NCBI GenBank assembly: GCA_003649185.1
Contig: QMRB01000003.1
Location: forward strand, 1 to 64,000
Reading direction: 5' to 3'
DNA from: Thermoproteota archaeon
GTDB lineage: Archaea > Thermoproteota > Methanomethylicia > Culexarchaeales > B10-G16
Length of the DNA: 64,000 nucleotides
Part shown: in pieces, positions 1 through 64,000 of the stretch
Layout of the letters: every line of letters starts with the position of its first letter
Position numbering within the stretch: the first letter of the stretch is position 1
Translations under genes and position numbers: made by a program
The notes under the pieces: model-generated
The model's input: the letters and a program-made list of their open reading frames with translations, nothing else
Database searches by the model: none
What the model was told of the DNA's origin: nothing

Positions 1-693
1 AGGTTTTCTAGTTAGTTTTGCACCGTTCTCATCTGCTTTATATTCTCTCTCCCTTGAAACTGCAGCCTGTATTATGAAGGCAGCTATCGGTGCAAATATT
101 ATTGCCAATATTGCAGATATTATTGATCCTTCATCTCTCCTTCTATCCCCTGCACCGAAATATAATCCCCACCTTCCCATATATGCTATATAACTTATTG
201 CCCCTGCAAGTGTTGCCGCCATTGTCGAGATCAGAATGTCCCTGTCAATTATATGTGAGATTTCATGTCCTATGACGGCTTCCACTTCATCTTCATCCAG
301 TATTGTTAAAAGCCCTTTAGTTACCGCTACAACACTTTTGCCTGGACCTCTACCTGTTGCAAATGCGTTTGGAGCAGATGTCTCTATGACTGCCACTTTG
401 GGTTTCGGTATTTTGGCGCTTATAGCTACCCTCTCAACTATTCTATGCAGTGTTGGATATTCATTTTCACTTACAATTTTTGCGCCTGTCATGGCTAGAA
501 CGATTCTATCAGAATATAAGTATGCTATGAAATTTGTGAAAATGGCCATTATAAGGGATGCTTCTAGAGCTCCAATAGGATTTCCGAAGTACCATCCAAC
601 AGCATATCCTGTAAGTAGAAATAGAAGTGTAAGGGTGGTGAAGAGGAAAGCTAACCTCAGCAATTTAGTCCCCCTGAAAATGAGATGAAGCAT
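1..693 (-). CDS. htpX: HtpX-like M48 zinc metalloprotease, C-terminus beyond the window
   Basis: Membrane-bound zinc protease of the M48 family, which degrades misfolded membrane proteins. The minus-strand translation begins with one or two hydrophobic segments, followed by the PNAFATGRGPG region, the zinc motif HEISH and, after two more hydrophobic stretches, SREREYKADENGA, which carries the third zinc ligand. About 230 residues are present and the C-terminal part runs off the left edge. I chose the ATG at 693. A TTG at 663 preceded by a GGGGG stretch is an equally plausible start and would give an N-terminus more like other archaeal HtpX proteins. Family assignment is firm; substrate is unknown. 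Confidence 0.88.
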   Translation of the reverse strand, partial: MLHLIFRGTKLLRLAFLFTTLTLLFLLTGYAVGWYFGNPIGALEASLIMAIFTNFIAYLYSDRIVLAMTGAKIVSENEYPTLHRIVERVAISAKIPKPKVAVIETSAPNAFATGRGPGKSVVAVTKGLLTILDEDEVEAVIGHEISHIIDRDILISTMAATLAGAISYIAYMGRWGLYFGAGDRRRDEGSIISAILAIIFAPIAAFIIQAAVSREREYKADENGAKLTRKP

Positions 694-711
694 ACACTTA
701 AAAAGTTAATG

Positions 712-2504
<1,793 letters not shown>

Positions 2505-2565
2505 GGAAGACACCTGTAAATTATTAGGGTGTAATTGGATTTAAGAGTATTTATAGAGATAAATA

Positions 2566-4365
2566 TTATTTTTCCTTGCCAACGGAATGATAATAGTATT
2601 CTCCAATGGATTTCTGATATCTGTCAAGCCAAGAATCTGCTTTGTTGACTCTGGGTCTACCGGACTGGGGATCTCTTCTAAAAGTGACTCCGACATCTTT
2701 TAGAAAGATGTTCATTCCCCTCTTTAGACTCATAGGCTTTTTTGCTAATCCTTCAACTCCAGGCTCACCTATAAACACCATTAAACTATTGGCCAGGAGG
2801 CTTTGAACTATAAGGTCATGTTCCACTACGAAGGCAGCTGCCCCTTTACTTTCCACCAATCTTCTAACAATCTTTGCCATTGAAAGTCTCTGTTCAACAT
2901 CTAGATAAGCGCTGGGCTCGTCGAGAAGGTAAATGTCAGCGTCCATGGATAAGCATGCAGCTATAGCAACTCTCTGCAATTCCCCTCCACTCAACTCTGC
3001 TACATCTCTATCCAATATTCCAGCTATATCTAATCTGCCTAGAATTTCAGTTTTAAACCAAGATGTACCATATTTGTCTCCAGCAGTCTTTCTGAGAAGA
3101 CTCTCCACAGAGCCCTTATAGTTCGGGGAGAGATATTGAGGTTTATAGCTTATTTTTAGGTTTAGGGGATTCGAGAAACCTTCATCAGGTTTAAGGATTC
3201 CTCCAATCAACTTTACAAATGTGGTTTTTCCTATTCCATTTGGACCTAAAATGCCCACTACTTCGCCTGTATGAATTTCGCCGGGTTCAACGTGGAGGTG
3301 GAAGCTTCCAAGAGACTTCTCCATTTTCCCCCAGCTTAAAATGACATTTTCAGCTTTCCATTCAGATTCGGCTGGAGATATTTCGAATTTTACTGGTTCA
3401 CGTCTAAATAGGATATTGCCGCTTGGAATGTAACCGTCAAGATAAATGTTGATTCCAACTCTAACTCCATAGACATTGGAAACTATACCGTAGACTCCCG
3501 GTTTGCCGTAAAATATGCAAACTTGATCTGATATATAATCGAGAACAGCTAAATCATGTTCAACGACAATTACATATTTGTTTTCGCCAGCAAGATTTCT
3601 TATAACTTTTGCAACATTCATTCTTTGATATACATCGAGATAACTTGACGGCTCATCGAAGAGATATACATCTGCATCTCTACATGCAACTGCAGCTATA
3701 GCAACTCTCTGCAATTCCCCTCCACTTAAAACGCTAATCTCCCTATTCCAGATTGAAGATAGCTCCAATTCATCCTTTAAATCCTTTAGAATACCCTTCT
3801 CATCGATTCTACTTAAAAGTTCACCTACAGATCCTTTGACAACTCTTACAATTTTATCCACATATTGAGGTTTATGGAAAACTTTCAACTCTCCTTTTGA
3901 AAGCTTCTCGAAATATGTTTGAAGACTTGAACCTCGATAATACTTTATGATCTCGCTCCAATCTGGAGGAGAATCAAACCTGCCTAGATTCGGTTTAAGC
4001 TCTCCGGATAGAATTTTCAAAGCAGTGGTTTTGCCCACAGCATTTGGACCTATAAGTCCAAGGATAACTCCCGGCTTGGGGAATGGGAGACGATAAAGCT
4101 TGAAAGAATTAACTCCATATCGATGGGAACATTCCTCCTCCAACTCGTCGGGCAAGTTAACTATTTTAATAGCTTTAAATGGACATTTCCTAACACATAT
4201 TCCGCAACCGGAGCAGAGTGATTCTGCAATGATAGGTTTACCTGTTTCTTCATCGAATGTTATGGTTTGGTCTCCTATTCTAACTCTAGGGCAGAAGCGA
4301 TAACACTCCCTGCTGCAATCTTTAGGTTTACATCGATCAGCATCCACTATTGCTATTCTAACCAT
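2566..4365 (-). CDS. rli1: ABCE1/Rli1 ribosome-recycling ATPase
   Basis: Splits ribosomes into subunits after termination. The 599-residue protein has the full ABCE1 layout: an N-terminal double [4Fe-4S] domain (cysteines in CKPKDCSRECYRFC and CSGCGICVRKCPFKAI), nucleotide-binding domain 1 (Walker A GPNAVGKTT near residue 107, signature LSGGELQRVAIA) and domain 2 (Walker A GPNGIGKTT, again LSGGELQRVAIA, then LLDEPSAYLD). The ATG at 4365 gives the conserved MVRIAIVDADRC start; a GTG three codons earlier is possible. Upstream on the same strand lies the TFS-like gene, 141-150 nt away, a gap that also contains a possible plus-strand sRNA. Confidence 0.97.
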   Translation of the reverse strand: MVRIAIVDADRCKPKDCSRECYRFCPRVRIGDQTITFDEETGKPIIAESLCSGCGICVRKCPFKAIKIVNLPDELEEECSHRYGVNSFKLYRLPFPKPGVILGLIGPNAVGKTTALKILSGELKPNLGRFDSPPDWSEIIKYYRGSSLQTYFEKLSKGELKVFHKPQYVDKIVRVVKGSVGELLSRIDEKGILKDLKDELELSSIWNREISVLSGGELQRVAIAAVACRDADVYLFDEPSSYLDVYQRMNVAKVIRNLAGENKYVIVVEHDLAVLDYISDQVCIFYGKPGVYGIVSNVYGVRVGINIYLDGYIPSGNILFRREPVKFEISPAESEWKAENVILSWGKMEKSLGSFHLHVEPGEIHTGEVVGILGPNGIGKTTFVKLIGGILKPDEGFSNPLNLKISYKPQYLSPNYKGSVESLLRKTAGDKYGTSWFKTEILGRLDIAGILDRDVAELSGGELQRVAIAACLSMDADIYLLDEPSAYLDVEQRLSMAKIVRRLVESKGAAAFVVEHDLIVQSLLANSLMVFIGEPGVEGLAKKPMSLKRGMNIFLKDVGVTFRRDPQSGRPRVNKADSWLDRYQKSIGEYYYHSVGKEK

Positions 4366-4435
4366 TACTCCCACATTCCCAGCACAGATAGGAAAATAGA
4401 TTTAATTAACTTTAAGTGTTATCAATATTTGGGAG

Positions 4436-4494
4436 ATGATGTAAAGGCGACGGCTAGATAATTGATGTCTGATGCTGTGGATTCTGATCCCTGA
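4436..4494 (+). ncRNA. Possible C/D box sRNA
   Basis: The 141-nt gap between the ABCE1 start and the TFS-like stop holds a plus-strand string resembling an archaeal C/D box guide RNA. It has a C-like box ATGATGT (4436-4442), a C'-like TTGATGT (4462-4468), and CTGA D-like boxes at 4484-4487 and 4491-4494. The D' box is poor (CTAGA near 4454) and there is no convincing terminal stem. The spacing of roughly 50-60 nt is right. I regard it as a candidate only; its guide regions would need matching to rRNA or tRNA. Confidence 0.3.
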
Positions 4495-4515
4495 AGACCA
4501 GAAAGAAGGTGAAAT

Positions 4516-4803
4516 TTAAGCTTTAGGTTCACCTTCACTTTCACTTTGCTCATAGGTGTCAAGAAATAATTTGTAATAATCCTCCATCAATTCCTGCTCT
4601 TCTTTAGATTTCTTAATCCTCTTCAATTCAGCTTCACTTACAATGGTTATCTTTCTCCTTTTACTCTCACCTACAGCATATGTGACCTTATAACTGCCAC
4701 TGTGAAGAGGTTTAACGAAGCCGCATCTCTTACATACTAGAACAACTTTACCATTACGTCTTTCAGGTACAAGCATTCTTCCACATTTTTCACAGAACTC
4801 CAA
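4516..4803 (-). CDS. TFS/RPB9-like protein with only the N-terminal zinc ribbon
   Basis: A 95-residue protein whose first 30 residues form an RNA-polymerase subunit M type zinc ribbon (FCEKCGRMLVPERRNGK followed by LVCKRCGF). Canonical archaeal TFS is about 110 residues and carries a second C-terminal ribbon with the acidic DE hairpin that stimulates transcript cleavage. Here the rest is a charged, cysteine-free tail ending EQSESEGEPKA. It may therefore bind polymerase without cleavage activity, or be an unrelated zinc ribbon protein. It is the first gene of the minus-strand run leading into ABCE1 and is divergent from the ChlI-like gene. Confidence 0.75.
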   Translation of the reverse strand: MEFCEKCGRMLVPERRNGKVVLVCKRCGFVKPLHSGSYKVTYAVGESKRRKITIVSEAELKRIKKSKEEQELMEDYYKLFLDTYEQSESEGEPKA

Positions 4804-4972
4804 ATATACATTCCCCCAAATTTATCGGAAACTGTTAAGAGACAGTTATTTCAGATGTTGAGTAGTACAGGTATATTTAAATTTAACGATCATCTGGAAA
4901 TTTGATGAATCCGAACACTATAATATTAGGAAAATTTATTGGCAGATTTGCAGTATTAAATTAGGGGGAGCA

Positions 4973-6037
4973 TTGTATCCGACACAATTAACATATCCAT
5001 TCTCAGCGTTGGTTAACCAGGAGAGGATGAAGTTAGCGTTAATCCTCAACGCCATAAATCCCAGAATAGGAGGAGTATTGATTAGGGGTGCTAAGGGAAC
5101 TGGTAAGAGCACAGCAGTAAGAGCACTCGCAGAACTTCTACCAGAAATAGAAGTGGTAAAAGGCTGCCCCTTCAACTGTAATCCCCATGACCCCACCAAT
5201 ATGTGTGAAATCTGCAGGGAGAAATATGAGAGAGGGGAAAAGTTTGAGATTGAGAAGAGGAAGATGAGAATAATATCTTTACCTATAGGGGCAACGGAGG
5301 ATAGGGTGATTGGAACCCTAGATATAACGAGGGCTATAAAGGAGGGGATAAAAGCCTTGGAGCCAGGATTACTTGCAGAAGCAAACCAGAACATACTGTA
5401 TATAGATGAGATAAATCTGCTTCCAGACCACATAGTGGACGACATATTGGATGCAGCTGCATCCGGATGGAACATAGTGGAAAGGGAGGGAATCTCAGTG
5501 TCGCATCCATCCAGATTCATATTGATAGGAACCATGAACCCTGAGGAGGGAGAGTTAAGGCCACAACTATTAGATAGAATGGCACTCCACGTCCAAGTGG
5601 AGAACATATATGATAAGGATATGAGGATTGAAATTATGAGAAGAAACATCGAATTTGAAGAGGATCCAATAAAATTTAGGGAAAAGTATAGGAGAGAGCA
5701 GGATGAGCTGAAAGAGAAGATATTGAATGCGAGAAGAATTCTGAAAAAAGTTAAAGTTCCATCTGAACTTCTCGAAGTGATTGCGAGGATGTGCATTATG
5801 CTCCATGTGGATGGACATCGACCTGACATTGTGATGCTTAAAACTTCGAAGGCTCTTGCAGCCTTTGAAGGCAGTTTAACCGTAAACGTCAACCATATAC
5901 TTCAATGTGCACATTTAACGTTGAGCCATAGGACGAGGAAGGGTGGATTAGAGGAACCAGCCGGACCAGAACAGATAGAGAACACATTTTATAAAGCAGT
6001 AGAGGAGGCTGGAATAGCAGTTAAAACTATAGCTTAA
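4973..6037 (+). CDS. Magnesium-chelatase ChlI/BchI-like AAA+ ATPase
   Basis: AAA+ motor resembling the I subunit of Mg/Co chelatases, which drives metal insertion into tetrapyrroles together with a D and an H subunit. Visible are Walker [11 protein letters not shown], Walker [11 protein letters not shown], the sensor region [10 protein letters not shown] and the arginine motif [10 protein letters not shown] cysteine set [17 protein letters not shown] near residues 65-81 could bind a metal or Fe-S centre. The start is TTG at 4973, five bases after GGGGGAG. No D or H subunit is nearby, so the true role could be another metal chelatase or a MoxR-like chaperone. Confidence 0.85.
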
Positions 6038-6748
6038 GCTCCTCAGCCGTTAATTCAACACTTCTACGAGGCTCAATTCTCTCTATAATTCCATCTCTTA
6101 TCCACGCTATTCTATCGCTAACACCCAACATTTTAAGATCATGGGTTGCACAGATAACTGTAACACCCTTCTCAACACATAGATTTCTAATAAGATTTAC
6201 AATTTTAAGGCCAGTATCCAGATCTAGATTGGCTGTAGGTTCATCTGCAAGTAGAATGGAGGGATCATTAGCCAATGCTCTTGCTATGGCAACCCTCTGT
6301 TGCTGTCCTCCTGAAAGCTCTTCAGGTCTATGATGAATTCTATCAGCTAAACCGACATTTTCAAGCAGTTTTTTAGCGCGTTCAATTCTACTCGCCCTTG
6401 GAACACCTGCAAATATCATTGGAAGCATAACATTATCTAGAGCGGTTAAGGCAGGTATTAGATTGAAGGTTTGAAAGACATATCCAACCTCATAGCATCG
6501 AAACTTTGCAAGTTCAATGGAACTCATCTCGGCGAGATCTAAACCCTTAACCAGAATTCTACCCTTAGTAGGTTTATCCAATCCGCCGATCATGTTGAAG
6601 AGAGTGGTTTTCCCCGAGCCAGATGGACCCATATGGAGAGATATTCTCCCTCATTAACCTTTAGATTGATGCCTCTAAGAGCCTTAACAACCCAGTTCTT
6701 CATATAATAGTATTTGTGTAGATCGAAGGTTTCAATTATCGTTGACAT
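6027..6748 (-). pseudogene. ABC transporter ATPase (LolD/MacB type) split by a one-base deletion
   Basis: The downstream part (6027-6632) encodes a complete ATPase core: Walker A GPSGSGKTT, Q-loop YVFQTFNLIP, signature LSGGQQQRVAIARAL, Walker B ILLADEPTANLD and the H-loop THD. The upstream part, reading from an ATG at 6748, encodes the matching N-terminus (MSTIIETFDLHKYYY ... VKALRGINLKVNEGEYLSI) in another frame. The frames meet at TCCATATGGGT near 6630; adding one base restores SIMGPSGSGK. It is either a decayed gene or a sequencing indel. No permease is adjacent, which makes loss of function plausible. The last bases overlap the 3' end of the convergent ChlI-like gene. Confidence 0.82.
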
Positions 6749-6819
6749 TTGAATCTCCAACTAAATATTTGAATATTAAGATTTAAGTGTGTTGAGTCGA
6801 ATAAAATCTATAGATTGGA

Positions 6820-7371
6820 GTGGTGAAAGTGAGATTTAACCTTCTAGTCTCCACTCAAAGGGGAAGGGAGAACGACTGCATCTCGGAATTATGGTATTTA
6901 CTGAGAGAGATTGGAGATGAAAACGCCGTTTACAGAAAGACAGGTATACCTGGACTTGTAATAGCGAAGACTAAGCTAAACCCTTTTGAAGCTGTTAGAA
7001 GGCTTATGGAGATAGCTGAAGAAAGACCTTGGGAGTTCAGATACGTTCTAAAGGTGACACCGATAGAGGTTACAACAGAAACGGATATAGAAAAAATAAA
7101 GGAAGCTGTGAAACCGTTAATTCAAAAGATATGTGAGGATGAAACGTTTAGAATAACTGTGAATAAGAGGGCGTCAACTCTTAGAAGCAGAGACATAATA
7201 AGGGAGGTAGCGTCACTTATAGATCGAAAAGTGGATTTAAATAATCCTGACAAAATAGTTCAGATCGAGGTTCTCGGCAAATATACTGGAATATCAATTC
7301 TTAAGCGAGATGACATTTTATCCATAGCTAAAGTTAGGGAAGAATTCCTAAATAGGATGAGGAGAACTTAG
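6820..7371 (+). CDS. THUMP-domain protein, Tan1-like
   Basis: A 183-residue protein resembling the archaeal homologues of yeast Tan1, an RNA-binding partner in N4-acetylcytidine formation in tRNA. The N-terminal half (FNLLVSTQRGRENDCISELWYLL) and the C-terminal THUMP core (FRITVNKRASTLRSRDIIREVA, ending VEVLGKYTGISILK-like) are visible. There is no catalytic domain. Several GTG codons cluster at the start (6820, 6823, 6829) behind TTGGAG; the first is taken here. A second Tan1-like protein is encoded at 44874-45416. Function is inferred from family only. Confidence 0.78.
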   Translation: MVKVRFNLLVSTQRGRENDCISELWYLLREIGDENAVYRKTGIPGLVIAKTKLNPFEAVRRLMEIAEERPWEFRYVLKVTPIEVTTETDIEKIKEAVKPLIQKICEDETFRITVNKRASTLRSRDIIREVASLIDRKVDLNNPDKIVQIEVLGKYTGISILKRDDILSIAKVREEFLNRMRRT

Positions 7372-7373
7372 AA

Positions 7374-7982
7374 TTAATGCTTCTCCACATCTAGGAGGGA
7401 GCCACGCTCAATCACTATAAGTTCTAATGCATCTCTAAATGGAAGATTCCCTCTAACCGTTGATTCCAACTCTAAGCTGCTAATATTGTAAAGTTTCATT
7501 AAATGGTTGGTGTTCTCACCGAAAGAGGAAAAAATCTTTCCATTCAATTCAGCTTCAAACTTTTCCAGAAAAATTTTTAAGCATTTTCTAAGGGAGTTTA
7601 AATCTTTGCTGAAGATAATTAAAATTATATTGCTGAAATGTTCCTTTACTCCAACGATCTTTAATGCATCCTTTATCTGCCTACATCCTGAAAGATATAG
7701 AAGAACCTCGATCTCCACTCTCCTAGAAATATTTCTACCATTCTTGAAAGATCTTAATGCCTTATAGACGGATATAGCTATATGCCTCCAAGAAACTATA
7801 GATGAAGGATCTGCAACTTGGAGAGCTGAATGATAGTTTGAGCATATTGATGAGAGAAATTTAAACAGGTATTTTTTCGAGATTTGAGATTTAAAGTCAA
7901 CTGGAAAAATGCCTGAAAACTTGTATAGAAAATTCTCTTGTTGAAAATCCAGTAGGATGCCGCTGTCAAATTCAATTCTCAC
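7374..7982 (-). CDS. cgi121: KEOPS subunit Cgi121
   Basis: Small subunit of the KEOPS complex, which makes the universal tRNA modification t6A; Cgi121 binds the tRNA 3' end and Bud32. The region from about residue 85 (ISRRVEIEVLLYLSGCRQI, then DALKIVGVKEHFSNIILIIF) matches the family's core with its SG.RQI motif. At 202 residues it is longer than many archaeal Cgi121 proteins because of an N-terminal segment of about 50 residues that I do not recognise. The GTG start overlaps the stop of the phosphoribosyltransferase gene by 11 nt, so translation is probably coupled. Confidence 0.75.
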   Translation of the reverse strand: MRIEFDSGILLDFQQENFLYKFSGIFPVDFKSQISKKYLFKFLSSICSNYHSALQVADPSSIVSWRHIAISVYKALRSFKNGRNISRRVEIEVLLYLSGCRQIKDALKIVGVKEHFSNIILIIFSKDLNSLRKCLKIFLEKFEAELNGKIFSSFGENTNHLMKLYNISSLELESTVRGNLPFRDALELIVIERGSLLDVEKH

Positions 7983-8583
7983 CGTTCAATTCCTCCAGAC
8001 TTCTCCAAGCTATTGGGAGAAGTTTATCTACAAAGATCCTTTGCATACCAATGTTTAAAAGTCTAATTTTAACGTCATTGAAAGATAAACCCTCCTTAAA
8101 CCATTTATTTGCAAGACTCTTCAAAGTTTCGAAGGGTTCCCATGGATATATGACCCACTCATCGGTTACATCGACGAAATAGTCGGGTATGAAGGTTGAC
8201 CATGGCTTAACATGGATTGTGGCAACTCTAATCTCCTCAGCACCCTTCTCCAATAAATGTGCCACTGCAGCTTTAAGGCTGCTTCCAGTGTCAGCTACAT
8301 CATCTGCAGCTAGAACTTTCTTTCCCCGCACATCCATTGAAACGGGCTGAGTAATGATAGGTGAACGGCGATGAGAAGCAACATCTTTATAAAATTCGAT
8401 TCTTAAACTTGCAATATCCCCTATATCGAGGAGGTCTGAAAGCAGTCTGGCTACAATCCAGCCTCCTCTAGCTATACCTACAATAACATCCGGCTTAAAT
8501 CCGCTACTTCTAATCATTAAAGATAAATCTAAAAGTTTAATGTGAATTTCATCCCATCTGGGAACCGTAAACTTTAAAGACAT
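7972..8583 (-). CDS. Purine-type phosphoribosyltransferase
   Basis: Type I phosphoribosyltransferase, probably transferring phosphoribosyl from PRPP to hypoxanthine, guanine or xanthine. The PRPP loop is clear (VLAADDVADTGSSL near residue 100), as is the N-terminal PDVIVGIARGGW region that binds pyrophosphate. The C-terminus WVIYPWE is typical of archaeal xanthine-guanine-like enzymes. It sits between iorB and cgi121 in the minus-strand operon with short gaps or overlaps. The exact base cannot be deduced from the sequence. Confidence 0.88.
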   Translation of the reverse strand: MSLKFTVPRWDEIHIKLLDLSLMIRSSGFKPDVIVGIARGGWIVARLLSDLLDIGDIASLRIEFYKDVASHRRSPIITQPVSMDVRGKKVLAADDVADTGSSLKAAVAHLLEKGAEEIRVATIHVKPWSTFIPDYFVDVTDEWVIYPWEPFETLKSLANKWFKEGLSFNDVKIRLLNIGMQRIFVDKLLPIAWRSLEELNGEN

Positions 8584-8601
8584 ATCTATCAGCTCTACAC
8601 C

Positions 8602-9207
8602 TTAGAATGCTACATTATCATCCATTAATCTCCATCCGAGCTGAAATGCTTCAATATTCTTTTCAACATATTTGGCTGGAACGATTTCACGTAGAGCTGA
8701 GATCAATACATTTCTGTCAAATATTTTTTGAAATAATCTTCCGAAAACACCTAACATAACCGTGTTACTTGTGGGAAGACTGAGCGAGGAGGCTATGGAG
8801 AAAGCATTGAAAAAGTATGCTTTGACGGCATTCTCCTTGAAAAATCTTTTAACATGGTCTAGATCAGGTAAAGATTCTAATCCTAAAATCGTAGATAACG
8901 GTGGAATTGTATTAGAATCTACAAGGAATACTGTACGCTTGGAGGCATATTGCAATGATCTTGCAGCTTCAACATAGTCGAGTGCGATCACAGCGTCAGC
9001 CATTCCCTTTTCGAAGAGGGGTGAAAGAACATTCTTTCCGAATCTGACGAAACTATTTACGATTCCCCCTCTCTGAGACATTCCCAAAGTCTCTCCAACT
9101 CTTACTTTAAAATTGGATTTAAGGGCTGATAGGGCGATTATCCTCGACAGGGTTAGAACTCCCTGTCCGCCGACACCGCAAACCAGCAGATTGAACTCTT
9201 CAACCAT
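8602..9207 (-). CDS. iorB: Indolepyruvate ferredoxin oxidoreductase beta subunit
   Basis: Beta subunit of the enzyme that oxidatively decarboxylates aryl-pyruvates (from Trp, Phe, Tyr transamination) to aryl-acetyl-CoA with reduction of ferredoxin. The protein is a gamma-type domain of 201 residues starting FNLLVCGVGGQGVLTLSRI and containing GETLGMSQRGGIVNSFVRFG, both characteristic. It overlaps the end of iorA by 8 nt, so the two subunits are translationally coupled. Confidence 0.94.
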   Translation of the reverse strand: MVEEFNLLVCGVGGQGVLTLSRIIALSALKSNFKVRVGETLGMSQRGGIVNSFVRFGKNVLSPLFEKGMADAVIALDYVEAARSLQYASKRTVFLVDSNTIPPLSTILGLESLPDLDHVKRFFKENAVKAYFFNAFSIASSLSLPTSNTVMLGVFGRLFQKIFDRNVLISALREIVPAKYVEKNIEAFQLGWRLMDDNVAF

Positions 9208-11068
9208 TCTTCTCCACCTCTATAGCGTTGAATGGACATATATATGAGCATGAACCGCACCCATTGCATAGTGAAGGGATGATGACAGGTCCCTTTTCAT
9301 CGTTCCAAAGAATAGCTGGACAGCCAAATGTAGATATACAACTTCTACATTTAACGCATTTATCATAATTTATATGTACTGAATGAAGTTTTATACCCAT
9401 TCTCCTAGCAAGTAAAGCACATTCCCTTCTAGCTATAATTACAAATACTCCATTTCTATTGGTTAAGGCTTCTTCGAAAACTTTGATACATGACACAATA
9501 TCATATGGATCAACAACTTTAACCTTCTCAACTCCCAATCCCTTTACAACATCCACTATATCGACTTCAACCGCCTTGGAGCCGTCGGCTTTAAATTCAA
9601 CTCCGGGATGTGGCTGATGACCCGTCATCGCTGTGATACGATTATCTAAAATTACAACCACTATGTTTTCTTTGAGGTGGACTGCGTCAGCCAAAGCTGG
9701 AAGTCCAGCATGGAAGAAGGTGGAGTCCCCTATTGTTGCCACTACAGGTTTATCGTATCCAGCAAACTTTAAACCTAAAGCCATGGAGATACTTGCACCC
9801 ATACAATGCTCAGTCCATATGGCTTCCAAAGGCTTCTGTAGGCTTAGAGCATAGCAGCCTATATCTCCAAAGATCGGGACATCTTCACGTTTATATCCCA
9901 ATCTTCTAATAGCCGTTAGAAGAGCATAATATGCTGACCTATGAGGACATCCAGGACACATGGGTGGAGGTCTTGAAGGAACTTTGAACTTCTCTAGATC
10001 ATTGCTTTCACGGTGTGGAGGCTTTGAGAAGAGGAAGCGTGAAACAGCATCTTTAACTATAGATGGATTTAATTCACCTTCAAAGGGCAGGTAACCGTTC
10101 AATTTTCCATAAAATTTAGGTGAATTTTCATTGAGCGTTGAAAATGCTCTAATAGAGAATTCGAGGAACGGGGTCAACTCTTCAACAAATAATATATGTT
10201 TACAGTGGGAGAGAAAGCTGTTAATCAGCTTCTTCGGCAATGGATTACATATACCGATTTTGAGAATTGAGCAGTCCCCAACATTTAACCTTTTCAGAAC
10301 CTCAACAACATATAGATAACTTACACCTGAAGTTATTATTCCAAAATCTCCTTTAAGAAGCAAACTGTTCAGTGGACAGTTATCTGAAATTTTCTCAGCG
10401 GTTTTCATTCTTTCATCAAGCCATCTATGTCTCTCATAATTCCATTTCATAGAAGCCCTAACATATCTTGGAAGATCCCTTGGAAAGATTGGTTTACGTT
10501 CAAGGCGTTTAACATCACCAAGCACTATATCTGCAGTTGTATGGTTGACACGGGTAGTCGTCCTCAAAAAAACTGGAAGTTTAAGTCTCTCTGAAATTTC
10601 AAGCCCCCAAACAACGGCGTCTTTAGCCTCCTGCGGGGAGGATGGATCCAGCATCGGTAGACCTGTAAGAATAGAGTAGAAGCGGCTGTCCTGCTCGGTT
10701 TGCGTGGTGTGAGGGCCGGGATCATCGGCAACCAATATGATCATTCCGCCGTTGACACCGCAATATGCCGCTGAGAAAATGGAATCTGAAGCCACATTTA
10801 AACCTGGAGCTTTCATGGTAACCATGGATCTCAAACCGGCATTTGAAGCTGCCAATGCAACTTCAAATGCAACCTTCTCATTAGCAAACCATTCAACTTT
10901 AACTCCAACCTTTTCGGAGATCCTTGAAAGAGCCATTATAACCTCTGAGGACGGTGTTCCAGGATATCCTGTAACAACGTGAACACCACCCTCCAATGCT
11001 CCTCGAGCTATAGCTTCATTTCCCATTAGCAGAACTTTTTCTCCAGCATGGCCGAGAATAGTGTTCAA
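9200..11068 (-). CDS. iorA: Indolepyruvate ferredoxin oxidoreductase alpha subunit
   Basis: Catalytic subunit of aryl-pyruvate oxidation, 622 residues. The N-terminal pyruvate-oxidoreductase domain (GNEAIARGALEGGVHVVTGYPGTPSSE) is followed by a thiamine-diphosphate domain (CPGCPHRSAYYALL and the GDSTFFHAGLPAL ... ILDN motif) and a C-terminal ferredoxin domain with two [4Fe-4S] cysteine sets (CVKCRSCISTFGCP and CNGCGSCSYICPF). The start overlaps the acyl-CoA synthetase stop as ATGA. The product acyl-CoA is the likely substrate of that upstream synthetase subunit. Confidence 0.96.
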   Translation of the reverse strand: MNTILGHAGEKVLLMGNEAIARGALEGGVHVVTGYPGTPSSEVIMALSRISEKVGVKVEWFANEKVAFEVALAASNAGLRSMVTMKAPGLNVASDSIFSAAYCGVNGGMIILVADDPGPHTTQTEQDSRFYSILTGLPMLDPSSPQEAKDAVVWGLEISERLKLPVFLRTTTRVNHTTADIVLGDVKRLERKPIFPRDLPRYVRASMKWNYERHRWLDERMKTAEKISDNCPLNSLLLKGDFGIITSGVSYLYVVEVLKRLNVGDCSILKIGICNPLPKKLINSFLSHCKHILFVEELTPFLEFSIRAFSTLNENSPKFYGKLNGYLPFEGELNPSIVKDAVSRFLFSKPPHRESNDLEKFKVPSRPPPMCPGCPHRSAYYALLTAIRRLGYKREDVPIFGDIGCYALSLQKPLEAIWTEHCMGASISMALGLKFAGYDKPVVATIGDSTFFHAGLPALADAVHLKENIVVVILDNRITAMTGHQPHPGVEFKADGSKAVEVDIVDVVKGLGVEKVKVVDPYDIVSCIKVFEEALTNRNGVFVIIARRECALLARRMGIKLHSVHINYDKCVKCRSCISTFGCPAILWNDEKGPVIIPSLCNGCGSCSYICPFNAIEVEKNG

Positions 11069-12432
11069 GATCTCTCACCTCTTAAACGGCCGAAATAGGA
11101 GAGAGCTTTCAAACTGTAAACGGCATCCATAATTGAATATGCACAGGGTATATTATGTTTCTCAAGGTATTTAATGCTCTTCATAACCATACTGCCGTAG
11201 AGGAAGCAGGGGATCACTGGAATCTCCGAATATACATCATATAGGTCGACTATAGCCTTTGCAGCATCCATCGGATCCATGAAACTTGGAGGAACACAGA
11301 TAGATAATATGTAATCATATTCCATTGATGATGAAATCTCCTTTAAAGTATTGAAATACCAGTCGTAACCGGCCATAGCCGTTAAGTCTATGGGATTTCT
11401 CAAACTACATATGGATGGTAGAAAAGTGGATAATTTTTCTTTAAGTCTTTCTGAAGGTTCCGGAACGGATAAACCTAGAGATTCACACATATCGGTTGCA
11501 ACCACTCCTGGACCGCCCGAATTGGTAACAACCACGACACGCTCACCATTAGAGGAGGAATGATAAGCCGAGATCTTTGCCGACGAGAAGAGGGAACCTA
11601 TACTTGGAACCTCAAATATACCGCACTGTTTAAAAACTGCGGAATATACTGCATATGGAGAAGCCAGTGAACCTGTATGGGAAGCAGCAGCCCTTAAACC
11701 TGCAGAAAACTTTCCACCTTTAAGTGCAATTATCGGCTTTAAACCTTTAAACTTTCTAATGGATTCGAGGAAAGATCTGCCGCTGTGAAGTGTTTCCACA
11801 TAAATTGCAATAGATTTAGTTTCCTCATCTCTTAAGAGATATTTGAGAACATCCATCTCATTGACATCGCAGGAATTTCCGCAGCTCACAAACTTGTTGA
11901 AACCGATGACTCCAGCTCTAGCCATGGCGAACATAACTCCGCCAACAGCTCCGCTCTGAGAGATAAGAGATACAGGACCCTTTGGAACTCTGAACTCTAA
12001 GCAGGCATGAAAATTTGCAGATGTATTTATAATGCCCGCACTATTTGGACCGATAATTCTAACATCATAACGTTTAGCGTTTTCTAAAAGCAGTTTCTCC
12101 AATTTTCGATTACCTATCTCGCTGAAGCCGGCCGATATTATAATGCATCCTTTAATACCATGTAGACCACACTCCTTCACAATGTTTGGAACGGTTTTTG
12201 AAGGGGTAACTATGACGGCTACATCGATCTTTGAAGATGTATCCGAAATGGATTTATACACTTTTAAGCCTAAAATTTCACCTCCCTTAGGGTTTACTGG
12301 AAATATTTCTCCGCTGAATCCGCATTCCAAGATGCTTCGGACAAGCTCAAACCCTATTTTTCCAGGTTTATGTGATGCTCCCACTATGGCGACGGATTCA
12401 GGTTCAAAGAAGAAATCTATATTTGAAGACAT
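11065..12432 (-). CDS. ADP-forming acyl-CoA synthetase, alpha subunit
   Basis: Makes ATP from aryl- or acyl-CoA, ADP and phosphate in peptide fermentation. The protein begins with a CoA-binding Rossmann domain (EPESVAIVGASHKPGKIGF), then the succinyl-CoA-ligase-like domains; the phosphorylated histidine is in ASHTGSLASP. The ATG at 12432 behind AGGAGG is the start; a longer open frame upstream overlaps moaD and is spurious. At 455 residues it is an alpha-only subunit; the ATP-grasp beta subunit is not in the window. Its stop overlaps iorA, supporting a fermentative oxidoreductase-synthetase pair. Confidence 0.9.
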   Translation of the reverse strand: MSSNIDFFFEPESVAIVGASHKPGKIGFELVRSILECGFSGEIFPVNPKGGEILGLKVYKSISDTSSKIDVAVIVTPSKTVPNIVKECGLHGIKGCIIISAGFSEIGNRKLEKLLLENAKRYDVRIIGPNSAGIINTSANFHACLEFRVPKGPVSLISQSGAVGGVMFAMARAGVIGFNKFVSCGNSCDVNEMDVLKYLLRDEETKSIAIYVETLHSGRSFLESIRKFKGLKPIIALKGGKFSAGLRAAASHTGSLASPYAVYSAVFKQCGIFEVPSIGSLFSSAKISAYHSSSNGERVVVVTNSGGPGVVATDMCESLGLSVPEPSERLKEKLSTFLPSICSLRNPIDLTAMAGYDWYFNTLKEISSSMEYDYILSICVPPSFMDPMDAAKAIVDLYDVYSEIPVIPCFLYGSMVMKSIKYLEKHNIPCAYSIMDAVYSLKALSYFGRLRGERS

Positions 12433-12443
12433 TATTACGCCTC

Positions 12444-12731
12444 CTAACCGCCATGAACTGTTGGAAGAAAAACCACTACATCTCCATCGCTCAACTTGAA
12501 GTCTAATCCACCTAGACAATCTAAACTTATATCATTAACTAATATTATAATTTCAGGTCTAGTATTATATGAAGTGTCCGTGAAGATCATCTTTTTAGCA
12601 TCATCAGCTAGGCATCCGCGAAGTTTTAGAAGTAGATCTTTAACGGAAACTTCCCCTTCAAATTTGAAGATCATTTTATCTTTTCCAATAGAGTTGCGGA
12701 GAGGGCCGAGAAAGATGACAGTAACATTCAA
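12444..12731 (-). CDS. MoaD/ThiS-family ubiquitin-like sulfur carrier
   Basis: A 95-residue beta-grasp protein ending in the diagnostic Gly-Gly (LPTVHGG), which is adenylated and thiocarboxylated in cofactor synthesis or tRNA thiolation. The start MNVTVIFLGPLRNSIGKDK resembles MoaD. It lies in the fermentative operon, far from moaC/mobB/moaA at 45.5-47.7 kb. It could supply sulfur for a tungstopterin enzyme of the same pathway, or act as a SAMP-like modifier; the sequence does not decide. Confidence 0.82.
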   Translation of the reverse strand: MNVTVIFLGPLRNSIGKDKMIFKFEGEVSVKDLLLKLRGCLADDAKKMIFTDTSYNTRPEIIILVNDISLDCLGGLDFKLSDGDVVVFLPTVHGG

Positions 12732-12733
12732 GA

Positions 12734-13567
12734 TTAAACCTCCTCGAAGAAATACAAATATTCCTCATATCTTCTCCCCTTAAATATTCCTGGAGGAATA
12801 AGCTTTCCCCTTCTATCTTTCAAAAATTCCATGAAGAGTATTCTTGCTTCACATAGATCATGCATCTTCAAAATCTTTAATGGAACTTTGAGATTGACAG
12901 GTCTATAAGGTAGGACGTGCCTAGTGGATTTATGTGGTAGGAGGCGGCCTGATTTAGCCAACATCACTACATCACGCTTAGATATAGGAGGAAAACTTAT
13001 AACACCTATACATCTACCCGAATTTAAAGCATCCATAGCTTCAAATTCCGGAATATAATTCACCTTGAAACCCGACGAGGACATATGGGATTCAATATTT
13101 TTAACCAAGCTGAAACTTTCAAATAGATCTCTAGACTTAAAAACATAAAAACCATTAGAGAAGACTAGTAGAGGATAAGCATTTATATAGTCATTTAACT
13201 TTTCTTTGGGAAGTGGATTTGAAAGGAAAGGCAAAGCCTCTAAGAAAAATTTAAATTTATCTTCAGAACCTTGGATGATACGCCACCAAGCGTGAACTTT
13301 AACTCTAGGATCATTATAATCAACAAGACAGACAGGTATAAAATTTAAATTCAAAGCTTTAACGGCTGCAACCCTATGCATACCGTCTAAAACGACATTT
13401 GAATTTTCATCGACAATTACAGGATCCTTTAAATGGCCAACCCTGCTAAGATCAGCTATTAGAAGTCTAAGCGAAGAGGGAATAGTCTCCTCATGAATGT
13501 AGAGGTCATTGACAGGAAGAATGGTGAGCGAAACCTCGAAACCGAGCTCTGATATTCTCAGCTCCAA
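12734..13567 (-). CDS. SerK-like (ParB-fold) serine kinase
   Basis: Resembles the ADP-dependent free-serine kinase SerK of Thermococcus, often misannotated as ParB. Shared features are the catalytic-glutamate region (ILPVNDLYIHEE), the loop VVLDGMHRVAAVKAL where SerK has DGHHR, the VDY strand, and a C-terminal STRHVLPYRPVNLKV block. The Met in DGMHR is a departure from the usual His. About 40 extra residues follow, ending YEEYLYFFEEV. The start is TTG at 13567, behind GAGGTGG. It heads the operon with moaD 2 nt downstream. A DNA-binding role is less likely because no helix-turn-helix is visible. Confidence 0.72.
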   Translation of the reverse strand: MELRISELGFEVSLTILPVNDLYIHEETIPSSLRLLIADLSRVGHLKDPVIVDENSNVVLDGMHRVAAVKALNLNFIPVCLVDYNDPRVKVHAWWRIIQGSEDKFKFFLEALPFLSNPLPKEKLNDYINAYPLLVFSNGFYVFKSRDLFESFSLVKNIESHMSSSGFKVNYIPEFEAMDALNSGRCIGVISFPPISKRDVVMLAKSGRLLPHKSTRHVLPYRPVNLKVPLKILKMHDLCEARILFMEFLKDRRGKLIPPGIFKGRRYEEYLYFFEEV

Positions 13568-13622
13568 TCAATCCACCTCAAACTATTTTAACATCAATCC
13601 ATTTAAAAGCATAGGGACCACA

Positions 13623-14777
13623 GTGAAAGTAACTGAGATACCTTTAAAAAAGATTATGATGAAGAATGATTTGAAAGGAAAACTGTCTTTAAAATCTCAA
13701 ATTAAAGCAGAATCAGATTACCATGCTAGAAGAAAGCCGAGGCCATGTGGTCTCACCGTTCACCCCGGCATAGGATGTACGAATCGATGCATCTATTGCT
13801 ATATTCAAGATATGGGTTTCAGCTTTACGAAGATCACACCTTACGGATTAACTGGAAGAGAACTGGCTTATGCACTTCTATCGAACCCCTTCTTCTATCC
13901 AACACGTCAAGGAACATATATTGCGATTGGAAGTATTACAGAACCCTTCCATCAGAAGATTAAAGAGAAAACGATGCAGTATCTTTTAAGCATCAGCAGG
14001 CTTGGAAATCCCATCCAATTTTCAACCAAGGAACATATAGACAGGGAGACTGCAAGAGTAATGGCAAGGCTGAAAAGCCCTATAAGCCCCCTAATCACCA
14101 TAACGACTATTCATAGAAGAGAGATTTTAGAGCCGCAGGCGCCGCCAATATATAGAAGACTTCAAACTATAAGGAATTTGAAGAGGGAAGGAATGAAGCC
14201 GATGCTATTTCTAAGACCAATAATACCGGGAATAACTGATGTGGAGATCGATGAAATCATCGGTGAAGCCAAACATGCAGGGGTGATCGGTGTAGTTATA
14301 GGTGGATTGAGAATTACGAGAAATATAATTGAAAGAATGAGAAGAAAGGGGATAGATGTCGAAGAAATTATGAGAAGACTTAAAGGGAAAAAATTGAGCA
14401 ATAGACAAATCTATGTAGGAATGAGAGATTTAAAGGAGAAGATAGTGGAAGTGGTAAGAGAAAATGGTTTAAAAATTTTCAAATCAGCCTGCTGTGCCAC
14501 TGCATATGTCTCTGAAACACCATGCATAAACATATGCTGGGAAGGACAAATATGCACAAAATGCAATAATAAATGTGTAGAAAAGATTCCGGAGATAACT
14601 TTGGAAGAAATTGGACATCTCACAAAAATGATAATTGGAAGAGAAACGAAGAAAATAGTTAGAAAGAAATATGAGACAACTATCTATATTGAAAAGATCG
14701 CGAAGAGCAAAGTTGAAATACTTAAATATGGTTTGCAAGTATTATTGAGAAACAGGATTAGAATTAGATTCATCTGA
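13623..14777 (+). CDS. Radical SAM protein, spore-photoproduct-lyase-like family
   Basis: A 384-residue radical SAM enzyme with the cluster motif CTNRCIYC followed by the SPL-like pattern ([31 protein letters not shown]). Cysteines near the C-terminus ([28 protein letters not shown]) suggest a second metal centre. Open frame extends upstream to 13509 but overlaps the divergent SerK-like gene; I prefer the GTG at 13623. The reaction is unknown; DNA photolesion repair would be a guess. Confidence 0.82.
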
Positions 14778-15011
14778 ACTTTTCGAAACCTCCTCCGAAA
14801 CCTCTTCCATAGACTCCTCCTCCATTAGTTTAATCTTGACAAGTCTAGTAATATATCCCGCAATTCTATTTCTCAAACGCTTAGAGGGAATATCCGTCAA
14901 CTCTGCAACCAGCTTCTTATTAGCCTCAAAATCCTCGGAAAAACTGTCTGGAAAACGCTCTAAAAGTTCTCTTGCAACCCGTTTAACTATGCCCGGCCTT
15001 ACCTTCCCCAA
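14742..15011 (-). CDS. rps17e: 30S ribosomal protein S17e
   Basis: Archaeal/eukaryotic small-subunit protein. The segment [20 protein letters not shown] and the block [18 protein letters not shown] are family hallmarks. The TTG start at 15011 lies six bases after GGTGGGG and gives an 89-residue protein; a longer frame upstream is not conserved. The C-terminus is an acidic serine-rich tail ([16 protein letters not shown]). Its 3' end overlaps the convergent radical SAM gene by 36 nt. Confidence 0.93.
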
Positions 15012-15112
15012 TACAGACCCCACCAAAAAATAATAGTTCACACTTTTAAAGATGACTCTAACAAAAGCAAAATTCATTAATATGTTAAGTAAAACTTAGT
15101 ATGGTGCATAAA

Positions 15113-15337
15113 ATGCCCGAACTTCCATTAGCACCCATAGACAGACTTATAAGAAAAGCTGGAGCATACAGGGTAAGTGAAGAGGCAGCTGAAGCATTAA
15201 GAGAAATATTAGAGGAGATAGCTATAGAAGTGTCGAGAGAAGCTATAGAACTTGCAAACCATGCAAATAGAAGAACAGTCACCGATGAAGATATTAAACT
15301 GGCTGCAAAGAGACTGCTGAAGACGATAAGATATTGA
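15113..15337 (+). CDS. Archaeal histone
   Basis: Histone-fold DNA-wrapping protein of 74 residues. It starts MPELPLAPIDRLIRKAGAYRVS and carries the RRTVTDEDIKLAAKR loop-helix. The ATG at 15113 has GGTG six bases upstream; an ATG four codons earlier is possible. No tail is present. It lies between divergent S17e and the L13e gene and is probably monocistronic, since more than 50 A+T-rich bases separate it from L13e. Confidence 0.95.
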   Translation: MPELPLAPIDRLIRKAGAYRVSEEAAEALREILEEIAIEVSREAIELANHANRRTVTDEDIKLAAKRLLKTIRY

Positions 15338-15391
15338 ATTGAAAATAAAACCTCCCTATATTTTATTTAAATTTTATAAGGAGGAATATGC

Positions 15392-15625
15392 ATGGAGATG
15401 GTAAAGGTAAAAACGCCTAGACTGAAAGTTAAAGGGAGAATTTTAAAAGAGTGGAAAGAGGGAAGAGGCTTCAGTAAAGGAGAAGTTATGGAGGCAGGGA
15501 TAAGCATCAGCGAAGCAAGAAGAATGAAGCTGAGAATAGATAAAAGAAGGAGAAGTAAACATCAAGAAAATATTGAAATATTGAAAAAGCTAGTTTCAAA
15601 TAAGTTGGAAGCCGGGGTAGCCTAG
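15392..15625 (+). CDS. rpl13e: 50S ribosomal protein L13e
   Basis: Short archaeal form (77 residues) of eukaryotic L13. Recognised by GRGFSKGEVMEAGI, ARRMKLRIDKRRRS and ENIEILKKL, which match the conserved core of L13e. ATG start eight bases after AGGAGG. The last five codons, including the TAG stop, are the first 15 bases of the tRNA-Ser(CGA) gene, so the coding region and the tRNA overlap on the same strand. L13e occurs in crenarchaeal and related genomes, which helps placement. Confidence 0.88.
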   Translation: MEMVKVKTPRLKVKGRILKEWKEGRGFSKGEVMEAGISISEARRMKLRIDKRRRSKHQENIEILKKLVSNKLEAGVA

Positions 15626-15719
15626 CGGTAAGGCGCAGGCCTCGAGATCTATGAGAGAAAGGGGCAGGAAAGCCTGTGCCCGTTTTACGGGCACGTGGGT
15701 TCAAATCCCACCCCCGGCG
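15611..15719 (+). tRNA. tRNA-Ser(CGA) with a 24-nt intron
   Basis: Class II tRNA: acceptor stem GCCGGGG/CCCCGGC, D stem GCC/GGC, anticodon stem CAGGC/GCCTG, a long variable arm (GCCCG/CGGGC) and T arm GTGGG-TTCAAAT-CCCAC. The discriminator is G and CCA is encoded (15720-15722), both fitting serine. The mature loop reads CTCGAGA with anticodon CGA. A 24-nt intron (15647-15670) sits at the canonical 37/38 position; the flanking bulge-helix-bulge is imperfect (one C-A mismatch in the central helix). Its first 15 bases are also the end of the L13e coding region. Confidence 0.95.
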
Positions 15720-15722
15720 CCA

Positions 15723-15906
15723 TATTAAAGCTAAAGATACACTCTATTCTTACTCTTTTCAGCTAAAATCGGGCTTGAATTTTGCACGGCAACTCTATTT
15801 CGCATCCAGGTTCGAACCTTTCAAACTTATTAGACCGGTCTGCCATTTCCTTTTTCGGGACTATGCGTTGGGCTCCGATACCAGAAGAAGAGCGCTCAGC
15901 CTCATC
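15723..15906 (+). repeat. tRNA-Ser flank repeat, copy 1
   Basis: Sequence right after tRNA-Ser(CGA) that recurs after tRNA-Ser(GGA) (copy 2, 36008-36211) and, truncated, at 17190-17298 (copy 3). The core 15771-15837 is nearly identical to 36070-36136 and includes the palindrome GGTTCGAACC. Read on the minus strand, the core encodes EIELPCKI in all three copies, in the same frame, suggesting the repeat derives from the 3' end of a lost gene. In copy 1 that frame stops after CKIQARF. Confidence 0.75.
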
Positions 15907-16423
15907 CCAAGCCCTGTTCTGAAGACGAACTTTCTCACTTATCTCGCCTTTTATACATGAAGAGTATGTCGAACTTTTCAGCGCTTCCGGTCAGGTAGAA
16001 ATCCAGTAACACCTCATATGAGTTCACATGACCTAGGTAAAAATACTAGATGGTTTGCTTAGAACTTTGAAAAGCCATAAGCTAGTGATCGATGGGGGGC
16101 CTATCGCTGGATTCAGCATTCCATGTATACAGTATCACATAATATACTTCTTCACATGGATGCTGGTTTCTGCTAGCATACTCTTTCTCATAAACCATCG
16201 GTTAACAATCATTATTGTCTTTATGTGAATTCCAAAGAAGAAAAATGTTGCTGGACAAGTTTGGCGGGAATACTGTATCTATATGAAGCGAATAGGACGA
16301 TTATTATCCTGTCTTCGATACGAAAAAAGCAAAAATGAAATGTACATATGGCTGGTTCTAAACTTTGCCTTTACAGAGAAATTTAGACGAGAAAATGCAT
16401 CTTCTTCTCAGCGTCAAATCCTA
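15907..16423. other. Gene-poor stretch with decayed coding traces
   Basis: About 500 bases between the repeat and the PIN-toxin gene without a credible intact gene. On the minus strand, short open pieces in different frames (one containing SYEVLLDFYLTGSAEKFD, the next GEISEKVRLQNRAWDEAER) run towards the EIELPCKI segment of repeat copy 1. They look like one gene broken by frameshifts. I do not recognise the product. Confidence 0.45.
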
Positions 16424-16843
16424 TTAGCGAGTATACTTGTCTGGGTGACTATATTTTAATTCTGTAAGTTTTGCGTATTCTTTGTCATAACTTACTATTT
16501 CTAGATTCTCAACTATTCCAACGGCTGCGTGGAGACTGTCAAAATATGTTAGAAACTTGTACTTCTCTCTTAGCTTAAAGGCTTCACAGTGATATTCGGG
16601 TTTTATTGGGAATGTGCTTATTTCTCTATACTTAAGAAGGTTGCTAAGAGCGTTGTAGAAGGCTGTAACTTCCTTGACAATTATTGTTCTAGATTTTAGG
16701 AGTAGGTTTAGCTCTATGAGAGAATATGGAGAGATCTTAATCTTCCCAAGAAGGTTATCGAGAAATTTTACTACATCGGCGTGATGTTTATCTCCATGGG
16801 ATATTAGGGCAAGTAGGATGTCCGTTTCTATTAGTATTGACAG
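16424..16843 (-). CDS. PIN-domain (VapC-like) ribonuclease toxin with a CTG start
   Basis: A 139-residue PIN domain lies directly behind the AbrB-type gene. The reading frame starts LSILIETDILLALISHGDKH, continues with the second acidic patch SPYSLIELNLLL, and carries the third and fourth acidic residues in TYFDSLHAA and SYDKEY, the usual layout of Mg-dependent VapC ribonucleases. No ATG, GTG or TTG lies at the right place. CTG at 16841-16843 stands seven bases after AGGAGG and corresponds to the expected initiator. The antitoxin stop overlaps this ribosome-binding region. It is either a weak-start toxin or one silenced by an ATG-to-CTG change. Confidence 0.75.
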   Translation of the reverse strand: MSILIETDILLALISHGDKHHADVVKFLDNLLGKIKISPYSLIELNLLLKSRTIIVKEVTAFYNALSNLLKYREISTFPIKPEYHCEAFKLREKYKFLTYFDSLHAAVGIVENLEIVSYDKEYAKLTELKYSHPDKYTR

Positions 16844-16845
16844 TT

Positions 16846-17124
16846 CTAGGCCTCCTTTTGAAGTTCACGCTCCGCTACCCTATGCAATCTTTTGATTTCC
16901 TCCTCTACATCCATTGTACCTTTAACAACTAGTTTTTTAAAAGCCTTTAAAGGATCCTCTACAGGTTTTAGGGTTATCTCCCCTCTCTTAACGATGATCT
17001 TCACTACATTTTTTATATTGAACTGTCTCCTAATATTTGAGGGTATAACAATTCTTCCTTTCCGATCAACCTTTACTATAACCTCGTCCAATTGTGCCAC
17101 CTGAATGAGAGACCCACTTCCCAC
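16846..17124 (-). CDS. AbrB/SpoVT-type antitoxin
   Basis: A 92-residue protein with an N-terminal swapped-hairpin AbrB domain (VKVDRKGRIVIPSNIRRQFNI) and a C-terminal helical tail (MDVEEEIKRLHRVAERELQKE) that would wrap the toxin. This arrangement upstream of a PIN gene is the standard toxin-antitoxin layout, with the antitoxin first. The start is GTG at 17124; an in-frame GTG at 17103 just before the domain is the alternative. Such pairs normally repress their own promoter. Confidence 0.85.
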   Translation of the reverse strand: MGSGSLIQVAQLDEVIVKVDRKGRIVIPSNIRRQFNIKNVVKIIVKRGEITLKPVEDPLKAFKKLVVKGTMDVEEEIKRLHRVAERELQKEA

Positions 17125-17189
17125 TAAATAAACTTTCCCCCATTTATCCTTATTAAAATTAGATAACAGTTAAGTTATTGAGGATTGAA

Positions 17190-17298
17190 CCTATTTTCAG
17201 CATCATATTTCAAGCTGAAGATAAGCTCTGTTCTTGCTCTTTCAGCTAAAACCGCTAAAATTTTGGCTTGAATTTTACAGGGTAACTCTATTTCTCAA
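17190..17298 (+). repeat. tRNA-Ser flank repeat, copy 3, with a decayed tRNA 3' end
   Basis: The segment 17206-17298 aligns with the flanks of both tRNA-Ser genes (GAAGATAAGCTCTG, TTCTTGCTCTTT, GGCTTGAATTTTACAGGGTAA). The preceding 16 bases (17190-17205) align with the tRNA-Ser 3' end and CCA, with every mismatch a transition. The minus-strand frame is open here for about 40 codons, beginning EIELPCKIQAK and ending ENRFNPQ before TAA. The copy is cut off exactly at the MFS gene stop. Confidence 0.65.
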
Positions 17299-17301
17299 AG
17301 C

Positions 17302-18483
17302 CTATTTCAACCTTCTTTTTACAATTATTAAGTTTACAAGTTGAAGTGTGATTAATGCGGCTAGGACGAAGAATGGTAGAAGTTTAAGCATGATTGAATA
17401 GTTATTATAAATCTCAATGAAGTATCCTAGAATTATCGGTCCTAGCAGAAAGCCGAGGTCGAAGGCCATTGAATATATGCCTGATCCGAATCCTCTAATT
17501 TCAGGTGGGAGGGTTGCAAGTGCGAAGAGCTGTATTGCTGGAACCCATAATCCTACACCAGCACCGAAGAGGATTGCTGGAATGATGAAGTATGGTGGAA
17601 GATATAGAAAGTTTAGTGAGATGTATCCTATTAACATGAGGATGAGGCCGAGGGAGGCTATGGGGATTGATCCATGTTTATCGGCAACTCGGCCGCTTAC
17701 AGCCCTAGTGAATATGCTTACACCTCCCTGAATACTGGCATATAGGCCGTAGATGCCTGCGCCGAAGCCAAGTGATTTATATAGGGCTGGTAGAAAGGTG
17801 AAGATACCACTATAACCCATGGAGTGAAATGTTACTGCTATCATGGCGCCGAGAAAGTTTGCTTTTAAAATTTTATGGAGAGATTTTAAATTTGAAGTCG
17901 ACTGCCCCCTATTTTTAATTTTTTCATCATTAACTTTTCGGCTGCAATGGAAGACTATTATAAGGGATAGGGAGGAGAGGAGGAAGGTTATTAGGAAGGT
18001 TGGATTAAACCCCCAAAGGTCGGCTAGGAAGCCTCCTATTCCAGGGCCTAGAAGCTGACTGACACCGAACATTGTGCTTCTCCATCCGAGAGCTTCGCCG
18101 ATTCTTCCCGGTGGAGCTAAATCTATTGCTGTGGAGATTGAGGATGGCATGAAGGCGGCGGAGGCTATTCCATGAATAATTCTTGCAGCTGCAAAAATCC
18201 AGATTCTATCTGAAGCAACATAGATGATGGCTGCAGATGAACTGGCTAGACAGCCGAACATGAGCATCTTAAATTTTAAACCTCTATCACCCAGCAAACC
18301 GAAGATAGGTCTAAGGATAACTGCCACTGCTGAGGTGAGAGAGGAGAGGACGCCTACAATTAATGGAGAAGCTCCTAGAGACATTGAGAAGGGGGATATG
18401 AGTGGGGAAATGATCATCATGCCGAGGAAGAAGCATAAGGTTGCCAGATGTAGACTCCAGAGAATTTTATCAGCATCCTCCAT
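17302..18483 (-). CDS. Major facilitator superfamily transporter
   Basis: A 393-residue membrane protein with about twelve hydrophobic segments. Loop 2-3 carries the MFS motif (RPIFGLLGDRGLKFKM) and it recurs in the second half (RAVSGRVADKHGSIPIA), as expected from the internal duplication. Multidrug or sugar-type efflux is likely, but the substrate cannot be read from sequence. ATG start behind GGTGA. No regulator or partner is adjacent; the downstream side abuts the truncated repeat copy 3. Confidence 0.87.
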   Translation of the reverse strand: MEDADKILWSLHLATLCFFLGMMIISPLISPFSMSLGASPLIVGVLSSLTSAVAVILRPIFGLLGDRGLKFKMLMFGCLASSSAAIIYVASDRIWIFAAARIIHGIASAAFMPSSISTAIDLAPPGRIGEALGWRSTMFGVSQLLGPGIGGFLADLWGFNPTFLITFLLSSLSLIIVFHCSRKVNDEKIKNRGQSTSNLKSLHKILKANFLGAMIAVTFHSMGYSGIFTFLPALYKSLGFGAGIYGLYASIQGGVSIFTRAVSGRVADKHGSIPIASLGLILMLIGYISLNFLYLPPYFIIPAILFGAGVGLWVPAIQLFALATLPPEIRGFGSGIYSMAFDLGFLLGPIILGYFIEIYNNYSIMLKLLPFFVLAALITLQLVNLIIVKRRLK

Positions 18484-18654
18484 AACATTTCACCGTAAAC
18501 CTTTAACTTTCATGGATAAACACCAAATTAAAAGTTCCTAAAGATTTAAGTCAACCTTTCTGGACAGTATTGGAAAGTTGATGTGAGGCTTACTTAAATT
18601 GATTTTAAAAGCATTTAAGCGTTACAATTACATTAAATAACGTATAGAGGCGCC

Positions 18655-19419
18655 ATGTCGATTAGAAGAATTTTGAAAGAACTTAAAGAGGGCAAGATAA
18701 CTGTTGAGGAAGCTGAAAAAAGAATTAAGCTATTCGCTTTGGAGAGAATGGAGGAAATGGTGAAACTGGATTTGGGAAGAGAGTTTAGAAGAGGAATACC
18801 GGAAATAATATTCGCTGAGAAGAAGGATACGGACATGTTAATTGAAATTATCTTGAGAAAACTTGAGAAAACTGGAAAGGTGATAGTATCCAGAATTACA
18901 GGGGAACAGTTGGGAAGAATAAGAAAACTTGGAGAAAAATATCTTCTAAAGGTGAGTATGAGTGGAAGAATAGCTGTAATTAAAAGGAAAAATATTGTGG
19001 AGGAAAAGAAAGGTAGAATTGGAATAGTAGCAGCGGGAACATCGGATCTTCCAATAGCAGATGAAGTTAAAATATTGGCGGAAGAATTTGGCTGTGAAAC
19101 TATATTGATAGTGGATGTAGGGATAGCAGGACTGTATAGAACTATAGAGGCTGCCAAAAAATTATTGGAGAATGATGTAGATGTAGCTGTGGTGATAGCT
19201 GGAATGGAGGGGGCATTACCAAGCATTATTTGCAGTTTAACAGATATTCCAGTTATAGGTCTTCCAGCAAGCATTGGATATGGACTGGGAGGAAGAGGCA
19301 TATCGGCATTATTAACCATGCTGCAGACATGTACCCCTGGACTTGCAGTTGTAAACATTGATAATAGTATTGGAGCAGCAGCTGTAGCAGCGCTTATAGC
19401 TAGGAGGAAGAGGAGATGA
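18655..19419 (+). CDS. larB: LarB, pyridinium-3,5-biscarboxylic acid mononucleotide synthase
   Basis: First enzyme of nickel-pincer nucleotide synthesis; carboxylates and hydrolyses nicotinic acid adenine dinucleotide. The C-terminal PurE-like domain is clear: GIVAAGTSDLPIADEV, VDVGIAGLYRT, VIAGMEGALPSI and GLPASIGYGLGGRG. The 254-residue length matches the family. It overlaps larC by 4 nt (ATGA). A lactate-racemase-type enzyme and LarE are not in the window. Confidence 0.93.
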   Translation: MSIRRILKELKEGKITVEEAEKRIKLFALERMEEMVKLDLGREFRRGIPEIIFAEKKDTDMLIEIILRKLEKTGKVIVSRITGEQLGRIRKLGEKYLLKVSMSGRIAVIKRKNIVEEKKGRIGIVAAGTSDLPIADEVKILAEEFGCETILIVDVGIAGLYRTIEAAKKLLENDVDVAVVIAGMEGALPSIICSLTDIPVIGLPASIGYGLGGRGISALLTMLQTCTPGLAVVNIDNSIGAAAVAALIARRKRR

Positions 19420-20648
19420 AAATTCTAGTTATAGATCCAAGTTTAACTGGAATATCCGGAGATATGCTGCTCTCAGCATTAATAGATCTTACAGGGAGAA
19501 TTGAATTATTAAGAGAAGTCGCGGAAAAAATTGTGGAAATCGTCGAATACTGTGAAAAATTGGATGTAAAGGTTTTAGATGTAAAAAAGAAAGGTATAAG
19601 AGCTAAATATGTTAAAGCTGAAATCAAGGAGAATGTTGAAGAGGTAAAGGCTTTAGATGTAAAGGTAAATGCGAAGAAAGTAATGGATAAACTTGATTTT
19701 TCAAATAGAGCTGAAAAGTTAGGTATAAAAGCAATAGATGAATTGATTGAAGCTGAAGTGAAAATTCATGGAACAACCGTTGAAAAGGCACATTTACATG
19801 AACTTGCATCAGTAGACACATTGCTGGACATAATTGGAACAATACATATTCTGGATAGTGAGGGATTTTTGACAAATTCGAAAATTTACTCCAAGCCGAT
19901 AGCGGTGGGCTCTGGAAAAATAAGGATAATGCATGGAGTAATGCCTGTGCCTGCACCGGCAACTCTGGAAATACTTAGAAGAAATAGGATGAAAATTTGC
20001 AATTCAAATATAAAATCAGAACTCACTACGCCAACCGGTGCAGCACTATTAGCAGCAATAGTGGATGAAATGATTGATTCGCTGCCGAATATGAGAATTA
20101 CGAGAACGGGTTACGGTGCGGGAGCCAAAGATTTTCCGGAGACACCGAATATTCTAAGAGTTGTGGAAGGGGAGAAGAGTGGAAACTTCAGGGAGACAGT
20201 ATATGTTCTCGAAACAAACATTGACGATTCATCCGGAGAGGTTATGGGATACCTCGTGGAGAAACTGTTAAATGAGGGAGCACTGGATGTCACAATAATA
20301 CCGGCTATAGGAAAGAAGAATAGGCCGGTGAATATTGTAAAGGTCATTGCGGAAGCTGATAAACATCTTTCAATAGCCAATATGATAATTAGAGAGACGG
20401 GAACTCTTGGAGTGAGGGTGACGAGAACTGAAAGAATAAAGGTGTCAAGAAAGATTAAAGAGTTGCCTGTGAGAATAGGGGGAAGAGAATTTAAAGTAAG
20501 GGTGAAAATATCTAGAGGAGTGGAAGACGAAATCATCAATATTAAACCGGAATTTGAAGATGTTAAAAGGCTAGCTGCAGCTGTAAAGCTTCCTGTAAGG
20601 GAAGTTATGAAAAGAATTTCATGTAAACTGATGGAAGATTTACTTTAA
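19416..20648 (+). CDS. larC: LarC, nickel insertion protein of the nickel-pincer cofactor
   Basis: CTP-dependent cyclometallase that inserts nickel into the pincer nucleotide. Signature features are the start [20 protein letters not shown], the histidine-containing motif [16 protein letters not shown], the [13 protein letters not shown] loop and [15 protein letters not shown]. In some bacteria larC is read through a programmed frameshift; here it is one uninterrupted 410-residue frame. Its end overlaps the convergent S19 gene by 9 nt. Confidence 0.93.
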
Positions 20649-21044
20649 TGGAACATACATGCTAGACCTTGTCGCTTTAAGACCAGGAGTACCATGCACC
20701 ACTCTCTTCGTTGTTATTGCAAATTCACCTAAGTAATGTCCAATCATCTCTACAGTTATATTTACAGGAATAAACTCCTTGCCATTATATACATGGATGG
20801 TTAATCCAACCATTTCAGGAAGAATAATCATATCTCTACAGTGAGTACGTATGGTTACTTTCTTTCCAGAAGACTGCAATTTCTTTGCTGCCCTTATCTT
20901 CTCCAAGAGTTTTCTCTGCTCAGAAGTTAAACCTCTAAGGAGGCTTCTTCTCTGGCGTGAGGGAAGGAGCTGTATGAAACCATCCATCGGCATCTCTAAT
21001 AACTGTGAAAGAACATATCCCCTATAGGTGAACTCTCTGGGCAT
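20640..21044 (-). CDS. rps19: 30S ribosomal protein S19
   Basis: Small-subunit head protein. Recognised from [11 protein letters not shown], the block [28 protein letters not shown] and [17 protein letters not shown]. The ATG at 21044 gives 134 residues, normal for archaea. In most archaea S19 precedes L22 in the same operon; here it stands alone on the opposite strand 2 kb away from L22, so the ancestral order has been broken. Confidence 0.96.
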
Positions 21045-21121
21045 ACATATCACCAATGAAAATTATTTCAATAAGCTAACCTTCATGATACACTTATAAA
21101 TTTTACCTCACCTCAATATAA

Positions 21122-21667
21122 ATGGTGAAGATGGAGATAGAAGTCAAGTTAAAAGTTGAGAGATTCAATTGGATAAGAAAAATTATGAGGGAGATTGGAG
21201 CTGAGAGGAAAGGTGAAGTAGAACATGAAGACATCTATTATCAACATCCCTGCAGAGATTTCAAAAAGACGGGGGAAGCACTTAGAATGAGAAAGACCAA
21301 GGATGGAAAATTCATATTTACATATAAGGAAGCTGTAAAGAAGCCTAAACTGAAGGTGAGAAGAGAAGTAGAGGTAAAAGTTGAAGATCCATTTAAAATG
21401 GAGAAGATTATCGAGAGATTAGGCTTCAAAAGAATAACTACAATAGTAAAGAGAAGAGAGAAGTGGAGGTATAGAGAAGCCACCATATGTTTAGATGAAG
21501 TTAAAGGGCTGGGGAAATATGTGGAGATAGAGTTAATGGTGGAAGATCTTGAAGCGGCGGAGAAAAAAATGAGGAGAATCTTAGAGAAATTAAAACTTGA
21601 CAGGGAGGAAGCGATAACAAAGTCATATTTGGAAATTTTCCTTGAAAAGAATCAAAGAAAAAGTTAA
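21122..21667 (+). CDS. CYTH-domain phosphohydrolase/cyclase
   Basis: A 181-residue tunnel-fold protein of the CyaB/thiamine-triphosphatase superfamily. The ExExK signature is at the start (MEIEVKLKV), followed by the basic and acidic strand residues in LRMRKTKDGKFIFTYK, KVRREVEVKVED, KRREKWRY and LDEVKGLGKYVEIE. Members bind triphosphorylated substrates; archaeal examples are poorly characterised. The first ATG is used; an ATG three codons later gives the canonical start. Confidence 0.87.
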   Translation: MVKMEIEVKLKVERFNWIRKIMREIGAERKGEVEHEDIYYQHPCRDFKKTGEALRMRKTKDGKFIFTYKEAVKKPKLKVRREVEVKVEDPFKMEKIIERLGFKRITTIVKRREKWRYREATICLDEVKGLGKYVEIELMVEDLEAAEKKMRRILEKLKLDREEAITKSYLEIFLEKNQRKS

Positions 21668-21690
21668 ATTAACATTTTAAATAGTTAAAG

Positions 21691-22284
21691 ATGATTAAAT
21701 TGGGACCAGTACAGTTATTGAATATAATAGTCTATAAAGGTCCAATAAGCATGAAAAAACTGGTTGAGGAGACTGGAAAGGATGAGAAAGAACTTGAAGA
21801 GACTCTTAAAAGCTTAAAGGAAAGAAGGTTAGTAAGGGATTTGGGAAATGGAATTTTCGATATAGATACAAGTATATTGAGCATTATAATTCAGAGAAAT
21901 GTAAGCGAAAGAAATTTGAAGGAGATTGTTGGAAGAAGACTTCCACAATATGAAGAATATTTGGAGATTATAGGCAAATTGAACGAGTTGAAGCAGCGAA
22001 TTCTCGGTGAAAAGGAGATTCCGAAATTCAAATTCATTAGGCTTCCAGTTGAAATTGAAGTGAAAAATGTAGAGGATGCTTTGGAAGATGCCATTTTAAA
22101 TCTGTTAACTGAGCTAATATTCAACATACCATCTACAGATCCAAAGGATATTATAGATATTTTAAAAGAGACAAGCGGCAGGGTTGAAGAGGATGTTCAT
22201 CAAATGCTTCGCAAATTTTATAAGGATGTTTCACGGCAAAAAAGACTGCTCGAAAAAATTTTAAGAAAACTTAGAAAAGGATGA
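21691..22284 (+). CDS. Winged-helix and coiled-coil protein of unknown function
   Basis: A 197-residue protein that I do not recognise. Residues 1-60 look like a winged helix-turn-helix (PISMKKLVEETGKDEKELEETLKS, then a wing RRLVRDLGNGIFDI). The rest is mostly helical and charged, with a basic C-terminus (RQKRLLEKILRKLRKG). It could be a transcription regulator or a scaffold. It sits 23 nt after the CYTH gene and 50 nt before ridA on the same strand. Confidence 0.65.
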   Translation: MIKLGPVQLLNIIVYKGPISMKKLVEETGKDEKELEETLKSLKERRLVRDLGNGIFDIDTSILSIIIQRNVSERNLKEIVGRRLPQYEEYLEIIGKLNELKQRILGEKEIPKFKFIRLPVEIEVKNVEDALEDAILNLLTELIFNIPSTDPKDIIDILKETSGRVEEDVHQMLRKFYKDVSRQKRLLEKILRKLRKG

Positions 22285-22334
22285 ACAGCCAAATTTAAAA
22301 GGGAAATGTAAATAGAACTTGGAGGAGAAGAATT

Positions 22335-22718
22335 ATGGATAAAAAGATAATTTTAACCGATAAAGCGCCTAAACCTGTAGGGCCATATAGCCAGGCTGTT
22401 AAGGTAGGGGGATTTCTATTTGTATCGGGACAAATTCCAATAGATCCGGAGACGGGAAAGATCGTGGAAGGAGGTATAAGAGAACAGACGCGAAGGGTGA
22501 TGGAGAATTTAAAAGCCATTTTGGAGGGGGCAGGCTACACATTTAACAATGTAGTGAAAGTTTTTGTATTCCTTAAGGATCTTAAAACGTTCCCGGAGTT
22601 TAATGAGGAATATTCAAAATACTTTGGGAATGAAGCTCCTGCAAGGGTAACTGTGGAAGCAGGAATACCTAAAAACGCACTTTTAGAGGTTTCAATCATA
22701 GCTTTCAAAGAAAACTAA
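22335..22718 (+). CDS. ridA: RidA-family enamine/imine deaminase
   Basis: Hydrolyses reactive 2-aminoacrylate made by PLP enzymes. Signature parts are KAPKPVGPYSQAVKVGGFLFVSGQIP near the N-terminus, the catalytic arginine in EAPARVTVEAG, and the terminal EVSIIAF. The 127-residue length is exact for the family. GGAGGAG lies seven bases before the ATG. A T-rich run follows the stop. Confidence 0.95.
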   Translation: MDKKIILTDKAPKPVGPYSQAVKVGGFLFVSGQIPIDPETGKIVEGGIREQTRRVMENLKAILEGAGYTFNNVVKVFVFLKDLKTFPEFNEEYSKYFGNEAPARVTVEAGIPKNALLEVSIIAFKEN

Positions 22719-22721
22719 CAA

Positions 22722-22737
22722 ATTAATTTTCTTTTCT
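22722..22737 (+). terminator. T-rich terminator after ridA
   Basis: The run AATTAATTTTCTTTTC directly after the ridA stop is the kind of U-rich tract that ends archaeal transcripts. No stem is needed in archaea. Support is sequence only. Confidence 0.4.
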
Positions 22738-22807
22738 ACCCCAAATGTTAATGTTTATTCTCTTTAAAATATGCAGCAAAAATGCATGATTGCAACTGTA
22801 AGATTTA

Positions 22808-22834
22808 TTGAAACCCTCATGGAAATAGTTTCAA
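22808..22834. repeat. Inverted repeat in the leader region of the ribosomal operon
   Basis: TTGAAAC (22808-22814) and GTTTCAA (22828-22834) form perfect 7-base arms with a 13-base spacer. It lies in the 329-base gap between ridA and L22, about 150 bases before the operon's TATA box, so it could be a regulator site or chance. Otherwise I see no gene in this gap. Confidence 0.3.
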
Positions 22835-22977
22835 AGATAAATTCATCCAATAATTGAAGTTTAAACGCGACCGATAATTATGATGGAAAAATCTCTATAG
22901 ATTCCAAGAGCATATTTCAATTAGAAGAAAACTGAAAATTGGAGATATAGCTTGAATTAGCATAAAATTAAAAGCAA

Positions 22978-22988
22978 ACTTTTTATAG
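22978..22988 (+). promoter_or_regulatory. TATA box of the L22 ribosomal operon
   Basis: ACTTTTTATAG preceded by A-rich sequence (GCAAA) has the form of an archaeal TATA/BRE pair. Initiation about 25 bases downstream would leave a leader of about 40 nt before the L22 ATG at 23048, which has GGTG in front. Confidence 0.5.
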
Positions 22989-23047
22989 GGTGTATTTTAA
23001 GATTGGATGGCTAAAAATATGCGTATCGAGGAGTATGGTGAAATAGA

Positions 23048-23512
23048 ATGCCCAGTTGGGACTACTCGATTAAAAATTTGGATCCGGATAGAACCGCGAT
23101 AGCGAGCGGTAGAGATCTTCGCATTTCATATAAGGCGGCATATGAAATCTGTAATTTTATAAGGGGAATGCCCCTATCTAAAGCTCAAGCTTATCTTGAA
23201 GAAGTAGTAAAGAAAAAAAAGCCGATACCCTTCAAAAGGTATACTGGAAAAGCAGCGCATCATGGAGGGATGGAGGGATGGGCAATATTGAGATATCCTG
23301 TGAAAGCTGCAAGGGAAATTCTCAAACTCCTTAAAAATGTTGAGGCAAACGCAGAGTTTAAAGGTTTGGATACTGAGAAGTTAAAGATAATTCATATAGC
23401 TGCAATGAAGGGTCCTAAAATGAAGAAATATATTGAAAGAGCATTTGGCAGATCGTCACCATTCTTTGAGCAACTCACCCACATAGAGGTAGCTGTATCG
23501 GAGGAGGAGTGA
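23048..23512 (+). CDS. rpl22: 50S ribosomal protein L22
   Basis: Large-subunit exit-tunnel protein, 154 residues. Conserved blocks: RDLRISYKAAYEICNFIRG, the histidine-rich loop YTGKAAHHGGMEGWA and IIHIAAMKGPKMKKYI with the C-terminal AFGRSSPFFEQLTHIEV. First gene of a plus-strand cluster that runs to Cbf5. L3, L4, L23, L2 and S19, which normally precede it, are not upstream. Confidence 0.95.
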   Translation: MPSWDYSIKNLDPDRTAIASGRDLRISYKAAYEICNFIRGMPLSKAQAYLEEVVKKKKPIPFKRYTGKAAHHGGMEGWAILRYPVKAAREILKLLKNVEANAEFKGLDTEKLKIIHIAAMKGPKMKKYIERAFGRSSPFFEQLTHIEVAVSEEE

Positions 23513-23513
23513 A

Positions 23514-24137
23514 ATGTCAAATGTGAAAAGGTTCTTCGTCTCTGAGGGTATGAGGAGGATGGAGATCGATGAATTTTTAACTGCAAGGTTGAGGAGGGCA
23601 GGCTATGCTGGAGTTGAAATGCAGAAGACTCCCCTTGGAACTAGAATAACAATTTATGCGGAAAGGCCGGGCGTAGTCATTGGAAGAGGAGGAGTGAATA
23701 TAAAGGAACTCTCCGAAATCTTAGAGAAAAGATTTGGAGTTGAAAATCCACAGATAGCTGTAGCCCAAGTACAGATTCCAGAGCTAAATGCGAGAATAAT
23801 GGCTTTGAGGATAGGGAGAGCTATGGAGAGGGGAATACACTTTAGAAGGGCAGCGTTCATAGCGTTGAGACAGATCATGGAGGCAGGTGCAAAAGGAGTG
23901 GAAATCATAATAAACGGTAAATTAAGATCTGAGAGAGCTAGATATGAAAAATTAAAGGCAGGGGAACTGCTAAAATCTGGAAAGCCGAAAGAAGAATTAG
24001 TGGATGAAGCTGTAATATACATTTCCCTTAAACCGGGAATATATGGAATAAAGGTTAGGATAATGCCTCCTGTAAAGACTCCTGACGACATCGCCATAAA
24101 AGAAAAAGTGGAGGTGGAGAATGTTGCCAATACTTAG
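23514..24137 (+). CDS. rps3: 30S ribosomal protein S3
   Basis: Small-subunit mRNA-entry protein with a KH domain, 207 residues. The KH loop is seen in RPGVVIGRGGVNIKELSEIL, with the archaeal N-terminus (FFVSEGMRRMEIDEFL) and C-terminal domain KPGIYGIKVRIMPP. It begins one base after L22 and overlaps L29 by 17 nt, so translation is coupled along the cluster. Confidence 0.96.
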   Translation: MSNVKRFFVSEGMRRMEIDEFLTARLRRAGYAGVEMQKTPLGTRITIYAERPGVVIGRGGVNIKELSEILEKRFGVENPQIAVAQVQIPELNARIMALRIGRAMERGIHFRRAAFIALRQIMEAGAKGVEIIINGKLRSERARYEKLKAGELLKSGKPKEELVDEAVIYISLKPGIYGIKVRIMPPVKTPDDIAIKEKVEVENVANT

Positions 24138-24345
24138 ATCAAGCGAAATAAGAAAAATGAAACCTGAAGAGAGAAGAAGAAAATTGGATGAGCTGAGAGC
24201 GGAACTGGCAAAGGCTAGAGCTGTAGCATCTAGTGGAGCTCCAATGGACAATCCTAAGAAGATTAGAGAGCTGAAAAAGGCAATAGCAAGAATATTGACA
24301 ATAGAGAATGAGGAGAGAATAACCCATAGGAGGAGGAAGCGTTGA
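24121..24345 (+). CDS. rpl29: 50S ribosomal protein L29
   Basis: Small helical-hairpin protein of 74 residues: LRSSEIRKMKPEERRRKLDE, then AELAKARAVASSG and KKIRELKKAIARILTI. The ATG at 24121 has GGAGG upstream, inside the S3 gene. Normal position after S3. Confidence 0.93.
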   Translation: MLPILRSSEIRKMKPEERRRKLDELRAELAKARAVASSGAPMDNPKKIRELKKAIARILTIENEERITHRRRKR

Positions 24346-24626
24346 AGATTACGGCTAGAAATATCATAATGCATGAGCTTATAGGTTTGGAGGTTAAGGT
24401 AGCGGAGAGTACTCATCAAGGCTACCTTAATATTAAGGGGAAAATTGTGGATGAAACTATGAAAACTTTGAAAATAATGCAGGATGGGAAAATAAAGACT
24501 GTGCCTAAAGCTTCATGCAAATTCATCTTTAAACTTCCCGATGGAGAGAATGTTTTGGTTGATGGAAGAAGAATACTTGCAAGACCTGAAGATAGAGTTA
24601 AAAGAATACCTAGGAGGCGATGGTGA
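24342..24626 (+). CDS. rnp1: RNase P protein component 1 (Pop4/Rpp29)
   Basis: Protein subunit of RNase P, which trims tRNA 5' leaders. The Sm-like barrel is seen in [31 protein letters not shown] and [21 protein letters not shown] start four bases after AGGAGGA. The gene sits between L29 and S17, its usual place in archaeal ribosomal operons. Confidence 0.92.
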
Positions 24627-24628
24627 GA

Positions 24629-24958
24629 ATGGTTGCTAGAAATATAGGAGTGCCGGGTGTTAATCCTCCTGAAAGGGAATGTGAAGATCCATTCTGCCCA
24701 TTCCATGGAAAAATCAGTGTTAGAGGAAGAATAATAGAGGGAATTGTTGTAAGCGCTAAGATGCATAGAACAGTAGTTGTCCAAAGGGATTATTTGAAAT
24801 ATGATCCGAAATATAAGAGATATGAGAAGAGAAGATCGAGGATTCATGCTCATAATCCACCTTGCATAAATGCCAAGGAGGGGGATAAAGTTAAAATAAT
24901 GGAATGCCGCCCATTAAGCAAGACAGTATCATATGTTGTAATATTTAAGAGGGGATAG
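24629..24958 (+). CDS. rps17: 30S ribosomal protein S17
   Basis: OB-fold rRNA-binding protein. The archaeal N-terminal zinc-like motif ([11 protein letters not shown]), [21 protein letters not shown] and the end [14 protein letters not shown] are all present. I prefer the ATG at 24629, since AGGAGG would be only two bases from the first ATG at 24620. It overlaps or abuts Rnp1. Confidence 0.94.
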
Positions 24959-24961
24959 TGA

Positions 24962-25390
24962 ATGGCTAAGAGGGGGAGAAGGGCAACTGTAGGAATTTCA
25001 TATCGCCACGGAGTCAGTGCAGGTCTACCTGTAGGGGCATTTCTGAAATGCGCGGATAACAGTGGAGCAAAAGTAGTGCAGATTATTGGAGTTGTACACA
25101 CAAAGACTAGGCATAGAAGACTTCCACATGCATCAGTTGGAGACATGGTGATAGTTTCGGTTAAAAGGGGAACTCCTGAGATGCGGAGGCAGATTCTAAG
25201 AGCAGTGGTGGTGCGTCAGAGAAAACCATATAGAAGACTTGACGGAAATTGGATTCAATTTGAGGATAATGCAGCTGTGATAGTTTCACCGGAAGGAGAT
25301 CCTAAAGGAACTGAAATAAGGGGGCCTGTTGCAAGGGAGGCAGCTGAAAGATGGCCTAGAATAGCAGGATTAGCAACAATTATAGTTTAG
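24962..25390 (+). CDS. rpl14: 50S ribosomal protein L14
   Basis: Intersubunit-bridge protein of 142 residues. The blocks [41 protein letters not shown] and the C-terminal [18 protein letters not shown] are diagnostic. Begins 3 bases after S17. Confidence 0.97.
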
Positions 25391-25399
25391 GTGATTGCT

Positions 25400-25786
25400 A
25401 TGGGAAGCAGGTTTTGGAAAACTAAATCTAAAAAGCCGAAGAAGCAGAGGAAGGCTGTATTCAAAGCTCCACTCCATAAGAAGAGAAAGATGCTTGCTGC
25501 ACCCTTATCCCCGGAACTTAGAGGCAAATATGAGAGGAGATCATTTCCAGTAAGGGTTGGAGACACAGTGCTAGTGGTGAGGGGAGACTTCGCCGGATAT
25601 GAGGGAAAAGTATTAAAGGTTGATGTGAAGAATTTACGGATTCAGGTTGAAGGGGTTACAAGAAGAAAAGTTGACGGAACATTAATTTATGTTCCAATAC
25701 ATCCTTCAAAAGTTATGATAACTAAGTTGGATTTATCCGATAATCTTAGAAAACAAGCTATAGAAAGAAAACTGGAGGCGGTGTGA
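25400..25786 (+). CDS. rpl24: 50S ribosomal protein L24
   Basis: KOW-motif assembly initiator. GDTVLVVRGDFAGYEGKVLK is the KOW core, with RRSFPVRV before and PIHPSKVMITKL after it. The ATG at 25400 has AGGTG six bases upstream; a GTG at 25391 belongs to that site. About 128 residues. Confidence 0.95.
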   Translation: MGSRFWKTKSKKPKKQRKAVFKAPLHKKRKMLAAPLSPELRGKYERRSFPVRVGDTVLVVRGDFAGYEGKVLKVDVKNLRIQVEGVTRRKVDGTLIYVPIHPSKVMITKLDLSDNLRKQAIERKLEAV

Positions 25787-25787
25787 G

Positions 25788-26540
25788 ATGGGGAGGAAGG
25801 GGCCTAGGAGGCATCTAAAAAGATTTCCAGCTCCAGCATTCTGGCCTATATCTAAAAAAGCATTCAAATTTGCAGTTAAACCTAGTCCTGGACCACATCC
25901 AATTGACAGGTGTATACCCCTTCTATCAATAGTTAGAGATGTTCTCGGATATGCGGAGAATGGAAGGGAGGCAAGGAAGATAATAAAGGAGGGAACTATA
26001 AAAATTGATGGAAGAATTAGAAAGGATCCCAAGTTTCCAGTGGGTTTAATGGATGTTGTAGAGATTCCGAAGACTGATGAACACTACAGGTTACTGCCAC
26101 ATCCACAGAAAGGATTAATGGTGCATGAAATCTCAAAGGAGGAGGCGAAAGTTAAGCTCTGCCGAATAGAAAATAAAACAACTGTAAAGGGAGGACATGT
26201 ACAGTTAAATCTTCATGATGGAAGAAATAAAATTATAAGAATTGCAAATCCATTCAAACCTGAAGAGGATGTTTATAAGACGATGGATGCCGTTAAAATA
26301 AGCATTCCAGAACAGGAAATATTGAGCCACATAAAGCTTGAAGAGGGAGTTTTGGCCCTGATAATAGGTGGAAAAAACATAGGATTACATGGAAGGATAA
26401 TTAAAATAGAGAGAGGATTCGGCAGGCATAGAAGCATTGTAACCTTAGAAAGCATTGAAAAAGACATTATAAAGACAAGTTTAATCTATACGTTTCCAGT
26501 GGGAAGGGAAGAGCCGGAGATCTCCATTCCAAAATGGTGA
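25788..26540 (+). CDS. rps4e: 30S ribosomal protein S4e
   Basis: Archaeal/eukaryotic small-subunit protein of 250 residues with an S4-like RNA-binding segment (VLGYAENGREARKIIKEGTI) and a KOW domain (ALIIGGKNIGLHGRIIKIER). Start GRKGPRRHLKRFPAPAFWP is typical. Standard position between L24 and L5. Confidence 0.96.
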   Translation: MGRKGPRRHLKRFPAPAFWPISKKAFKFAVKPSPGPHPIDRCIPLLSIVRDVLGYAENGREARKIIKEGTIKIDGRIRKDPKFPVGLMDVVEIPKTDEHYRLLPHPQKGLMVHEISKEEAKVKLCRIENKTTVKGGHVQLNLHDGRNKIIRIANPFKPEEDVYKTMDAVKISIPEQEILSHIKLEEGVLALIIGGKNIGLHGRIIKIERGFGRHRSIVTLESIEKDIIKTSLIYTFPVGREEPEISIPKW

Positions 26541-26545
26541 TAGAA

Positions 26546-27073
26546 ATGGGGAATAAGAAGGAGAATCCGATGAGGCAGGTTCGAATCGCCAAGGTTGCCG
26601 TAAATATGGCGGTGGGTCAATCAGGAGAGAAATTGGAGAAAGCTGTAAAGGTATTAGAGGAGTTGACAGGGCAGAAACCGTCAAGAAGGAAGGCTAAAAA
26701 AACCATAAGGGATTTTGGGATAAGGAAGGGGGAGAATATAGCTTGTATGGTAACCCTTCGAAAGGGTAGGGCAAGGGAATTCTTGGAGAAAGCGTTAGCC
26801 GCTGTGGGAAATAGAATAAAATTGTCAAGTTTCGATAAAAATGCAAATATATCCTTCGGCATTAAAGAACATTTGGATATTCCTGGAACAAAATATGATC
26901 CAAATATTGGAATTTATGGTATGGATGTCACGATAGTATTTGAGAAGCCGGGTTATAGGGTTATGAGAAGGAGAAGGCGGAGAAGCAAGGTTGGTAAGAA
27001 TCATCTCGTCAAAGTTGAGGAGGCGTTAGATTTCTTGAAGAGGGAATTTGGAGTAGAAGTTGTTGGAGGTTAA
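26546..27073 (+). CDS. rpl5: 50S ribosomal protein L5
   Basis: 5S rRNA-binding protein, about 175 residues. Recognised by [57 protein letters not shown] and [15 protein letters not shown]. The ATG at 26546 lies after the S4e stop; an ATG at 26534 inside S4e is the alternative. Confidence 0.96.
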
Positions 27074-27077
27074 ACAT

Positions 27078-27242
27078 ATGGGTAAATATAAGCCGCCTAA
27101 AGTTAGAAAATATGGTAAAGGCAGTAGGCCCTGTAGAAGATGCGGATCTTATGGGCCTATAATAAGAAAATATGGTTTAAATTTATGTAGGCAATGCTTT
27201 AGAGAAGTAGCTGAGAAAATAGGGTTTAAAAAATACATGTAG
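27078..27242 (+). CDS. rps14: 30S ribosomal protein S14 (zinc type)
   Basis: A 54-residue zinc ribbon protein: [19 protein letters not shown] is followed by [13 protein letters not shown]. The ATG at 27078 lies after GGAGG; a longer frame starts inside L5. Normal order. Confidence 0.95.
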
Positions 27243-27251
27243 GTGATGTAT

Positions 27252-27644
27252 ATGACAATGATGGACACCCTTTCCAATGCTCTCTCAACCATTATGAATA
27301 ATGAAATAAGAGGAAAAGATAGTTGCATGATAATGCCTGCTTCAAAGCTTATAGCTAACGTTTTAAGAGTTATGCAGAAACATGGATATTTAGGTGAAAT
27401 AGAATATATAGATGATGGTAGAAGTGGAAAGTTGAAAGTTCAGCTTCTAGGAAGAATAAACAAATGTGGGGCGATAAGACCTAGATTTCCAGCAGGCTAT
27501 AGGAGAATTGAAGAATGGGAGAAGCAATATTTACCGTCGAGAAATATAGGAATAATTATATTGTCAACTCCAAAAGGAGTAATGTCACATAAAGAGGCAG
27601 TAAAGAACAGGATAGGTGGAATACTGTTAGCATATGTTTATTGA
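27252..27644 (+). CDS. rps8: 30S ribosomal protein S8
   Basis: Central-domain rRNA-binding protein, 130 residues, the standard archaeal length. [33 protein letters not shown] and the end [12 protein letters not shown] with GGILLAYVY are diagnostic. I chose the ATG preceded six bases upstream by AGGTG. Confidence 0.96.
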
Positions 27645-27655
27645 GGGGAGAATGG

Positions 27656-28195
27656 ATGACAAGAGCATTTAAAATAAGTGAGGAGATCGAGATTCCTGAA
27701 AATATTCAGGTGAACATAGAAAATCTTAAAGTAAAAATTAGCGGACCGAAGGGAAGTCTACAAAGAGACTTCTCCCATGCAAGAAACATATACATAAGGA
27801 GAATTGATGGAAAAATATTGATCGAAACCTATTTTCCAAGGAAGCGGGAAAAAGCAATGGTAGGCACAATAAAAGGCCATATAAAAAATATGATTAAAGG
27901 GGTAACTGAGGGTTTCAGATATAAACTAAAAATAGTTTATTCACATTTTCCAATAAACATAAAAGTACATGGAAAAACCATACTCATTGAAAACTTTATA
28001 GGTGAAAAAGTTGCGAGAAAAGCCAGAATACTGGGAGACGTCAAGATAAAGGTGGAGGGAGACGACGTCATAGTTGAAGGTATAGACATAGAAGCGGTAA
28101 GCCAAACTGCAGCGAACATAGAAAATGCAACAAAAATCAAGGGTAAGGATACAAGAGTATTCTTAGATGGCATATACATATATTCGAGGGAGTAA
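27656..28195 (+). CDS. rpl6: 50S ribosomal protein L6
   Basis: Large-subunit protein near the factor-binding site, 179 residues. NIENLKVKISGPKGSLQRDF and FPINIKVHGKTILIENFIGE are the two repeated domain signatures. The ATG at 27656 has GGGGAG upstream; the longer TTG frame at 27641 overlaps S8. Confidence 0.95.
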   Translation: MTRAFKISEEIEIPENIQVNIENLKVKISGPKGSLQRDFSHARNIYIRRIDGKILIETYFPRKREKAMVGTIKGHIKNMIKGVTEGFRYKLKIVYSHFPINIKVHGKTILIENFIGEKVARKARILGDVKIKVEGDDVIVEGIDIEAVSQTAANIENATKIKGKDTRVFLDGIYIYSRE

Positions 28196-28197
28196 AA

Positions 28198-28590
28198 ATG
28201 GAGAGGGAGAAAATTAAAGAGTTGAAGAAGAATAGGAAGAAATATAGGTTTCTTAGACCCTGGCATTACAAGCTAAAGAGGCTGGGAACAGCTTGGAGAA
28301 GGCCTAAAGGATTAGATGATAAACATAGACTTAAATTGAAAGGTTATCCGCCTCAAGTTGAAGTGGGCTATAGAAGTCCGAAGAAGATAAGACATCATCA
28401 TCCATCAGGCTATTTAGAAAAAATAGTACACAATTTAAAAGAATTGGAAGAAGTGGATGCTGAGAAATTTGCTGTGAGAATAGCTCACACCGTTGGAAGG
28501 AGAAAGAGAATTGAAATCATGAAGAAAGCTGCAGAGCTGGGAATAAAAATATTAAATCCTGAGGAAATTCTTACGGAAATAGAGGGATGA
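28198..28590 (+). CDS. rpl32e: 50S ribosomal protein L32e
   Basis: Archaeal/eukaryotic large-subunit protein of 130 residues. Typical are FLRPWHYKLKRLGTAWRRPK, GLDDKHRLKLKGYPPQVEVG, YRSPKKIRHHHPSGY and VGRRKRIEIMKKAAELGI. Follows L6 with 2 bases between. Confidence 0.95.
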   Translation: MEREKIKELKKNRKKYRFLRPWHYKLKRLGTAWRRPKGLDDKHRLKLKGYPPQVEVGYRSPKKIRHHHPSGYLEKIVHNLKELEEVDAEKFAVRIAHTVGRRKRIEIMKKAAELGIKILNPEEILTEIEG

Positions 28591-28600
28591 GGAGATCGAA

Positions 28601-29035
28601 ATGCCAGCAACACTTAGAACTGTAAGAAGATTAGCGGCTGAAATTCTCAAGGTGGGTGAAAGCAGAATCTGGATAGATCCAGAAAATTTGGATAGAGCAC
28701 TGGAAGCCATGACAAGAGAAGATGTTAAAGGATTGATACGTGAAGGCATAGTGAAAAAGAAGCCGCCGAACAATATAAGTAGGGGGAGAATAAGACGGAG
28801 AAAGAAGAGGAGGAGAGGAGCTGGAAGCATTAAAGGAGGAGTTTCAAAGAGAAAGTTTTTATGGATGGTTAAGGTTAGAAGCCAAAGAAAATTCTTGAAG
28901 ATGCTTAGAAAGAGGAGGATTATAGACAGAAAGGTTTACAGAAAGCTTTATGGAATGGTTAAGGGTGGAGCTTTCCACAGCATTTCACATATAAAAAGCT
29001 ATATAAGAGAACGTGAATTGGCTAGGAGGAGGTAA
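28601..29035 (+). CDS. rpl19e: 50S ribosomal protein L19e
   Basis: Archaeal/eukaryotic protein, 144 residues, very basic. [20 protein letters not shown], the arginine-rich [17 protein letters not shown] and [20 protein letters not shown] identify it. Standard order between L32e and L18. Confidence 0.95.
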
Positions 29036-29036
29036 A

Positions 29037-29627
29037 ATGGCTAGAACAGCAAGATATAAAGTTCCATTTAGAAGGAGAAGGGAGGGAAAAACCAATTATT
29101 ACAAGAGATTAAAAATGATAATTTCAGGTAAAAAGAGACTGGTGGTTAGAAGGACAGATAAGTATATATTGGCTCAAATAATGGAAGCAAAAGTCAACGG
29201 AGACATTACATTGGCAACTGCCACTTCAAAGGAACTGGAGAAATATGGATGGAACTACTCTTTCAAAAATACACCTGCAGCATATTTAACTGGACTACTG
29301 ATAGGAGTTAAAGCTTTAAAGAGGGGGATTAAGAAAGCCATATTGGATATAGGGCTTCATCCACCTGTAAGAGGAGCAAGAATTTTCGCAGTTTTAAAGG
29401 GGGCAGTGGATGCAGGGATGGAGATTCCATTTTCAGAGGAAGTTATACCGAGAGAGGAGAGGATAAGGGGGGAGCATATATCAAAATACGCCACATATTT
29501 AAAGGAGAATAATCCTGAAATCTATGAAAGACAGTTCTCAAGTTATCTTAAAAGAAAAATTTCTCCGGAAAAAATTGTAGAGGAGTTTGAAAGAGTAAAG
29601 GGGAGGATAATGGAGGAGTTGAAGTAA
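29037..29627 (+). CDS. rpl18: 50S ribosomal protein L18
   Basis: 5S rRNA-binding protein of the archaeal long form (196 residues). [40 protein letters not shown] and [20 protein letters not shown] are characteristic. The ATG at 29037 has GGAGG in front; it begins one base after the L19e stop. Confidence 0.95.
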
Positions 29628-29628
29628 C

Positions 29629-30249
29629 ATGAGTGCAAATTTGGAGATTGAGGAATGGATTCCCCGTACAACTCTCGGCAAACTTGTAAAGGAGGGTAAA
29701 ATAACTTCCATCTATCAAATTTATAATTTAAATTTAACCATCTTGGAACCGGAGATCATAGATATCTTAGTACCTGAAATAAAACATGAAATTATAGATA
29801 TAAGCATAGTTCAAAAACAGACGGATGCTGGAGAATTAAGCAGATTTAAAGTTGCAGTAGTCATAGGAAATGAGAATGGATTGATAGGTATAGGTACAGC
29901 TAAGGGAAAACAGCTTCGACTTGCCATAAATAAGGCCATTGAAAATGCAAAGTTAAATATTATTCCAGTTAATAGGGGATGTGGAAGCTGGGAATGCTCA
30001 TGTAGAAAACCTCACAGCGTTCCATTTAAAGTGATTGGGAAAAGCGGAAGCGTCGAGGTAACGTTAATTCCAGCACCGAGAGGAATAGGACTAGTAGCAG
30101 GGGATACTGCAAAGGCAGTTTTAAGATTGGCGGGAATAAAAGATGTCTGGACAAAGACAAGAGGATATACTAGAACCACTCTGAACTTCGCTAAGGCAAC
30201 ATATAATGCATTACTCCAAACGAACAGGTTTAAAAAGATAGGGGTATAA
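29629..30249 (+). CDS. rps5: 30S ribosomal protein S5
   Basis: Decoding-fidelity protein, 206 residues. Blocks: [16 protein letters not shown], the double-strand RNA-binding segment [38 protein letters not shown] and [20 protein letters not shown]. Immediately follows L18. Confidence 0.96.
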
Positions 30250-30251
30250 AG

Positions 30252-30725
30252 ATGGGAAGACTGTTAGCGATAATTAGGATTAGAGGAACTGTTGGAGTAA
30301 GCGGAGAAATCAAAGACACATTGAAAATGTTGAGACTGAATAGGAGAAACCATGCTACATTAATAGATGACAGGCCAAGTTATATTGGAATGCTTAAAAA
30401 AGCAGCAGAATATGTAACGTGGGGAGAGATAGATCTTGAAACCCTTGAACTATTGCTTAGAAGGAGAGGAGAATTAAAGGGAGGAAAAAAACTTACAGAC
30501 GAATATGTAAAGGAAAAGTTGAAGTTGAACGGGATAAGGGAACTTTCAGAAAAATTGTTTAAAGGAGAATTAAAACTTGAACAATTATATGATATTAAAC
30601 CGATATTTAGACTACATCCACCTAGCGGCGGCTTTAAGGGATCCGTAAAGAAACACTTCAAAGCTGGAGGGGAGCTTGGATATAGAGGAAGAAAGATAAA
30701 CGAACTTATAAGAAAAATGTGCTGA
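30252..30725 (+). CDS. rpl30: 50S ribosomal protein L30
   Basis: Archaeal long form, 157 residues. [40 protein letters not shown], the tail [18 protein letters not shown] and [16 protein letters not shown] are diagnostic. Normally followed directly by L15; here another gene intervenes. Confidence 0.95.
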
Positions 30726-30738
30726 GAGGAGAGGAGAA

Positions 30739-31194
30739 ATGGATGACAACTGGCTTCACTGGTTTAATAGAAAGAGAAATATGAGCATTCATGATGAGCT
30801 TAACAAAGCAATATTTAAAATGATGAATAGAATATTTAACGATGAAGAGGGGAAGCCTACAATATATGGTGGATGCATGTTTGAAGAATTCTCCAAAATA
30901 GAAATGGAAACAAGAAGCCTAGAAGAAATATATAAAGGTATGGATGAACCTTTAGTAGATATTTTAAACGATAAGAAAAGAGTTTTAATTTACATGGAGA
31001 TTGCTGGAAGAGGGAATAATATAAATATAAAAGCTGAAGAGAAGAAGATAACTGTATATTTAAACTTTAAGAAATATGTTGAAATTAAATTGAAATGTAA
31101 AATTAAACCTGAAAGCATTAAAGCTGAATATAGAAATGGCGTCCTAGAGATAATTGCTGAAAAAGAATCATGGTGGGGTCAAGCATGGTTGTGA
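30739..31194 (+). CDS. Alpha-crystallin/Hsp20-like protein inside the ribosomal operon
   Basis: A 151-residue protein between L30 and L15. The C-terminal half has the shape of an alpha-crystallin or CS domain (DEPLVDILNDKKRVLIYMEI, NIKAEEKKITVYLN, then SIKAEYRNGVLEIIAEKE, where the strand RNGVLEI matches Hsp20). The N-terminal half is unrecognised. It lacks a C-terminal I-x-I anchor. It starts 13 nt after L30 and overlaps L15 by 10 nt, so it is coexpressed with ribosomal proteins; a chaperone role in ribosome assembly is an inference. Confidence 0.72.
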   Translation: MDDNWLHWFNRKRNMSIHDELNKAIFKMMNRIFNDEEGKPTIYGGCMFEEFSKIEMETRSLEEIYKGMDEPLVDILNDKKRVLIYMEIAGRGNNINIKAEEKKITVYLNFKKYVEIKLKCKIKPESIKAEYRNGVLEIIAEKESWWGQAWL

Positions 31195-31625
31195 GGAGAA
31201 GGCGAAAGATAAGGAAGTATAGGGGTACACGGACATGTGGTTATGGAATAACAGGGCAGAATAGAGGTAAAGGATTGAAGGGAGGATACGGCAAGTCTGG
31301 TAGACATAAACATTTATGGACATGGGTGATGAAATATCAGCCAGACTACTTTGGCAAGAAAGGATTTAAACCGCCTCTCAGCCTCAGAGAAAAGGTGAAA
31401 CCGATAAATCTTGGACAATTAGATCAGATTGTAAGAAAATTGACTAAGAGTGGAGAGCTTAAAATCATAGATGGAAAGATAACGATCAACGTTTTAAGAC
31501 TCGGCTACAATAAAGTTTTAGGAGGAGGAAAGCTGACGAAACCCATTATAATTGAATCACCAAGCTTCTCAAAAAAGGCTGAGGAGAAGATCGCTCAAAT
31601 TGGAGGAAAGGCGATTAAATTATAA
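31185..31625 (+). CDS. rpl15: 50S ribosomal protein L15
   Basis: Archaeal L15 of 146 residues: RRRRKIRKYRGTRTCGYG, GRGKGLKGG-like GKGLKGGYGKSGRHKHLW, and PINLGQLDQIVRKL. I place the start at 31185, inside the end of the preceding gene, behind GGTGGGG. SecY follows after 33 nt. Confidence 0.95.
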   Translation: MVVRRRRKIRKYRGTRTCGYGITGQNRGKGLKGGYGKSGRHKHLWTWVMKYQPDYFGKKGFKPPLSLREKVKPINLGQLDQIVRKLTKSGELKIIDGKITINVLRLGYNKVLGGGKLTKPIIIESPSFSKKAEEKIAQIGGKAIKL

Positions 31626-31658
31626 ACCTTAAAATAACCATTTATCAAGTGAAGAACG

Positions 31659-33071
31659 ATGCCGAGACTAGTAGAAATAATGGAACCGTTGGCTAGATTT
31701 CTCCCAGAAGTATCAAAACCAAAAAGAAAACTCACACTTAGAGAAAGGTTGATTTGGACAGGGGTAGTGCTCACCATTTATTTTGTGATGAGTCAAACTC
31801 CTCTATATGGCCTTGTAAGGGGCGCTGGATACGATCCATTTCTATATATGAGAATGCTCTTTGCCTCTAAGAGAGGAACATTAATGGAGCTTGGGATAGG
31901 GCCAATAGTTACTGCAGGATTGATAATGCAGCTACTTGCAGGGTCAAAGCTTATAGACATCGACCTCTCAGATCCTAAAGACAGAGCCCTCTTCACAGCA
32001 TCACAGAAGTTGATGGCTATCATTTGGGGAGGAATACAAGCCATAGCATATATTTTAGGAGGAGCATTCGGCCAACTGACACCTGGAATCGCCATACTTG
32101 TATTTGCACAACTATTATTTGCAACTATAGTGGTTATGCTTTTAGATGAGATGGTTCAGAAGGGTTGGGGGATTGGAAGCGGGGTCAGCCTGTTTATAGC
32201 GGCAGGAATATCTCAACAGATAATATGGCAGATCTTTTCACCCATATATGCAAATGATGGAAAATATTTGGGAGCCATTCTAGCATTCATCCAAACATTG
32301 ATGAGAGGAGAAGGTATCGTCAATGCTTTTATAAGGCGTGGATCACTGCCAAGCATGACAGGACTAATATTAACCATAATAATATTCATGATTACAATCT
32401 ATCTTGAAGGGATGAGAATTGAGATACCTGTCGCTTTAGCTAGATATAGAGGAATAAGAACGAAGATTCCGCTGAAATTTCTATATGTATCAAACGTTCC
32501 AATAATATTTACATCGATGCTTCTAGTCGATATAAAGATAATATCTCTGTTGATTTGGAGACAATTCAACCCTGCAAATACAGTTACACTATTAAATTGG
32601 ATTGGAATGTTCAATCAGACTACAAATCAACCGATTGGAGGATTAGCATATTATGCAACTCCGCCTAGAGGGTTAACCTCGGTAATGCAGGATCCAGTTC
32701 ACGCATTAATTTACAGCATAATTTTAACAATATTCTCGGTGATATTTGCAGTGATATGGGTGGAAGCATCCGGGTTAAGTGCAAAAGAACAAGCTAGCCA
32801 ACTGGTTCAATCGGGACTGCACATTCCCGGATTTAGAAGCTCGCCGAAAATAATTGAAAGTGTACTTAAAAAGTACATTCCAGCACTTACAATTCTAAGC
32901 GGAATAATAGTGGCGGTGATAGCTGCAGTAGCAGACATTATGGGAGCTATAGGATCTGGAATGGGAATACTGTTAACCGTTGGAATAATATATCAGTATT
33001 GGAGCATACTTACCCAAGAACAGATAGAGGAATTATATCCAGTTGTCCGTAGAATAATGGGTGAAAAATAG
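31659..33071 (+). CDS. secY: Protein translocase subunit SecY
   Basis: Central pore of the Sec translocon, 470 residues with ten membrane segments. Features: plug region after TM1 (PLYGLVRGAGYDPF), GIGPIVTAGLIMQLLAGSKL, the loop GMRIEIPVALARYRGIRTKI and the C-terminal loop SQLVQSGLHIPGFRSSPKII that contacts ribosomes. Standard position after L15. Confidence 0.97.
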   Translation: MPRLVEIMEPLARFLPEVSKPKRKLTLRERLIWTGVVLTIYFVMSQTPLYGLVRGAGYDPFLYMRMLFASKRGTLMELGIGPIVTAGLIMQLLAGSKLIDIDLSDPKDRALFTASQKLMAIIWGGIQAIAYILGGAFGQLTPGIAILVFAQLLFATIVVMLLDEMVQKGWGIGSGVSLFIAAGISQQIIWQIFSPIYANDGKYLGAILAFIQTLMRGEGIVNAFIRRGSLPSMTGLILTIIIFMITIYLEGMRIEIPVALARYRGIRTKIPLKFLYVSNVPIIFTSMLLVDIKIISLLIWRQFNPANTVTLLNWIGMFNQTTNQPIGGLAYYATPPRGLTSVMQDPVHALIYSIILTIFSVIFAVIWVEASGLSAKEQASQLVQSGLHIPGFRSSPKIIESVLKKYIPALTILSGIIVAVIAAVADIMGAIGSGMGILLTVGIIYQYWSILTQEQIEELYPVVRRIMGEK

Positions 33072-33124
33072 CAAGATATTTTAAAAACTATAATAATTTA
33101 TAAACAAAGTGGAGTGGAATCGGT

Positions 33125-33622
33125 ATGCTGGATCAAATAGTGAAAATCATAACGGATCTACTAGGCCAATATAGATATCCACCATTATCCTCTATAAGCG
33201 TTCTACTTGTAAGCATATTGGTGGGATTAATTACAATAGCTGCAAATTATCTCCTCCTAGACGTTAAGAAGCTAAGGGAATATTCGAGGGAGATTATGGA
33301 GTGGCGGAGAGAGATGCAGGAAGCCCTTATGAAGAATGATAGGAAAACCATTGTTAAATTGAAGAAGAGAGAGGCATATATAAGTAAGCTGAACGCTGAA
33401 CTCATGTCTCAAAGGATGAAACCTTCCTTAATATTTATGATACCGCTCTGGTTCTTCTTCATAATATTTGCGGCAGCATATAATACTGAGGTGGGTTATG
33501 TAATTAAGATGCCCTTCTCCATACCCTTCGCAGGGGATAAACTAAACTTTGGAACATGGTATATAATATGCTCACTCCTTGTATTTCCCATTCTACAAAA
33601 AATCTTTAAACTTTCATATTGA
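33125..33622 (+). CDS. EMC3/TMCO1-like insertase (DUF106)
   Basis: A 165-residue membrane protein of the archaeal DUF106 family, distant relative of YidC/Oxa1/EMC3 insertases. One membrane segment near residues 25-47, a charged cytoplasmic coiled coil (KKLREYSREIMEWRREMQEA ... KLKKREAYISKLNAEL), and two further segments (SLIFMIPLWFFFIIFAAAY and the C-terminus). Position directly after secY is the conserved archaeal location and fits a partnership in membrane insertion. Confidence 0.88.
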   Translation: MLDQIVKIITDLLGQYRYPPLSSISVLLVSILVGLITIAANYLLLDVKKLREYSREIMEWRREMQEALMKNDRKTIVKLKKREAYISKLNAELMSQRMKPSLIFMIPLWFFFIIFAAAYNTEVGYVIKMPFSIPFAGDKLNFGTWYIICSLLVFPILQKIFKLSY

Positions 33623-33632
33623 GGTTGAGAAA

Positions 33633-33902
33633 ATGCCTAGAGGAGCATATAGATCTAGAAGTTTAAGGAGAATAGTTGTGAAGACTCCTGGAAATAGAAT
33701 TGTAATCCATTATGAGAAGAGGAGACCTAAACCTGCTAGATGTGCAATCTGCCATAGAGAGCTTCATGGAGTTCCAAGGGTTAGATCGATGGAACTTAAG
33801 AAAATACCGAAGAGCTCGAAGAGACCTAACAGACCCTATGGAGGATATATATGTCCTAAATGTTTGGAAAAGTTGATTAAAATTAAGGCAAGGGAGGCAT
33901 AA
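33633..33902 (+). CDS. rpl34e: 50S ribosomal protein L34e
   Basis: Archaeal/eukaryotic zinc-ribbon protein, 89 residues: MPRGAYRSRSLRRIVVKTPG, CAICHRELHGVP and GGYICPKCLEKL. The ATG at 33633 follows GAGGTTGAG; upstream frame overlaps the DUF106 gene and is not conserved. Confidence 0.94.
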   Translation: MPRGAYRSRSLRRIVVKTPGNRIVIHYEKRRPKPARCAICHRELHGVPRVRSMELKKIPKSSKRPNRPYGGYICPKCLEKLIKIKAREA

Positions 33903-33908
33903 GTACAC

Positions 33909-34463
33909 TTGAAAAAAATTGTGATCACTGTTAGCGGTCCTCCTGGATCGGGAAAAACGAGACACGCGAAGAAAATAGCTGAAATATTCGGCCTAAGATA
34001 TTTTTCAATAGGGAGATATTTTAGGGAAATGGCTGAAAACAAAGGGTTGAAACTTGAGAAATTTCATGAGGAAGCTGAGAAAGATAGCAGATTTGACAGG
34101 GAAGCAGACAATATAACTATAAGGGAGGCAAAGAGGGGAAATGTAGTTTTAGATGGACATTTAACTGGATGGATGGCGAAGAAATATGCCGATATTAAAA
34201 TTTATCTTACAGCTCCTATTGAAGCAAGGGCAAAAAGGGTGGCGAAAAGAGATAAGAAAACATTCGAAGAAGCATTAAAAGAAGTGGAGATAAGGGAGGA
34301 AAGCAACAGAAAAAGATATTTGAAATTTTATGGAATAGACTTGAATGATCTAAGCATTTATGACATAATTATAAACACGGATAAGTGGGAAGAGAAAACT
34401 GTTGAAAAGGCGTTAAAAATACTTATAGAGGATTATATAAAAGAGAAGCGAAACTCTTTTTAA
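33909..34463 (+). CDS. cmk: Cytidylate kinase (archaeal type)
   Basis: Phosphorylates CMP/dCMP. P-loop VSGPPGSGKTRHAKKIAE at the N-terminus, YFSIGRYFREMAE, DREADNITIREAKRGNVVLD and a lid with REESNRKRYLKFYGIDLNDL, which is the hallmark of archaeal Cmk. TTG start behind GGAGG. Located between L34e and L14e as in many archaea. Confidence 0.93.
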   Translation: MKKIVITVSGPPGSGKTRHAKKIAEIFGLRYFSIGRYFREMAENKGLKLEKFHEEAEKDSRFDREADNITIREAKRGNVVLDGHLTGWMAKKYADIKIYLTAPIEARAKRVAKRDKKTFEEALKEVEIREESNRKRYLKFYGIDLNDLSIYDIIINTDKWEEKTVEKALKILIEDYIKEKRNSF

Positions 34464-34505
34464 TAAATAATTATTTTAGGAATACAGCGCCACAGAGGTG
34501 AAAAT

Positions 34506-34790
34506 ATGGTAGCAATAGACATTGGAAGAATCTGTGTCAAAACCAGAGGCAGAGAGGCTGGTAAAAAATGTATAATAGTTGACATCATAGATGACAAATA
34601 TGTTCTAATAACTGGGCCGAAAGAATTGACCGGAGTTAAAAGGAGAAGAGTGAACATAAAGCACATTGAACCGACAGAGTTGAAGATAGAGATCAAACCA
34701 GGTGCAAGCGATGAAGAAGTAATTAAAGCCCTAGAAGAACAAGGTTTACTTGATAAGATCAAGGAGAAAGTACGAGTAGAGATTTATTAA
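34506..34790 (+). CDS. rpl14e: 50S ribosomal protein L14e
   Basis: KOW-type archaeal/eukaryotic protein, 94 residues. [40 protein letters not shown] and [16 protein letters not shown] are diagnostic. Precedes cbf5, its usual neighbour. Confidence 0.94.
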
Positions 34791-34835
34791 CCTAAAGCAA
34801 CTATAAAATACATCATATTTTATTAGAACATATGG

Positions 34836-35851
34836 ATGGGAGATGAAATGATAAAAAACACGAAAACATCCAGAGGAATTCTAATAAAGGCGGAGGAGGA
34901 AACCAATCCAAAATATGGATATATACCTAATGAGCGGCCAATAGAACTCCACATGAAAATGGGCATAATAAATTTGGATAAACCGCCAGGACCCACAAGC
35001 CACGAAGTAGTCTCATGGATTAAGAGAATACTTAAAGTGAGAAAGGCTGGACATGCCGGGACCCTAGAGCCCTGAAAGGGCGGGGAAATCCCAAAGTAAC
35101 AGGTGTACTTCCAGTCGCAATCGAAAATGCAACTAAAGCACTGAGAGCTATCACCCATTCAGACAAGGAATACATATGTGTAATGAGACTTCATAAATCC
35201 GTCGAAAGAGAAAAAATATTTAAAGTATGCAGAGAATTCGTGGGAAAAATCTATCAGAGACCTCCTTTAAAATCATCAGTTAAAAGAGTGGTAAGAATAA
35301 GAACGATCTATTACATAGATATTCTTGAAATTGAGAACAGAGATGTCTTAATGCGTGTCGGATGTCAAGCAGGCACATATATAAGAAAATTATGTCATGA
35401 TATTGGAATAATACTTGGAACCGGAGCACATATGCAGGAGCTTAGAAGAACAAGATCTGGACCGTTCAGAGAAGATGAAACATTAATCACTCTGCAGGAT
35501 CTTAGAGATGCATATGAAATATGGATTGAAGAAAAAGATGAAACTGAGCTTAGAAGAACTATTCAACCAGTGGAGAAAGCTGTGGAACATTTACCGAAGA
35601 TCATTATTAGAGACAGTGCAGTCGACGCAATATGCCATGGAGCAGACCTAGCTATACCGGGAATATTAAGATTGGAGAATGGAATAAGGAGAAGAACTTT
35701 AATTGCCATAATGACGCAGAAAGGAGAACTTGTAGCATTGGGGGAAGCTAAGATGACAAGTGAAGAAATTTTGGAGGCAGATAGAGGTATAGCTGCAAAA
35801 ACTATAAGAGTGATAATGGAGAGAGGAACTTATCCGAGAATGTGGAAATAG
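34836..35851 (+). CDS. cbf5: tRNA/rRNA pseudouridine synthase Cbf5, gene split by a 20-nt intron
   Basis: Catalytic subunit of H/ACA RNPs (also modifies tRNA U55). Exon 1 is 34836-35067 and exon 2 is 35088-35851, together 331 residues. Exon 1 reads [20 protein letters not shown] and ends GHAGTL; exon 2 resumes [16 protein letters not shown]. Unspliced, the frame hits TGA and reads Glu where the catalytic Asp should be; removal of 35068-35087 gives GTLDPKVTG with the catalytic Asp. Exon 2 includes the TruB core and the PUA domain ([20 protein letters not shown]). Last protein gene of the ribosomal cluster. Confidence 0.95.
35068..35087 (+). other. Bulge-helix-bulge intron of cbf5 (20 nt)
   Basis: The RNA around the intron folds into a perfect splicing-endonuclease substrate: outer helix GGGA (35058-35061)/TCCC (35089-35092), central 4-bp helix CCCT (35062-35065)/GGGG (35082-35085), 3-nt bulges AGA (35066-35068) and AAA (35086-35088), and an inner hairpin GCCC-TGAAA-GGGC. 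Cleavage after the second base of each bulge removes 20 nt and joins G to AT, making the Asp codon. Confidence 0.93.
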
Positions 35852-35909
35852 AGGAAACATTAGATAAAAACGAATTTATTATGAAATTATTTAAACACTA
35901 TTAGGTGAA

Positions 35910-36004
35910 GCCGGGGTAGCCTAGCGGTAAGGCGCAGGCCTGGAGAAAAACTTGAAAGCCTGTGCCCCTTCGGGGGCTCGCGGGTTCGAATCCCGCCCCC
36001 GGCG
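35910..36004 (+). tRNA. tRNA-Ser(GGA) with an 11-nt intron
   Basis: Class II tRNA with acceptor GCCGGGG/CCCCGGC, the same D arm and anticodon stem as tRNA-Ser(CGA), a variable arm GCCCC-TTC-GGGGGC and T arm GCGGG-TTCGAAT-CCCGC. Discriminator G, CCA encoded (36005-36007). The mature loop is CTGGAGA with anticodon GGA. The 11-nt intron (35946-35956, AAAAACTTGAA) is at position 37/38; the central helix has only two Watson-Crick pairs plus wobble, so the splice structure is relaxed. Confidence 0.95.
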
Positions 36005-36007
36005 CCA

Positions 36008-36211
36008 CATTTTCAAGTTAAAGATAAGCCGTCTTCTTGCTCTTTTCTGCTAAAAGGCCGCTAAAAATCAGGCTTAAATTTTGCATGGCAACTCTATTTC
36101 GCATCTAGGTTCGAACCTTTCAAACTTATTAGACCGACATGCTATTTCTTTCCAGGGCTGCACTTTAGGCTCCAATATAAGAAGCAGGGTTCTCAGCCTC
36201 CTCAGCGACTC
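36008..36211 (+). repeat. tRNA-Ser flank repeat, copy 2
   Basis: About 200 bases after tRNA-Ser(GGA) that align with the flank of tRNA-Ser(CGA). The core 36070-36136 differs from 15771-15837 at only a few bases. On the minus strand it reads NKFERFEPRCEIELPCKI before a stop. It implies duplication of tRNA-Ser together with its flank, or two insertions of one element at tRNA-Ser. Confidence 0.75.
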
Positions 36212-36546
36212 CAGAGCAAGGGTCTTCAGCAAGATGGTGAAGGAGAACTGGACTCGGCAGGAAAGCCGTGGAGGAAGGGAAAGATCTTGAGAAACGAATG
36301 CCAGTTCATGGAAGATTGATTGAATTTCAAAGGGCTGGAAGATGTCAAGTATAACTTTAAAAGCATTATCTCTATGTCCTTAAGCCAGAAGGAATTTCAT
36401 GGAGATAAATGGAATATACTTCGTCGGATATGAGTAGAGGAATCGCGTGATAGAGAGCTGGAATAGAGGCTCTGGGAGATCATAAAAATTGATTATCCAT
36501 GTTTCCTATAAACGCCTCCTACAAGGAACTGCTCTGATAATGCATC
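36212..36546. other. Gene-free stretch before thiI
   Basis: About 335 bases between repeat copy 2 and the thiI stop. I find no credible gene, RNA or repeat in it; reading frames are short and unlike coding sequence of the neighbours. Confidence 0.5.
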
Positions 36547-37701
36547 TCACATGATCCGTGTTAAAGATCGAACACTCTCCTCTAAAAGTTTATCAACGTT
36601 TAATTTCTCTTCAATTTTTATGATCTCTGAAAATTTAGCTCTTGTAACTGGCTTCGATGGTTTCGCCCAGCATTCGCCGATATTCATACTGGAAGCTGTA
36701 AATGTACCGATTTTTCGAGCTAGAGCAACTATTTCATCCTTATCGAAACCTATCAGCGGTCTTAAAACGGGAAGCCTGGAAGCCTGATCAATAACTCTTA
36801 AATTTTTTAGAGTTTGTGAGGCAACTTGAGCAAGATTTTCTCCTGTGGCAATGGCATCTGCATTAACCTTCTCGGCTAGAAAATTGGCAACTCTATACAT
36901 CATCCTCTTACATAAAATACAGGTATATTTGGGTGCAGAATTCATGAAAACTTCAAGGTTATGTTCATGTCTGAAAAGATATATGGGAAGTTCGAAGCCT
37001 ATATGCCACTCTTTGAGAATGCTGATCACCTTTAAGAATCGTTTTAGCATGGAATCATCATTCTTAGGGAAATATGCGAAGAGTGGAATAATGGTGCATC
37101 CCCGCTTCATGAGCATCCAAGCAGCAACTGGAGAATCTATTCCTCCACTAATTAAACTTACCACTCTTCCAGCAGTACCTAGAGGGAGGCCTCCGGGACC
37201 TTGAATTCTACTATTATATATATAGCAGTCATTTCCCTTAATCTCCACATATAAAGTTTTATCAGGATTCTCCAATGAAACATTCAAGTCTAAGTTTTCC
37301 TTCACAATTTTCCCCAGCTTTGCCTCTAAATCCCTACTTGTGAATACATGTTTCCCTTTTCTCCTAACCCTTATAGCAAAGGATTCAGCATCCTCTAAAA
37401 GGGAGGAACAATTATTTCTAATGAAATCTTCTAAACTGTTAAGATTGACAAATTTGTATGGTGCAAAATATACGATGCCGAAGATTTTACTTAAAACATT
37501 AACTGCGCGTAGAATATCCTCTACATCGATTAAAATCCTAGACCATTTATGGATAACTTTAACCTTGCCGGTTCCGCTTAAACCTTCAATAATATTATTC
37601 ATTAAACGTTTAACGAAACGTCTTCTAACAATATCAGACTTTATCGCAATCTCACCATAAGCAGCCAAAATGCCGTCCCAATTAAATGAACTGAAAGACA
37701 T
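36547..37701 (-). CDS. thiI: tRNA 4-thiouridine synthetase ThiI (no rhodanese domain)
   Basis: Makes s4U8 in tRNA and possibly the thiazole of thiamine. Layout: N-terminal ferredoxin-like and THUMP domains (ESFAIRVRRKGKHVFTSRDL), then a PP-loop ATP pyrophosphatase (SLISGGIDSPVAAWMLMKRG), with the archaeal CxxC pair in YTCILCKRMMYRVA in place of a rhodanese domain. 384 residues. The ATG at 37701 has little leader and may be leaderless. Confidence 0.93.
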   Translation of the reverse strand: MSFSSFNWDGILAAYGEIAIKSDIVRRRFVKRLMNNIIEGLSGTGKVKVIHKWSRILIDVEDILRAVNVLSKIFGIVYFAPYKFVNLNSLEDFIRNNCSSLLEDAESFAIRVRRKGKHVFTSRDLEAKLGKIVKENLDLNVSLENPDKTLYVEIKGNDCYIYNSRIQGPGGLPLGTAGRVVSLISGGIDSPVAAWMLMKRGCTIIPLFAYFPKNDDSMLKRFLKVISILKEWHIGFELPIYLFRHEHNLEVFMNSAPKYTCILCKRMMYRVANFLAEKVNADAIATGENLAQVASQTLKNLRVIDQASRLPVLRPLIGFDKDEIVALARKIGTFTASSMNIGECWAKPSKPVTRAKFSEIIKIEEKLNVDKLLEESVRSLTRIM

Positions 37702-37768
37702 GTTTAAAAATATGTGAAATGGAGATTAAAATTTCACTTTTATCCTTGCGGCAACAATTTTAAATCTA

Positions 37769-38825
37769 ATGAATAAAGTATTGTCGGGGTCAAATTTGGA
37801 TGTAAGGGAGCTTGAAGAATTAATATTGACACCGGGAGTTTCAGGTTATGAAGAGAAGATAAGGGAGAAGATCGCTGAAAAATTGAAGGGAATATTAGAG
37901 CCGGATAAAATTTTAGTTGACAGTATAGGAAATTTGATAGTAAAAGTTGGGAGGGGGAAGAAGGAGGATAGCGTTAATAGCACATATGGATGAGCTTGGA
38001 TTAATAGTGACGAAGATCGAGAGGGATGGAAGAATAGCGTTTAGAAAGATGGGTGGAATAAACGATCAGACACTTATAGGAACCCAATGGGAGATACTTA
38101 CAGAGAAAGGTAGAGTAAACGGTGTTATCGGAATAAAACCTCCACATCTAATGCTTGGGGAACCTTCCAAAATACTGCCATGGCATCAGCTGAGAATAGA
38201 TATAGGTGTAGAAAGCAGGGAAGAAGCGGAAAAATTAGGGGTGAAAATCTTAGACCCCATAGTTTATAAGAAGACTGTGTTGAGGCTTGCCAATAATCAG
38301 ATATCGGCAAGATCACTTGACGACAGATTCGGATGCTTTGCCCTTCTGGAGACGCTTAGAAAGAGAATTGACGATTTGAAGAGAGATGATGAAAATGAAG
38401 TATACTTTATATGGTCAGTTCAGGAGGAAATAGGATTGAAGGGTGCAAGAGTTATTGCAAACACTCTTAGACCTAACATAACATTTGCCGTTGACAGTTT
38501 CCCATGCTGTTCAACTTTAACGGGAGATGTAATGGTTGGTCGGGGACCAGTAGTGAGGGCTATAGATAGAAGCTCAATATCCAGCAGGGATCTGGTGAGA
38601 TTCATCCAGAAAATATCTGAAGAGAATGAAATACCTCTTCAAATTGGAGCAACTGGAGGGGGAAATGACGGCTCAGTATGCCAAGAGAGGGGAAGCAAAT
38701 TGGCAGTAATTGGAGTTCCAATGAAATATTCACATTCACTAGTGGAGACTATAAGTTTAAACGATCTAGAGAAGCTTATAGAACTGCTCCAAAAGATTCT
38801 GGAGAGAATTCGAGAATATCCATAA
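37769..38825 (+). pseudogene. M42-family aminopeptidase interrupted by a frameshift
   Basis: The two frames 37769-37993 and 37947-38825 together encode one tetrahedral aminopeptidase. The first ends in GNLIVKVGRGKK, the second continues RIALIAHMDELGLIV. All metal and catalytic residues are kept (HMDE, SLDDRFG, VQEEIGLKG, AVDSFP, KYSHSLVE), so the protein would be functional if the frame were restored. One base too many in the G-rich run GGGAGGGGGAAG near 37950-37960 explains it: an indel, a sequencing error in a homopolymer, or less likely programmed +1 shifting. Confidence 0.85.
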
Positions 38826-38826
38826 A

Positions 38827-39663
38827 TCATCTGATAAGCCTGGCAATAATACCTAAAATTACTAAGACTGTTCCTGAACCTAAAAAGAGAAACGAAATTA
38901 ACTGTAATGTAACCCAGACGAAATTCGGATTCAACTTGACGGTCAAACTATAGAAAACATTGTAACCTAAAGGGGAAAACACCAACAGTACCCCGAAAAT
39001 GGAGAGGACAACTCCAAAAGCTAATAGAACATTAGTGAAAGTCCTTGTTGGAAGTTCATTTTTAAGGCTGCAATAAACCACATCTTCGGGAACTATGGAA
39101 GGAAAGGCTAGGGAGAAAGCTCTAATCAATATAGGGGTAACCGTCAACGAGAAAGGCAACATAGTGATAAACCACCAAATGGTTAGGGCAAGGGCAAAGA
39201 TGGCAAGAACGGTCAGATCTAAACTTTGAGGTAGAGCTCCTAGAAGATATATGGTCGGCACATATAGATATGCGCAGATCAAATTACCCACTAAAAGTGA
39301 AATGAAAGTGGAAATGATAAACCTTCTCCAACTAAACTTGCCTTCAAGAAGCTTTCCAAAGAGAAAGAAGGTAATAAAATTGCTTGGAACAGCAGCAGTT
39401 AAACTTGGAATGTAAGGTTGAGCATGTTTTATTGAATCAACGATAAATGTACCTATGGCAGCTCCTATTCCAGCTGGAAAAGGCCCAAAAACTACTGCAA
39501 AAACTTGAGGGATAACTACAGCAGGCCTGAATTGACCTCTACCCCAAGGTGAAACTATAAATGCTGTAAGATATGAACCTATAGCATATAGGGCTGCACA
39601 GATTGCAACTATTGAAATTTGAAATGCAAGGGAGCGTCGAATTCCACTCAACTTACATCCCAA
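38827..39663 (-). CDS. ECF-transporter substrate-binding-like membrane protein
   Basis: A 278-residue membrane protein with about seven or eight hydrophobic segments. The N-terminal part (SIVAICAALYAIGSYLTAFI, then GRGQFRPAVVIPQVFAVVFG and a GIGAAIGTFIVDSI segment) resembles S components of ECF-type vitamin transporters; two extra C-terminal segments (FGVVLSIFGVLLVFSPLG and the end) are not part of a standard S component. No ATPase or T component is adjacent, so it would use a shared energy module. Substrate unknown. Confidence 0.72.
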   Translation of the reverse strand: MGCKLSGIRRSLAFQISIVAICAALYAIGSYLTAFIVSPWGRGQFRPAVVIPQVFAVVFGPFPAGIGAAIGTFIVDSIKHAQPYIPSLTAAVPSNFITFFLFGKLLEGKFSWRRFIISTFISLLVGNLICAYLYVPTIYLLGALPQSLDLTVLAIFALALTIWWFITMLPFSLTVTPILIRAFSLAFPSIVPEDVVYCSLKNELPTRTFTNVLLAFGVVLSIFGVLLVFSPLGYNVFYSLTVKLNPNFVWVTLQLISFLFLGSGTVLVILGIIARLIR

Positions 39664-39802
39664 AATAAAAATGGAAGGATAAATTTAAAATTTATCATTA
39701 CAATCTAATTTGAAATGAAGATTTGAAGCGGTATGAAAAGTTTGGAAGATAAGAGTTAGATTAAAATATATTATGGAAAATAAAATTTGGAGGAGATGTT
39801 AA

Positions 39803-39876
39803 GCCGGGGTAGCTCAGCCTGGGAGAGCATCCGGCTGAAGACCGGACTGTCGTGGGTTCAAATCCCACCCCCGGCA
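39803..39876 (+). tRNA. tRNA-Phe(GAA)
   Basis: Acceptor GCCGGGG/CCCCGGC, anticodon stem TCCGG/CCGGA with loop CTGAAGA (anticodon GAA), T arm GTGGG-TTCAAAT-CCCAC, discriminator A. No intron. CCA is not encoded, unlike the other four tRNA genes here. Its 3' end served as an integration site (see the integrase remnant and the att copy). Confidence 0.95.
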
Positions 39877-40510
39877 TACCAGCATAAACTTGCGGTAAAT
39901 TCTTGTTCTCCCTTCCTAAACAGTTTGACACCTACAACTTCGCAGACATATTCAAATCCTCTTTCAATCAGCTTTTTAGCCTCATCAACCGTTTTAGCAG
40001 TTTTACAAATGTATTCGTCAAAGTCATTCCTGAATAACGCTTCTTCAAGCTGAACATATATTAACGTGTTTCAATGTTTTTATGGCCTAGAAACTTTATC
40101 ACATATAGAATGTCCCTTGTCTGATGGTATAGCATTATAGCTTTCCAACATCTGATCAAATGAAATGTTACTTGTTGCAGCCTCGGATTTCCAAGCTTAT
40201 ATGCGATTCGTTTACGCTACCTTTCAAATGTTCTTCTTAGACTGTGAAGACTTCCATAACCGAATATTCCTCCACTCCTATTTCTGCCGCCGACCTTTAA
40301 TTGAAGGAGCATTTCAATAAGCTTCCCTGAAAACTTGAATATTCGCGGATTGCTTCCTTTTTCCAGCGTTATGAGTATTGTTCTTTTAACGAAGTCTACG
40401 TCGATCCATTCAAGTTGCCATGCTTCACCTGCCCTCATTTCTTCCTCCTTTAGGAGTTGAAGGAAGGCTGCCACTTTTCGGCTGCATTCGACTATAAGAT
40501 CGTCTACATT
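39858..40510 (-). pseudogene. Degenerate tyrosine recombinase (integrase)
   Basis: Pieces of one integrase in several frames on the minus strand: FLQLLKEEEMRAGEAWQLEW (first catalytic Arg) to GSLHSLRRTFER followed by a stop, then KLGNPRLQQVTFHLIRCWKA (H-x-x-R), LYVIKFLGHKNIE, then after a frameshift NTLIYVQLEEALFRNDFDEY (catalytic Tyr) and a tail that ends inside the antisense of the tRNA-Phe 3' part. The stop, the frameshift and the missing N-terminal region show it is dead. Adjacent to tRNA-Phe as expected for tRNA-targeting integrases. Confidence 0.85.
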
Positions 40511-40591
40511 TCATTAGTATCGGAATCTCAAAGTCGCACCTATTCTTATCTATAAATGCCAGTTTGGAAGCGACAGTGAAAATCACTTTTG

Positions 40592-40936
40592 TTAAGCCAG
40601 TTTTAAACCGAATTTTTTCAATTCTTTAAAATGTTTATCCCTTGTTTTTAAGGCCATATTATTAGATATGGCTGTTGCAGCTATCAGTATGTCCGCATCA
40701 GGTACAAGCACGCCTTTCTCTTTAAGATTCCGATAGATGCTACAATACGTTTCTATGACCTGATTATTTATGTTAAGGACGTCAAAGCTCTCTTCTAGTA
40801 ATTTCTTGACTTTCTCTCGCTTCTCAGCCTTTAATCCCCTTAAAACTTCAATTAAAGTTATAATTGAGATCGCCCCAACCTCATATCTCCTCTTATGCAG
40901 CATCTCTATAACTATATCCGTGTCAAGTAATATCAT
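40592..40936 (-). CDS. vapC: VapC-type PIN ribonuclease toxin
   Basis: A 114-residue PIN domain: first acidic patch MILLDTDIVIEML, second SIITLIEVLRGLK, third VLVPDADILIAATAI and fourth LKTRDKHFKELKKFGLKL. It is intact. Its ATG overlaps the antitoxin stop by 4 nt. The pair lies inside the decayed tRNA-Phe element, consistent with arrival on that element and later maintenance by addiction. Confidence 0.9.
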   Translation of the reverse strand: MILLDTDIVIEMLHKRRYEVGAISIITLIEVLRGLKAEKREKVKKLLEESFDVLNINNQVIETYCSIYRNLKEKGVLVPDADILIAATAISNNMALKTRDKHFKELKKFGLKLA

Positions 40937-41160
40937 CTAAATCGAAACCTCTCTCTAAACTCCTTACTCGACTCAACAATAGCCTTCAGATCTTCTTCCG
41001 TAAGGATGCTTGTCAACTCATCAAACGCCCTCTTACCCTTCAAGCTTCTAGCCTCAAAATAAAGCCTAAGCAGAAAACTTCCCCAATTCTCCCTACCCTT
41101 AGCCTTTTCAAGCAACCTTTTAACATCATTCGGAACCGAAATAGTCACATACCTACTCAA
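40933..41160 (-). CDS. vapB: VapB-type antitoxin
   Basis: A 75-residue protein. The start MSRYVTISVPNDVKRLLEKA is a ribbon-helix-helix-like DNA-binding head, and the charged tail (LTEEDLKAIVESSKEFRERF) would occupy the toxin. Directly precedes vapC with ATGA overlap. An A+T-rich promoter (TATATAATC on the minus side) lies just upstream, probably autoregulated. Confidence 0.85.
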   Translation of the reverse strand: MSRYVTISVPNDVKRLLEKAKGRENWGSFLLRLYFEARSLKGKRAFDELTSILTEEDLKAIVESSKEFRERFRFR

Positions 41161-41328
41161 CTACTTCACCATATAATTATATAATCAAATAATATATAGC
41201 ATTTTCTGAAAAACACACACCCATTAATCTATGCAAAAAGCAATAGAAACTCCCAAAAGAACCAAGAAGAAGGTTTAAACAGAAAAAGAGGGGAATTTAC
41301 TGGATATATCTTCAGCGCTCATTAAGTG
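41161..41328. other. Intergenic region holding the vapBC promoter
   Basis: A+T-rich sequence upstream of vapB up to the att copy. Apart from TATA-like sequence near 41170-41195 on the minus strand I see no gene. The further stretch 41350-41570 carries only the promoter region of tRNA-Gly. Confidence 0.4.
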
Positions 41329-41349
41329 CAAATCCCATCCTCCGGCATA
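41329..41349 (+). repeat. Degenerate attachment site copy of the tRNA-Phe 3' end
   Basis: The 21 bases here match the tRNA-Phe 3' end plus two bases (39859-39878) with one substitution and one extra base. It is in direct orientation and 1.47 kb away, enclosing the integrase remnant and vapBC, as expected of the far boundary of an integrated element. Confidence 0.75.
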
Positions 41350-41570
41350 TGAGAATTCTCATCTACACCTTTCATCAGCAATTTTCAGGAATACATTAAT
41401 GATGATTCTAGTGAAAAGGTTCTAAAGTTCAAGGAAGGAAAATTGGGATGCTTCGATAAAATCTAAATGGAAAAACTTATTCAAGTGGAGAATTTAATAA
41501 TAGGGGGCGATGACTGGTCAGAGTTAAAATGAAAAGTGATGTGAAGGCATTAAGAGGAGCCCCAGTATGG

Positions 41571-41645
41571 CGGCGGTCGTCTAGCCTGGACTAGGACTCG
41601 AGCCTCCCGAGCTCGTGACCCGGGTTCAAATCCCGGCCGCCGCAC
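41571..41645 (+). tRNA. tRNA-Gly(CCC)
   Basis: Acceptor GCGGCGG/CCGCCGC, D stem GTCT/GGAC, anticodon stem CGAGC/GCTCG with loop CTCCCGA (anticodon CCC), T arm CCGGG-TTCAAAT-CCCGG, discriminator A. CCA encoded (41646-41648). No intron. Confidence 0.95.
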
Positions 41646-41693
41646 CAAACATTACATTCAATGATGAGAACCGCCAATTCAGCGATGCTGCAT

Positions 41694-42638
41694 TTAAAAT
41701 ATTACGTCTTCTCCTGGAACCCTCCTGAATAATCTTATATCACCTATATGTTTAGCTCCAGTGATAAAGCGGATTAAACGTTCAATTCCTAAGCCTCCAC
41801 CTGCACTTGGAACGAGAAGCCCCTCCTTAGCTATAAGCAGATACTCCTTGTATAAGTTGAGGTTTAAGCCGTCATCCTTCATGCGTTTCACTAATCGTTC
41901 ATATTGGTATTCCCTTTCTCCCCCTGAAAGTGCTTCTCCAAATCCTTCGGGATAGATTAAATCATAGTTTTTGTAATGTCCTGGATTATTCTCATCCTCT
42001 TTATCATAGAATTCTCTTTTATGGCAGATCACCCAGAAGGGTTCTCTATGATCTTGTGAAGCTTTATCCTCCCAATCTTCACCGTAGGTTTCGATGAGCT
42101 CATGTGAAGTGTAAATGTCGAACGGTTTTCTAGGCATCCTTAAATCCCTGTTAAGCGATTCCAGATCTTCTCTATTTAAATGGTTCACTTTCCATAATAT
42201 GTGGATTAATAAGTCTTCCACCAAATTCATTATGTCGAACATCGATGCATATGCTACTTCAAAGTCCATTTGTGTGAATTCGAAGAGATGTCTCCCCGAT
42301 CTTCTCCTTGAAGAGTTCTCTAATCTAATATTTGGAGACATTATGAAGATCTTCTTTAGGCCACTTGCAAGTGCCAATTGTTTATGAAGTATCATACTCT
42401 GGGTTAAACATAATTCAAATCCATTATACTTTATTTTTGGAATATATTGTATTGAGCTGTTAGGATCTGGACCTAATGGATCGGTGAATTTCGAAGTCAA
42501 TATTGGAAGTAACTGTATGAAATTTCTTGAAAACATGAAATCGTTAATCGCCTTAATCACCGTTGTCTGAATCCTCAATATATGTGGAATTTCGCTTCTT
42601 CTCAAGAATCGTAGGAGGCTGTTTATAGCTTTCTGCAT
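41694..42638 (-). CDS. Archaeal asparagine synthetase A (AsnRS-like catalytic core)
   Basis: A class II aminoacyl-tRNA-synthetase core without an anticodon-binding domain, as in the archaeal AsnA that amidates aspartate. Motif 2 region FIMSPNIRLENSSRRRSGRH with LFEFTQMDFEVAYA, motif 3 SAGGGLGIERLIRFITG, and SKFTDPLGPDPN near the N-terminus match. About 314 residues from the ATG at 42638; a TTG at 42668 gives ten more. Divergent from an Lrp-family regulator, 158 nt between the starts. Confidence 0.87.
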   Translation of the reverse strand: MQKAINSLLRFLRRSEIPHILRIQTTVIKAINDFMFSRNFIQLLPILTSKFTDPLGPDPNSSIQYIPKIKYNGFELCLTQSMILHKQLALASGLKKIFIMSPNIRLENSSRRRSGRHLFEFTQMDFEVAYASMFDIMNLVEDLLIHILWKVNHLNREDLESLNRDLRMPRKPFDIYTSHELIETYGEDWEDKASQDHREPFWVICHKREFYDKEDENNPGHYKNYDLIYPEGFGEALSGGEREYQYERLVKRMKDDGLNLNLYKEYLLIAKEGLLVPSAGGGLGIERLIRFITGAKHIGDIRLFRRVPGEDVIF

Positions 42639-42795
42639 ATGTCTATTAACCTGCACTTTTAATATCAATTTTTTCCCTAAAATAGGGGAATTTATTCAAA
42701 TATATTGGATGAATACTGTTCTTAAATGTAATTTATTCGATTTTCAATGATGAAAAAAGAAATATATTCCAATATTTTAAAATTTAGAGGGGAAG

Positions 42796-43299
42796 ATGAA
42801 ATTGTCAATAGGCGATAAGGAAAAAAGAATCTTAGAAATACTTCAGGAAAATTGCCGCTTAACAGTTAAAGAGATAGCTAGAAAAATTGATTCACCCATA
42901 ACAACAATATATTCGAAACTTAAAAAATTGGAGAAACAGGGTTATATTAAAAAGTATACGGCAATAATAAATGAGAAAAAACTTGGATTAACTACAACTG
43001 CATATATTTTACTATCATTCTCCTATGAAACAAAGAATGGGAGAAAATTGGATCAAAGAGAAGTTGCAAGACGAATAGCAAGAATTCCGGAAGTTCAAGA
43101 AGCACATATTGTAACGGGAGATTGGGATATAATACTTAAAGTTAGAGTTAAAGATGTAGATGATCTTGGAAAATTCATAATAGACAAGTTGAGAAGAATT
43201 GAAGGTGTGGAGAAAACGTTAACCTCAGTGGTGCTTGAAACAGTAAAGGAGACAACAAAGATTCCCATTAAAGGCCTATATGCAAAGGAGGAAAAATAG
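42796..43299 (+). CDS. Lrp/AsnC-family transcription regulator
   Basis: A 167-residue regulator: winged helix-turn-helix (EILQENCRLTVKEIARKIDS, then TTIYSKLKKLEKQGYIKKYT) and a RAM effector domain (EVQEAHIVTGDWDIILKVRV, GVEKTLTSVVLETVKET). Divergent from the asparagine synthetase gene, so it may control it and sense an amino acid; that is inferred from position only. Confidence 0.92.
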   Translation: MKLSIGDKEKRILEILQENCRLTVKEIARKIDSPITTIYSKLKKLEKQGYIKKYTAIINEKKLGLTTTAYILLSFSYETKNGRKLDQREVARRIARIPEVQEAHIVTGDWDIILKVRVKDVDDLGKFIIDKLRRIEGVEKTLTSVVLETVKETTKIPIKGLYAKEEK

Positions 43300-43355
43300 A
43301 AATATGGGACAACAATTAATGAACTATAGTTAATCTGACAAATGCTGGTGAAGAG

Positions 43356-43778
43356 ATGAGTGGAAAGAGGAGAAAGGACTTCACAGGCGAACTCTCCAAA
43401 ATGGTAAACTCACTTGTAAAAGTATACCTGTTAGATGGAAGAATAATTATGGGAAAATTGCTAAACATAGATTTTGATTATTTAAATCTTTTAGTAGAAG
43501 AAATCCCACAGGAGGAAAATCGAGAGATAACGCTGATACCTGGAACCTCAATAAGCCACGTGAAAATTGTGAGAAGTAAAAGTAAAAGAAAAATGCCGAT
43601 AGAAAAGAGAATATTATCATTGCTGGAGAAGGAGCCGGAGCTAACTGAAGAGGAAATAGCAAACATTCTAAACGTCGACCTAACCAGGATAAGAAAAGCC
43701 GTGGATAGGTTAAAAAGGAAGGGACTTTTAAAGAAAGAAAAGAAGGCGAAGAGGGAGAAAGGCAGGACGGAAAATTGA
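43356..43778 (+). CDS. Lsm-domain protein fused to a winged helix
   Basis: 140 residues. The first 75 form an Sm-like fold (SLVKVYLLDGRIIMGKLLNI, DFDYLNLLVEEIP, PGTSISHVKIVRS). The rest is a winged helix-turn-helix (KRILSLLEKEPELTEEEIAN, then RIRKAVDRLKRKGLLKKEK) with a basic tail. It would combine RNA and DNA/RNA binding. Overlaps the downstream metallo-beta-lactamase gene. Confidence 0.8.
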   Translation: MSGKRRKDFTGELSKMVNSLVKVYLLDGRIIMGKLLNIDFDYLNLLVEEIPQEENREITLIPGTSISHVKIVRSKSKRKMPIEKRILSLLEKEPELTEEEIANILNVDLTRIRKAVDRLKRKGLLKKEKKAKREKGRTEN

Positions 43779-44737
43779 GGATGAAAATAAAGCCGATAGC
43801 ATTCGACAGTCTCGGAGTAAGATCCATGTGCACATACATAAATACAGATAGTATACGAATATTGATAGATCCGGGAGTTTCACTAGGCAGAAGATATGGA
43901 AAGATTCCGCATCCAAGAGAGTATAGACAGCTGAAAAAGAAGAGAAAAGAAATATATGAAATGGCGGATAAAACGGATTTAATAATAATAACACACTATC
44001 ACTTCGACCATTATACTCCTCTAGGGATAACCGATTATCTTTGGACTTGGACAAATCCAGAGGAGACTAGCCAAATATATCAAGACAAAATCGTTCTTAT
44101 AAAAGATTTCAAAGAGAAAATAAATATGAGCCAGAGAAGAAGAGGATGGATCTTTACAAAACTTTTGGAGAAGATCAATTGTAAAGTAAAGATAGCAGAC
44201 AGCAAGAAATTGATGTACGGTGATACGACTATTAAAATTAGTGATCCAGTTCCACATGGAGAGAAGGGAACACCACTAGGCTATGTACTTATGGTGGAAA
44301 TTGAAAGTGGAGATGAAAGATTTCTATATTCATCTGATGTTCAAGGACCCATATGCATTAAGACCAGAGAGATCATTGAAAAAGAAAAGCCTGAAATGCT
44401 CATAATTGGCGGCCCTCCCACATATCTACCTCAAATAAAGAGGGAAAATATAGAGAGCGCTATAAAAAACATGATCAAATTGTCAGAAAAAATTCCAAAT
44501 ATAATTGTAGATCACCATTTATTAAGAGATGTAGAATGGGAGAAATACATTAACATGATTAAAGAAAACTGTGAACACTGTAAAATTCAAACGGCAGCAG
44601 AAAATATTGGAGAAACAAACATGCCGCTGGAAAGTTTAAGGAATATTCTATATGAGAAGGATCCACCCTCCAATGCTTTTCTTAAATGGAGCAAGCTTCC
44701 ATACAATAAAATTAAAAATACAATGCCACCTATATAA
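43775..44737 (+). CDS. UPF0282 metallo-beta-lactamase-fold protein
   Basis: A 320-residue hydrolase with the metal motif THYHFDHY and a late histidine pair IIVDHHLLRD. The start PIAFDSLGVRSMCTYI and the block FLYSSDVQGPICIKTREII are typical of the archaeal UPF0282 family, whose substrate is unknown. Start is TTG at 43775 or ATG at 43781. Confidence 0.87.
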   Translation: MRMKIKPIAFDSLGVRSMCTYINTDSIRILIDPGVSLGRRYGKIPHPREYRQLKKKRKEIYEMADKTDLIIITHYHFDHYTPLGITDYLWTWTNPEETSQIYQDKIVLIKDFKEKINMSQRRRGWIFTKLLEKINCKVKIADSKKLMYGDTTIKISDPVPHGEKGTPLGYVLMVEIESGDERFLYSSDVQGPICIKTREIIEKEKPEMLIIGGPPTYLPQIKRENIESAIKNMIKLSEKIPNIIVDHHLLRDVEWEKYINMIKENCEHCKIQTAAENIGETNMPLESLRNILYEKDPPSNAFLKWSKLPYNKIKNTMPPI

Positions 44738-44873
44738 CGATCAAAAATGTGCCTAGATAAATCCAATAACCATTGAGTATGATGATCTCCACTTAAAGCA
44801 ACATAACCTTTCAAACGATTATTTATAAAGTTCCAAATAAAAGTAAAATTAAATATTAGGAGTATGATTCGAA

Positions 44874-45416
44874 TTGGAGAAGTTAAAGATTGTGGCAATT
44901 GCATCGGTGAAGGTGTCTCGAGAAGATGATGCCGGTATAGAAATTTTAGACTACATATTTCCATATGATTCTAAAGCCAAATATGTTAAAACCAGCTTTC
45001 CAGGCATAATTCTCATATTGTCAAAGTTAAATTCAGACAGAGTTATGGAGATGCTTAAAGACCGCATTATAAGTAAAGCTTACAGAATAGTTCCAATACA
45101 AAGACTGATAAAAATTGATTTAAACGGAATCATCAACACAGTTATAGAACTTGCCTCTAAGATTAAAGGAGAAGTAAAATTCAAAGTGGAATGCAAACTT
45201 AGAGGAGTTAAAAGCATCGAGAGAAATATTATTGTAAAAGAAATAGCTGAAAAATTGAAGGAGAAATGGGGATGGATAGTGGATTTAGAAAATCCAGAAT
45301 ATATTGTTACAATTGAAGGTATAGGTGAAAATGTTGGAATATCCGTTGTAAGAAGAGAGAATATATGGAATAGAAGTAGATTTATCAAACGTTTCCATGA
45401 ATACTTTCAGCTCTAA
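44874..45416 (+). CDS. THUMP-domain protein, Tan1-like (second copy)
   Basis: A 180-residue protein with a C-terminal THUMP core (GEVKFKVECKLRGVKSIERN, WIVDLENPEYIVTIEGIGEN, GISVVRRENIW) and an N-terminal domain (LKIVAIASVKVSREDDAG). No catalytic domain. TTG start behind TAGGAG. Overall design is like 6820-7371 but the sequences differ clearly, so this is a diverged paralogue or a distinct family. Confidence 0.72.
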   Translation: MEKLKIVAIASVKVSREDDAGIEILDYIFPYDSKAKYVKTSFPGIILILSKLNSDRVMEMLKDRIISKAYRIVPIQRLIKIDLNGIINTVIELASKIKGEVKFKVECKLRGVKSIERNIIVKEIAEKLKEKWGWIVDLENPEYIVTIEGIGENVGISVVRRENIWNRSRFIKRFHEYFQL

Positions 45417-45441
45417 AATATGCATCCATTAATATAGAAGG

Positions 45442-45471
45442 CGATTGGAAGAGAGATCTCCAAACCAATCG
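45442..45471. repeat. Inverted repeat upstream of moaC
   Basis: CGATTGG (45442-45448) and CCAATCG (45465-45471) form a perfect 7-bp stem, with a smaller palindrome GAGATCTC inside the loop. It lies between the THUMP gene and moaC and could be a regulatory site or an RNA hairpin. Confidence 0.4.
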
Positions 45472-45542
45472 AAGAAATTTCAATATAGATGGAAGTCAAC
45501 CTTTAATATGGCTGTTAAACTTAAAGAAATGGGAGAGTTGAA

Positions 45543-45986
45543 ATGGAAGATATTGTAAAAATGGTGGATATTTCGAGAAAGGAAGATCAGCTTAGAATTG
45601 CAGTGGCTTCAGGTAGAATAAAGCTTAAACCGGAAACGATAAAAAAGATTGTTAGAGGCGAAATAGAGAAGGGAAATGTAATAGCAGTAGCGAAAATAGC
45701 GGGAATTATGGCGGCTAAGAGGACTGCAACACTGATACCTCTATGCCATCCAATACCTATAACAAATGTTAAGATAAATATAAATGTTGAAGACGAATAT
45801 GTGGAGGTAAAGGCCACGGTGAAGGCGAAGGCGAAGACAGGGGTGGAGATAGAAGCCTTAACGGCAACTGCAACAACCCTAATAACGATATGGGATATGG
45901 TTAAAAAATATGAGAAGGATGTGCAAGGAAGGTATCCTGAAACTGAAATAGAAAAGATTAAAGTTGAATTAAAATTAAAAGAGTAA
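45543..45986 (+). CDS. moaC: Cyclic pyranopterin monophosphate synthase MoaC
   Basis: Second step of molybdopterin synthesis. [40 protein letters not shown] and [20 protein letters not shown] are diagnostic; 147 residues. First of three molybdenum-cofactor genes. ATG behind GGGAGAG. Confidence 0.96.
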
Positions 45987-45995
45987 AGAGTAACA

Positions 45996-46760
45996 ATGAG
46001 AGTCTACTCCATAATAGGCGCGACGAGAAATATTGGAAAAACAAGAATAATTGAACAGCTTATAAAAGAGTTTAAGGAGAGAGGAATCCCAGTAACGGTA
46101 ATTAAACATACAGAAAAAGATTTAGACATGGAAGGAAAGGATACTTATAGGTTTATGAAGACTGGAGCTGAAAAAACCATAGCATTGACACCGAATGGGG
46201 CGACAATCTTCACCAGAGAAAAATCATTGGAAAAAGTTTTAGAGAAATATGTGGAGAAGAGGGGAATAATATTAGTTGAAGGATTGAAGAGATCGAAGTA
46301 TCCTAAAATAGTAATAGTAGAAGTAATTGACGAAATAGATAAACTAAAATTTGAGGGAAAACTGTTAGCAATAGTGGTGAAGAACAATTTAAAGAAGTAT
46401 GCAATTAGGGGAAAACCAATATATCGAATAGATGAAATTGGAAAAATTGCAGATTTAATTGAAAATACAGCCCTAAAGGAAACTTTAAAATGTATGGGAG
46501 GATTGAACTGCGGGCTATGCGGATATAAAAGCTGCAAGGATTATGCGAAGGCAATAATCCATGGAGACGACTGGGAAGGGAAATGCAAGCTAAAATATAG
46601 AGTTAAATTGGAGATAGATGGCAGAGAAATCCAAATAAAACCATATGTGGAATACGTACTTTTCAACATTATAGATGGATATGTAAAAACACTTAAAGGC
46701 TATACGCCAAAATTTAAGGAAGTAAAGGTGAAGATAGAGGATGCAGAAGCCAATACTTGA
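45996..46760 (+). CDS. mobB: MobB-like GTP-binding protein with a C-terminal cysteine cluster
   Basis: MobB assists attachment of GMP to molybdopterin. Residues 1-155 form the P-loop domain (IIGATRNIGKTRIIEQLIKE, VIKHTEKDLDMEGKDTYRF, GIILVEGLKRSKYPKI). Beyond it is a block of cysteines (CMGGLNCGLCGYKSCKDYA and, 20 residues on, GKCKLKY) like a [4Fe-4S] domain, then a beta-rich tail. The Walker A has N in place of G (ATRNIGKT). Overlaps moaA by 20 nt. Confidence 0.87.
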   Translation: MRVYSIIGATRNIGKTRIIEQLIKEFKERGIPVTVIKHTEKDLDMEGKDTYRFMKTGAEKTIALTPNGATIFTREKSLEKVLEKYVEKRGIILVEGLKRSKYPKIVIVEVIDEIDKLKFEGKLLAIVVKNNLKKYAIRGKPIYRIDEIGKIADLIENTALKETLKCMGGLNCGLCGYKSCKDYAKAIIHGDDWEGKCKLKYRVKLEIDGREIQIKPYVEYVLFNIIDGYVKTLKGYTPKFKEVKVKIEDAEANT

Positions 46761-47703
46761 CAATTATGGAAGGCCGACAACTAAACTTAGAATAACATTG
46801 ACACATAAATGCAACTATAAATGCATATACTGCCACATGGAAGGAGAGGAGACAAAAGAAGAAGTAGAGATGACTCCTGAAGAGATAGAGAGGCTGGTCA
46901 GCATAGCTGTACAGCTGGGAATTAGCAAGATAAAATTGACAGGAGGCGAACCCCTCTTAAGAGAAGATCTTTCCGAAATTATTAGAAGAATATCAAAGAT
47001 CAAAGGCATTGAAGATATAGCTATAACAACAAATGGTTCTCTTCTAAAAAAACTTGCAGCAGAATTGGCTGAAGCAGGTCTTATGAGGCTGAACGTTAAC
47101 CTTCCAACAATAGATCCGAACACGTATAGGAGAATAACATGTGTTGACAGGAGGCCCGAAGAGATAATAGAAGGAATATTAAAATGTAAGAATGCTGGAA
47201 TAAGCCCTATAAAGGTTAACATGGTGATACTTAAAGGGATAAATGATAATGAAATCTCAAAGATGATGAAGTTTACAAGGGAGAATGGGTTAATATTACA
47301 GTTGATTGAACTCGAGAAAGTGGGAATAGATGAAAAAATCTATAGAAAATATTATTTCAAACTGGATGAAATAGAAAGAGAATTGGAAAAAAAGGCGGTT
47401 AAAATCATAATTAGAAGAGATATGCAGAATAGGAGGAGATTTCGATTGGCTGATGGAACAGAGGTGGAAATTGTTAGACCATATGAAAATGGAAGTTTCT
47501 GCCAGGCATGTACAAGGATAAGGTTAACGGCAGATGGAAAATTGAAGCCATGTCTAATGAGAAACGATAATCTCGTCGACATATTAACCCCATTAAGACT
47601 GGGAGCTGAAGATACAGAGCTGAAAAAAATTTTTATAGAGGCTATAAAGAGGAGGGAACCCTATTGGAAGCTGAAAGATACATTCTCAAAGTGTTCTATT
47701 TAG
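46741..47703 (+). CDS. moaA: GTP 3',8-cyclase MoaA
   Basis: Radical SAM enzyme that starts molybdopterin synthesis from GTP. First cluster motif CNYKCIYC, KLTGGEPLLREDL, and the C-terminal second cluster FCQACTRIRLTADGKLKPCL are present. The usual C-terminal double glycine (GG) is replaced: the protein ends KDTFSKCSI, which is unusual for MoaA, although many archaeal MoaA proteins vary here. 320 residues. Confidence 0.95.
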   Translation: MQKPILDNYGRPTTKLRITLTHKCNYKCIYCHMEGEETKEEVEMTPEEIERLVSIAVQLGISKIKLTGGEPLLREDLSEIIRRISKIKGIEDIAITTNGSLLKKLAAELAEAGLMRLNVNLPTIDPNTYRRITCVDRRPEEIIEGILKCKNAGISPIKVNMVILKGINDNEISKMMKFTRENGLILQLIELEKVGIDEKIYRKYYFKLDEIERELEKKAVKIIIRRDMQNRRRFRLADGTEVEIVRPYENGSFCQACTRIRLTADGKLKPCLMRNDNLVDILTPLRLGAEDTELKKIFIEAIKRREPYWKLKDTFSKCSI

Positions 47704-48506
47704 GCGGCAATTATTATGGCTTTGTAAGACAACCCAACCTTCCGACGATAGAGGGAAAGATAATAGAAGTTTTAAAAAATATGAAATTAATCCTCGATAA
47801 GCCGAAGATAAAATATGCAAGCAGGACGGATAGAGGAGTTCACGCTTTAGGCCAAACATTATCAATAGAATTTGAAGGGAAACCTGAAATAGATTTGATA
47901 AATGAAAAATTACCAGTAGATATAGCTATATGGGCTTACAGCAGAATTATAGGAAACTTTAATCCTAGAAGAGAAACCATATACAGACATTACAAATATG
48001 TTTTGAAATGTGAGGAAGATTTGAATATAAGCGTCATGGAGGAAGCATTAAAAGCTATTAGAGGAATCCATGACTTCAAAAATCTATGCTACAAAGTGAA
48101 ATCTCCAACATTTAGAAGAATATATGAAGCATTTGCTGAGAGGAGAAATGAAACGATAATCTTCGAATTTATAGGCTCAGGGTTTGCCCGGGGATTAATA
48201 AGAAAGCTGATAACCATTATAGTTAAGATTGGAAGAGAGGAGATGACTGTTAACGATTTAATAGATATGCTTAAGGGAAAAGTGAAACAAAAAAATGTAT
48301 ATATGGCTCCGCCTCAAAACCTCTACCTTATAGATGCATTTTACCCTATAAGCTTCAGAATAAATGAGGATGGAGTGAGAAAAGTGAATAATTGTCTAAG
48401 AAAAATCCATGAAGACTTAAACCCTGTTTTTAAGGAGATGGAAAGAGACTTTTCAAAACTAATTGAAAAGTTTTCGAATTTTAATGAGCTTTACTCACAT
48501 CCTTAA
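47664..48506 (+). CDS. truA: tRNA pseudouridine(38-40) synthase TruA
   Basis: 280 residues. The catalytic Asp is in YASRTDRGVHALGQ; GNFNPRRETIYRHYKYVL and GIHDFKNLCYK and FEFIGSGFARGLIRKLITII are other family blocks. TTG start in the end of moaA (40-nt overlap), with GAGGAGG upstream. The 3' end overlaps the convergent RFC large subunit by 12 nt. Confidence 0.93.
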   Translation: MEAERYILKVFYLGGNYYGFVRQPNLPTIEGKIIEVLKNMKLILDKPKIKYASRTDRGVHALGQTLSIEFEGKPEIDLINEKLPVDIAIWAYSRIIGNFNPRRETIYRHYKYVLKCEEDLNISVMEEALKAIRGIHDFKNLCYKVKSPTFRRIYEAFAERRNETIIFEFIGSGFARGLIRKLITIIVKIGREEMTVNDLIDMLKGKVKQKNVYMAPPQNLYLIDAFYPISFRINEDGVRKVNNCLRKIHEDLNPVFKEMERDFSKLIEKFSNFNELYSHP

Positions 48507-49754
48507 CAGTATACGTTCAGCTTTATCGTAGCTTCCAGTTAGAAAAATTATTGAAGCCGAATCTAAATCCAACCATTTTGCAATCCCTGAAGCTGTTTCA
48601 GGGTCAAGTTCAAATATAACTTTTAGGAAAGGAAGATACTCCACTCCTGCAATTCTTTTTGAAACATGACACTTCTTCGCAATAGCTGAGAGCACATGAT
48701 TCTTTACACTTCTAAACGTTCTTGTTTGGCTTAAAAGTCTAATCCGCTCAGGAAAATTATATTTAACAAATCTAAACTTACGTCTCCTAGCCATAGCTAC
48801 ACCGGCACTCATCAAGTCCAGAGCATAACTTAAAAGAGACCAATCCTGAGATGAACGGATCCTTCCAAAATATATATCAGCCCTAGATAACGCTTCATAT
48901 CCGCCAATTAACTCTTCAATCAAAGTATATTGGAGAGGCAGATTCTCATGGATCCATTGAAGTAGCATGTTATAGTCGAGAGTGGATCGTGAAAGAGCAG
49001 CTTTAGCAGCTCTACAATTACTGGAAGAGAAGATTCCACGTAAAACTTCAAAAGCATCCAGCTGTCTATCTCTAAAAGCAATCCAATTAACATCCTCCAA
49101 GGTTAGCCTTCTCTTTCCGAAAGCCACAGATTGAAGATCATTTATAGCGGATCTAACGTCGCCACCGCTCCTGTCAGCAATAAACTTCAATGCTGAAGGA
49201 TCAGCAGCAATCCCCTCAGCTAGGCAGATCTTTCTCAGAAACGAAACTATAGATCTAACATTGACACGTGAATATTTAATTAGCTTGCATCTTTCACGCA
49301 GCTCCCTGAAATTGGGATTCCAAGGATCATTGGCGGTTAAAACGACGGGATGAATGGAGAGATCTACAAGTTTTATTATGGCGTTCAATCCCCCTCTATC
49401 CTCCGCCATATTTATACCGTCAACCTCATCTACAAGGATTATTCTTCCCCTCCCCAGAAGGGAATATGTTTCAGAAGCTCTTCCCAGAATTCTCTCAACT
49501 CTATATCTAGTTCTAAAGTCGCTGGCATTCATTTGGATCAGTTCTAGATTATAAGTTGAAGCAGCAACCTCGACAGTTAAAGTTTTTCCAACTCCTGGAG
49601 GACCCCAAAGAAGCGCTGCATGCTTAACCGCCTTCCCTTTCAATTTATTCTCCAACCATGATCTGAACTCTGATATAGCCTTATAGTTGCCTATAATCTC
49701 CTCAAAGGATTTAGGTTTATATTTATTAACCCATAGAATGCTTGAAGTATTCAT
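48495..49754 (-). CDS. rfcL: Replication factor C large subunit
   Basis: Clamp-loader subunit that loads PCNA. AAA+ features: [17 protein letters not shown], Walker [13 protein letters not shown], sensor [13 protein letters not shown], and lid region [18 protein letters not shown]. 419 residues; the C-terminal collar is present but there is no obvious PIP box at the extreme end. Starts within 4 nt of the rfcS stop. Confidence 0.96.
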
Positions 49755-50728
49755 CCAGTATCCCTCAACTCTTCACCATACAGGGCGAAGTATGCGAGTA
49801 GTGCGCTCAACTGGATTTCCTCATCAGAACCCTCTATCATTCTAAAGTTTATTTCGCCGATCTTGTCGATCAATTTCACCTTGGAGTGTTCTGGAAGTGT
49901 TAAAGAGAAGACTTCCCTATGCATCTGTCTAACTATGTCTACACCTGAAAGACCATAATGAACCATAAGATCCCTCAATTTTTCTCTAGCCTTAATGAAC
50001 TCCCCGTTCAATGCAAGCTCCATCATCTCCTTTATCTCCAATGGATTGGCTCTACCTACAACCCTATAAACCGACTTATCATTTACAACACCCAGAGCTG
50101 CAGCTGCCTGAAGAGTATTTATAGCTCTTCTAAGATCGCCTTCAGCCACGTAAAGTATGGCTTTCAACCCGCTTTCATCAATGTTCACCCCTTCATTTTC
50201 AGCTATCATCTTTATTCTACCAGCTATATCTTCATTTGAAAGAGGTTGAAATCTGAAGACTGCACATCTAGACTGGATGGGTTCAATAATCTTGCTAGAA
50301 TAGTTTGCAATTAAAATGAAACGGCATGTTCTAGTATAGAGCTCCATGGTACGCCTCAAAGCTTGCTGAGCATCACTTGTCATATTGTCAGCTTCATCCA
50401 ATATGATTATTTTAAATGGAACATCTCCAATGGGCATGGTTCTAGCGTAATCTTTAACTCTTTCCCTGACCGTTTGAATTCCCCTCTCATCTGAAGCATT
50501 CAACTCTAAAACATTTCTCCTCCAATACTCTCCATAAAGTTCATGGGCTAATGCTAAGGCAACACTGGTCTTTCCGGTTCCAGGGGGACCTGCAAACAAC
50601 ATGTGAGGAACATTTCTCCTTTTAACGAATTCTTTAACTCTTTCCACTACTTCCCTTTGATCAACTACTTCGTCCAGATTTTTCGGCCTATACTTCTCAG
50701 TCCAAAGCATCATAGTGGCAGTAACCAT
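49751..50728 (-). CDS. rfcS: Replication factor C small subunit
   Basis: 325 residues. Walker [21 protein letters not shown], Walker [24 protein letters not shown] arginine-finger motif in [13 protein letters not shown]. Upstream of and overlapping rfcL. ATG with GGTG six bases before; an internal ATG at [10 protein letters not shown] is less likely. Divergent from the gins-mcm operon. Confidence 0.97.
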
Positions 50729-50834
50729 ATGGACACCAGCATTAACTTATAAAAAGAAAATTATTAAGTTAACCTGTGGAAAGATAAACTTAATACAGAC
50801 CTACAAGTAGAAATGAATGCATACGGTGTGTTAA

Positions 50835-51392
50835 ATGTTTAAACATGTAGTTAAAGCTTCAGAAATAGTTTCCGATACGGATTTGGTAAAAGCAGTGATA
50901 AAGAAGGCTTATTCTCCAATTCGAATAGGAGATGCAAAGATAGATCTAAATGCAGAGGGATTGGAAATTCAATTACCAAGATGGGCTGCAAGGAAACTCT
51001 CCCAACTGGGTTTAATCGAGATAAAAAGCATCGATGAAATAGGTTTAAGAGAGCTGCTCAGAATGCTTTGGAGAGAGTCAAGAGAAATAAACTTGACAAG
51101 CATAGATCCACACTTCTATCCTAAAATTAAAAGAACACTTAGAAAGATAAGGGAGGAAATTAAAGAGAATCTGCAACCTGAAACCATACAGAAACTTAAA
51201 AGATTTGAAAACACGGTGATGGATATCATAAACTGTAGAATCCAGAAGATTGTTCAAGCAGCTTTAAGTGAAGCAATACCTCAAATATTAATGGAAAATA
51301 TGACTATTGAGGAGAAAGCATTGCTGGGTGAAATTAAACAGATCATAAAGAAATGGAAGGAATATATGCTTAAAGGAGAGGAGGAGAAGTGA
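50835..51392 (+). CDS. GINS complex subunit, Gins23-like
   Basis: Part of the CMG replicative helicase. The small B domain appears first (KIDLNAEGLEIQLPRWAARK), followed by the helical A domain (LRELLRMLWRESREINLTSI, HFYPKIKRTLRKIREEI), the order of Gins23 rather than Gins51. 185 residues. It overlaps mcm by 4 nt, the arrangement known from Sulfolobus. Family call is firm; subunit type moderately so. Confidence 0.82.
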   Translation: MFKHVVKASEIVSDTDLVKAVIKKAYSPIRIGDAKIDLNAEGLEIQLPRWAARKLSQLGLIEIKSIDEIGLRELLRMLWRESREINLTSIDPHFYPKIKRTLRKIREEIKENLQPETIQKLKRFENTVMDIINCRIQKIVQAALSEAIPQILMENMTIEEKALLGEIKQIIKKWKEYMLKGEEEK

Positions 51393-53446
51393 CCCTGGAG
51401 ATAAGTGAACTGGATCCTAGAGAGAAGTTTGCAAACTTCTATAAATCCTTCAAAACTTCTGAAGGAGAATACAAGTATAGGCGGCTGCTAAGCCAAATGG
51501 CGATAACAGGACAGAGATCCCTCCACATAGATTTCGACGATCTCATGCAGTATGACCATGAACTTGCTGAAAGGTTAATTGAGAAACCTTTCAGATATAT
51601 TGAGGCCGCTTCAAATGCTGTTGGAGATGTAATGAGAATAATCAATTTAAACTATGCTATGAAAGTGAAAAGATTTAAAGCGAGATTCAGAAAGCTTCCT
51701 GAAGTCACCCCGCTCAGAAAGATAAGAGCAGAACATTTGGGAAAACTGATAATGATAGAAGGAATACTTACAAGATCCTCATCAGTTAAGCAGCAGTTGA
51801 TAAGAGGAATTTTCGAATGTCAAAACTGTGGAGCTGCAATAGCTGTAGAGGCGAAGAGAAGAGAAGAACGGGTAGTTCAGCCTAAAATTTGTCCAAACTG
51901 TAGAAAGAACGGACCGTTCAAATTGATACTTGAAGAATCAGAGTTCATAGATTGGCAGAGATTAACAATACAGGAGAAACCTGAAGAGTTGCCGCCAGGC
52001 CAACTTCCACGATCAATAGAGGCAATAGCCAGAGAAGATCTAGTTGACGTTGCAAGACCAGGTGACAGAGTAGTGGTGGTAGGTATACTTAAACCTATCA
52101 GGGAATATTCGCCGAGGGGAAGCTTATCTACATTTAGACCGGAAATAGAAATAAACAGCATAGATGTCTCCGAGAAAGGTTTGGAAGAGATAGAGATATC
52201 ACCCGAGGATGAGGAGGCCATAAAGGAGTTGGCGAAAGATCCGCTTATCCATGAGAAAATAATCCGATCCATAGCGCCATCAATCTATGGTTATAGGGAA
52301 ATAAAGGAGGGTATAGCCTATCTTCTCTTCGGAGGAGTGCCGAAAACGCTTCCAGACGGAGTGAGGATTAGAGGAGATATAAACATTTTATTGGTTGGAG
52401 ATCCTGGAACTGCGAAAAGCCAACTTCTACAATATGTGTCCAGAATAGCGCCGAGAGGCATATATACTTCAGGTAAAGGTTCCACTGCAGCAGGGCTTAC
52501 AGCAGCAGTTGTAAGAGACAAGTTGACTGGCGACTGGTATCTTGAGGCAGGAGCCCTAGTACTTGCAGATGGAGGAGTAGCCTGTGTAGATGAAATAGAT
52601 AAAATGAGAAATGAGGATAGAGTGGCTATGCATGAAGTTATGGAGCAGCAGACAGTGAGTATAGCAAAGGCAGGTATAGTGGCAACTTTAAATGCAAGGA
52701 CAGCTATACTTGCAGCGGCAAATCCCACCTTAGGAAGATTTATAGAGCAGAAACCAATAACTGAAAACGTCAATTTGCCAGTTACAATTCTATCAAGATT
52801 CGACCTAATCTTTAAGATAAGGGATATTCCGGATGAAACAATAGATGAAAAAATGAGTGAACATATTTTAAGATTACATCAGTTGAGAGGATATACTGGG
52901 CCAACTCCAATCCCACCTGATCTACTTAAAAAATACATAAGCTATGCGAGAAAAAATGTTCAGCCGAGAATTTCACAAGAAGCCTTTGAAAGGATAAAGA
53001 AATACTATGTGGAAATGAGAAAGAAAGGGAAAGAGGTGGGCAGTATACCTATTACGCCGAGACAGCTTGAAGCTCTGGTGAGAATGAGTGAGGCAAGAGC
53101 AAAGATGGCTCTAAGAGAAGAAGCAACGAAAGAGGATGCAGAGGCGGCGATAAGACTTATGAGCTATGTGCTTGAAACAACAGCATATGATAGAGAGACT
53201 CAGAGCATAGATATTGATGTTCTAATGACTGGAAAATCTAGATCCCAAAGAGAGAAGCTTGGAAAATTAATGGATATAATAAGAGAGAAGATAAGGGAAA
53301 TCTCCGGACCGGTTAAGAGAGAGGAAATAGTGGAAGCTGCAAAAAATGCGGGATTAGAGGAGAGTTTCATAGAATTAGCCCTCGAAAAGTTGTCGAAGGA
53401 AGGAGTAATATTCGAGCCGAGACAGGGCTACATAATGCTAACCTAA
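51389..53446 (+). CDS. mcm: MCM replicative helicase
   Basis: 685 residues. N-terminal domain with zinc cysteines (CQNCGAAIAVEAKRRE, then ICPNC), OB region, AAA+ domain (INILLVGDPGTAKSQLLQYV, Walker B GGVACVDEIDKM, arginine finger LSRFDLIFKIRD) and a C-terminal winged helix (EIVEAAKNAGLEESFIELAL). GTG start overlapping gins. Its stop is in frame with the following hel308 gene. Confidence 0.97.
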   Translation: MTLEISELDPREKFANFYKSFKTSEGEYKYRRLLSQMAITGQRSLHIDFDDLMQYDHELAERLIEKPFRYIEAASNAVGDVMRIINLNYAMKVKRFKARFRKLPEVTPLRKIRAEHLGKLIMIEGILTRSSSVKQQLIRGIFECQNCGAAIAVEAKRREERVVQPKICPNCRKNGPFKLILEESEFIDWQRLTIQEKPEELPPGQLPRSIEAIAREDLVDVARPGDRVVVVGILKPIREYSPRGSLSTFRPEIEINSIDVSEKGLEEIEISPEDEEAIKELAKDPLIHEKIIRSIAPSIYGYREIKEGIAYLLFGGVPKTLPDGVRIRGDINILLVGDPGTAKSQLLQYVSRIAPRGIYTSGKGSTAAGLTAAVVRDKLTGDWYLEAGALVLADGGVACVDEIDKMRNEDRVAMHEVMEQQTVSIAKAGIVATLNARTAILAAANPTLGRFIEQKPITENVNLPVTILSRFDLIFKIRDIPDETIDEKMSEHILRLHQLRGYTGPTPIPPDLLKKYISYARKNVQPRISQEAFERIKKYYVEMRKKGKEVGSIPITPRQLEALVRMSEARAKMALREEATKEDAEAAIRLMSYVLETTAYDRETQSIDIDVLMTGKSRSQREKLGKLMDIIREKIREISGPVKREEIVEAAKNAGLEESFIELALEKLSKEGVIFEPRQGYIMLT

Positions 53447-53461
53447 TGGAGGGAAGAGATA

Positions 53462-55693
53462 ATTCGAGTAAGAGAACTGCCGATACCTGAGCAGATAAAG
53501 GAGATATTGGAGAAAAATGGGATAAATGAGCTATACCCACCTCAAGTTAAAGCCGTTAAGTCTGGACTATTGGAAGGAGAAAACATAGTTTTAGCTGTAC
53601 CTACCGCTTCGGGAAAGACTTTAGCGGCAGAATTGGCGATGACTAAAAAGATACTTGAAGAGGGAGGAAAAGCTCTTTACATGGTGCCGCTGAGAGCACT
53701 TGCAACCGAAAAGTATCGTGAATTTTTAAAGTATACTGAGACTGGAATAAAAGTGGCTATAAGTACAGGGGATTATGATAGCAGCGATCCATGGCTTGCA
53801 AATTATGATATAATAGTGGTAACCAATGAGAAGGCTGACAGCCTTCTTAGACATAGACCTACATGGATGAGCAGAATAAGCATTATAGTTGCAGATGAAG
53901 TTCACATTATAAATGATTCCAGTAGAGGACCGACATTGGAGATGGTTTTAGCCAAACTTAAATATGTAAATCCGAAAGCCCAGATAATAGCTTTAAGTGC
54001 AACTATAAGGAATGCTGAAGAGATAGCTGAATGGTTGGGTTCGAAAATTATTAAAAGTGAATGGAGACCCGTTCCACTGAAAAAGGGAGTATACTTTAGA
54101 AATAGAATAATCTATGATGATGGAGAAATAGTGGAGGTTTCTGGAAATCTAAGTGAACCCTGCCAAGCACTGGTAAATCAAACTTTAAAGGAAGGAGGAC
54201 AAGTGTTAATCTTCACAAATACAAGGGAAAATGCTAAAAGACAGGCACTGCGTCTAGCAACACTCACATCGAAATATTTGAAAAAGGGGGAGAGAAAAAA
54301 GTTGAAAGCATTGGCAGAAGAAATCTTAAAAACGGGTGAAACTACAAGGATAAGTGAGCAGCTCTCCACATGTGTAGCGAATGGAATAGCCTTCCATCAT
54401 GCAGGCCTCATATATCAGCATAGAAAAATCATTGAAGACGCCTTCCGAGACTTTAAAATAAAAGTTATATGTGCAACTCCAACACTTGCTGCAGGAGTTA
54501 ATCTACCAGCTAGAAGAGTCATCATTAAAAGTTATTATAGGTATAGTGGAAGCTTCGGAAGCCAACCAATACCAGTACTAGAATATCATCAAATGGCTGG
54601 AAGGGCAGGCCGACCAAAATACGATGATATGGGCGACGCCATTTTAATAGCAAAAACAAGAGACGAACGGGAATTTCTCTTTGAAAACTATGTGAAAGCA
54701 CCTCCAGAGAAGATCTGGTCGAAGCTTGCTGCGGAATCTGCTCTTCGATCACATATTTTAGCAGCTATAGCCACGGATTTTGCTAGAACCGAACGCGGCC
54801 TAATGGACTTCATGGCCCAAACATTCTATTACCATCAGTATGGGGGAAGCATATATATTGAGAGTATAATTCGAAGTATCCTTAAATTTTTAGAGGAGAA
54901 CGAGATGATCAGGATAGATGAGAACCATTTAAAAGCAACGAAGATCGGTATAAGAGTTTCTCAACTCTATATAGATCCTCTAAGTGCAGTATACATGATG
55001 GATGGTCTTGAAAAGAGAGGAAAAGCAACAGAAATAGCCTACCTACATTTAGTGGCTACAACTCCAGACATGCCTAAACTTTTTCTGAGAAGAGGGGAGA
55101 GGCGAAAGTTAACTGAAAAAGCCTTGAAGATTCAAGATGAACTGTTAGTTGAACCTCCAGACCCATATATAAATGCAGATGAATATGATTTCTTCCTTGC
55201 CTCTCTAAAGACAGCTTTAACCCTATATGATTGGATAAATGAGATGAAAGAGGATGATATAATAGCGAAGTATAGGATAGGTTCAGGAGATATATATTCA
55301 TTGGCCTCCACAGCTAAATGGCTAATATACTCGGCTGCTGAGATAAGTAAGCTTTTAAAACTTAGAAACCATATAAAACCTTTAAGACAATTAATGCTCA
55401 GAATACAATATGGATGTAAACCTGAACTTCTAGAAATAGTTCAGTTGAAGGGGATAGGTAGAATAAGGGCAAGAATGCTGTATAATGCAGGTTATAGAAC
55501 CATTCAGGACTTGAAGAAGGCGCGAATAGAGGATCTTCTCAAAATTCCAACTATAGGAAAAGAAACTGTAAAAAGCATAATCGAGCAGATTGGAAGAGAA
55601 AATGAAAAAGTGAAAGTTGAGGAGAAAAGAGATGAACAAAAAAGAATAATAGAGTATTTTGAGAAGAGAAGTAAGGTGAAAAATAATGGATGA
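53462..55693 (+). CDS. hel308: Hel308 DNA helicase, apparent AUU or AUA start
   Basis: Ski2-like 3'-5' helicase acting at stalled forks, 743 residues. Motif I VPTASGKTLAAELAM, motif II IVADEVHII, motif VI HQMAGRAGRPKYDDMG, a ratchet domain and C-terminal helix-hairpin-helix (LKGIGRIRARMLYNAGYRTI). The conserved N-terminus RVRELPIPEQIKEILEKNGI lies upstream of the first TTG (53507) in a frame with no ATG, GTG or TTG. ATT at 53462 (or ATA at 53459) stands 8 (or 5) bases after GGAGGG. A TTG start would lose 15 conserved residues. Confidence 0.93.
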   Translation: MRVRELPIPEQIKEILEKNGINELYPPQVKAVKSGLLEGENIVLAVPTASGKTLAAELAMTKKILEEGGKALYMVPLRALATEKYREFLKYTETGIKVAISTGDYDSSDPWLANYDIIVVTNEKADSLLRHRPTWMSRISIIVADEVHIINDSSRGPTLEMVLAKLKYVNPKAQIIALSATIRNAEEIAEWLGSKIIKSEWRPVPLKKGVYFRNRIIYDDGEIVEVSGNLSEPCQALVNQTLKEGGQVLIFTNTRENAKRQALRLATLTSKYLKKGERKKLKALAEEILKTGETTRISEQLSTCVANGIAFHHAGLIYQHRKIIEDAFRDFKIKVICATPTLAAGVNLPARRVIIKSYYRYSGSFGSQPIPVLEYHQMAGRAGRPKYDDMGDAILIAKTRDEREFLFENYVKAPPEKIWSKLAAESALRSHILAAIATDFARTERGLMDFMAQTFYYHQYGGSIYIESIIRSILKFLEENEMIRIDENHLKATKIGIRVSQLYIDPLSAVYMMDGLEKRGKATEIAYLHLVATTPDMPKLFLRRGERRKLTEKALKIQDELLVEPPDPYINADEYDFFLASLKTALTLYDWINEMKEDDIIAKYRIGSGDIYSLASTAKWLIYSAAEISKLLKLRNHIKPLRQLMLRIQYGCKPELLEIVQLKGIGRIRARMLYNAGYRTIQDLKKARIEDLLKIPTIGKETVKSIIEQIGRENEKVKVEEKRDEQKRIIEYFEKRSKVKNNG

Positions 55694-56432
55694 TATGCAA
55701 ATAGTTGAAAGAGAGAAAGTTGTGGAAGGATCACCGATCATAATTACGGGATTACCTGACGTCGGTCTAGTAGGGGCTATTGCGTCAATTCACCTGATAA
55801 AAAAATTAAGCATGAAGGAGTATGGGCATGTAGAATACGATTTAATTCCACCCGTAATAATACTTCATGAAGGAGAAATTAAAGCGCCAGTGAGACTGTA
55901 TAGTAAAGGTAAAATAGTAACGTTAATTTCGGAGATAACCCTACCTACGGAAACATTGATGAAATTATCCAAAAAAATAGCTGAATATGCGAAAGAGAAG
56001 GAAAGTAGACATGTAATAATGTTGAGTGGACTCGTTACACCGAATAGATTGGACATAGAGAAACCGAAAGTTTACGGAATAGCTACTAGAAGGGAAGATA
56101 GGGAAATGCTGGAAAAGAATGGAATAACATTGCTGAAAGAGGGATATGTAACTGGAATAAACGCGCTTATATTGAGGGAGTGTATGAAAAAGAATATTTC
56201 AGCAATAATACTTTTAGCTGAATCCTTTAATGAATTTCCAGATCCAGCTGCTGCAGCGGCAAATCTGGAAGCATTAAGCAAAATAACAGGTATAAAAGTA
56301 GATGTAAAGGAATTGATAGTTAAAGCTGAAGAGATAAGGTTGAAAGCAAGGGAGCTTATGAGAAGGACACAGCAGCAACTTAAAGCTTTAAAGAAGGTTC
56401 CGGAGACGGAGATTCCATTAATGTATAGGTAG
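55686..56432 (+). CDS. PAC2-family proteasome assembly chaperone
   Basis: 248 residues: SPIIITGLPDVGLVGAIASI, HVIMLSGLVTPNRLDIEKPK, GINALILRECMKKNISAIIL and AAAAANLEALSKITGIKVDV are typical of archaeal PbaA/PAC2 proteins, which help assemble the proteasome or bind related oligomers. Overlaps hel308 by 8 nt and precedes hsp20 by a few bases. Confidence 0.88.
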   Translation: MDDMQIVEREKVVEGSPIIITGLPDVGLVGAIASIHLIKKLSMKEYGHVEYDLIPPVIILHEGEIKAPVRLYSKGKIVTLISEITLPTETLMKLSKKIAEYAKEKESRHVIMLSGLVTPNRLDIEKPKVYGIATRREDREMLEKNGITLLKEGYVTGINALILRECMKKNISAIILLAESFNEFPDPAAAAANLEALSKITGIKVDVKELIVKAEEIRLKARELMRRTQQQLKALKKVPETEIPLMYR

Positions 56433-56446
56433 AAGAGGTGGAAATC

Positions 56447-56872
56447 ATGTGGAGAATAATAGAAGATATTGAAAGAATGAAGAGGAAAATGGAGAGGATA
56501 ATGGCTGAATTGGCCGCTGAAATTGAGAAGCCCATGTGGGATTATAGAACGAAATGTCTTGAACCTCTTGTAAGTGTGAAAGAGGGAGAGGAAAACATAA
56601 CAGTAACCGTGGATCTCCCATGTGTAGAGAAAGAGAACATAAAATTATACGCTACGGAAAGAACCCTCACCATACAGGCAACTCTAAAAGAAGAGTATAG
56701 ATCGAGAAGGATGGGCATCACAAGAGAGGAAGTTAGCTTTGAACATTTCAAAAAAGTGATCGAGCTTCCTAAGGATGTTATCCCGGAAAAGGCGAAAGCA
56801 AAATTTAAAAATGGAATTTTAGAGGTAATTCTCCCAAAGAAGATAAGTGGAAGGGAAATAAGAATAGAGTAA
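56447..56872 (+). CDS. hsp20: Small heat-shock protein Hsp20
   Basis: 141 residues with an alpha-crystallin domain: EPLVSVKEGEENITVTVDLP, ENIKLYATERTLTIQATLK, KKVIELPKDVIPEKAKAKFK and NGILEVILPKK. The C-terminus REIRIE provides an I-x-I-like anchor. ATG at 56447 after AGGTGG; a GTG at 56438 is also in frame. Holds unfolding proteins until refolded or degraded. Confidence 0.92.
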   Translation: MWRIIEDIERMKRKMERIMAELAAEIEKPMWDYRTKCLEPLVSVKEGEENITVTVDLPCVEKENIKLYATERTLTIQATLKEEYRSRRMGITREEVSFEHFKKVIELPKDVIPEKAKAKFKNGILEVILPKKISGREIRIE

Positions 56873-56880
56873 AATTCATC

Positions 56881-56897
56881 AATGTTCACCGAACATT
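56881..56897. repeat. Perfect palindrome between hsp20 and the deacetylase gene
   Basis: AATGTTC-ACC-GAACATT has 7-base arms and a 3-base centre. It lies 8 bases after the hsp20 stop and about 40 bases before the next TATA box. It could be an operator or a transcript 3'-end hairpin. Confidence 0.5.
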
Positions 56898-56935
56898 GAA
56901 CATCATTCATTTTAGGTTTCACAGAAATTTAGAAT

Positions 56936-56944
56936 AATTTATAG
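56936..56944 (+). promoter_or_regulatory. TATA box for a leaderless deacetylase transcript
   Basis: AATTTATAG centred about 26 bases before the GTG at 56967, which has no Shine-Dalgarno sequence. The spacing equals the usual TATA-to-start distance in archaea, so transcription and translation probably begin at the same base. Confidence 0.5.
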
Positions 56945-56966
56945 CTTTGAAGAATAATTTGAACAT

Positions 56967-58019
56967 GTGAAAGTTACAGTCATCTACTCGCCAGAATATT
57001 TAATGCATGATACCGGTAAGCATCCTGAATCTCCGCTGAGAGTTAAGAGATCAATTGAGGCGATAAAGAAGAGTGAAGTATATTTGAAAGGTCTAGTGAG
57101 GGTGAAATCTCCTAGGAGAGCTGAAGAAGATGAAATCGAAGAAATACATAGTAGAGGATTGCTGGAGAAGGTTAAAAATTTATCTTTAAAAGGTGGAGGA
57201 GTAATAGCACCTGAAACCATAGTTTCAAAGGAAACTTATAATGTTGCATTGCTTGCAGCTGGAGGAGCTATAAGAGGAGTTGAAGGAAGCATTAACGGAG
57301 AGGATAAAAGAGCATTTGCACTTATAAGGCCGCCGGGACACCATGCGGAAAGAAAAAGGTCGAAAGGTTTCTGCATCTTCAACAATGTGGCAATAGCGGC
57401 GGCAAAAGCATTGAAAATGGGAATTAGACGAATTTTAATCATGGACTGGGATGCACATCATGGAGATGGAACACAAAAATTATTCTATAGCAATCCAAGT
57501 GTACTTTACATTTCAATACATCAAGATGGTAGAACACTATATCCTGGAACGGGAGATATCTATGATATTGGAGAATATGAAGGAGAAGGCTACACAATAA
57601 ACATTCCGCTTCCACCATTATCCACAGGGAAAATAGCATTGAGAGCAATGGAGGAAATAGCGATACCAATAATCGAACAATTTAAGCCGCATATAATATT
57701 GGTATCCGCCGGTTATGATGGCCACTACTTAGATGATATTTCAGATTTAATGTACACTTCAAACACCTATTCAAGAATGATGGAGAGAATTGTGAAAATG
57801 GCAAACAAATATTCCTATGGAAGAGTAGTGGCGGTCTTGGAGGGAGGATACCATCTTAAAGCTACTCCCAAATCCATAGTTAAAACGATTGAGGCATTGG
57901 CTGAGAAACCTGTAAAATATGAACGTAACAGAACTGTAACTTCGAAAAGTTTAGAACGTAAAGCGGAACTGCTGATTAAAAAAATAAAAAATGTTTTATC
58001 GGACTATTGGTCCTTTTAA
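56967..58019 (+). CDS. Histone-deacetylase-like amidohydrolase
   Basis: 350 residues of the arginase/deacetylase fold. HPESPLRVKRSIEAI, the charge relay RPPGHHAERKRSKGFCIFNN, zinc ligands DWDAHHGDGTQ and the D in VSAGYDGHYLD, with VAVLEGGYHL near the end. Could deacetylate lysines of chromatin proteins or small molecules. GTG start. The window also encodes a histone. Confidence 0.93.
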   Translation: MKVTVIYSPEYLMHDTGKHPESPLRVKRSIEAIKKSEVYLKGLVRVKSPRRAEEDEIEEIHSRGLLEKVKNLSLKGGGVIAPETIVSKETYNVALLAAGGAIRGVEGSINGEDKRAFALIRPPGHHAERKRSKGFCIFNNVAIAAAKALKMGIRRILIMDWDAHHGDGTQKLFYSNPSVLYISIHQDGRTLYPGTGDIYDIGEYEGEGYTINIPLPPLSTGKIALRAMEEIAIPIIEQFKPHIILVSAGYDGHYLDDISDLMYTSNTYSRMMERIVKMANKYSYGRVVAVLEGGYHLKATPKSIVKTIEALAEKPVKYERNRTVTSKSLERKAELLIKKIKNVLSDYWSF

Positions 58020-58020
58020 G

Positions 58021-59247
58021 GTGAAGGTGAACGCATTGGGAAAATTCCACATAGCGAAGGCGGAAGACATAAAACGTGGAGAAACCACCGATGTATATTT
58101 TATGAGAACATTGAAAATTTTAAAAGAAACAGGATTAGCTAAAGTAAATGTTACAGCTGAAATAACGACTGGTAGACTGCCTAAAAAGTGGAATTGGGGA
58201 ATTCTATGTGGAGTGGAAGAGGAAATAGCGTTGCTAGAAGATCTACCTCTAAATGTCTACTCACTTCCTGAAGGTACAATCTTCTATCCGAAGAGCATGA
58301 ACGGTGTAAGGGAACCTGTAATGGTCATAGAAGGGCCGTACGGTGTATTCGCACATTTAGAAACCGCAATGCTTGGATTATTGTGCCAAGCGTCTGGAAT
58401 AGCTACTGCAGCAGCAAAAATAAAGATAGCTGCCAAATTCAAACCTGTGTACTCATTTGGAATAAGGAGGATGCATCCGGCAATATCGCCGATGATTGAT
58501 AGAGCTGTATATATAGGTGGTTTCGACGGAGTTTCAGGTTTAATGGGAGCAAAGTTGATAGGTAAAAAACCTGTTGGAACCATGCCTCACTCACTTATAA
58601 TAATTTTGGGTAATCAAATAGAGGCATGGAAAAAATTTGATGAAATAATAGAAGAAGAAGTTCCAAGAATAGCTTTAGTGGACACATTTTATGATGAGAA
58701 AGTTGAAGCTATATTAGCGGCAGAAACATTAAAGGAAAAATTGTTTGCAGTTAGACTAGATACGCCGAGTTCTAGAAGAGGAAACATCAAAGATATTGTT
58801 AGAGAAGTTAGATGGGAGCTCGATTTAAGAGGATATAAAAATGTTAAAATAATGGTTTCAGGAGGTTTAGATGAAGAAAGCGTTAGAGAGCTAAGTGAAA
58901 TAGAAGTGGACGCCTTCGGTGTTGGAACAAGTGTATCGAATGCTCCAACCATAAATTTCGCCATGGACATTGTGGAAGTTGAAGGGAAGCCGAGAACGAA
59001 GAGAGGTAAGATGAGCGGAAAAAAGCAGATATGGAGATGTTCAAGCTGTATAAGAGACTTAGTGCTGCCAATAGGGGAGAATCCTCCTAAATGTCCACTT
59101 TGTGGAAGAAGAATGAAACCTATGCTTAAACCGATAATTAAAAATGGAAAGAGAATTTCAAGGGAAAAAACTGCAACGGAGATAAGGGAATACGTATTGG
59201 AGCAACTTAGAAAAATGGTGGAACTTCAAGAAGACGGTTCCAAGTAA
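58021..59247 (+). CDS. pncB: Nicotinate phosphoribosyltransferase with a C-terminal zinc ribbon
   Basis: Salvages nicotinate to NaMN for NAD. Core blocks: KRGETTDVYFMRTLKIL, CQASGIATAAAKIKIAA, YSFGIRRMHPAISPMIDRAV, GTMPHSLIIILG, MVSGGLDEESVRELSEI and FGVGTSVSNAP. A zinc ribbon (CSSCIRDLVLPIGENPPKC, CPLCGRR) follows, as in many archaeal homologues. Start uncertain: ATG 57991 (overlapping the deacetylase), GTG 58021 or TTG 58036; I use 58021. Confidence 0.9.
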   Translation: MKVNALGKFHIAKAEDIKRGETTDVYFMRTLKILKETGLAKVNVTAEITTGRLPKKWNWGILCGVEEEIALLEDLPLNVYSLPEGTIFYPKSMNGVREPVMVIEGPYGVFAHLETAMLGLLCQASGIATAAAKIKIAAKFKPVYSFGIRRMHPAISPMIDRAVYIGGFDGVSGLMGAKLIGKKPVGTMPHSLIIILGNQIEAWKKFDEIIEEEVPRIALVDTFYDEKVEAILAAETLKEKLFAVRLDTPSSRRGNIKDIVREVRWELDLRGYKNVKIMVSGGLDEESVRELSEIEVDAFGVGTSVSNAPTINFAMDIVEVEGKPRTKRGKMSGKKQIWRCSSCIRDLVLPIGENPPKCPLCGRRMKPMLKPIIKNGKRISREKTATEIREYVLEQLRKMVELQEDGSK

Positions 59248-59286
59248 CATTTTAATAGCGTTGAACCATAATTTATTTTAAATTTA

Positions 59287-59362
59287 GGGGCCGTCGTCTA
59301 GCTTGGATTAGGATGCCAGCCTGGGGCGCTGGTGGTCCCGGGTTCAAATCCCGGCGGCCCCA
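59287..59362 (+). tRNA. tRNA-Pro(GGG)
   Basis: Acceptor GGGGCCG/CGGCCCC, anticodon stem CCAGC/GCTGG with loop CTGGGGC (anticodon GGG), T arm CCGGG-TTCAAAT-CCCGG, discriminator A, CCA encoded (59363-59365). No intron. Confidence 0.95.
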
Positions 59363-59386
59363 CCATTCAACCTGTACAGTTGTAAG

Positions 59387-60796
59387 TTACAATTTAAGCC
59401 AGCCGGGTCTTCCATGAAGATGAGAGGTGAAAAAAGAAGCGAAAAATGGATTTTTAACGTAGATGTCTATGATCTCCTCATTAACTAGTATCTCAAATCT
59501 TTCTTGAAAAGCCGATTTAACCAATTCGCCGAGCCTAGCTCTAAAAATATCATCCCTTATAAGCTTAATGGCTGAAGTATGTTTTCGTTTAACATAAACC
59601 ACCCATCGATCATTCTCAACCGAAGGACCTGACAAGACCTTGGAGGAGTACAAGTATTTTCTTAAAAATCTTTCAGAATCATCCAGATTATAAACGGGTG
59701 GACCTATATGCCTCTTAACAGTTGGAAGATTCAGCCTCTCCAATTCTAAAATGAAGATCACCAGATCCTTTTCATTAGACCATACTGTGGAATTTATAAT
59801 GTTAAAATCAAAGGATCTGAGGAGATTTTCGATTCCTTCAAGAGATTTGTAGAGTTGACCCCAAAGAATGTCCGGATGAATTTTCGGACAGCCTGTTAAA
59901 ATGAACATAAATTCACTTCCTCTTTCATGTATCTGCTCCAAAATTTCACTTCTCGATAAAGGCTGTACTGGTTTAGGAAAGAAGAATTCTAGGCTGGGAT
60001 TTTTGAGAAAGATATGTGCAGCAGACATGAATTTACACATATTATTCAAAGATAAAGCTGCAGCAACATTTCTTTTCCTATCAACTGGATCTACAACTAT
60101 CAGTGGAGAATTAAACATTTTTAAGGCTTCATCTTCGAAGCCCACATAATATCCTTCAATATCGATAATTGTGGAAAAGGGATGCCACTTTAAAGAACCC
60201 TTCAAAACATTGATGAAAGATTTGTAAAAAATGGTTAGAAGTTCGCAGAGATAACCTGAGAATCCTCTAATCTTGATTTCAGCACCGTAGACGCCGATTC
60301 CCTTCATAAACTTCTTCAGAAGTCTAACTTCATTTTTCAAATGACCGTTCAACCTTAAATTAACATATTCCGTGTGGAAGGGTGTTCTGTCAACTGATGA
60401 AGCTATTTCACTTGGAGAGTCCACTTTAAAGCATGGAACCAAGTCAACTTTAAAACCTTCTATTTCAGCTTCAATATAGGGATGTTCAGCATAACACTCC
60501 ACATAGTTTTCACCGGCTATAAATTTAGCCATCTCCAAACCGAATTTTATAAGCCCATTTTTACCGATGCTTTTAGGGAATCTTAAAAAGATGTCGAGAT
60601 CTCTGTCCCCCGACAGCCAAGTATCTTTGGCCACAGATCCTTCAACTTTCACATCAACATCTAAATTATGTTTCACCAAGTATCTTTCAGCTCTTCCCAT
60701 AACTTTACGAATAATATTGGAAAGTATTCTTCTCTCAGATTCTGAAGGTTTAATCCTCTCTAAAACTTCGTTTAAAAGGATTTTGTAATCTCTCAT
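59387..60796 (-). CDS. cca: CCA-adding enzyme, class I
   Basis: Adds or repairs the tRNA 3' CCA. 469 residues. The nucleotidyltransferase motif VEGSVAKDTWLSGDRDLDIF, FKVDLVPCFKV and YGAEIKIRGFSGYLCELLTI are typical of the archaeal enzyme. Downstream of thpR with 2 nt between, forming an RNA-repair pair. Needed at least for tRNA-Phe here, whose gene lacks CCA. Confidence 0.95.
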   Translation of the reverse strand: MRDYKILLNEVLERIKPSESERRILSNIIRKVMGRAERYLVKHNLDVDVKVEGSVAKDTWLSGDRDLDIFLRFPKSIGKNGLIKFGLEMAKFIAGENYVECYAEHPYIEAEIEGFKVDLVPCFKVDSPSEIASSVDRTPFHTEYVNLRLNGHLKNEVRLLKKFMKGIGVYGAEIKIRGFSGYLCELLTIFYKSFINVLKGSLKWHPFSTIIDIEGYYVGFEDEALKMFNSPLIVVDPVDRKRNVAAALSLNNMCKFMSAAHIFLKNPSLEFFFPKPVQPLSRSEILEQIHERGSEFMFILTGCPKIHPDILWGQLYKSLEGIENLLRSFDFNIINSTVWSNEKDLVIFILELERLNLPTVKRHIGPPVYNLDDSERFLRKYLYSSKVLSGPSVENDRWVVYVKRKHTSAIKLIRDDIFRARLGELVKSAFQERFEILVNEEIIDIYVKNPFFASFFTSHLHGRPGWLKL

Positions 60797-60798
60797 CT

Positions 60799-61371
60799 CT
60801 ATCGAACCTCGGCCAATTCAACCTCTCTTAAAGTGGTATAGATTGGTCCTTTAGGAGTTAAAACGCTCTTCTTGAGTCTTATATTATCGACGAAGATTTC
60901 GCCAAATTGGAAAAATGTAAAATTATTCAAAATCTTCTCCAATCTCTGAAAGTCACAGCCACCTTTAACTCTTCCAATAGTTATATGTGGAATGAAACTT
61001 TTCCTTTCAGATATAAAACCTAAACTACGTAATCCAATATCTAATCTCCTAAAGATCTCGCAAACTCTATCACTTCCCTTCTCCACACCTATCCAAATGA
61101 CTCTTGCTCTTCTATTATGAGGAAAAGCACCCACACCTTTAATTTCAATTGTGAATGGAGAAATTGTTGCCTTTTCCATAACCTTAACAATTTCATCAAC
61201 CATTGAAACTGGAATTTCACCTAGAAATTTTAGAGTTAAATGTATATTTTCAGGCTCAACAAATTTAATTCTACATTTAACTTTCGAAATGGAATGCTGA
61301 ATCTCTAAAATTTTATCCAAAATATGTTTATCCTCTACGTCGATTGAAATGAATGTACGGATACGCTTCAA
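60799..61371 (-). CDS. thpR: RNA 2',3'-cyclic phosphodiesterase ThpR
   Basis: Two-histidine phosphoesterase (former 2'-5' RNA ligase), 190 residues. The paired motifs are HLTLKFLGEIP and HITIGRVKG. RTFISIDVEDKHILDKILEI at the start is typical. Cotranscribed with cca; may process RNA ends, including those from tRNA splicing. Confidence 0.94.
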   Translation of the reverse strand: MKRIRTFISIDVEDKHILDKILEIQHSISKVKCRIKFVEPENIHLTLKFLGEIPVSMVDEIVKVMEKATISPFTIEIKGVGAFPHNRRARVIWIGVEKGSDRVCEIFRRLDIGLRSLGFISERKSFIPHITIGRVKGGCDFQRLEKILNNFTFFQFGEIFVDNIRLKKSVLTPKGPIYTTLREVELAEVR

Positions 61372-61445
61372 CTTTCATATACCCCACCATACCCATTTAA
61401 ATAAACTAATAATAAAATTAACTAATTGAATTTGGGTTGATGACT

Positions 61446-62015
61446 ATGAAAAAGAGAAGAATGTTGATCTGTATAACTGGAATGCCCGGCGCTGGTAAAT
61501 CGACAGTGGCAAATGTAGCTCGAAAGCTTGGTATACCTGTAGTCTCGATGGGTGATGTTATTAGAGAAGAAGCGGCCAAGAGGGGGATAGAATGTACTTC
61601 TCAAAGATTAGGAAAATTTATGATGGAGATAAGGAGAAGAGAGGGTGCTGGAATAGTTGCAGAGAAATGTTTAGATAAAATTTCAGAGATTAAGAATCGA
61701 ATAGTCGTGGTTGAAGGTGTTAGAAGCCTAGAAGAAATTAAAGTTTTTGAAGAGAACTGCGGGGAAATTATAATATTGGCCGTCCATGCCTCGCAGAAGA
61801 CGAGATTCGCCAGATTGAAGAGACGGGGAAGAAGCGACGATCCATCAGATTGGGAGACGTTTAAAGAGAGGGATTTAAGAGAGCTTGAAGTGGGAATAGG
61901 AAATGTTATAGCTTTGTCAGACTACATATTGATTAATGAGAATACAATTGAAAACATAAAGAATAAAGCTAGAAAATTATTGGAGCATCTGGCAAATGTT
62001 GAAGATAAAGGTTGA
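61446..62015 (+). CDS. UPF0200 P-loop kinase-like protein
   Basis: 189 residues: P-loop CITGMPGAGKSTVANVARKL, VSMGDVIREEAAKRG, VVEGVRSLEEIKVF and RLKRRGRSDDPSDWETF. Related to dephospho-CoA and nucleotide kinases; substrate not established. Several near starts (TTG 61437, ATG 61440, ATG 61446). Overlaps the next gene by 20 nt. Confidence 0.87.
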   Translation: MKKRRMLICITGMPGAGKSTVANVARKLGIPVVSMGDVIREEAAKRGIECTSQRLGKFMMEIRRREGAGIVAEKCLDKISEIKNRIVVVEGVRSLEEIKVFEENCGEIIILAVHASQKTRFARLKRRGRSDDPSDWETFKERDLRELEVGIGNVIALSDYILINENTIENIKNKARKLLEHLANVEDKG

Positions 62016-62430
62016 GGCGGAAATAAAATCAACGGAAGATGCTGAAAAGGTGAAGAATGCAGTACTCAACATAATAGAAACAGAGAATGTGAAAATTGTG
62101 GAAATTGCTGGGAGAAAAATTCTGAGAGCTGAAAGCAATAAAATTGAGAGTTTAAAAAAGCTTCACAGCCTCCTGAGAAAAGAAAGAATACTTGACTCCG
62201 CTAGAAAAATGATGAAAAGATGGTCTACAGATGAGAGAATAATGTTCTTCCTTAACAAGCAGGCAGCATATATGGGGCATTTATCATTTTGCATGCCTGA
62301 GGGAGAATCTCCTCTTGGACCTATAGTTGTCGAAATAGAGGGTGAACGATTAAGGGAGATAATAGATTGGCTGGCTCCTCCCACATCGAGAGGAAAACCC
62401 ATATTCGAGAAGAAAATGCCAGTTATATGA
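61996..62430 (+). CDS. UPF0201 RNA-binding-domain protein
   Basis: 144 residues: IKVEAEIKSTEDAEKVKNAV at the start and GHLSFCMPEGESPLGPIVVE, WLAPPTSRGKP in the C-terminal half, all typical of the archaeal UPF0201 family with an L5-like fold. Function unknown; paired with UPF0200 as in other archaea. Overlaps the convergent radical SAM gene by 8 nt. Confidence 0.87.
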   Translation: MLKIKVEAEIKSTEDAEKVKNAVLNIIETENVKIVEIAGRKILRAESNKIESLKKLHSLLRKERILDSARKMMKRWSTDERIMFFLNKQAAYMGHLSFCMPEGESPLGPIVVEIEGERLREIIDWLAPPTSRGKPIFEKKMPVI

Positions 62431-63667
62431 AACTTTTCAGATTGGAAAGTTTGGGCTTCATATGTTTATAATCCCTTAAGGTTAGAGAATCCGCATTAAT
62501 GAACTTTTTAATATTACATGTTGGCTTCTGTAAACCTTTAGCACATAATAGGCAGGCGCCATTACATTTTTCAAGAGGCTTGAAAGGTTCACTTAGAGTT
62601 GAACGGTAGTATATGGGTGTCAATGAACCGTCACATGTTTTAGAGGACATAAATTCGTCGTTTAAACCTTTATAAATGATCTTATCTCCAACCTTAATCT
62701 TTTCGAACTCCATGCAGAGCGCCATGGTTACTCCAAGATTGTCGCAAATACGCCTAATATGTTTAAAGAGTTTTTTCCTATAGGTTATATCACCATCACT
62801 GGAGAAACGGTAAATTCTACGCCAAACATCATATGCACTTGGAAAATGCTCCTTCACAATTTTAAAGAGTTTTCTCCTTCTAGGATCATTAAACCATCCG
62901 ATGTCGCAGACGCTGAAGATGAAATGGGAAGCTCCCTCATCTCTACCTCTCTCAACAAGATACTCGATCTCTTTAATATTATCAGTGATTCCTGGAAGTA
63001 TAGGATCCATTCTTATTACAGTATGTATTCCCATATCAGCGGAGAGCCTTACACTTTTCAATTGATCTTCAAAGCTTGAAGCATTGGGTGCGAAGATTTC
63101 GTTCACATCTTCATTTAAACTTAGAATAGTGAATTGAAGAATGCAATGTCCATATGGATGCTCAGCCAAACGTTTAATCAAGCTATAGGGAACATTGTCT
63201 CCCTGCTTTGTTGTAATATTAACCGGTAGATTTAAATTTAACATGACATTTGCAGCTTTCTCACTTAGATGATAAAGATTTTCGAGAGGTCTCTGGAAAG
63301 GCTCTGTGGCTGGACTTAAATAACCGCAGGAAGCCCAATATAACGTATCGAGTTCACGTTTAAGTTTATCGTCAAAATCTCTGAAAACTGTGACAACTCC
63401 ATATTTATTCCAAAGATCAAAATATCCTTTAAATGATCTTGAATAGCACATTGGACAATTTACTGTGCATCCATTATATGGGTTGAGTAGAATTCTCTCA
63501 GATGAACATTCACGCTTTCCCTCTCTAAAACCATAATACCAGCCGTGAACAACGCTTTTAACTGTATCTACAATTATATGTGGAACTGGATTTTCATAAA
63601 CCTCGAATTCTCTAATCTTGCCGCCGATATTACATTTAACTTTTCGAACCAATAGTTTCAACCTCAA
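62423..63667 (-). CDS. Radical SAM protein with extra C-terminal cysteines
   Basis: 414 residues. Cluster motif NPYNGCTVNCPMCYSRSFKG, then LSPATEPFQRPLENL, NITTKQGDNVPYSLIKRL and RMDPILPGITDNIKEIEYL, the spore-photoproduct-lyase-like pattern. The C-terminal CNGACLLCAKGLQKPTC suggests an additional cluster. Start is a TTG at 63667 overlapping the RNase Z gene; later TTG codons are possible. Reaction unknown. Second member of this broad family in the window, with 13623-14777. Confidence 0.85.
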   Translation of the reverse strand: MRLKLLVRKVKCNIGGKIREFEVYENPVPHIIVDTVKSVVHGWYYGFREGKRECSSERILLNPYNGCTVNCPMCYSRSFKGYFDLWNKYGVVTVFRDFDDKLKRELDTLYWASCGYLSPATEPFQRPLENLYHLSEKAANVMLNLNLPVNITTKQGDNVPYSLIKRLAEHPYGHCILQFTILSLNEDVNEIFAPNASSFEDQLKSVRLSADMGIHTVIRMDPILPGITDNIKEIEYLVERGRDEGASHFIFSVCDIGWFNDPRRRKLFKIVKEHFPSAYDVWRRIYRFSSDGDITYRKKLFKHIRRICDNLGVTMALCMEFEKIKVGDKIIYKGLNDEFMSSKTCDGSLTPIYYRSTLSEPFKPLEKCNGACLLCAKGLQKPTCNIKKFINADSLTLRDYKHMKPKLSNLKSFI

Positions 63668-64000
63668 ATTTTGGAAAAATTTTAACCGTCATGAAGTCTT
63701 GGGCGATGATGACGTTTCTAAAGATCTTCTTTGCTTGTTCCAATAGAATATTATCATTTAAACAGTATCTAGCACTTATATGGGTTAGAACTAGTAATTT
63801 AACTCCAGCTTTCAAGGCTATAGTGGCAGCTTCACTTGCGGTTGAATGCCCCTCACTTACCGCTCTGCCTTTAAGTGAATCGTCAAATGTGGCTTCATGT
63901 ATAAGCATGTCAGCATTTCTAGCCAACTCTACAAGTGAACTGCAAGGTCTAGTATCCCCTGAATAAACAACTTTAACCCCTCTCCTCGGAGGTCCTAGAA
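63636..64000 (-). CDS. rnz: RNase Z, N-terminus beyond the window
   Basis: C-terminal part of the metallo-beta-lactamase nuclease that cleaves tRNA 3' trailers. Visible are VVYSGDTRPCSSLVELARNA, MLIHEATFDDSL, the histidine in SEGHSTASEAATIALKAGVK and LLVLTHISARY. The first part of the protein, with the HxHxDH motif, runs off the right edge. Overlaps the downstream radical SAM gene by 32 nt. Confidence 0.92.
   Translation of the reverse strand, partial: LGPPRRGVKVVYSGDTRPCSSLVELARNADMLIHEATFDDSLKGRAVSEGHSTASEAATIALKAGVKLLVLTHISARYCLNDNILLEQAKKIFRNVIIAQDFMTVKIFPKFEVETIGSKS

What the first reader, a model, noticed from the sequence alone, without database searches (positions are those of the whole stretch)
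30739..31194. Alpha-crystallin-like gene inserted between L30 and L15
L30-L15-SecY is one of the most conserved archaeal gene orders. Here a 151-residue protein with an Hsp20-like C-terminal domain is wedged in, with a short spacing to L30 and a 10-nt overlap with L15. Strict coexpression with ribosomal proteins hints at a dedicated assembly or nascent-chain chaperone. A separate canonical Hsp20 is encoded at 56.4 kb.
Basis: inference. Interest (0 to 1): 0.55.

Follow-up and report, generated by a model that had tools for sequence, protein, structure and literature searches.

The report
Small heat-shock gene in ribosome operon
Between two ribosomal-protein genes of this archaeon lies a real, fast-changing small heat-shock chaperone gene, and the same kind of gene occupies the same place in many Asgard archaea and in several other archaeal lineages, so it looks like an old built-in partner of the ribosome operon rather than a one-off insertion.

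Summary
Confirmed. ORF 30739-31194 (151 aa) starts 13 nt after uL30 and overlaps the uL15 start by 10 nt. AlphaFold gives a confident alpha-crystallin sandwich; the nearest solved fold is Sulfolobus Hsp20.1. The archaeal Hsp20 model matches at E 6e-15, below its cut-off.

It is not a one-off. Hsp20 sits directly upstream of uL15 in 24 of 90 loci of the window's phylum (10 of 38 families), 36 of 70 Asgard loci and 15 of 80 named loci (overlapping, non-random samples). Where uL30 has gone, Hsp20 can stay with uL15. One clade of operon copies is not rejected (p-AU 0.48); close pairs are under purifying selection. Most operon copies lack the C-terminal IXI oligomer motif (53 of 73; other Hsp20s 7 of 61), through few events. 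In six of sixteen genomes checked it is the only Hsp20.

The window copy is fast and shortened; the sister family lacks it. Best reading: an old, ribosome-coupled, probably dimeric holdase. Action on ribosomes is unproven. Hsp20 in this cluster was already reported for some Asgard genomes and attributed to horizontal transfer (PMC10833476).

The parts
30739..31194 (+). Hsp20/alpha-crystallin-like protein, 151 aa; helical N-part (1-67), alpha-crystallin domain (about 70-143), short tail ESWWGQAWL without an I-x-I/V motif
30726..30738 (+). spacer with Shine-Dalgarno-like GAGGAGAGGAGAA between the uL30 stop and the ATG
31185..31194 (+). 10-nt overlap of the Hsp20-like stop with the uL15 start (ATGGTTGTGA)
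30252..30725 (+). uL30 (L30)
31185..31625 (+). uL15 (L15), start at the second ATG of the listed ORF
31659..33071 (+). SecY
56438..56872 (+). second Hsp20 of the window (144 aa), a different subfamily with a longer loop in the alpha-crystallin domain and an I-x-I tail (REIRIE)

Best explanation
The gene is the window lineage's copy of an old Hsp20 paralogue whose place is the uL30-Hsp20-uL15-SecY stretch of the archaeal spc operon. Because it shares that operon it should be made in proportion to ribosomes and SecY rather than only on heat shock. Its domain folds as an alpha-crystallin sandwich. Most operon copies, this one included, lack the C-terminal I-x-I motif that links sHSP dimers into large oligomers, so it most likely works as a dimer or small assembly that is always active: an ATP-independent holdase for newly made, unfolded or orphan chains during growth, handing them on to other factors. 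Shown here: gene, fold, recurrent position, motif loss, purifying selection on the relatives tested. Inferred: coexpression, dimeric state, holdase activity, client type. In the window lineage itself the copy is diverging fast, so its role there may be reduced or altered.
For: Fold: residues 71-140 pLDDT >90 with seven strands; best fold match S. solfataricus Hsp20.1 domain 4rzk, E 1.1e-5, also the best sequence match. Recurrence: Hsp20 directly upstream of uL15 in 24 of 90 phylum loci, 36 of 70 Asgard loci, 15 of 80 named loci; 10 of 38 families and 22 of 76 genera of the phylum sample, 10 of 10 loci of family f10. Stability: 8 phylum loci with at least 1.4 kb of upstream DNA keep Hsp20 next to uL15 although uL30 is not within reach. 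One-clade constraint for 47 operon rows against 25 others costs 0.32 lnL, p-AU 0.482. Selection: 15 of 17 within-group pairs gave a finite NG86 omega, 0.03-0.23. Motif: 53 of 73 operon copies lack I-x-I/V, 7 of 61 others do. In 6 of 16 genomes the operon copy is the only Hsp20 (positions compared). Precedent, passages read in PMC9133787: dimeric SsHsp20.1 protects substrate; [quoted passage not shown]
Against: No expression, ribosome or chaperone data. The window copy fails both curated Hsp20 cut-offs, has the longest operon branch (2.2-2.4), and the gene is absent from the sister family f3, with uL30-uL15 directly adjacent in 5 of 5 f3 genomes. Codon usage gives no sign of high expression, though the test hardly separates r-protein from other genes. 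20 of 73 operon copies keep the I-x-I motif, so a tailless dimer is not the rule for the whole group. Tail state needs only 4-8 changes on the trees, and the independent-pairs test had too few pairs.
Confidence: 0.45

Rival explanations
1. Parking: a general-purpose small heat-shock protein that merely profits from a strong constitutive operon; no functional tie to ribosomes, uL15 or SecY.
For: Other Hsp20 genes in the same class sit beside unrelated genes: a CDC48-like ATPase, a TIP49-like ATPase, nitrilase-like and ABC-transporter genes (gene names read from sequence, recalled). Many close relatives lack the operon copy and keep another Hsp20. N-parts of Asgard and tailed operon copies are not more basic than those of other Hsp20s.
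Against: The position is kept across several lineages of Thermoproteota and in Asgard, Hsp20 stays with uL15 where uL30 is out of reach, and it is the only Hsp20 in 6 of 16 genomes.
Confidence: 0.3
2. Dedicated chaperone of uL15 or SecY, or a ribosome-bound factor: the protein acts on the products of the neighbouring genes or on the ribosome itself.
For: Hsp20 follows uL15, not uL30, when the operon breaks. In 12 Bathyarchaeia-type operon copies the up to 60 residues before the domain carry a median net charge of +17 (range 11-22), against +3 in 54 other Hsp20s, which suggests RNA or ribosome binding there.
Against: The window copy has net charge -5 in its first 70 residues; Asgard copies are near neutral. 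uL15 has no such neighbour in 28 of 38 families sampled. SecY follows uL15 about as often without Hsp20.
Confidence: 0.15
3. Lineage-specific decline: in the window's family the old operon copy is under relaxed constraint, overprinted at its end by the uL15 initiation region, and on its way to the loss already seen in family f3.
For: 38% identity to the Culexmicrobium operon copy against 65-73% for neighbours and 71% for the canonical paralogue; deletion around the YGFSxxxGPDGKP motif; tail codons coincide with the uL15 start region; absent from 5 of 5 f3 genomes.
Against: The frame is intact over 151 codons, the alpha-crystallin fold is predicted with high confidence, and window against Culexmicrobium still gives omega about 0.3, though dS is near saturation.
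Confidence: 0.3
4. Repeated horizontal transfer or independent insertions of different Hsp20 genes into the same slot, as suggested for Asgard genomes in PMC10833476.
For: That paper's suggestion. The tree is poorly resolved: 58 of 129 inner branches open, operon label needs 6 changes on the best tree.
Against: Starred branches force only one change and one clade is not rejected. A set of 27 non-operon rows forms a supported branch with no operon copy inside. Repeated hits on the same slot need a special cause.
Confidence: 0.12

Closest known systems
Hsp20 in the S10-spc cluster of Asgard archaea (PMC10833476, 2023; abstract, passages and section 3.1 read, figures not held)
   Same: Hsp20 (COG0071) as an extra gene in the S10-spc ribosomal cluster of four Thorarchaeotes and one Odinarchaeote
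   Different: The text read does not state the slot or the missing tail. The words Bathyarch and Korarch do not occur in it. It proposes horizontal transfer; the data here do not reject one origin.
Archaeal Hsp20 family NF041800 / Sulfolobus Hsp20.1 (4rzk)
   Same: Best family (E 6e-15), best sequence and fold match in the PDB; same short alpha-crystallin domain
   Different: Window copy is below the family cut-off, lacks part of the GPDGKP motif region and any I-x-I tail, and lies in the ribosomal operon
Hsp14 / Hsp16.5-type archaeal small heat-shock proteins
   Same: Alpha-crystallin sandwich
   Different: Those have a longer loop inside the domain, as the window's second Hsp20 does (the general statement is recalled), and the I-x-I motif matters for their oligomers (PMC9133787 passages)
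CS-domain (p23/Sgt1/NudC) proteins
   Same: Same sandwich; Foldseek hits 2jki, 2o30, 6gxz
   Different: Pfam CS not met for the window copy (14.6 bits, cut-off 21.3); the operon relatives score as Hsp20 first

Membership tests
HSP20 / alpha-crystallin superfamily | alpha-crystallin beta-sandwich | tested here: met
   (pLDDT >90 over residues 71-140)
HSP20 / alpha-crystallin superfamily | G-x-L signature near the last strand (AEYRNGVLEI) | tested here: met
   (N133 invariant, G134 nearly invariant among 40); motif name recalled
HSP20 / alpha-crystallin superfamily | Pfam PF00011 score over the curated cut-off | tested here: not met
   window 17.2 of 20.8 bits; operon relatives L034, L051, L308, L113, L110 are over it
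Archaeal Hsp20 equivalog NF041800 | score over the curated cut-off of 140 bits | tested here: not met
   window 55.2, L051 87.5; met by L034, L308, L113, L110
Oligomer-forming small heat-shock proteins | C-terminal I-x-I/V motif | tested here: not met
   tail ESWWGQAWL
Oligomer-forming small heat-shock proteins | holdase activity and oligomer size | not testable with these tools
   no experiment available
spc-operon-linked Hsp20 (as in Asgard) | Hsp20 gene directly upstream of uL15 | tested here: met
spc-operon-linked Hsp20 (as in Asgard) | common ancestry with the other operon copies | tested here: inconclusive
   one clade not rejected with or without the window row (p-AU 0.48 and 0.44); window row on a long branch
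CS-domain proteins | Pfam PF04969 over cut-off | tested here: not met
   14.6 of 21.3 bits

The most novel reading that the evidence does not exclude
A dimeric Hsp20 was fixed in the spc operon before Asgard and the Thermoproteota lineages separated and serves as a standing co-translational holdase made in step with ribosomes: a functional counterpart, built on the alpha-crystallin fold, of the ribosome-associated trigger factor that archaea lack (recalled). In Bathyarchaeia it gained a strongly basic arm and may bind the ribosome outright; in the window lineage it is diverging to a new or fading role.
Probability: 0.15. Interest if true: 0.8.

Novelty: new variant of a known kind. Interest (0 to 1): 0.5.

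Why it matters
Small heat-shock proteins are textbook stress proteins. A copy built into the ribosomal operon over a wide part of archaea, the only Hsp20 found in some Asgard genomes and mostly without the oligomer motif, would point to a housekeeping role in protein synthesis. It gives a clear set of proteins to test, and it questions the published suggestion that the Asgard cases are horizontal transfers.

Tried and rejected
Frameshift or annotation artefact: rejected, since the frame is intact, aligns along its length with relatives, and uL15 begins inside its last codons, leaving no room for a lost tail in another frame.

CS-domain/p23 protein: considered because of the Foldseek and weak Pfam hits; not met at the cut-off.

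Link to the lack of Hsp70: tested with PF00012 in 41 genomes. Hsp70 is not found in the window genome (76% complete) or in the f2, f4 and f7 genomes with an operon copy, but is present in the f6 carriers G013, G027, G034 and in G040, so it is not a rule.

Codon usage as a sign of expression: uninformative.

Statistical link of tail loss with operon place: counts differ strongly, but related sequences dominate and the independent-pairs test found at most 6 pairs, so no significance is claimed. The reduced tree (72 of 132 rows) was made after dropping long branches, distant subfamilies and near-copies seen. In the 132-row tree two operon fragments under 100 aa (L101, L111) were left out.

Weak points of the survey: loci were taken from the best uL15 matches (one search listed places for only the best part of 391 positive genomes; 30 automatic loci plus 60 chosen by me for family and genus spread), and from 30 automatic plus 40 chosen Asgard loci of 144 positive genomes; the three sets overlap in genomes and must not be added. 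The profile used to find Hsp20 was built from copies that include operon ones. Euryarchaeota were not surveyed; three loci titled Aenigmatarchaeota (L087, L116, L144) had no Hsp20 there.

Empty literature search: 'Hsp20' with 'ribosomal protein operon'. The searches showed only PMC10833476 on this gene order (listings seen); no claim beyond those searches.

Full report
Observation. The ORF at 30739-31194 is real. It starts 13 nt after the uL30 stop behind a strong purine-rich ribosome-binding sequence, and its stop overlaps the uL15 start by 10 nt. Pfam HSP20 matches below the cut-off (17.2 of 20.8 bits). NCBIfam's archaeal Hsp20 model matches at E 6e-15, also below its cut-off. The second Hsp20 at 56.4 kb is confirmed. 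The genome (76% complete) has a third, full-length Hsp20 on another contig, the closest to the query.

Organism. The nearest named locus is Candidatus Culexmicrobium profundum (uL15 63%; lineage). Contigs of the tool-defined class match, by length, records titled Nezhaarchaeota WYZ-LMO8 (110470 bases) and Methanosuratincola subterraneus (692614 bases), so the class corresponds to Methanomethylicia in GTDB terms (inference; the GTDB name is recalled).

Structure. AlphaFold with 40 operon sequences gives mean pLDDT 74, above 90 over residues 71-140, with seven strands; the N-part (1-67) is partly helical and of lower confidence. Foldseek's best PDB hit is the Sulfolobus solfataricus Hsp20.1 domain, followed by Hsp14.1 and CS domains; sequence search agrees on 4rzk.

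Recurrence of the position. In 41 relatives, Hsp20 lies between uL30 and uL15 in G000, G001, G013, G027, G034 and G040, and directly upstream of uL15 in G007, G010, G014, G016 and G020, where uL30 lies elsewhere. A scan of named genomes by uL15 gave 80 loci, 15 with Hsp20 directly upstream: Culexmicrobium, a Nezhaarchaeote, a Methanomethylicota, several Bathyarchaeota, several Nitrososphaeria or unnamed archaea, and one Thermoprotei-labelled contig. In the phylum sample it is 24 of 90 loci, 10 of 38 families and 22 of 76 genera, with 10 of 10 in f10. In the Asgard sample, the phylum of Ca. Baldrarchaeum yapensis, it is 36 of 70 (lineage). The samples overlap and are not random. Loci titled Sulfolobales, Desulfurococcales, Ignisphaera or Vulcanisaeta in the named set had none. 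Spacing to uL15 is mostly short: 39 of 46 measured gaps lie between 0 and 45 nt; the window is at -10.

Linkage. In 9 phylum loci Hsp20 is next to uL15 with no uL30 within reach; 8 of these have at least 1.4 kb of upstream sequence. So the bond is with uL15 (and SecY behind it) more than with uL30. SecY follows uL15 about as often without Hsp20.

History. From 82 operon hits in the uL15-anchored loci, 72 distinct copies remained, plus one added by hand (L011); 61 non-operon copies were kept after dropping one at a contig edge (L022). On the full tree (132 rows) the operon label needs 6 changes against 43.8 on shuffles, and starred branches force only one; a branch of 27 non-operon rows is supported and holds no operon copy. 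On a reduced tree (72 rows) holding all 47 operon rows together costs 0.32 lnL, p-AU 0.482; without the window row p-AU 0.443. This fits one old origin with many losses but does not prove it. Within-group pairs show strong purifying selection: omega 0.03-0.23 in the 15 of 17 pairs with a finite dS.

The missing tail. Operon copies from most Asgard and Nitrososphaeria-labelled loci stop right after the last domain strand; Bathyarchaeia f10-type copies end in a tail without the motif; the window ends in ESWWGQAWL, whose codons coincide with the uL15 start region. By regular expression 51 of 73 operon copies lack I-x-I/V; with two chance-like matches (L207, L210) reassigned, 53 of 73; among others 7 of 61 lack it, three that the expression could not parse (L252, L271, L347) being counted as having it after reading their ends. 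These are few evolutionary events (8 changes in the full tree, 4 in the reduced one), so no significance is claimed. [quoted passage not shown]

The operon copy can be the only Hsp20. Among 16 genomes searched with PF00011, six Asgard genomes (G441, G468, G494, G515, G527, G539) have a single match, at the uL15 locus. MAG incompleteness is a caveat.

Charge. In 12 Bathyarchaeia-type copies the stretch before the domain has a median net charge of +17, against +3 in 54 other Hsp20s, -2.5 in 21 Asgard tailless copies, -1 in 19 tailed operon copies and -5 for the window. Ribosome binding is therefore suggested for that branch only.

The window copy. Identity to the Culexmicrobium operon copy is 38%, against 65% (uL30), 66% (uL15), 73% (SecY) and 71% for the canonical paralogue. 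It lost part of the YGFSxxxGPDGKP region. The sister family f3 lacks the gene in 5 of 5 genomes. Decline or altered function in this lineage is a serious rival.

Prior work. PMC10833476 (abstract, passages and section 3.1 read) reports Hsp20 in the S10-spc cluster of four Thorarchaeotes and one Odinarchaeote and suggests horizontal transfer. No other paper on it came up in the searches.

Verdict. A real gene, and a divergent member of a recurrent, probably old, operon-linked Hsp20 group. Mechanism committed to: ribosome-coupled, probably dimeric holdase (0.45 overall; position and family more certain than mechanism).

Noticed in passing
L039, L041, L042, L044, L045, L047, L049, L050, L154, L170, L199 (uS5 gene upstream of uL30; not in the window): In 11 loci of tool families f4, f7, f45 and f57 the uS5 gene is interrupted at the same codon boundary (QTD|AGE) by an insert of 19-34 nt with in-frame stops. 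Ends and fold resemble an archaeal bulge-helix-bulge intron (for example ACGG-AUA-GCCC..GGGC-CCGU-AAG), and excision at the usual cut points (recalled) would restore the reading frame; 161 other sequence hits, duplicates included, are uninterrupted. It would be a very short intron in a universal ribosomal protein gene; one literature search (listing only) showed the known archaeal Cbf5 case.
   Followed up: partly
L042, L044, L045, L047, L049, L050 (family f7): In f7 genomes uL30 is followed, about 0.5 kb on, by a second Hsp20 and a CDC48-like gene (names recalled), while the operon Hsp20 stays with uL15 elsewhere. The operon may have broken by recombination between two Hsp20 genes.
   Followed up: no
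L026, L028, L029, L030: In four f6 genomes the non-operon Hsp20 lies directly upstream of a TIP49-like ATPase gene (name read from sequence, recalled).
   Followed up: no
L141:2664-4910: In Ca. Benthortus lauensis a 749-residue ORF that looks secreted, on the opposite strand, separates uL30 from uL15.
   Followed up: no
L088:1650-2168: In archaeon S4B6_HD70 a 173-residue YbaK/ProX-like ORF (name recalled) lies between uL30 and uL15.
   Followed up: no

Follow-up and report, generated by a model that had tools for sequence, protein, structure and literature searches.

Cbf5 is the H/ACA-guided pseudouridine synthase, and the locus described here raises the question of whether its gene is interrupted by a pre-mRNA intron and, if so, how far back such an intron can be traced. 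The window, i.e. the whole stretch of 64,000 nucleotides that was analysed, derives from an archaeon of the class Methanomethylicia (Thermoproteota; Methanosuratincolia in the NCBI listing), the genome of which is a fragmented assembly of 118 contigs with a completeness of 76%. Around cbf5, the gene order is secY, a gene for an EMC3-like membrane protein, cmk, rpl14e, cbf5 and a tRNA gene. The initial annotation had proposed that a bulge-helix-bulge (BHB) intron of 20 nt splits the codon for the catalytic aspartate, that its excision restores Cbf5, and that a transcript retaining it can only give a truncated product.

The analysis bears out these proposals (Table 1). Read directly from the window, positions 35058-35092 comprise, in this order, GGGA, CCCT, AGA, GCCC, TGAAA, GGGC, GGGG, AAA and TCCC, which exactly matches the bases and BHB parts given before. 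The segment AGCCCTGAAAGGGCGGGGAA sits in phase 1, directly after the first letter of the codon for the catalytic Asp. Its excision brings G and AT together and results in a Cbf5 protein of 331 aa devoid of internal stops. Exon 1 matches PF08068 (E=1.2e-19), and the joined product, aligned with solved archaeal Cbf5 proteins as the initial annotation had suggested, runs across the junction without gaps (best match 3MQK, E=4.5e-130). The unspliced frame, spanning positions 34836-35075, ends after 79 aa at a TGA within the intron.

Table 1. Features of the cbf5 locus in the window
Feature	Position	Strand	Basis or remark
cbf5 exon 1	34836..35067	+	DKCLD domain and start of TruB; ends on the G that opens the catalytic Asp codon; translation start at 34836 or 34848
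BHB intron, 20 nt, phase 1	35068..35087	+	sequence read; position common to relatives
cbf5 exon 2	35088..35851	+	remaining TruB domain, TruB_C_2, PUA; stop 35849-35851; gap-free against solved Cbf5
In-frame TGA, would end translation of unspliced mRNA	35073..35075	+	ORF end
BHB outer helix, 5' strand GGGA	35058..35061	+	pairs with TCCC at 35089-35092; fold; pairing in relatives
BHB central 4-bp helix, exon strand CCCT	35062..35065	+	pairs with intron GGGG at 35082-35085; fold; Thr3/intron covariation
5' bulge AG^A, predicted EndA cut 35067/35068	35066..35068	+	AGA in 84 of 98 introns compared
BHB inner helix GCCC/GGGC (35069-35072/35078-35081), loop TGAAA	35069..35081	+	fold; compensatory variation
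3' bulge AA^A, predicted EndA cut 35087/35088	35086..35088	+	fold; intron comparison
BHB outer helix, 3' strand TCCC	35089..35092	+	third base of Asp codon and Pro codon; fold

Minimum-free-energy folding yields the BHB both for the segment itself (-16.5 kcal/mol) and for a 55-nt context (-18.4 kcal/mol). Folding energy was discarded as sole evidence, the z-score of -1.4 being not decisive. When both strands of the 64 kb were scanned for canonical BHB motifs, the cbf5 motif ranked first with nine G-C pairs, followed by a candidate with seven, and the best motif in shuffled sequences had six; the same scan yielded no convincing second BHB intron in other genes of the window. The motif is fully canonical, with the intron borders after the second bulge base. 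A fully canonical BHB is absent from 49 of the 98 introns compared, and relaxed motifs are known substrates (PMC2738675).

Moreover, the host genome encodes RtcB (E=9.7e-182) and two separate splicing endonuclease genes of the PF01974 family (on C28, 185 aa; on C4, 182 aa). Two PF01974 genes were likewise found in each of the TACK and Asgard genomes tested, except for the incomplete G008, and the euryarchaeal genomes tested mostly contain one such gene or a fused double, a methanopyral exception having two. In the proposed mechanism, bases of the Gly-Thr-Leu-Asp-Pro codons would pair with each other in the cbf5 transcript to form the outer helix, and exon bases of the same codons would in addition pair with the intron in the central helix, giving the BHB. 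The two-gene EndA, presumably an alpha2beta2 enzyme, would cleave each 3-nt bulge behind its second base (AG^A, AA^A), and the exons would be ligated by RtcB, which would restore the catalytic Asp codon from G and AT. As unspliced RNA would halt at the TGA in the intron loop, active Cbf5 would be made from spliced mRNA only. Positions 35068-35087 almost certainly constitute a genuine EndA/RtcB-spliced intron.

The kind and the place of this intron are known. All published crenarchaeal cbf5 introns (Watanabe 2002; Yoshinari 2006; Yokobori et al. 2009, PMC2738675) follow the first letter of the catalytic Asp codon and have a length of 16-44 nt, that of Acidianus being 20 nt, and cDNA from several Crenarchaeota confirms that introns are spliced out there (PMC2738675). 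The window intron resembles them in gene, codon, phase and size class, in the two-gene EndA and in the BHB cuts, predicted here, after the second bulge base. It is very probably an archaeal pre-mRNA BHB intron of the known cbf5 type, for which we infer splicing, cut sites, acting enzymes and a shared origin. The initial annotation had stressed that 20 nt is close to the minimum allowed by the motif and that the intron lies in the catalytic codon. Neither emphasis is supported, given the published lengths and position; moreover, 16 of the 100 intron loci found here are shorter, down to 13 nt. Likewise, its statement that cbf5 introns are established for Crenarchaeota is too narrow, since the present host lies outside the two crenarchaeal orders, Desulfurococcales and Sulfolobales, and Asgard archaea carry such introns too. 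A further difference is the fully canonical hBHBh motif of the window intron, most of those newly described in PMC2738675 being relaxed.

The published intron has been traced back to an ancestor shared by Desulfurococcales and Sulfolobales, and Korarchaeum, Nitrosopumilus and Thermoproteales were found to lack it (PMC2738675). In a paper from 2020, crenarchaeal cbf5 is still the one earlier mRNA example (PMC7714728). In the open-access literature we found no published report of a cbf5 intron in Methanomethylicia, Bathyarchaeota or Asgard archaea, so that the host range looks new. As for other systems, archaeal tRNA and rRNA BHB introns share the motif and presumably the enzymes, but the cbf5 intron resides in an mRNA, the reading frame of which must be restored. 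The BHB of Haloferax HVO_1309 is an mRNA substrate of EndA, as predicted here for cbf5, but lies in a 5' UTR (PMC7714728), whereas that of cbf5 is inside the coding sequence.

Taken alone, the window intron adds one more cbf5 intron; more weight falls on the survey of related genomes that had been suggested together with the alignment. Among 245 distinct loci read, 100 contain an insertion at the same site (13-67 nt, median 24; two on probably contaminant contigs). In 37 genomes with the gene, including that of the window, the reading frame encoding DKCLD spans 69-123 aa in 17 cases and more than 300 aa in 20. Families f1, f2, f3, f4, f7 and f8 of the class account for the short frames, with introns of 19-23 nt at this site; in families f5, f6 and f9 cbf5 is intronless. 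Beyond the class, introns at this site extend over much of the phylum Thermoproteota, in many other families including named Bathyarchaeota and Thermofilaceae. In total, 32 of the 40 family codes read have the intron in at least one genome and seven are mixed, figures that are no estimate of prevalence, as the reading of loci favoured short frames. The comparison is the strongest evidence against chance: the same nucleotide and the same anatomy recur in many independent assemblies. It is therefore likely that many archaeal genomes have cbf5 wrongly annotated as a pair of fragments. Three of the introns (13, 13 and 14 nt in L229 of G043, L221 of G094 and L231 of G238) fall below the published minimum of 16 nt and apparently have no inner helix.

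In 173 euryarchaeal genomes with the gene (96 Halobacteriota, 77 Methanobacteriota) there was no sign of the intron. The cbf5 frames of these controls are long in all but a handful, and the short ones read (G587, G629, G661, G700) were rejected as intron candidates, with GTLDP or GSLDP intact and uninterrupted. Introns hidden behind a missing DKCLD match were likewise discounted, as a renewed search of 23 such genomes found no TruB_C_2 in 22 of them either, indicating that these assemblies just do not contain the gene.

The exon bases around the site vary together with the intron. The third base of the Thr codon (Thr3) and its intron partner are paired in 97 of the 98 introns compared (C-G in 71, T-A in 17, A-T in nine, one mismatch), whereas shuffling gave a mean of 68 and a maximum of 79; the first base of the Leu codon and its partner form C-G in 88 and T-A in eight. 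At Gly3, G is present in 62/83 genes with intron as opposed to 24/124 without, Leu is encoded by CTA in 72/83 versus 11/124, and Gly1 pairs with Pro3 in 72/83 versus 59/124; all these counts come from related sequences and do not represent independent events. Thus, the exon wobble sites suit the BHB in genes with the intron, and in intronless genes their bases are close to random. In addition, the inner helix of seven introns of 20 nt shows compensatory changes (covariation 0.31), a value reached in none of 500 shuffles.

Asgard archaea, the closest relatives of eukaryotes, contain the same-site intron as well, here with a length of 29-41 nt. It was found in Jordarchaeia (L054, L066, L069 and others), Sigynarchaeota (L056), the LC30 type (L067, L191) and Borrarchaeum (L089, with L195 and L199), altogether in about 14 of the 141 Asgard genomes with cbf5, a count that leaves out L194 (G494 C57) and L204 (G462 C131). 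These two were rejected as likely contaminant contigs, since each genome has two DKCLD hits and the loci are placed among TACK genes in the tree. Contamination is unlikely for at least two Asgard genomes, because the intron-bearing cbf5 shares its contig with a gelsolin-domain gene (G467:C7, G436:C5), a family absent from the genome of the window and from G002.

Four closely related Asgard genomes (L202, L203, L207 and L302 in G438, G452, G430 and G457) have another cbf5 intron, found only there, of 40-42 nt at the INLD/KPPG site, i.e. between the Asp and Lys codons in phase 0. It has a relaxed BHB, both 42-nt copies, divisible by three, contain in-frame stops, and the catalytic Asp codon is uninterrupted in all four genomes. 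Furthermore, an intein-like insertion of several hundred aa, judged by eye, is present in Cbf5 of five Asgard loci (L302, L303, L304, L306, L206) and of L305 (G040, Thermoproteota f10); it follows AGTY(I/V)RKLC, ends with (V/I/S)SNC and contains LAGLIDADG-like motifs. G430 and G457 have both the intein-like insertion and the second-site intron.

As Methanomethylicia, Bathyarchaeota and several Asgard lineages all have the intron at one and the same nucleotide, it qualifies as a candidate for a much more ancient intron that was lost many times over. The window intron and the crenarchaeal one agree in position and ends. Dating by the Cbf5 tree was abandoned, as this single-gene tree is unresolved at depth and allows both vertical descent and transfer. 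On a tree of 86 rows inferred with a mixture model, the intron label changes at least 17 times. A single clade of all intron-bearing genes was rejected (AU p=2e-8), and a clade uniting TACK with the Asgard intron-bearing genes was not (p-AU 0.66, the constrained tree having the higher likelihood). Repeated loss after an early single gain is thus plausible; we regard repeated gain or transfer as less likely sources of the pattern. With somewhat less than even confidence, we propose that the intron predates the split between TACK and Asgard archaea, was retained in the active-site codon for a very long time and disappeared on many occasions, its loops being held such that retention never gives a full-length product. 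If true, the intron existed in the group of archaea that gave rise to eukaryotes.

We consider it rather unlikely that the Asgard genes acquired the intron from TACK archaea by transfer instead of descent. The joint clade just mentioned would permit such a transfer, and the small share of intron-bearing Asgard genomes points in the same direction, but the mixture-model tree places their genes outside the TACK clade (support 93, not starred) at several separate positions. Less probable still are parallel gains, in which the GGN-ACN-CTN-GAY-CCN codons would provide a ready outer helix and introns would have entered this site repeatedly and independently in TACK and Asgard archaea. The number of label changes and the rejected single clade are in line with this possibility, and the second-site intron of the four Asgard genomes illustrates that a new cbf5 intron can arise elsewhere. 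However, phase and position are identical everywhere and intron ends are similar, euryarchaea with the same codons show no sign of the intron, and a full outer helix is seldom seen in intronless genes (all four pairs in 3/145).

In each of the 18 introns whose length is a multiple of three, a stop lies in the exon 1 frame, compared with 6.3 expected from shuffled loops, though many loci were chosen for a short frame, a choice that favours in-frame stops. Among those not so chosen, eight of eight contain a stop (2.6 expected; product of probabilities 4e-5; two of the eight are closely related). For the full set of 100 introns, frame 0 contains a stop in 68, as opposed to 22 and 26 in the other frames. 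The pattern resembles the counter-selection of stop-less introns divisible by three in Paramecium and Yarrowia (PMC2911113), although those are spliceosomal and coupled to nonsense-mediated decay, whereas the cbf5 introns are archaeal and of the EndA type. Shared ancestry of the loop sequences may contribute. The pattern makes it testable that selection keeps an active-site insertion from being translated. A regulatory switch, with splicing efficiency setting the Cbf5 level, would also fit the apparently always non-productive unspliced RNA; we deem it very improbable, as presence and absence within single families speak against an essential regulatory role and loops vary widely in length and sequence.

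Finally, a sequencing or assembly artefact or a disabling insertion in a pseudogene, conceivable in view of a frameshift in the neighbouring M42 peptidase gene, which indicates that single-base errors or decay may exist in the assembly, is virtually eliminated by the 19-23 nt insertions that occupy the identical nucleotide position in G001, G002, G005 and G006 of the same order and in many other families, as well as by the Thr3/intron covariation and the fully conserved exon 2. The M42 peptidase frameshift itself (gene at 37769-38825) lies in a G/A-rich run near 37950-37990 and was rejected as an intron, as there is no spare sequence at the site; it is probably a 1-nt indel reflecting error or decay. 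Two tRNA genes of the window probably contain introns as well. The one just behind cbf5 (35910-36007) has an over-long anticodon loop of about 18 nt, received no name from ARAGORN and is probably a tRNA-Ser(GGA) with a small intron. The other, of 109 nt (15611-15719), was detected by an Rfam match and missed by ARAGORN.
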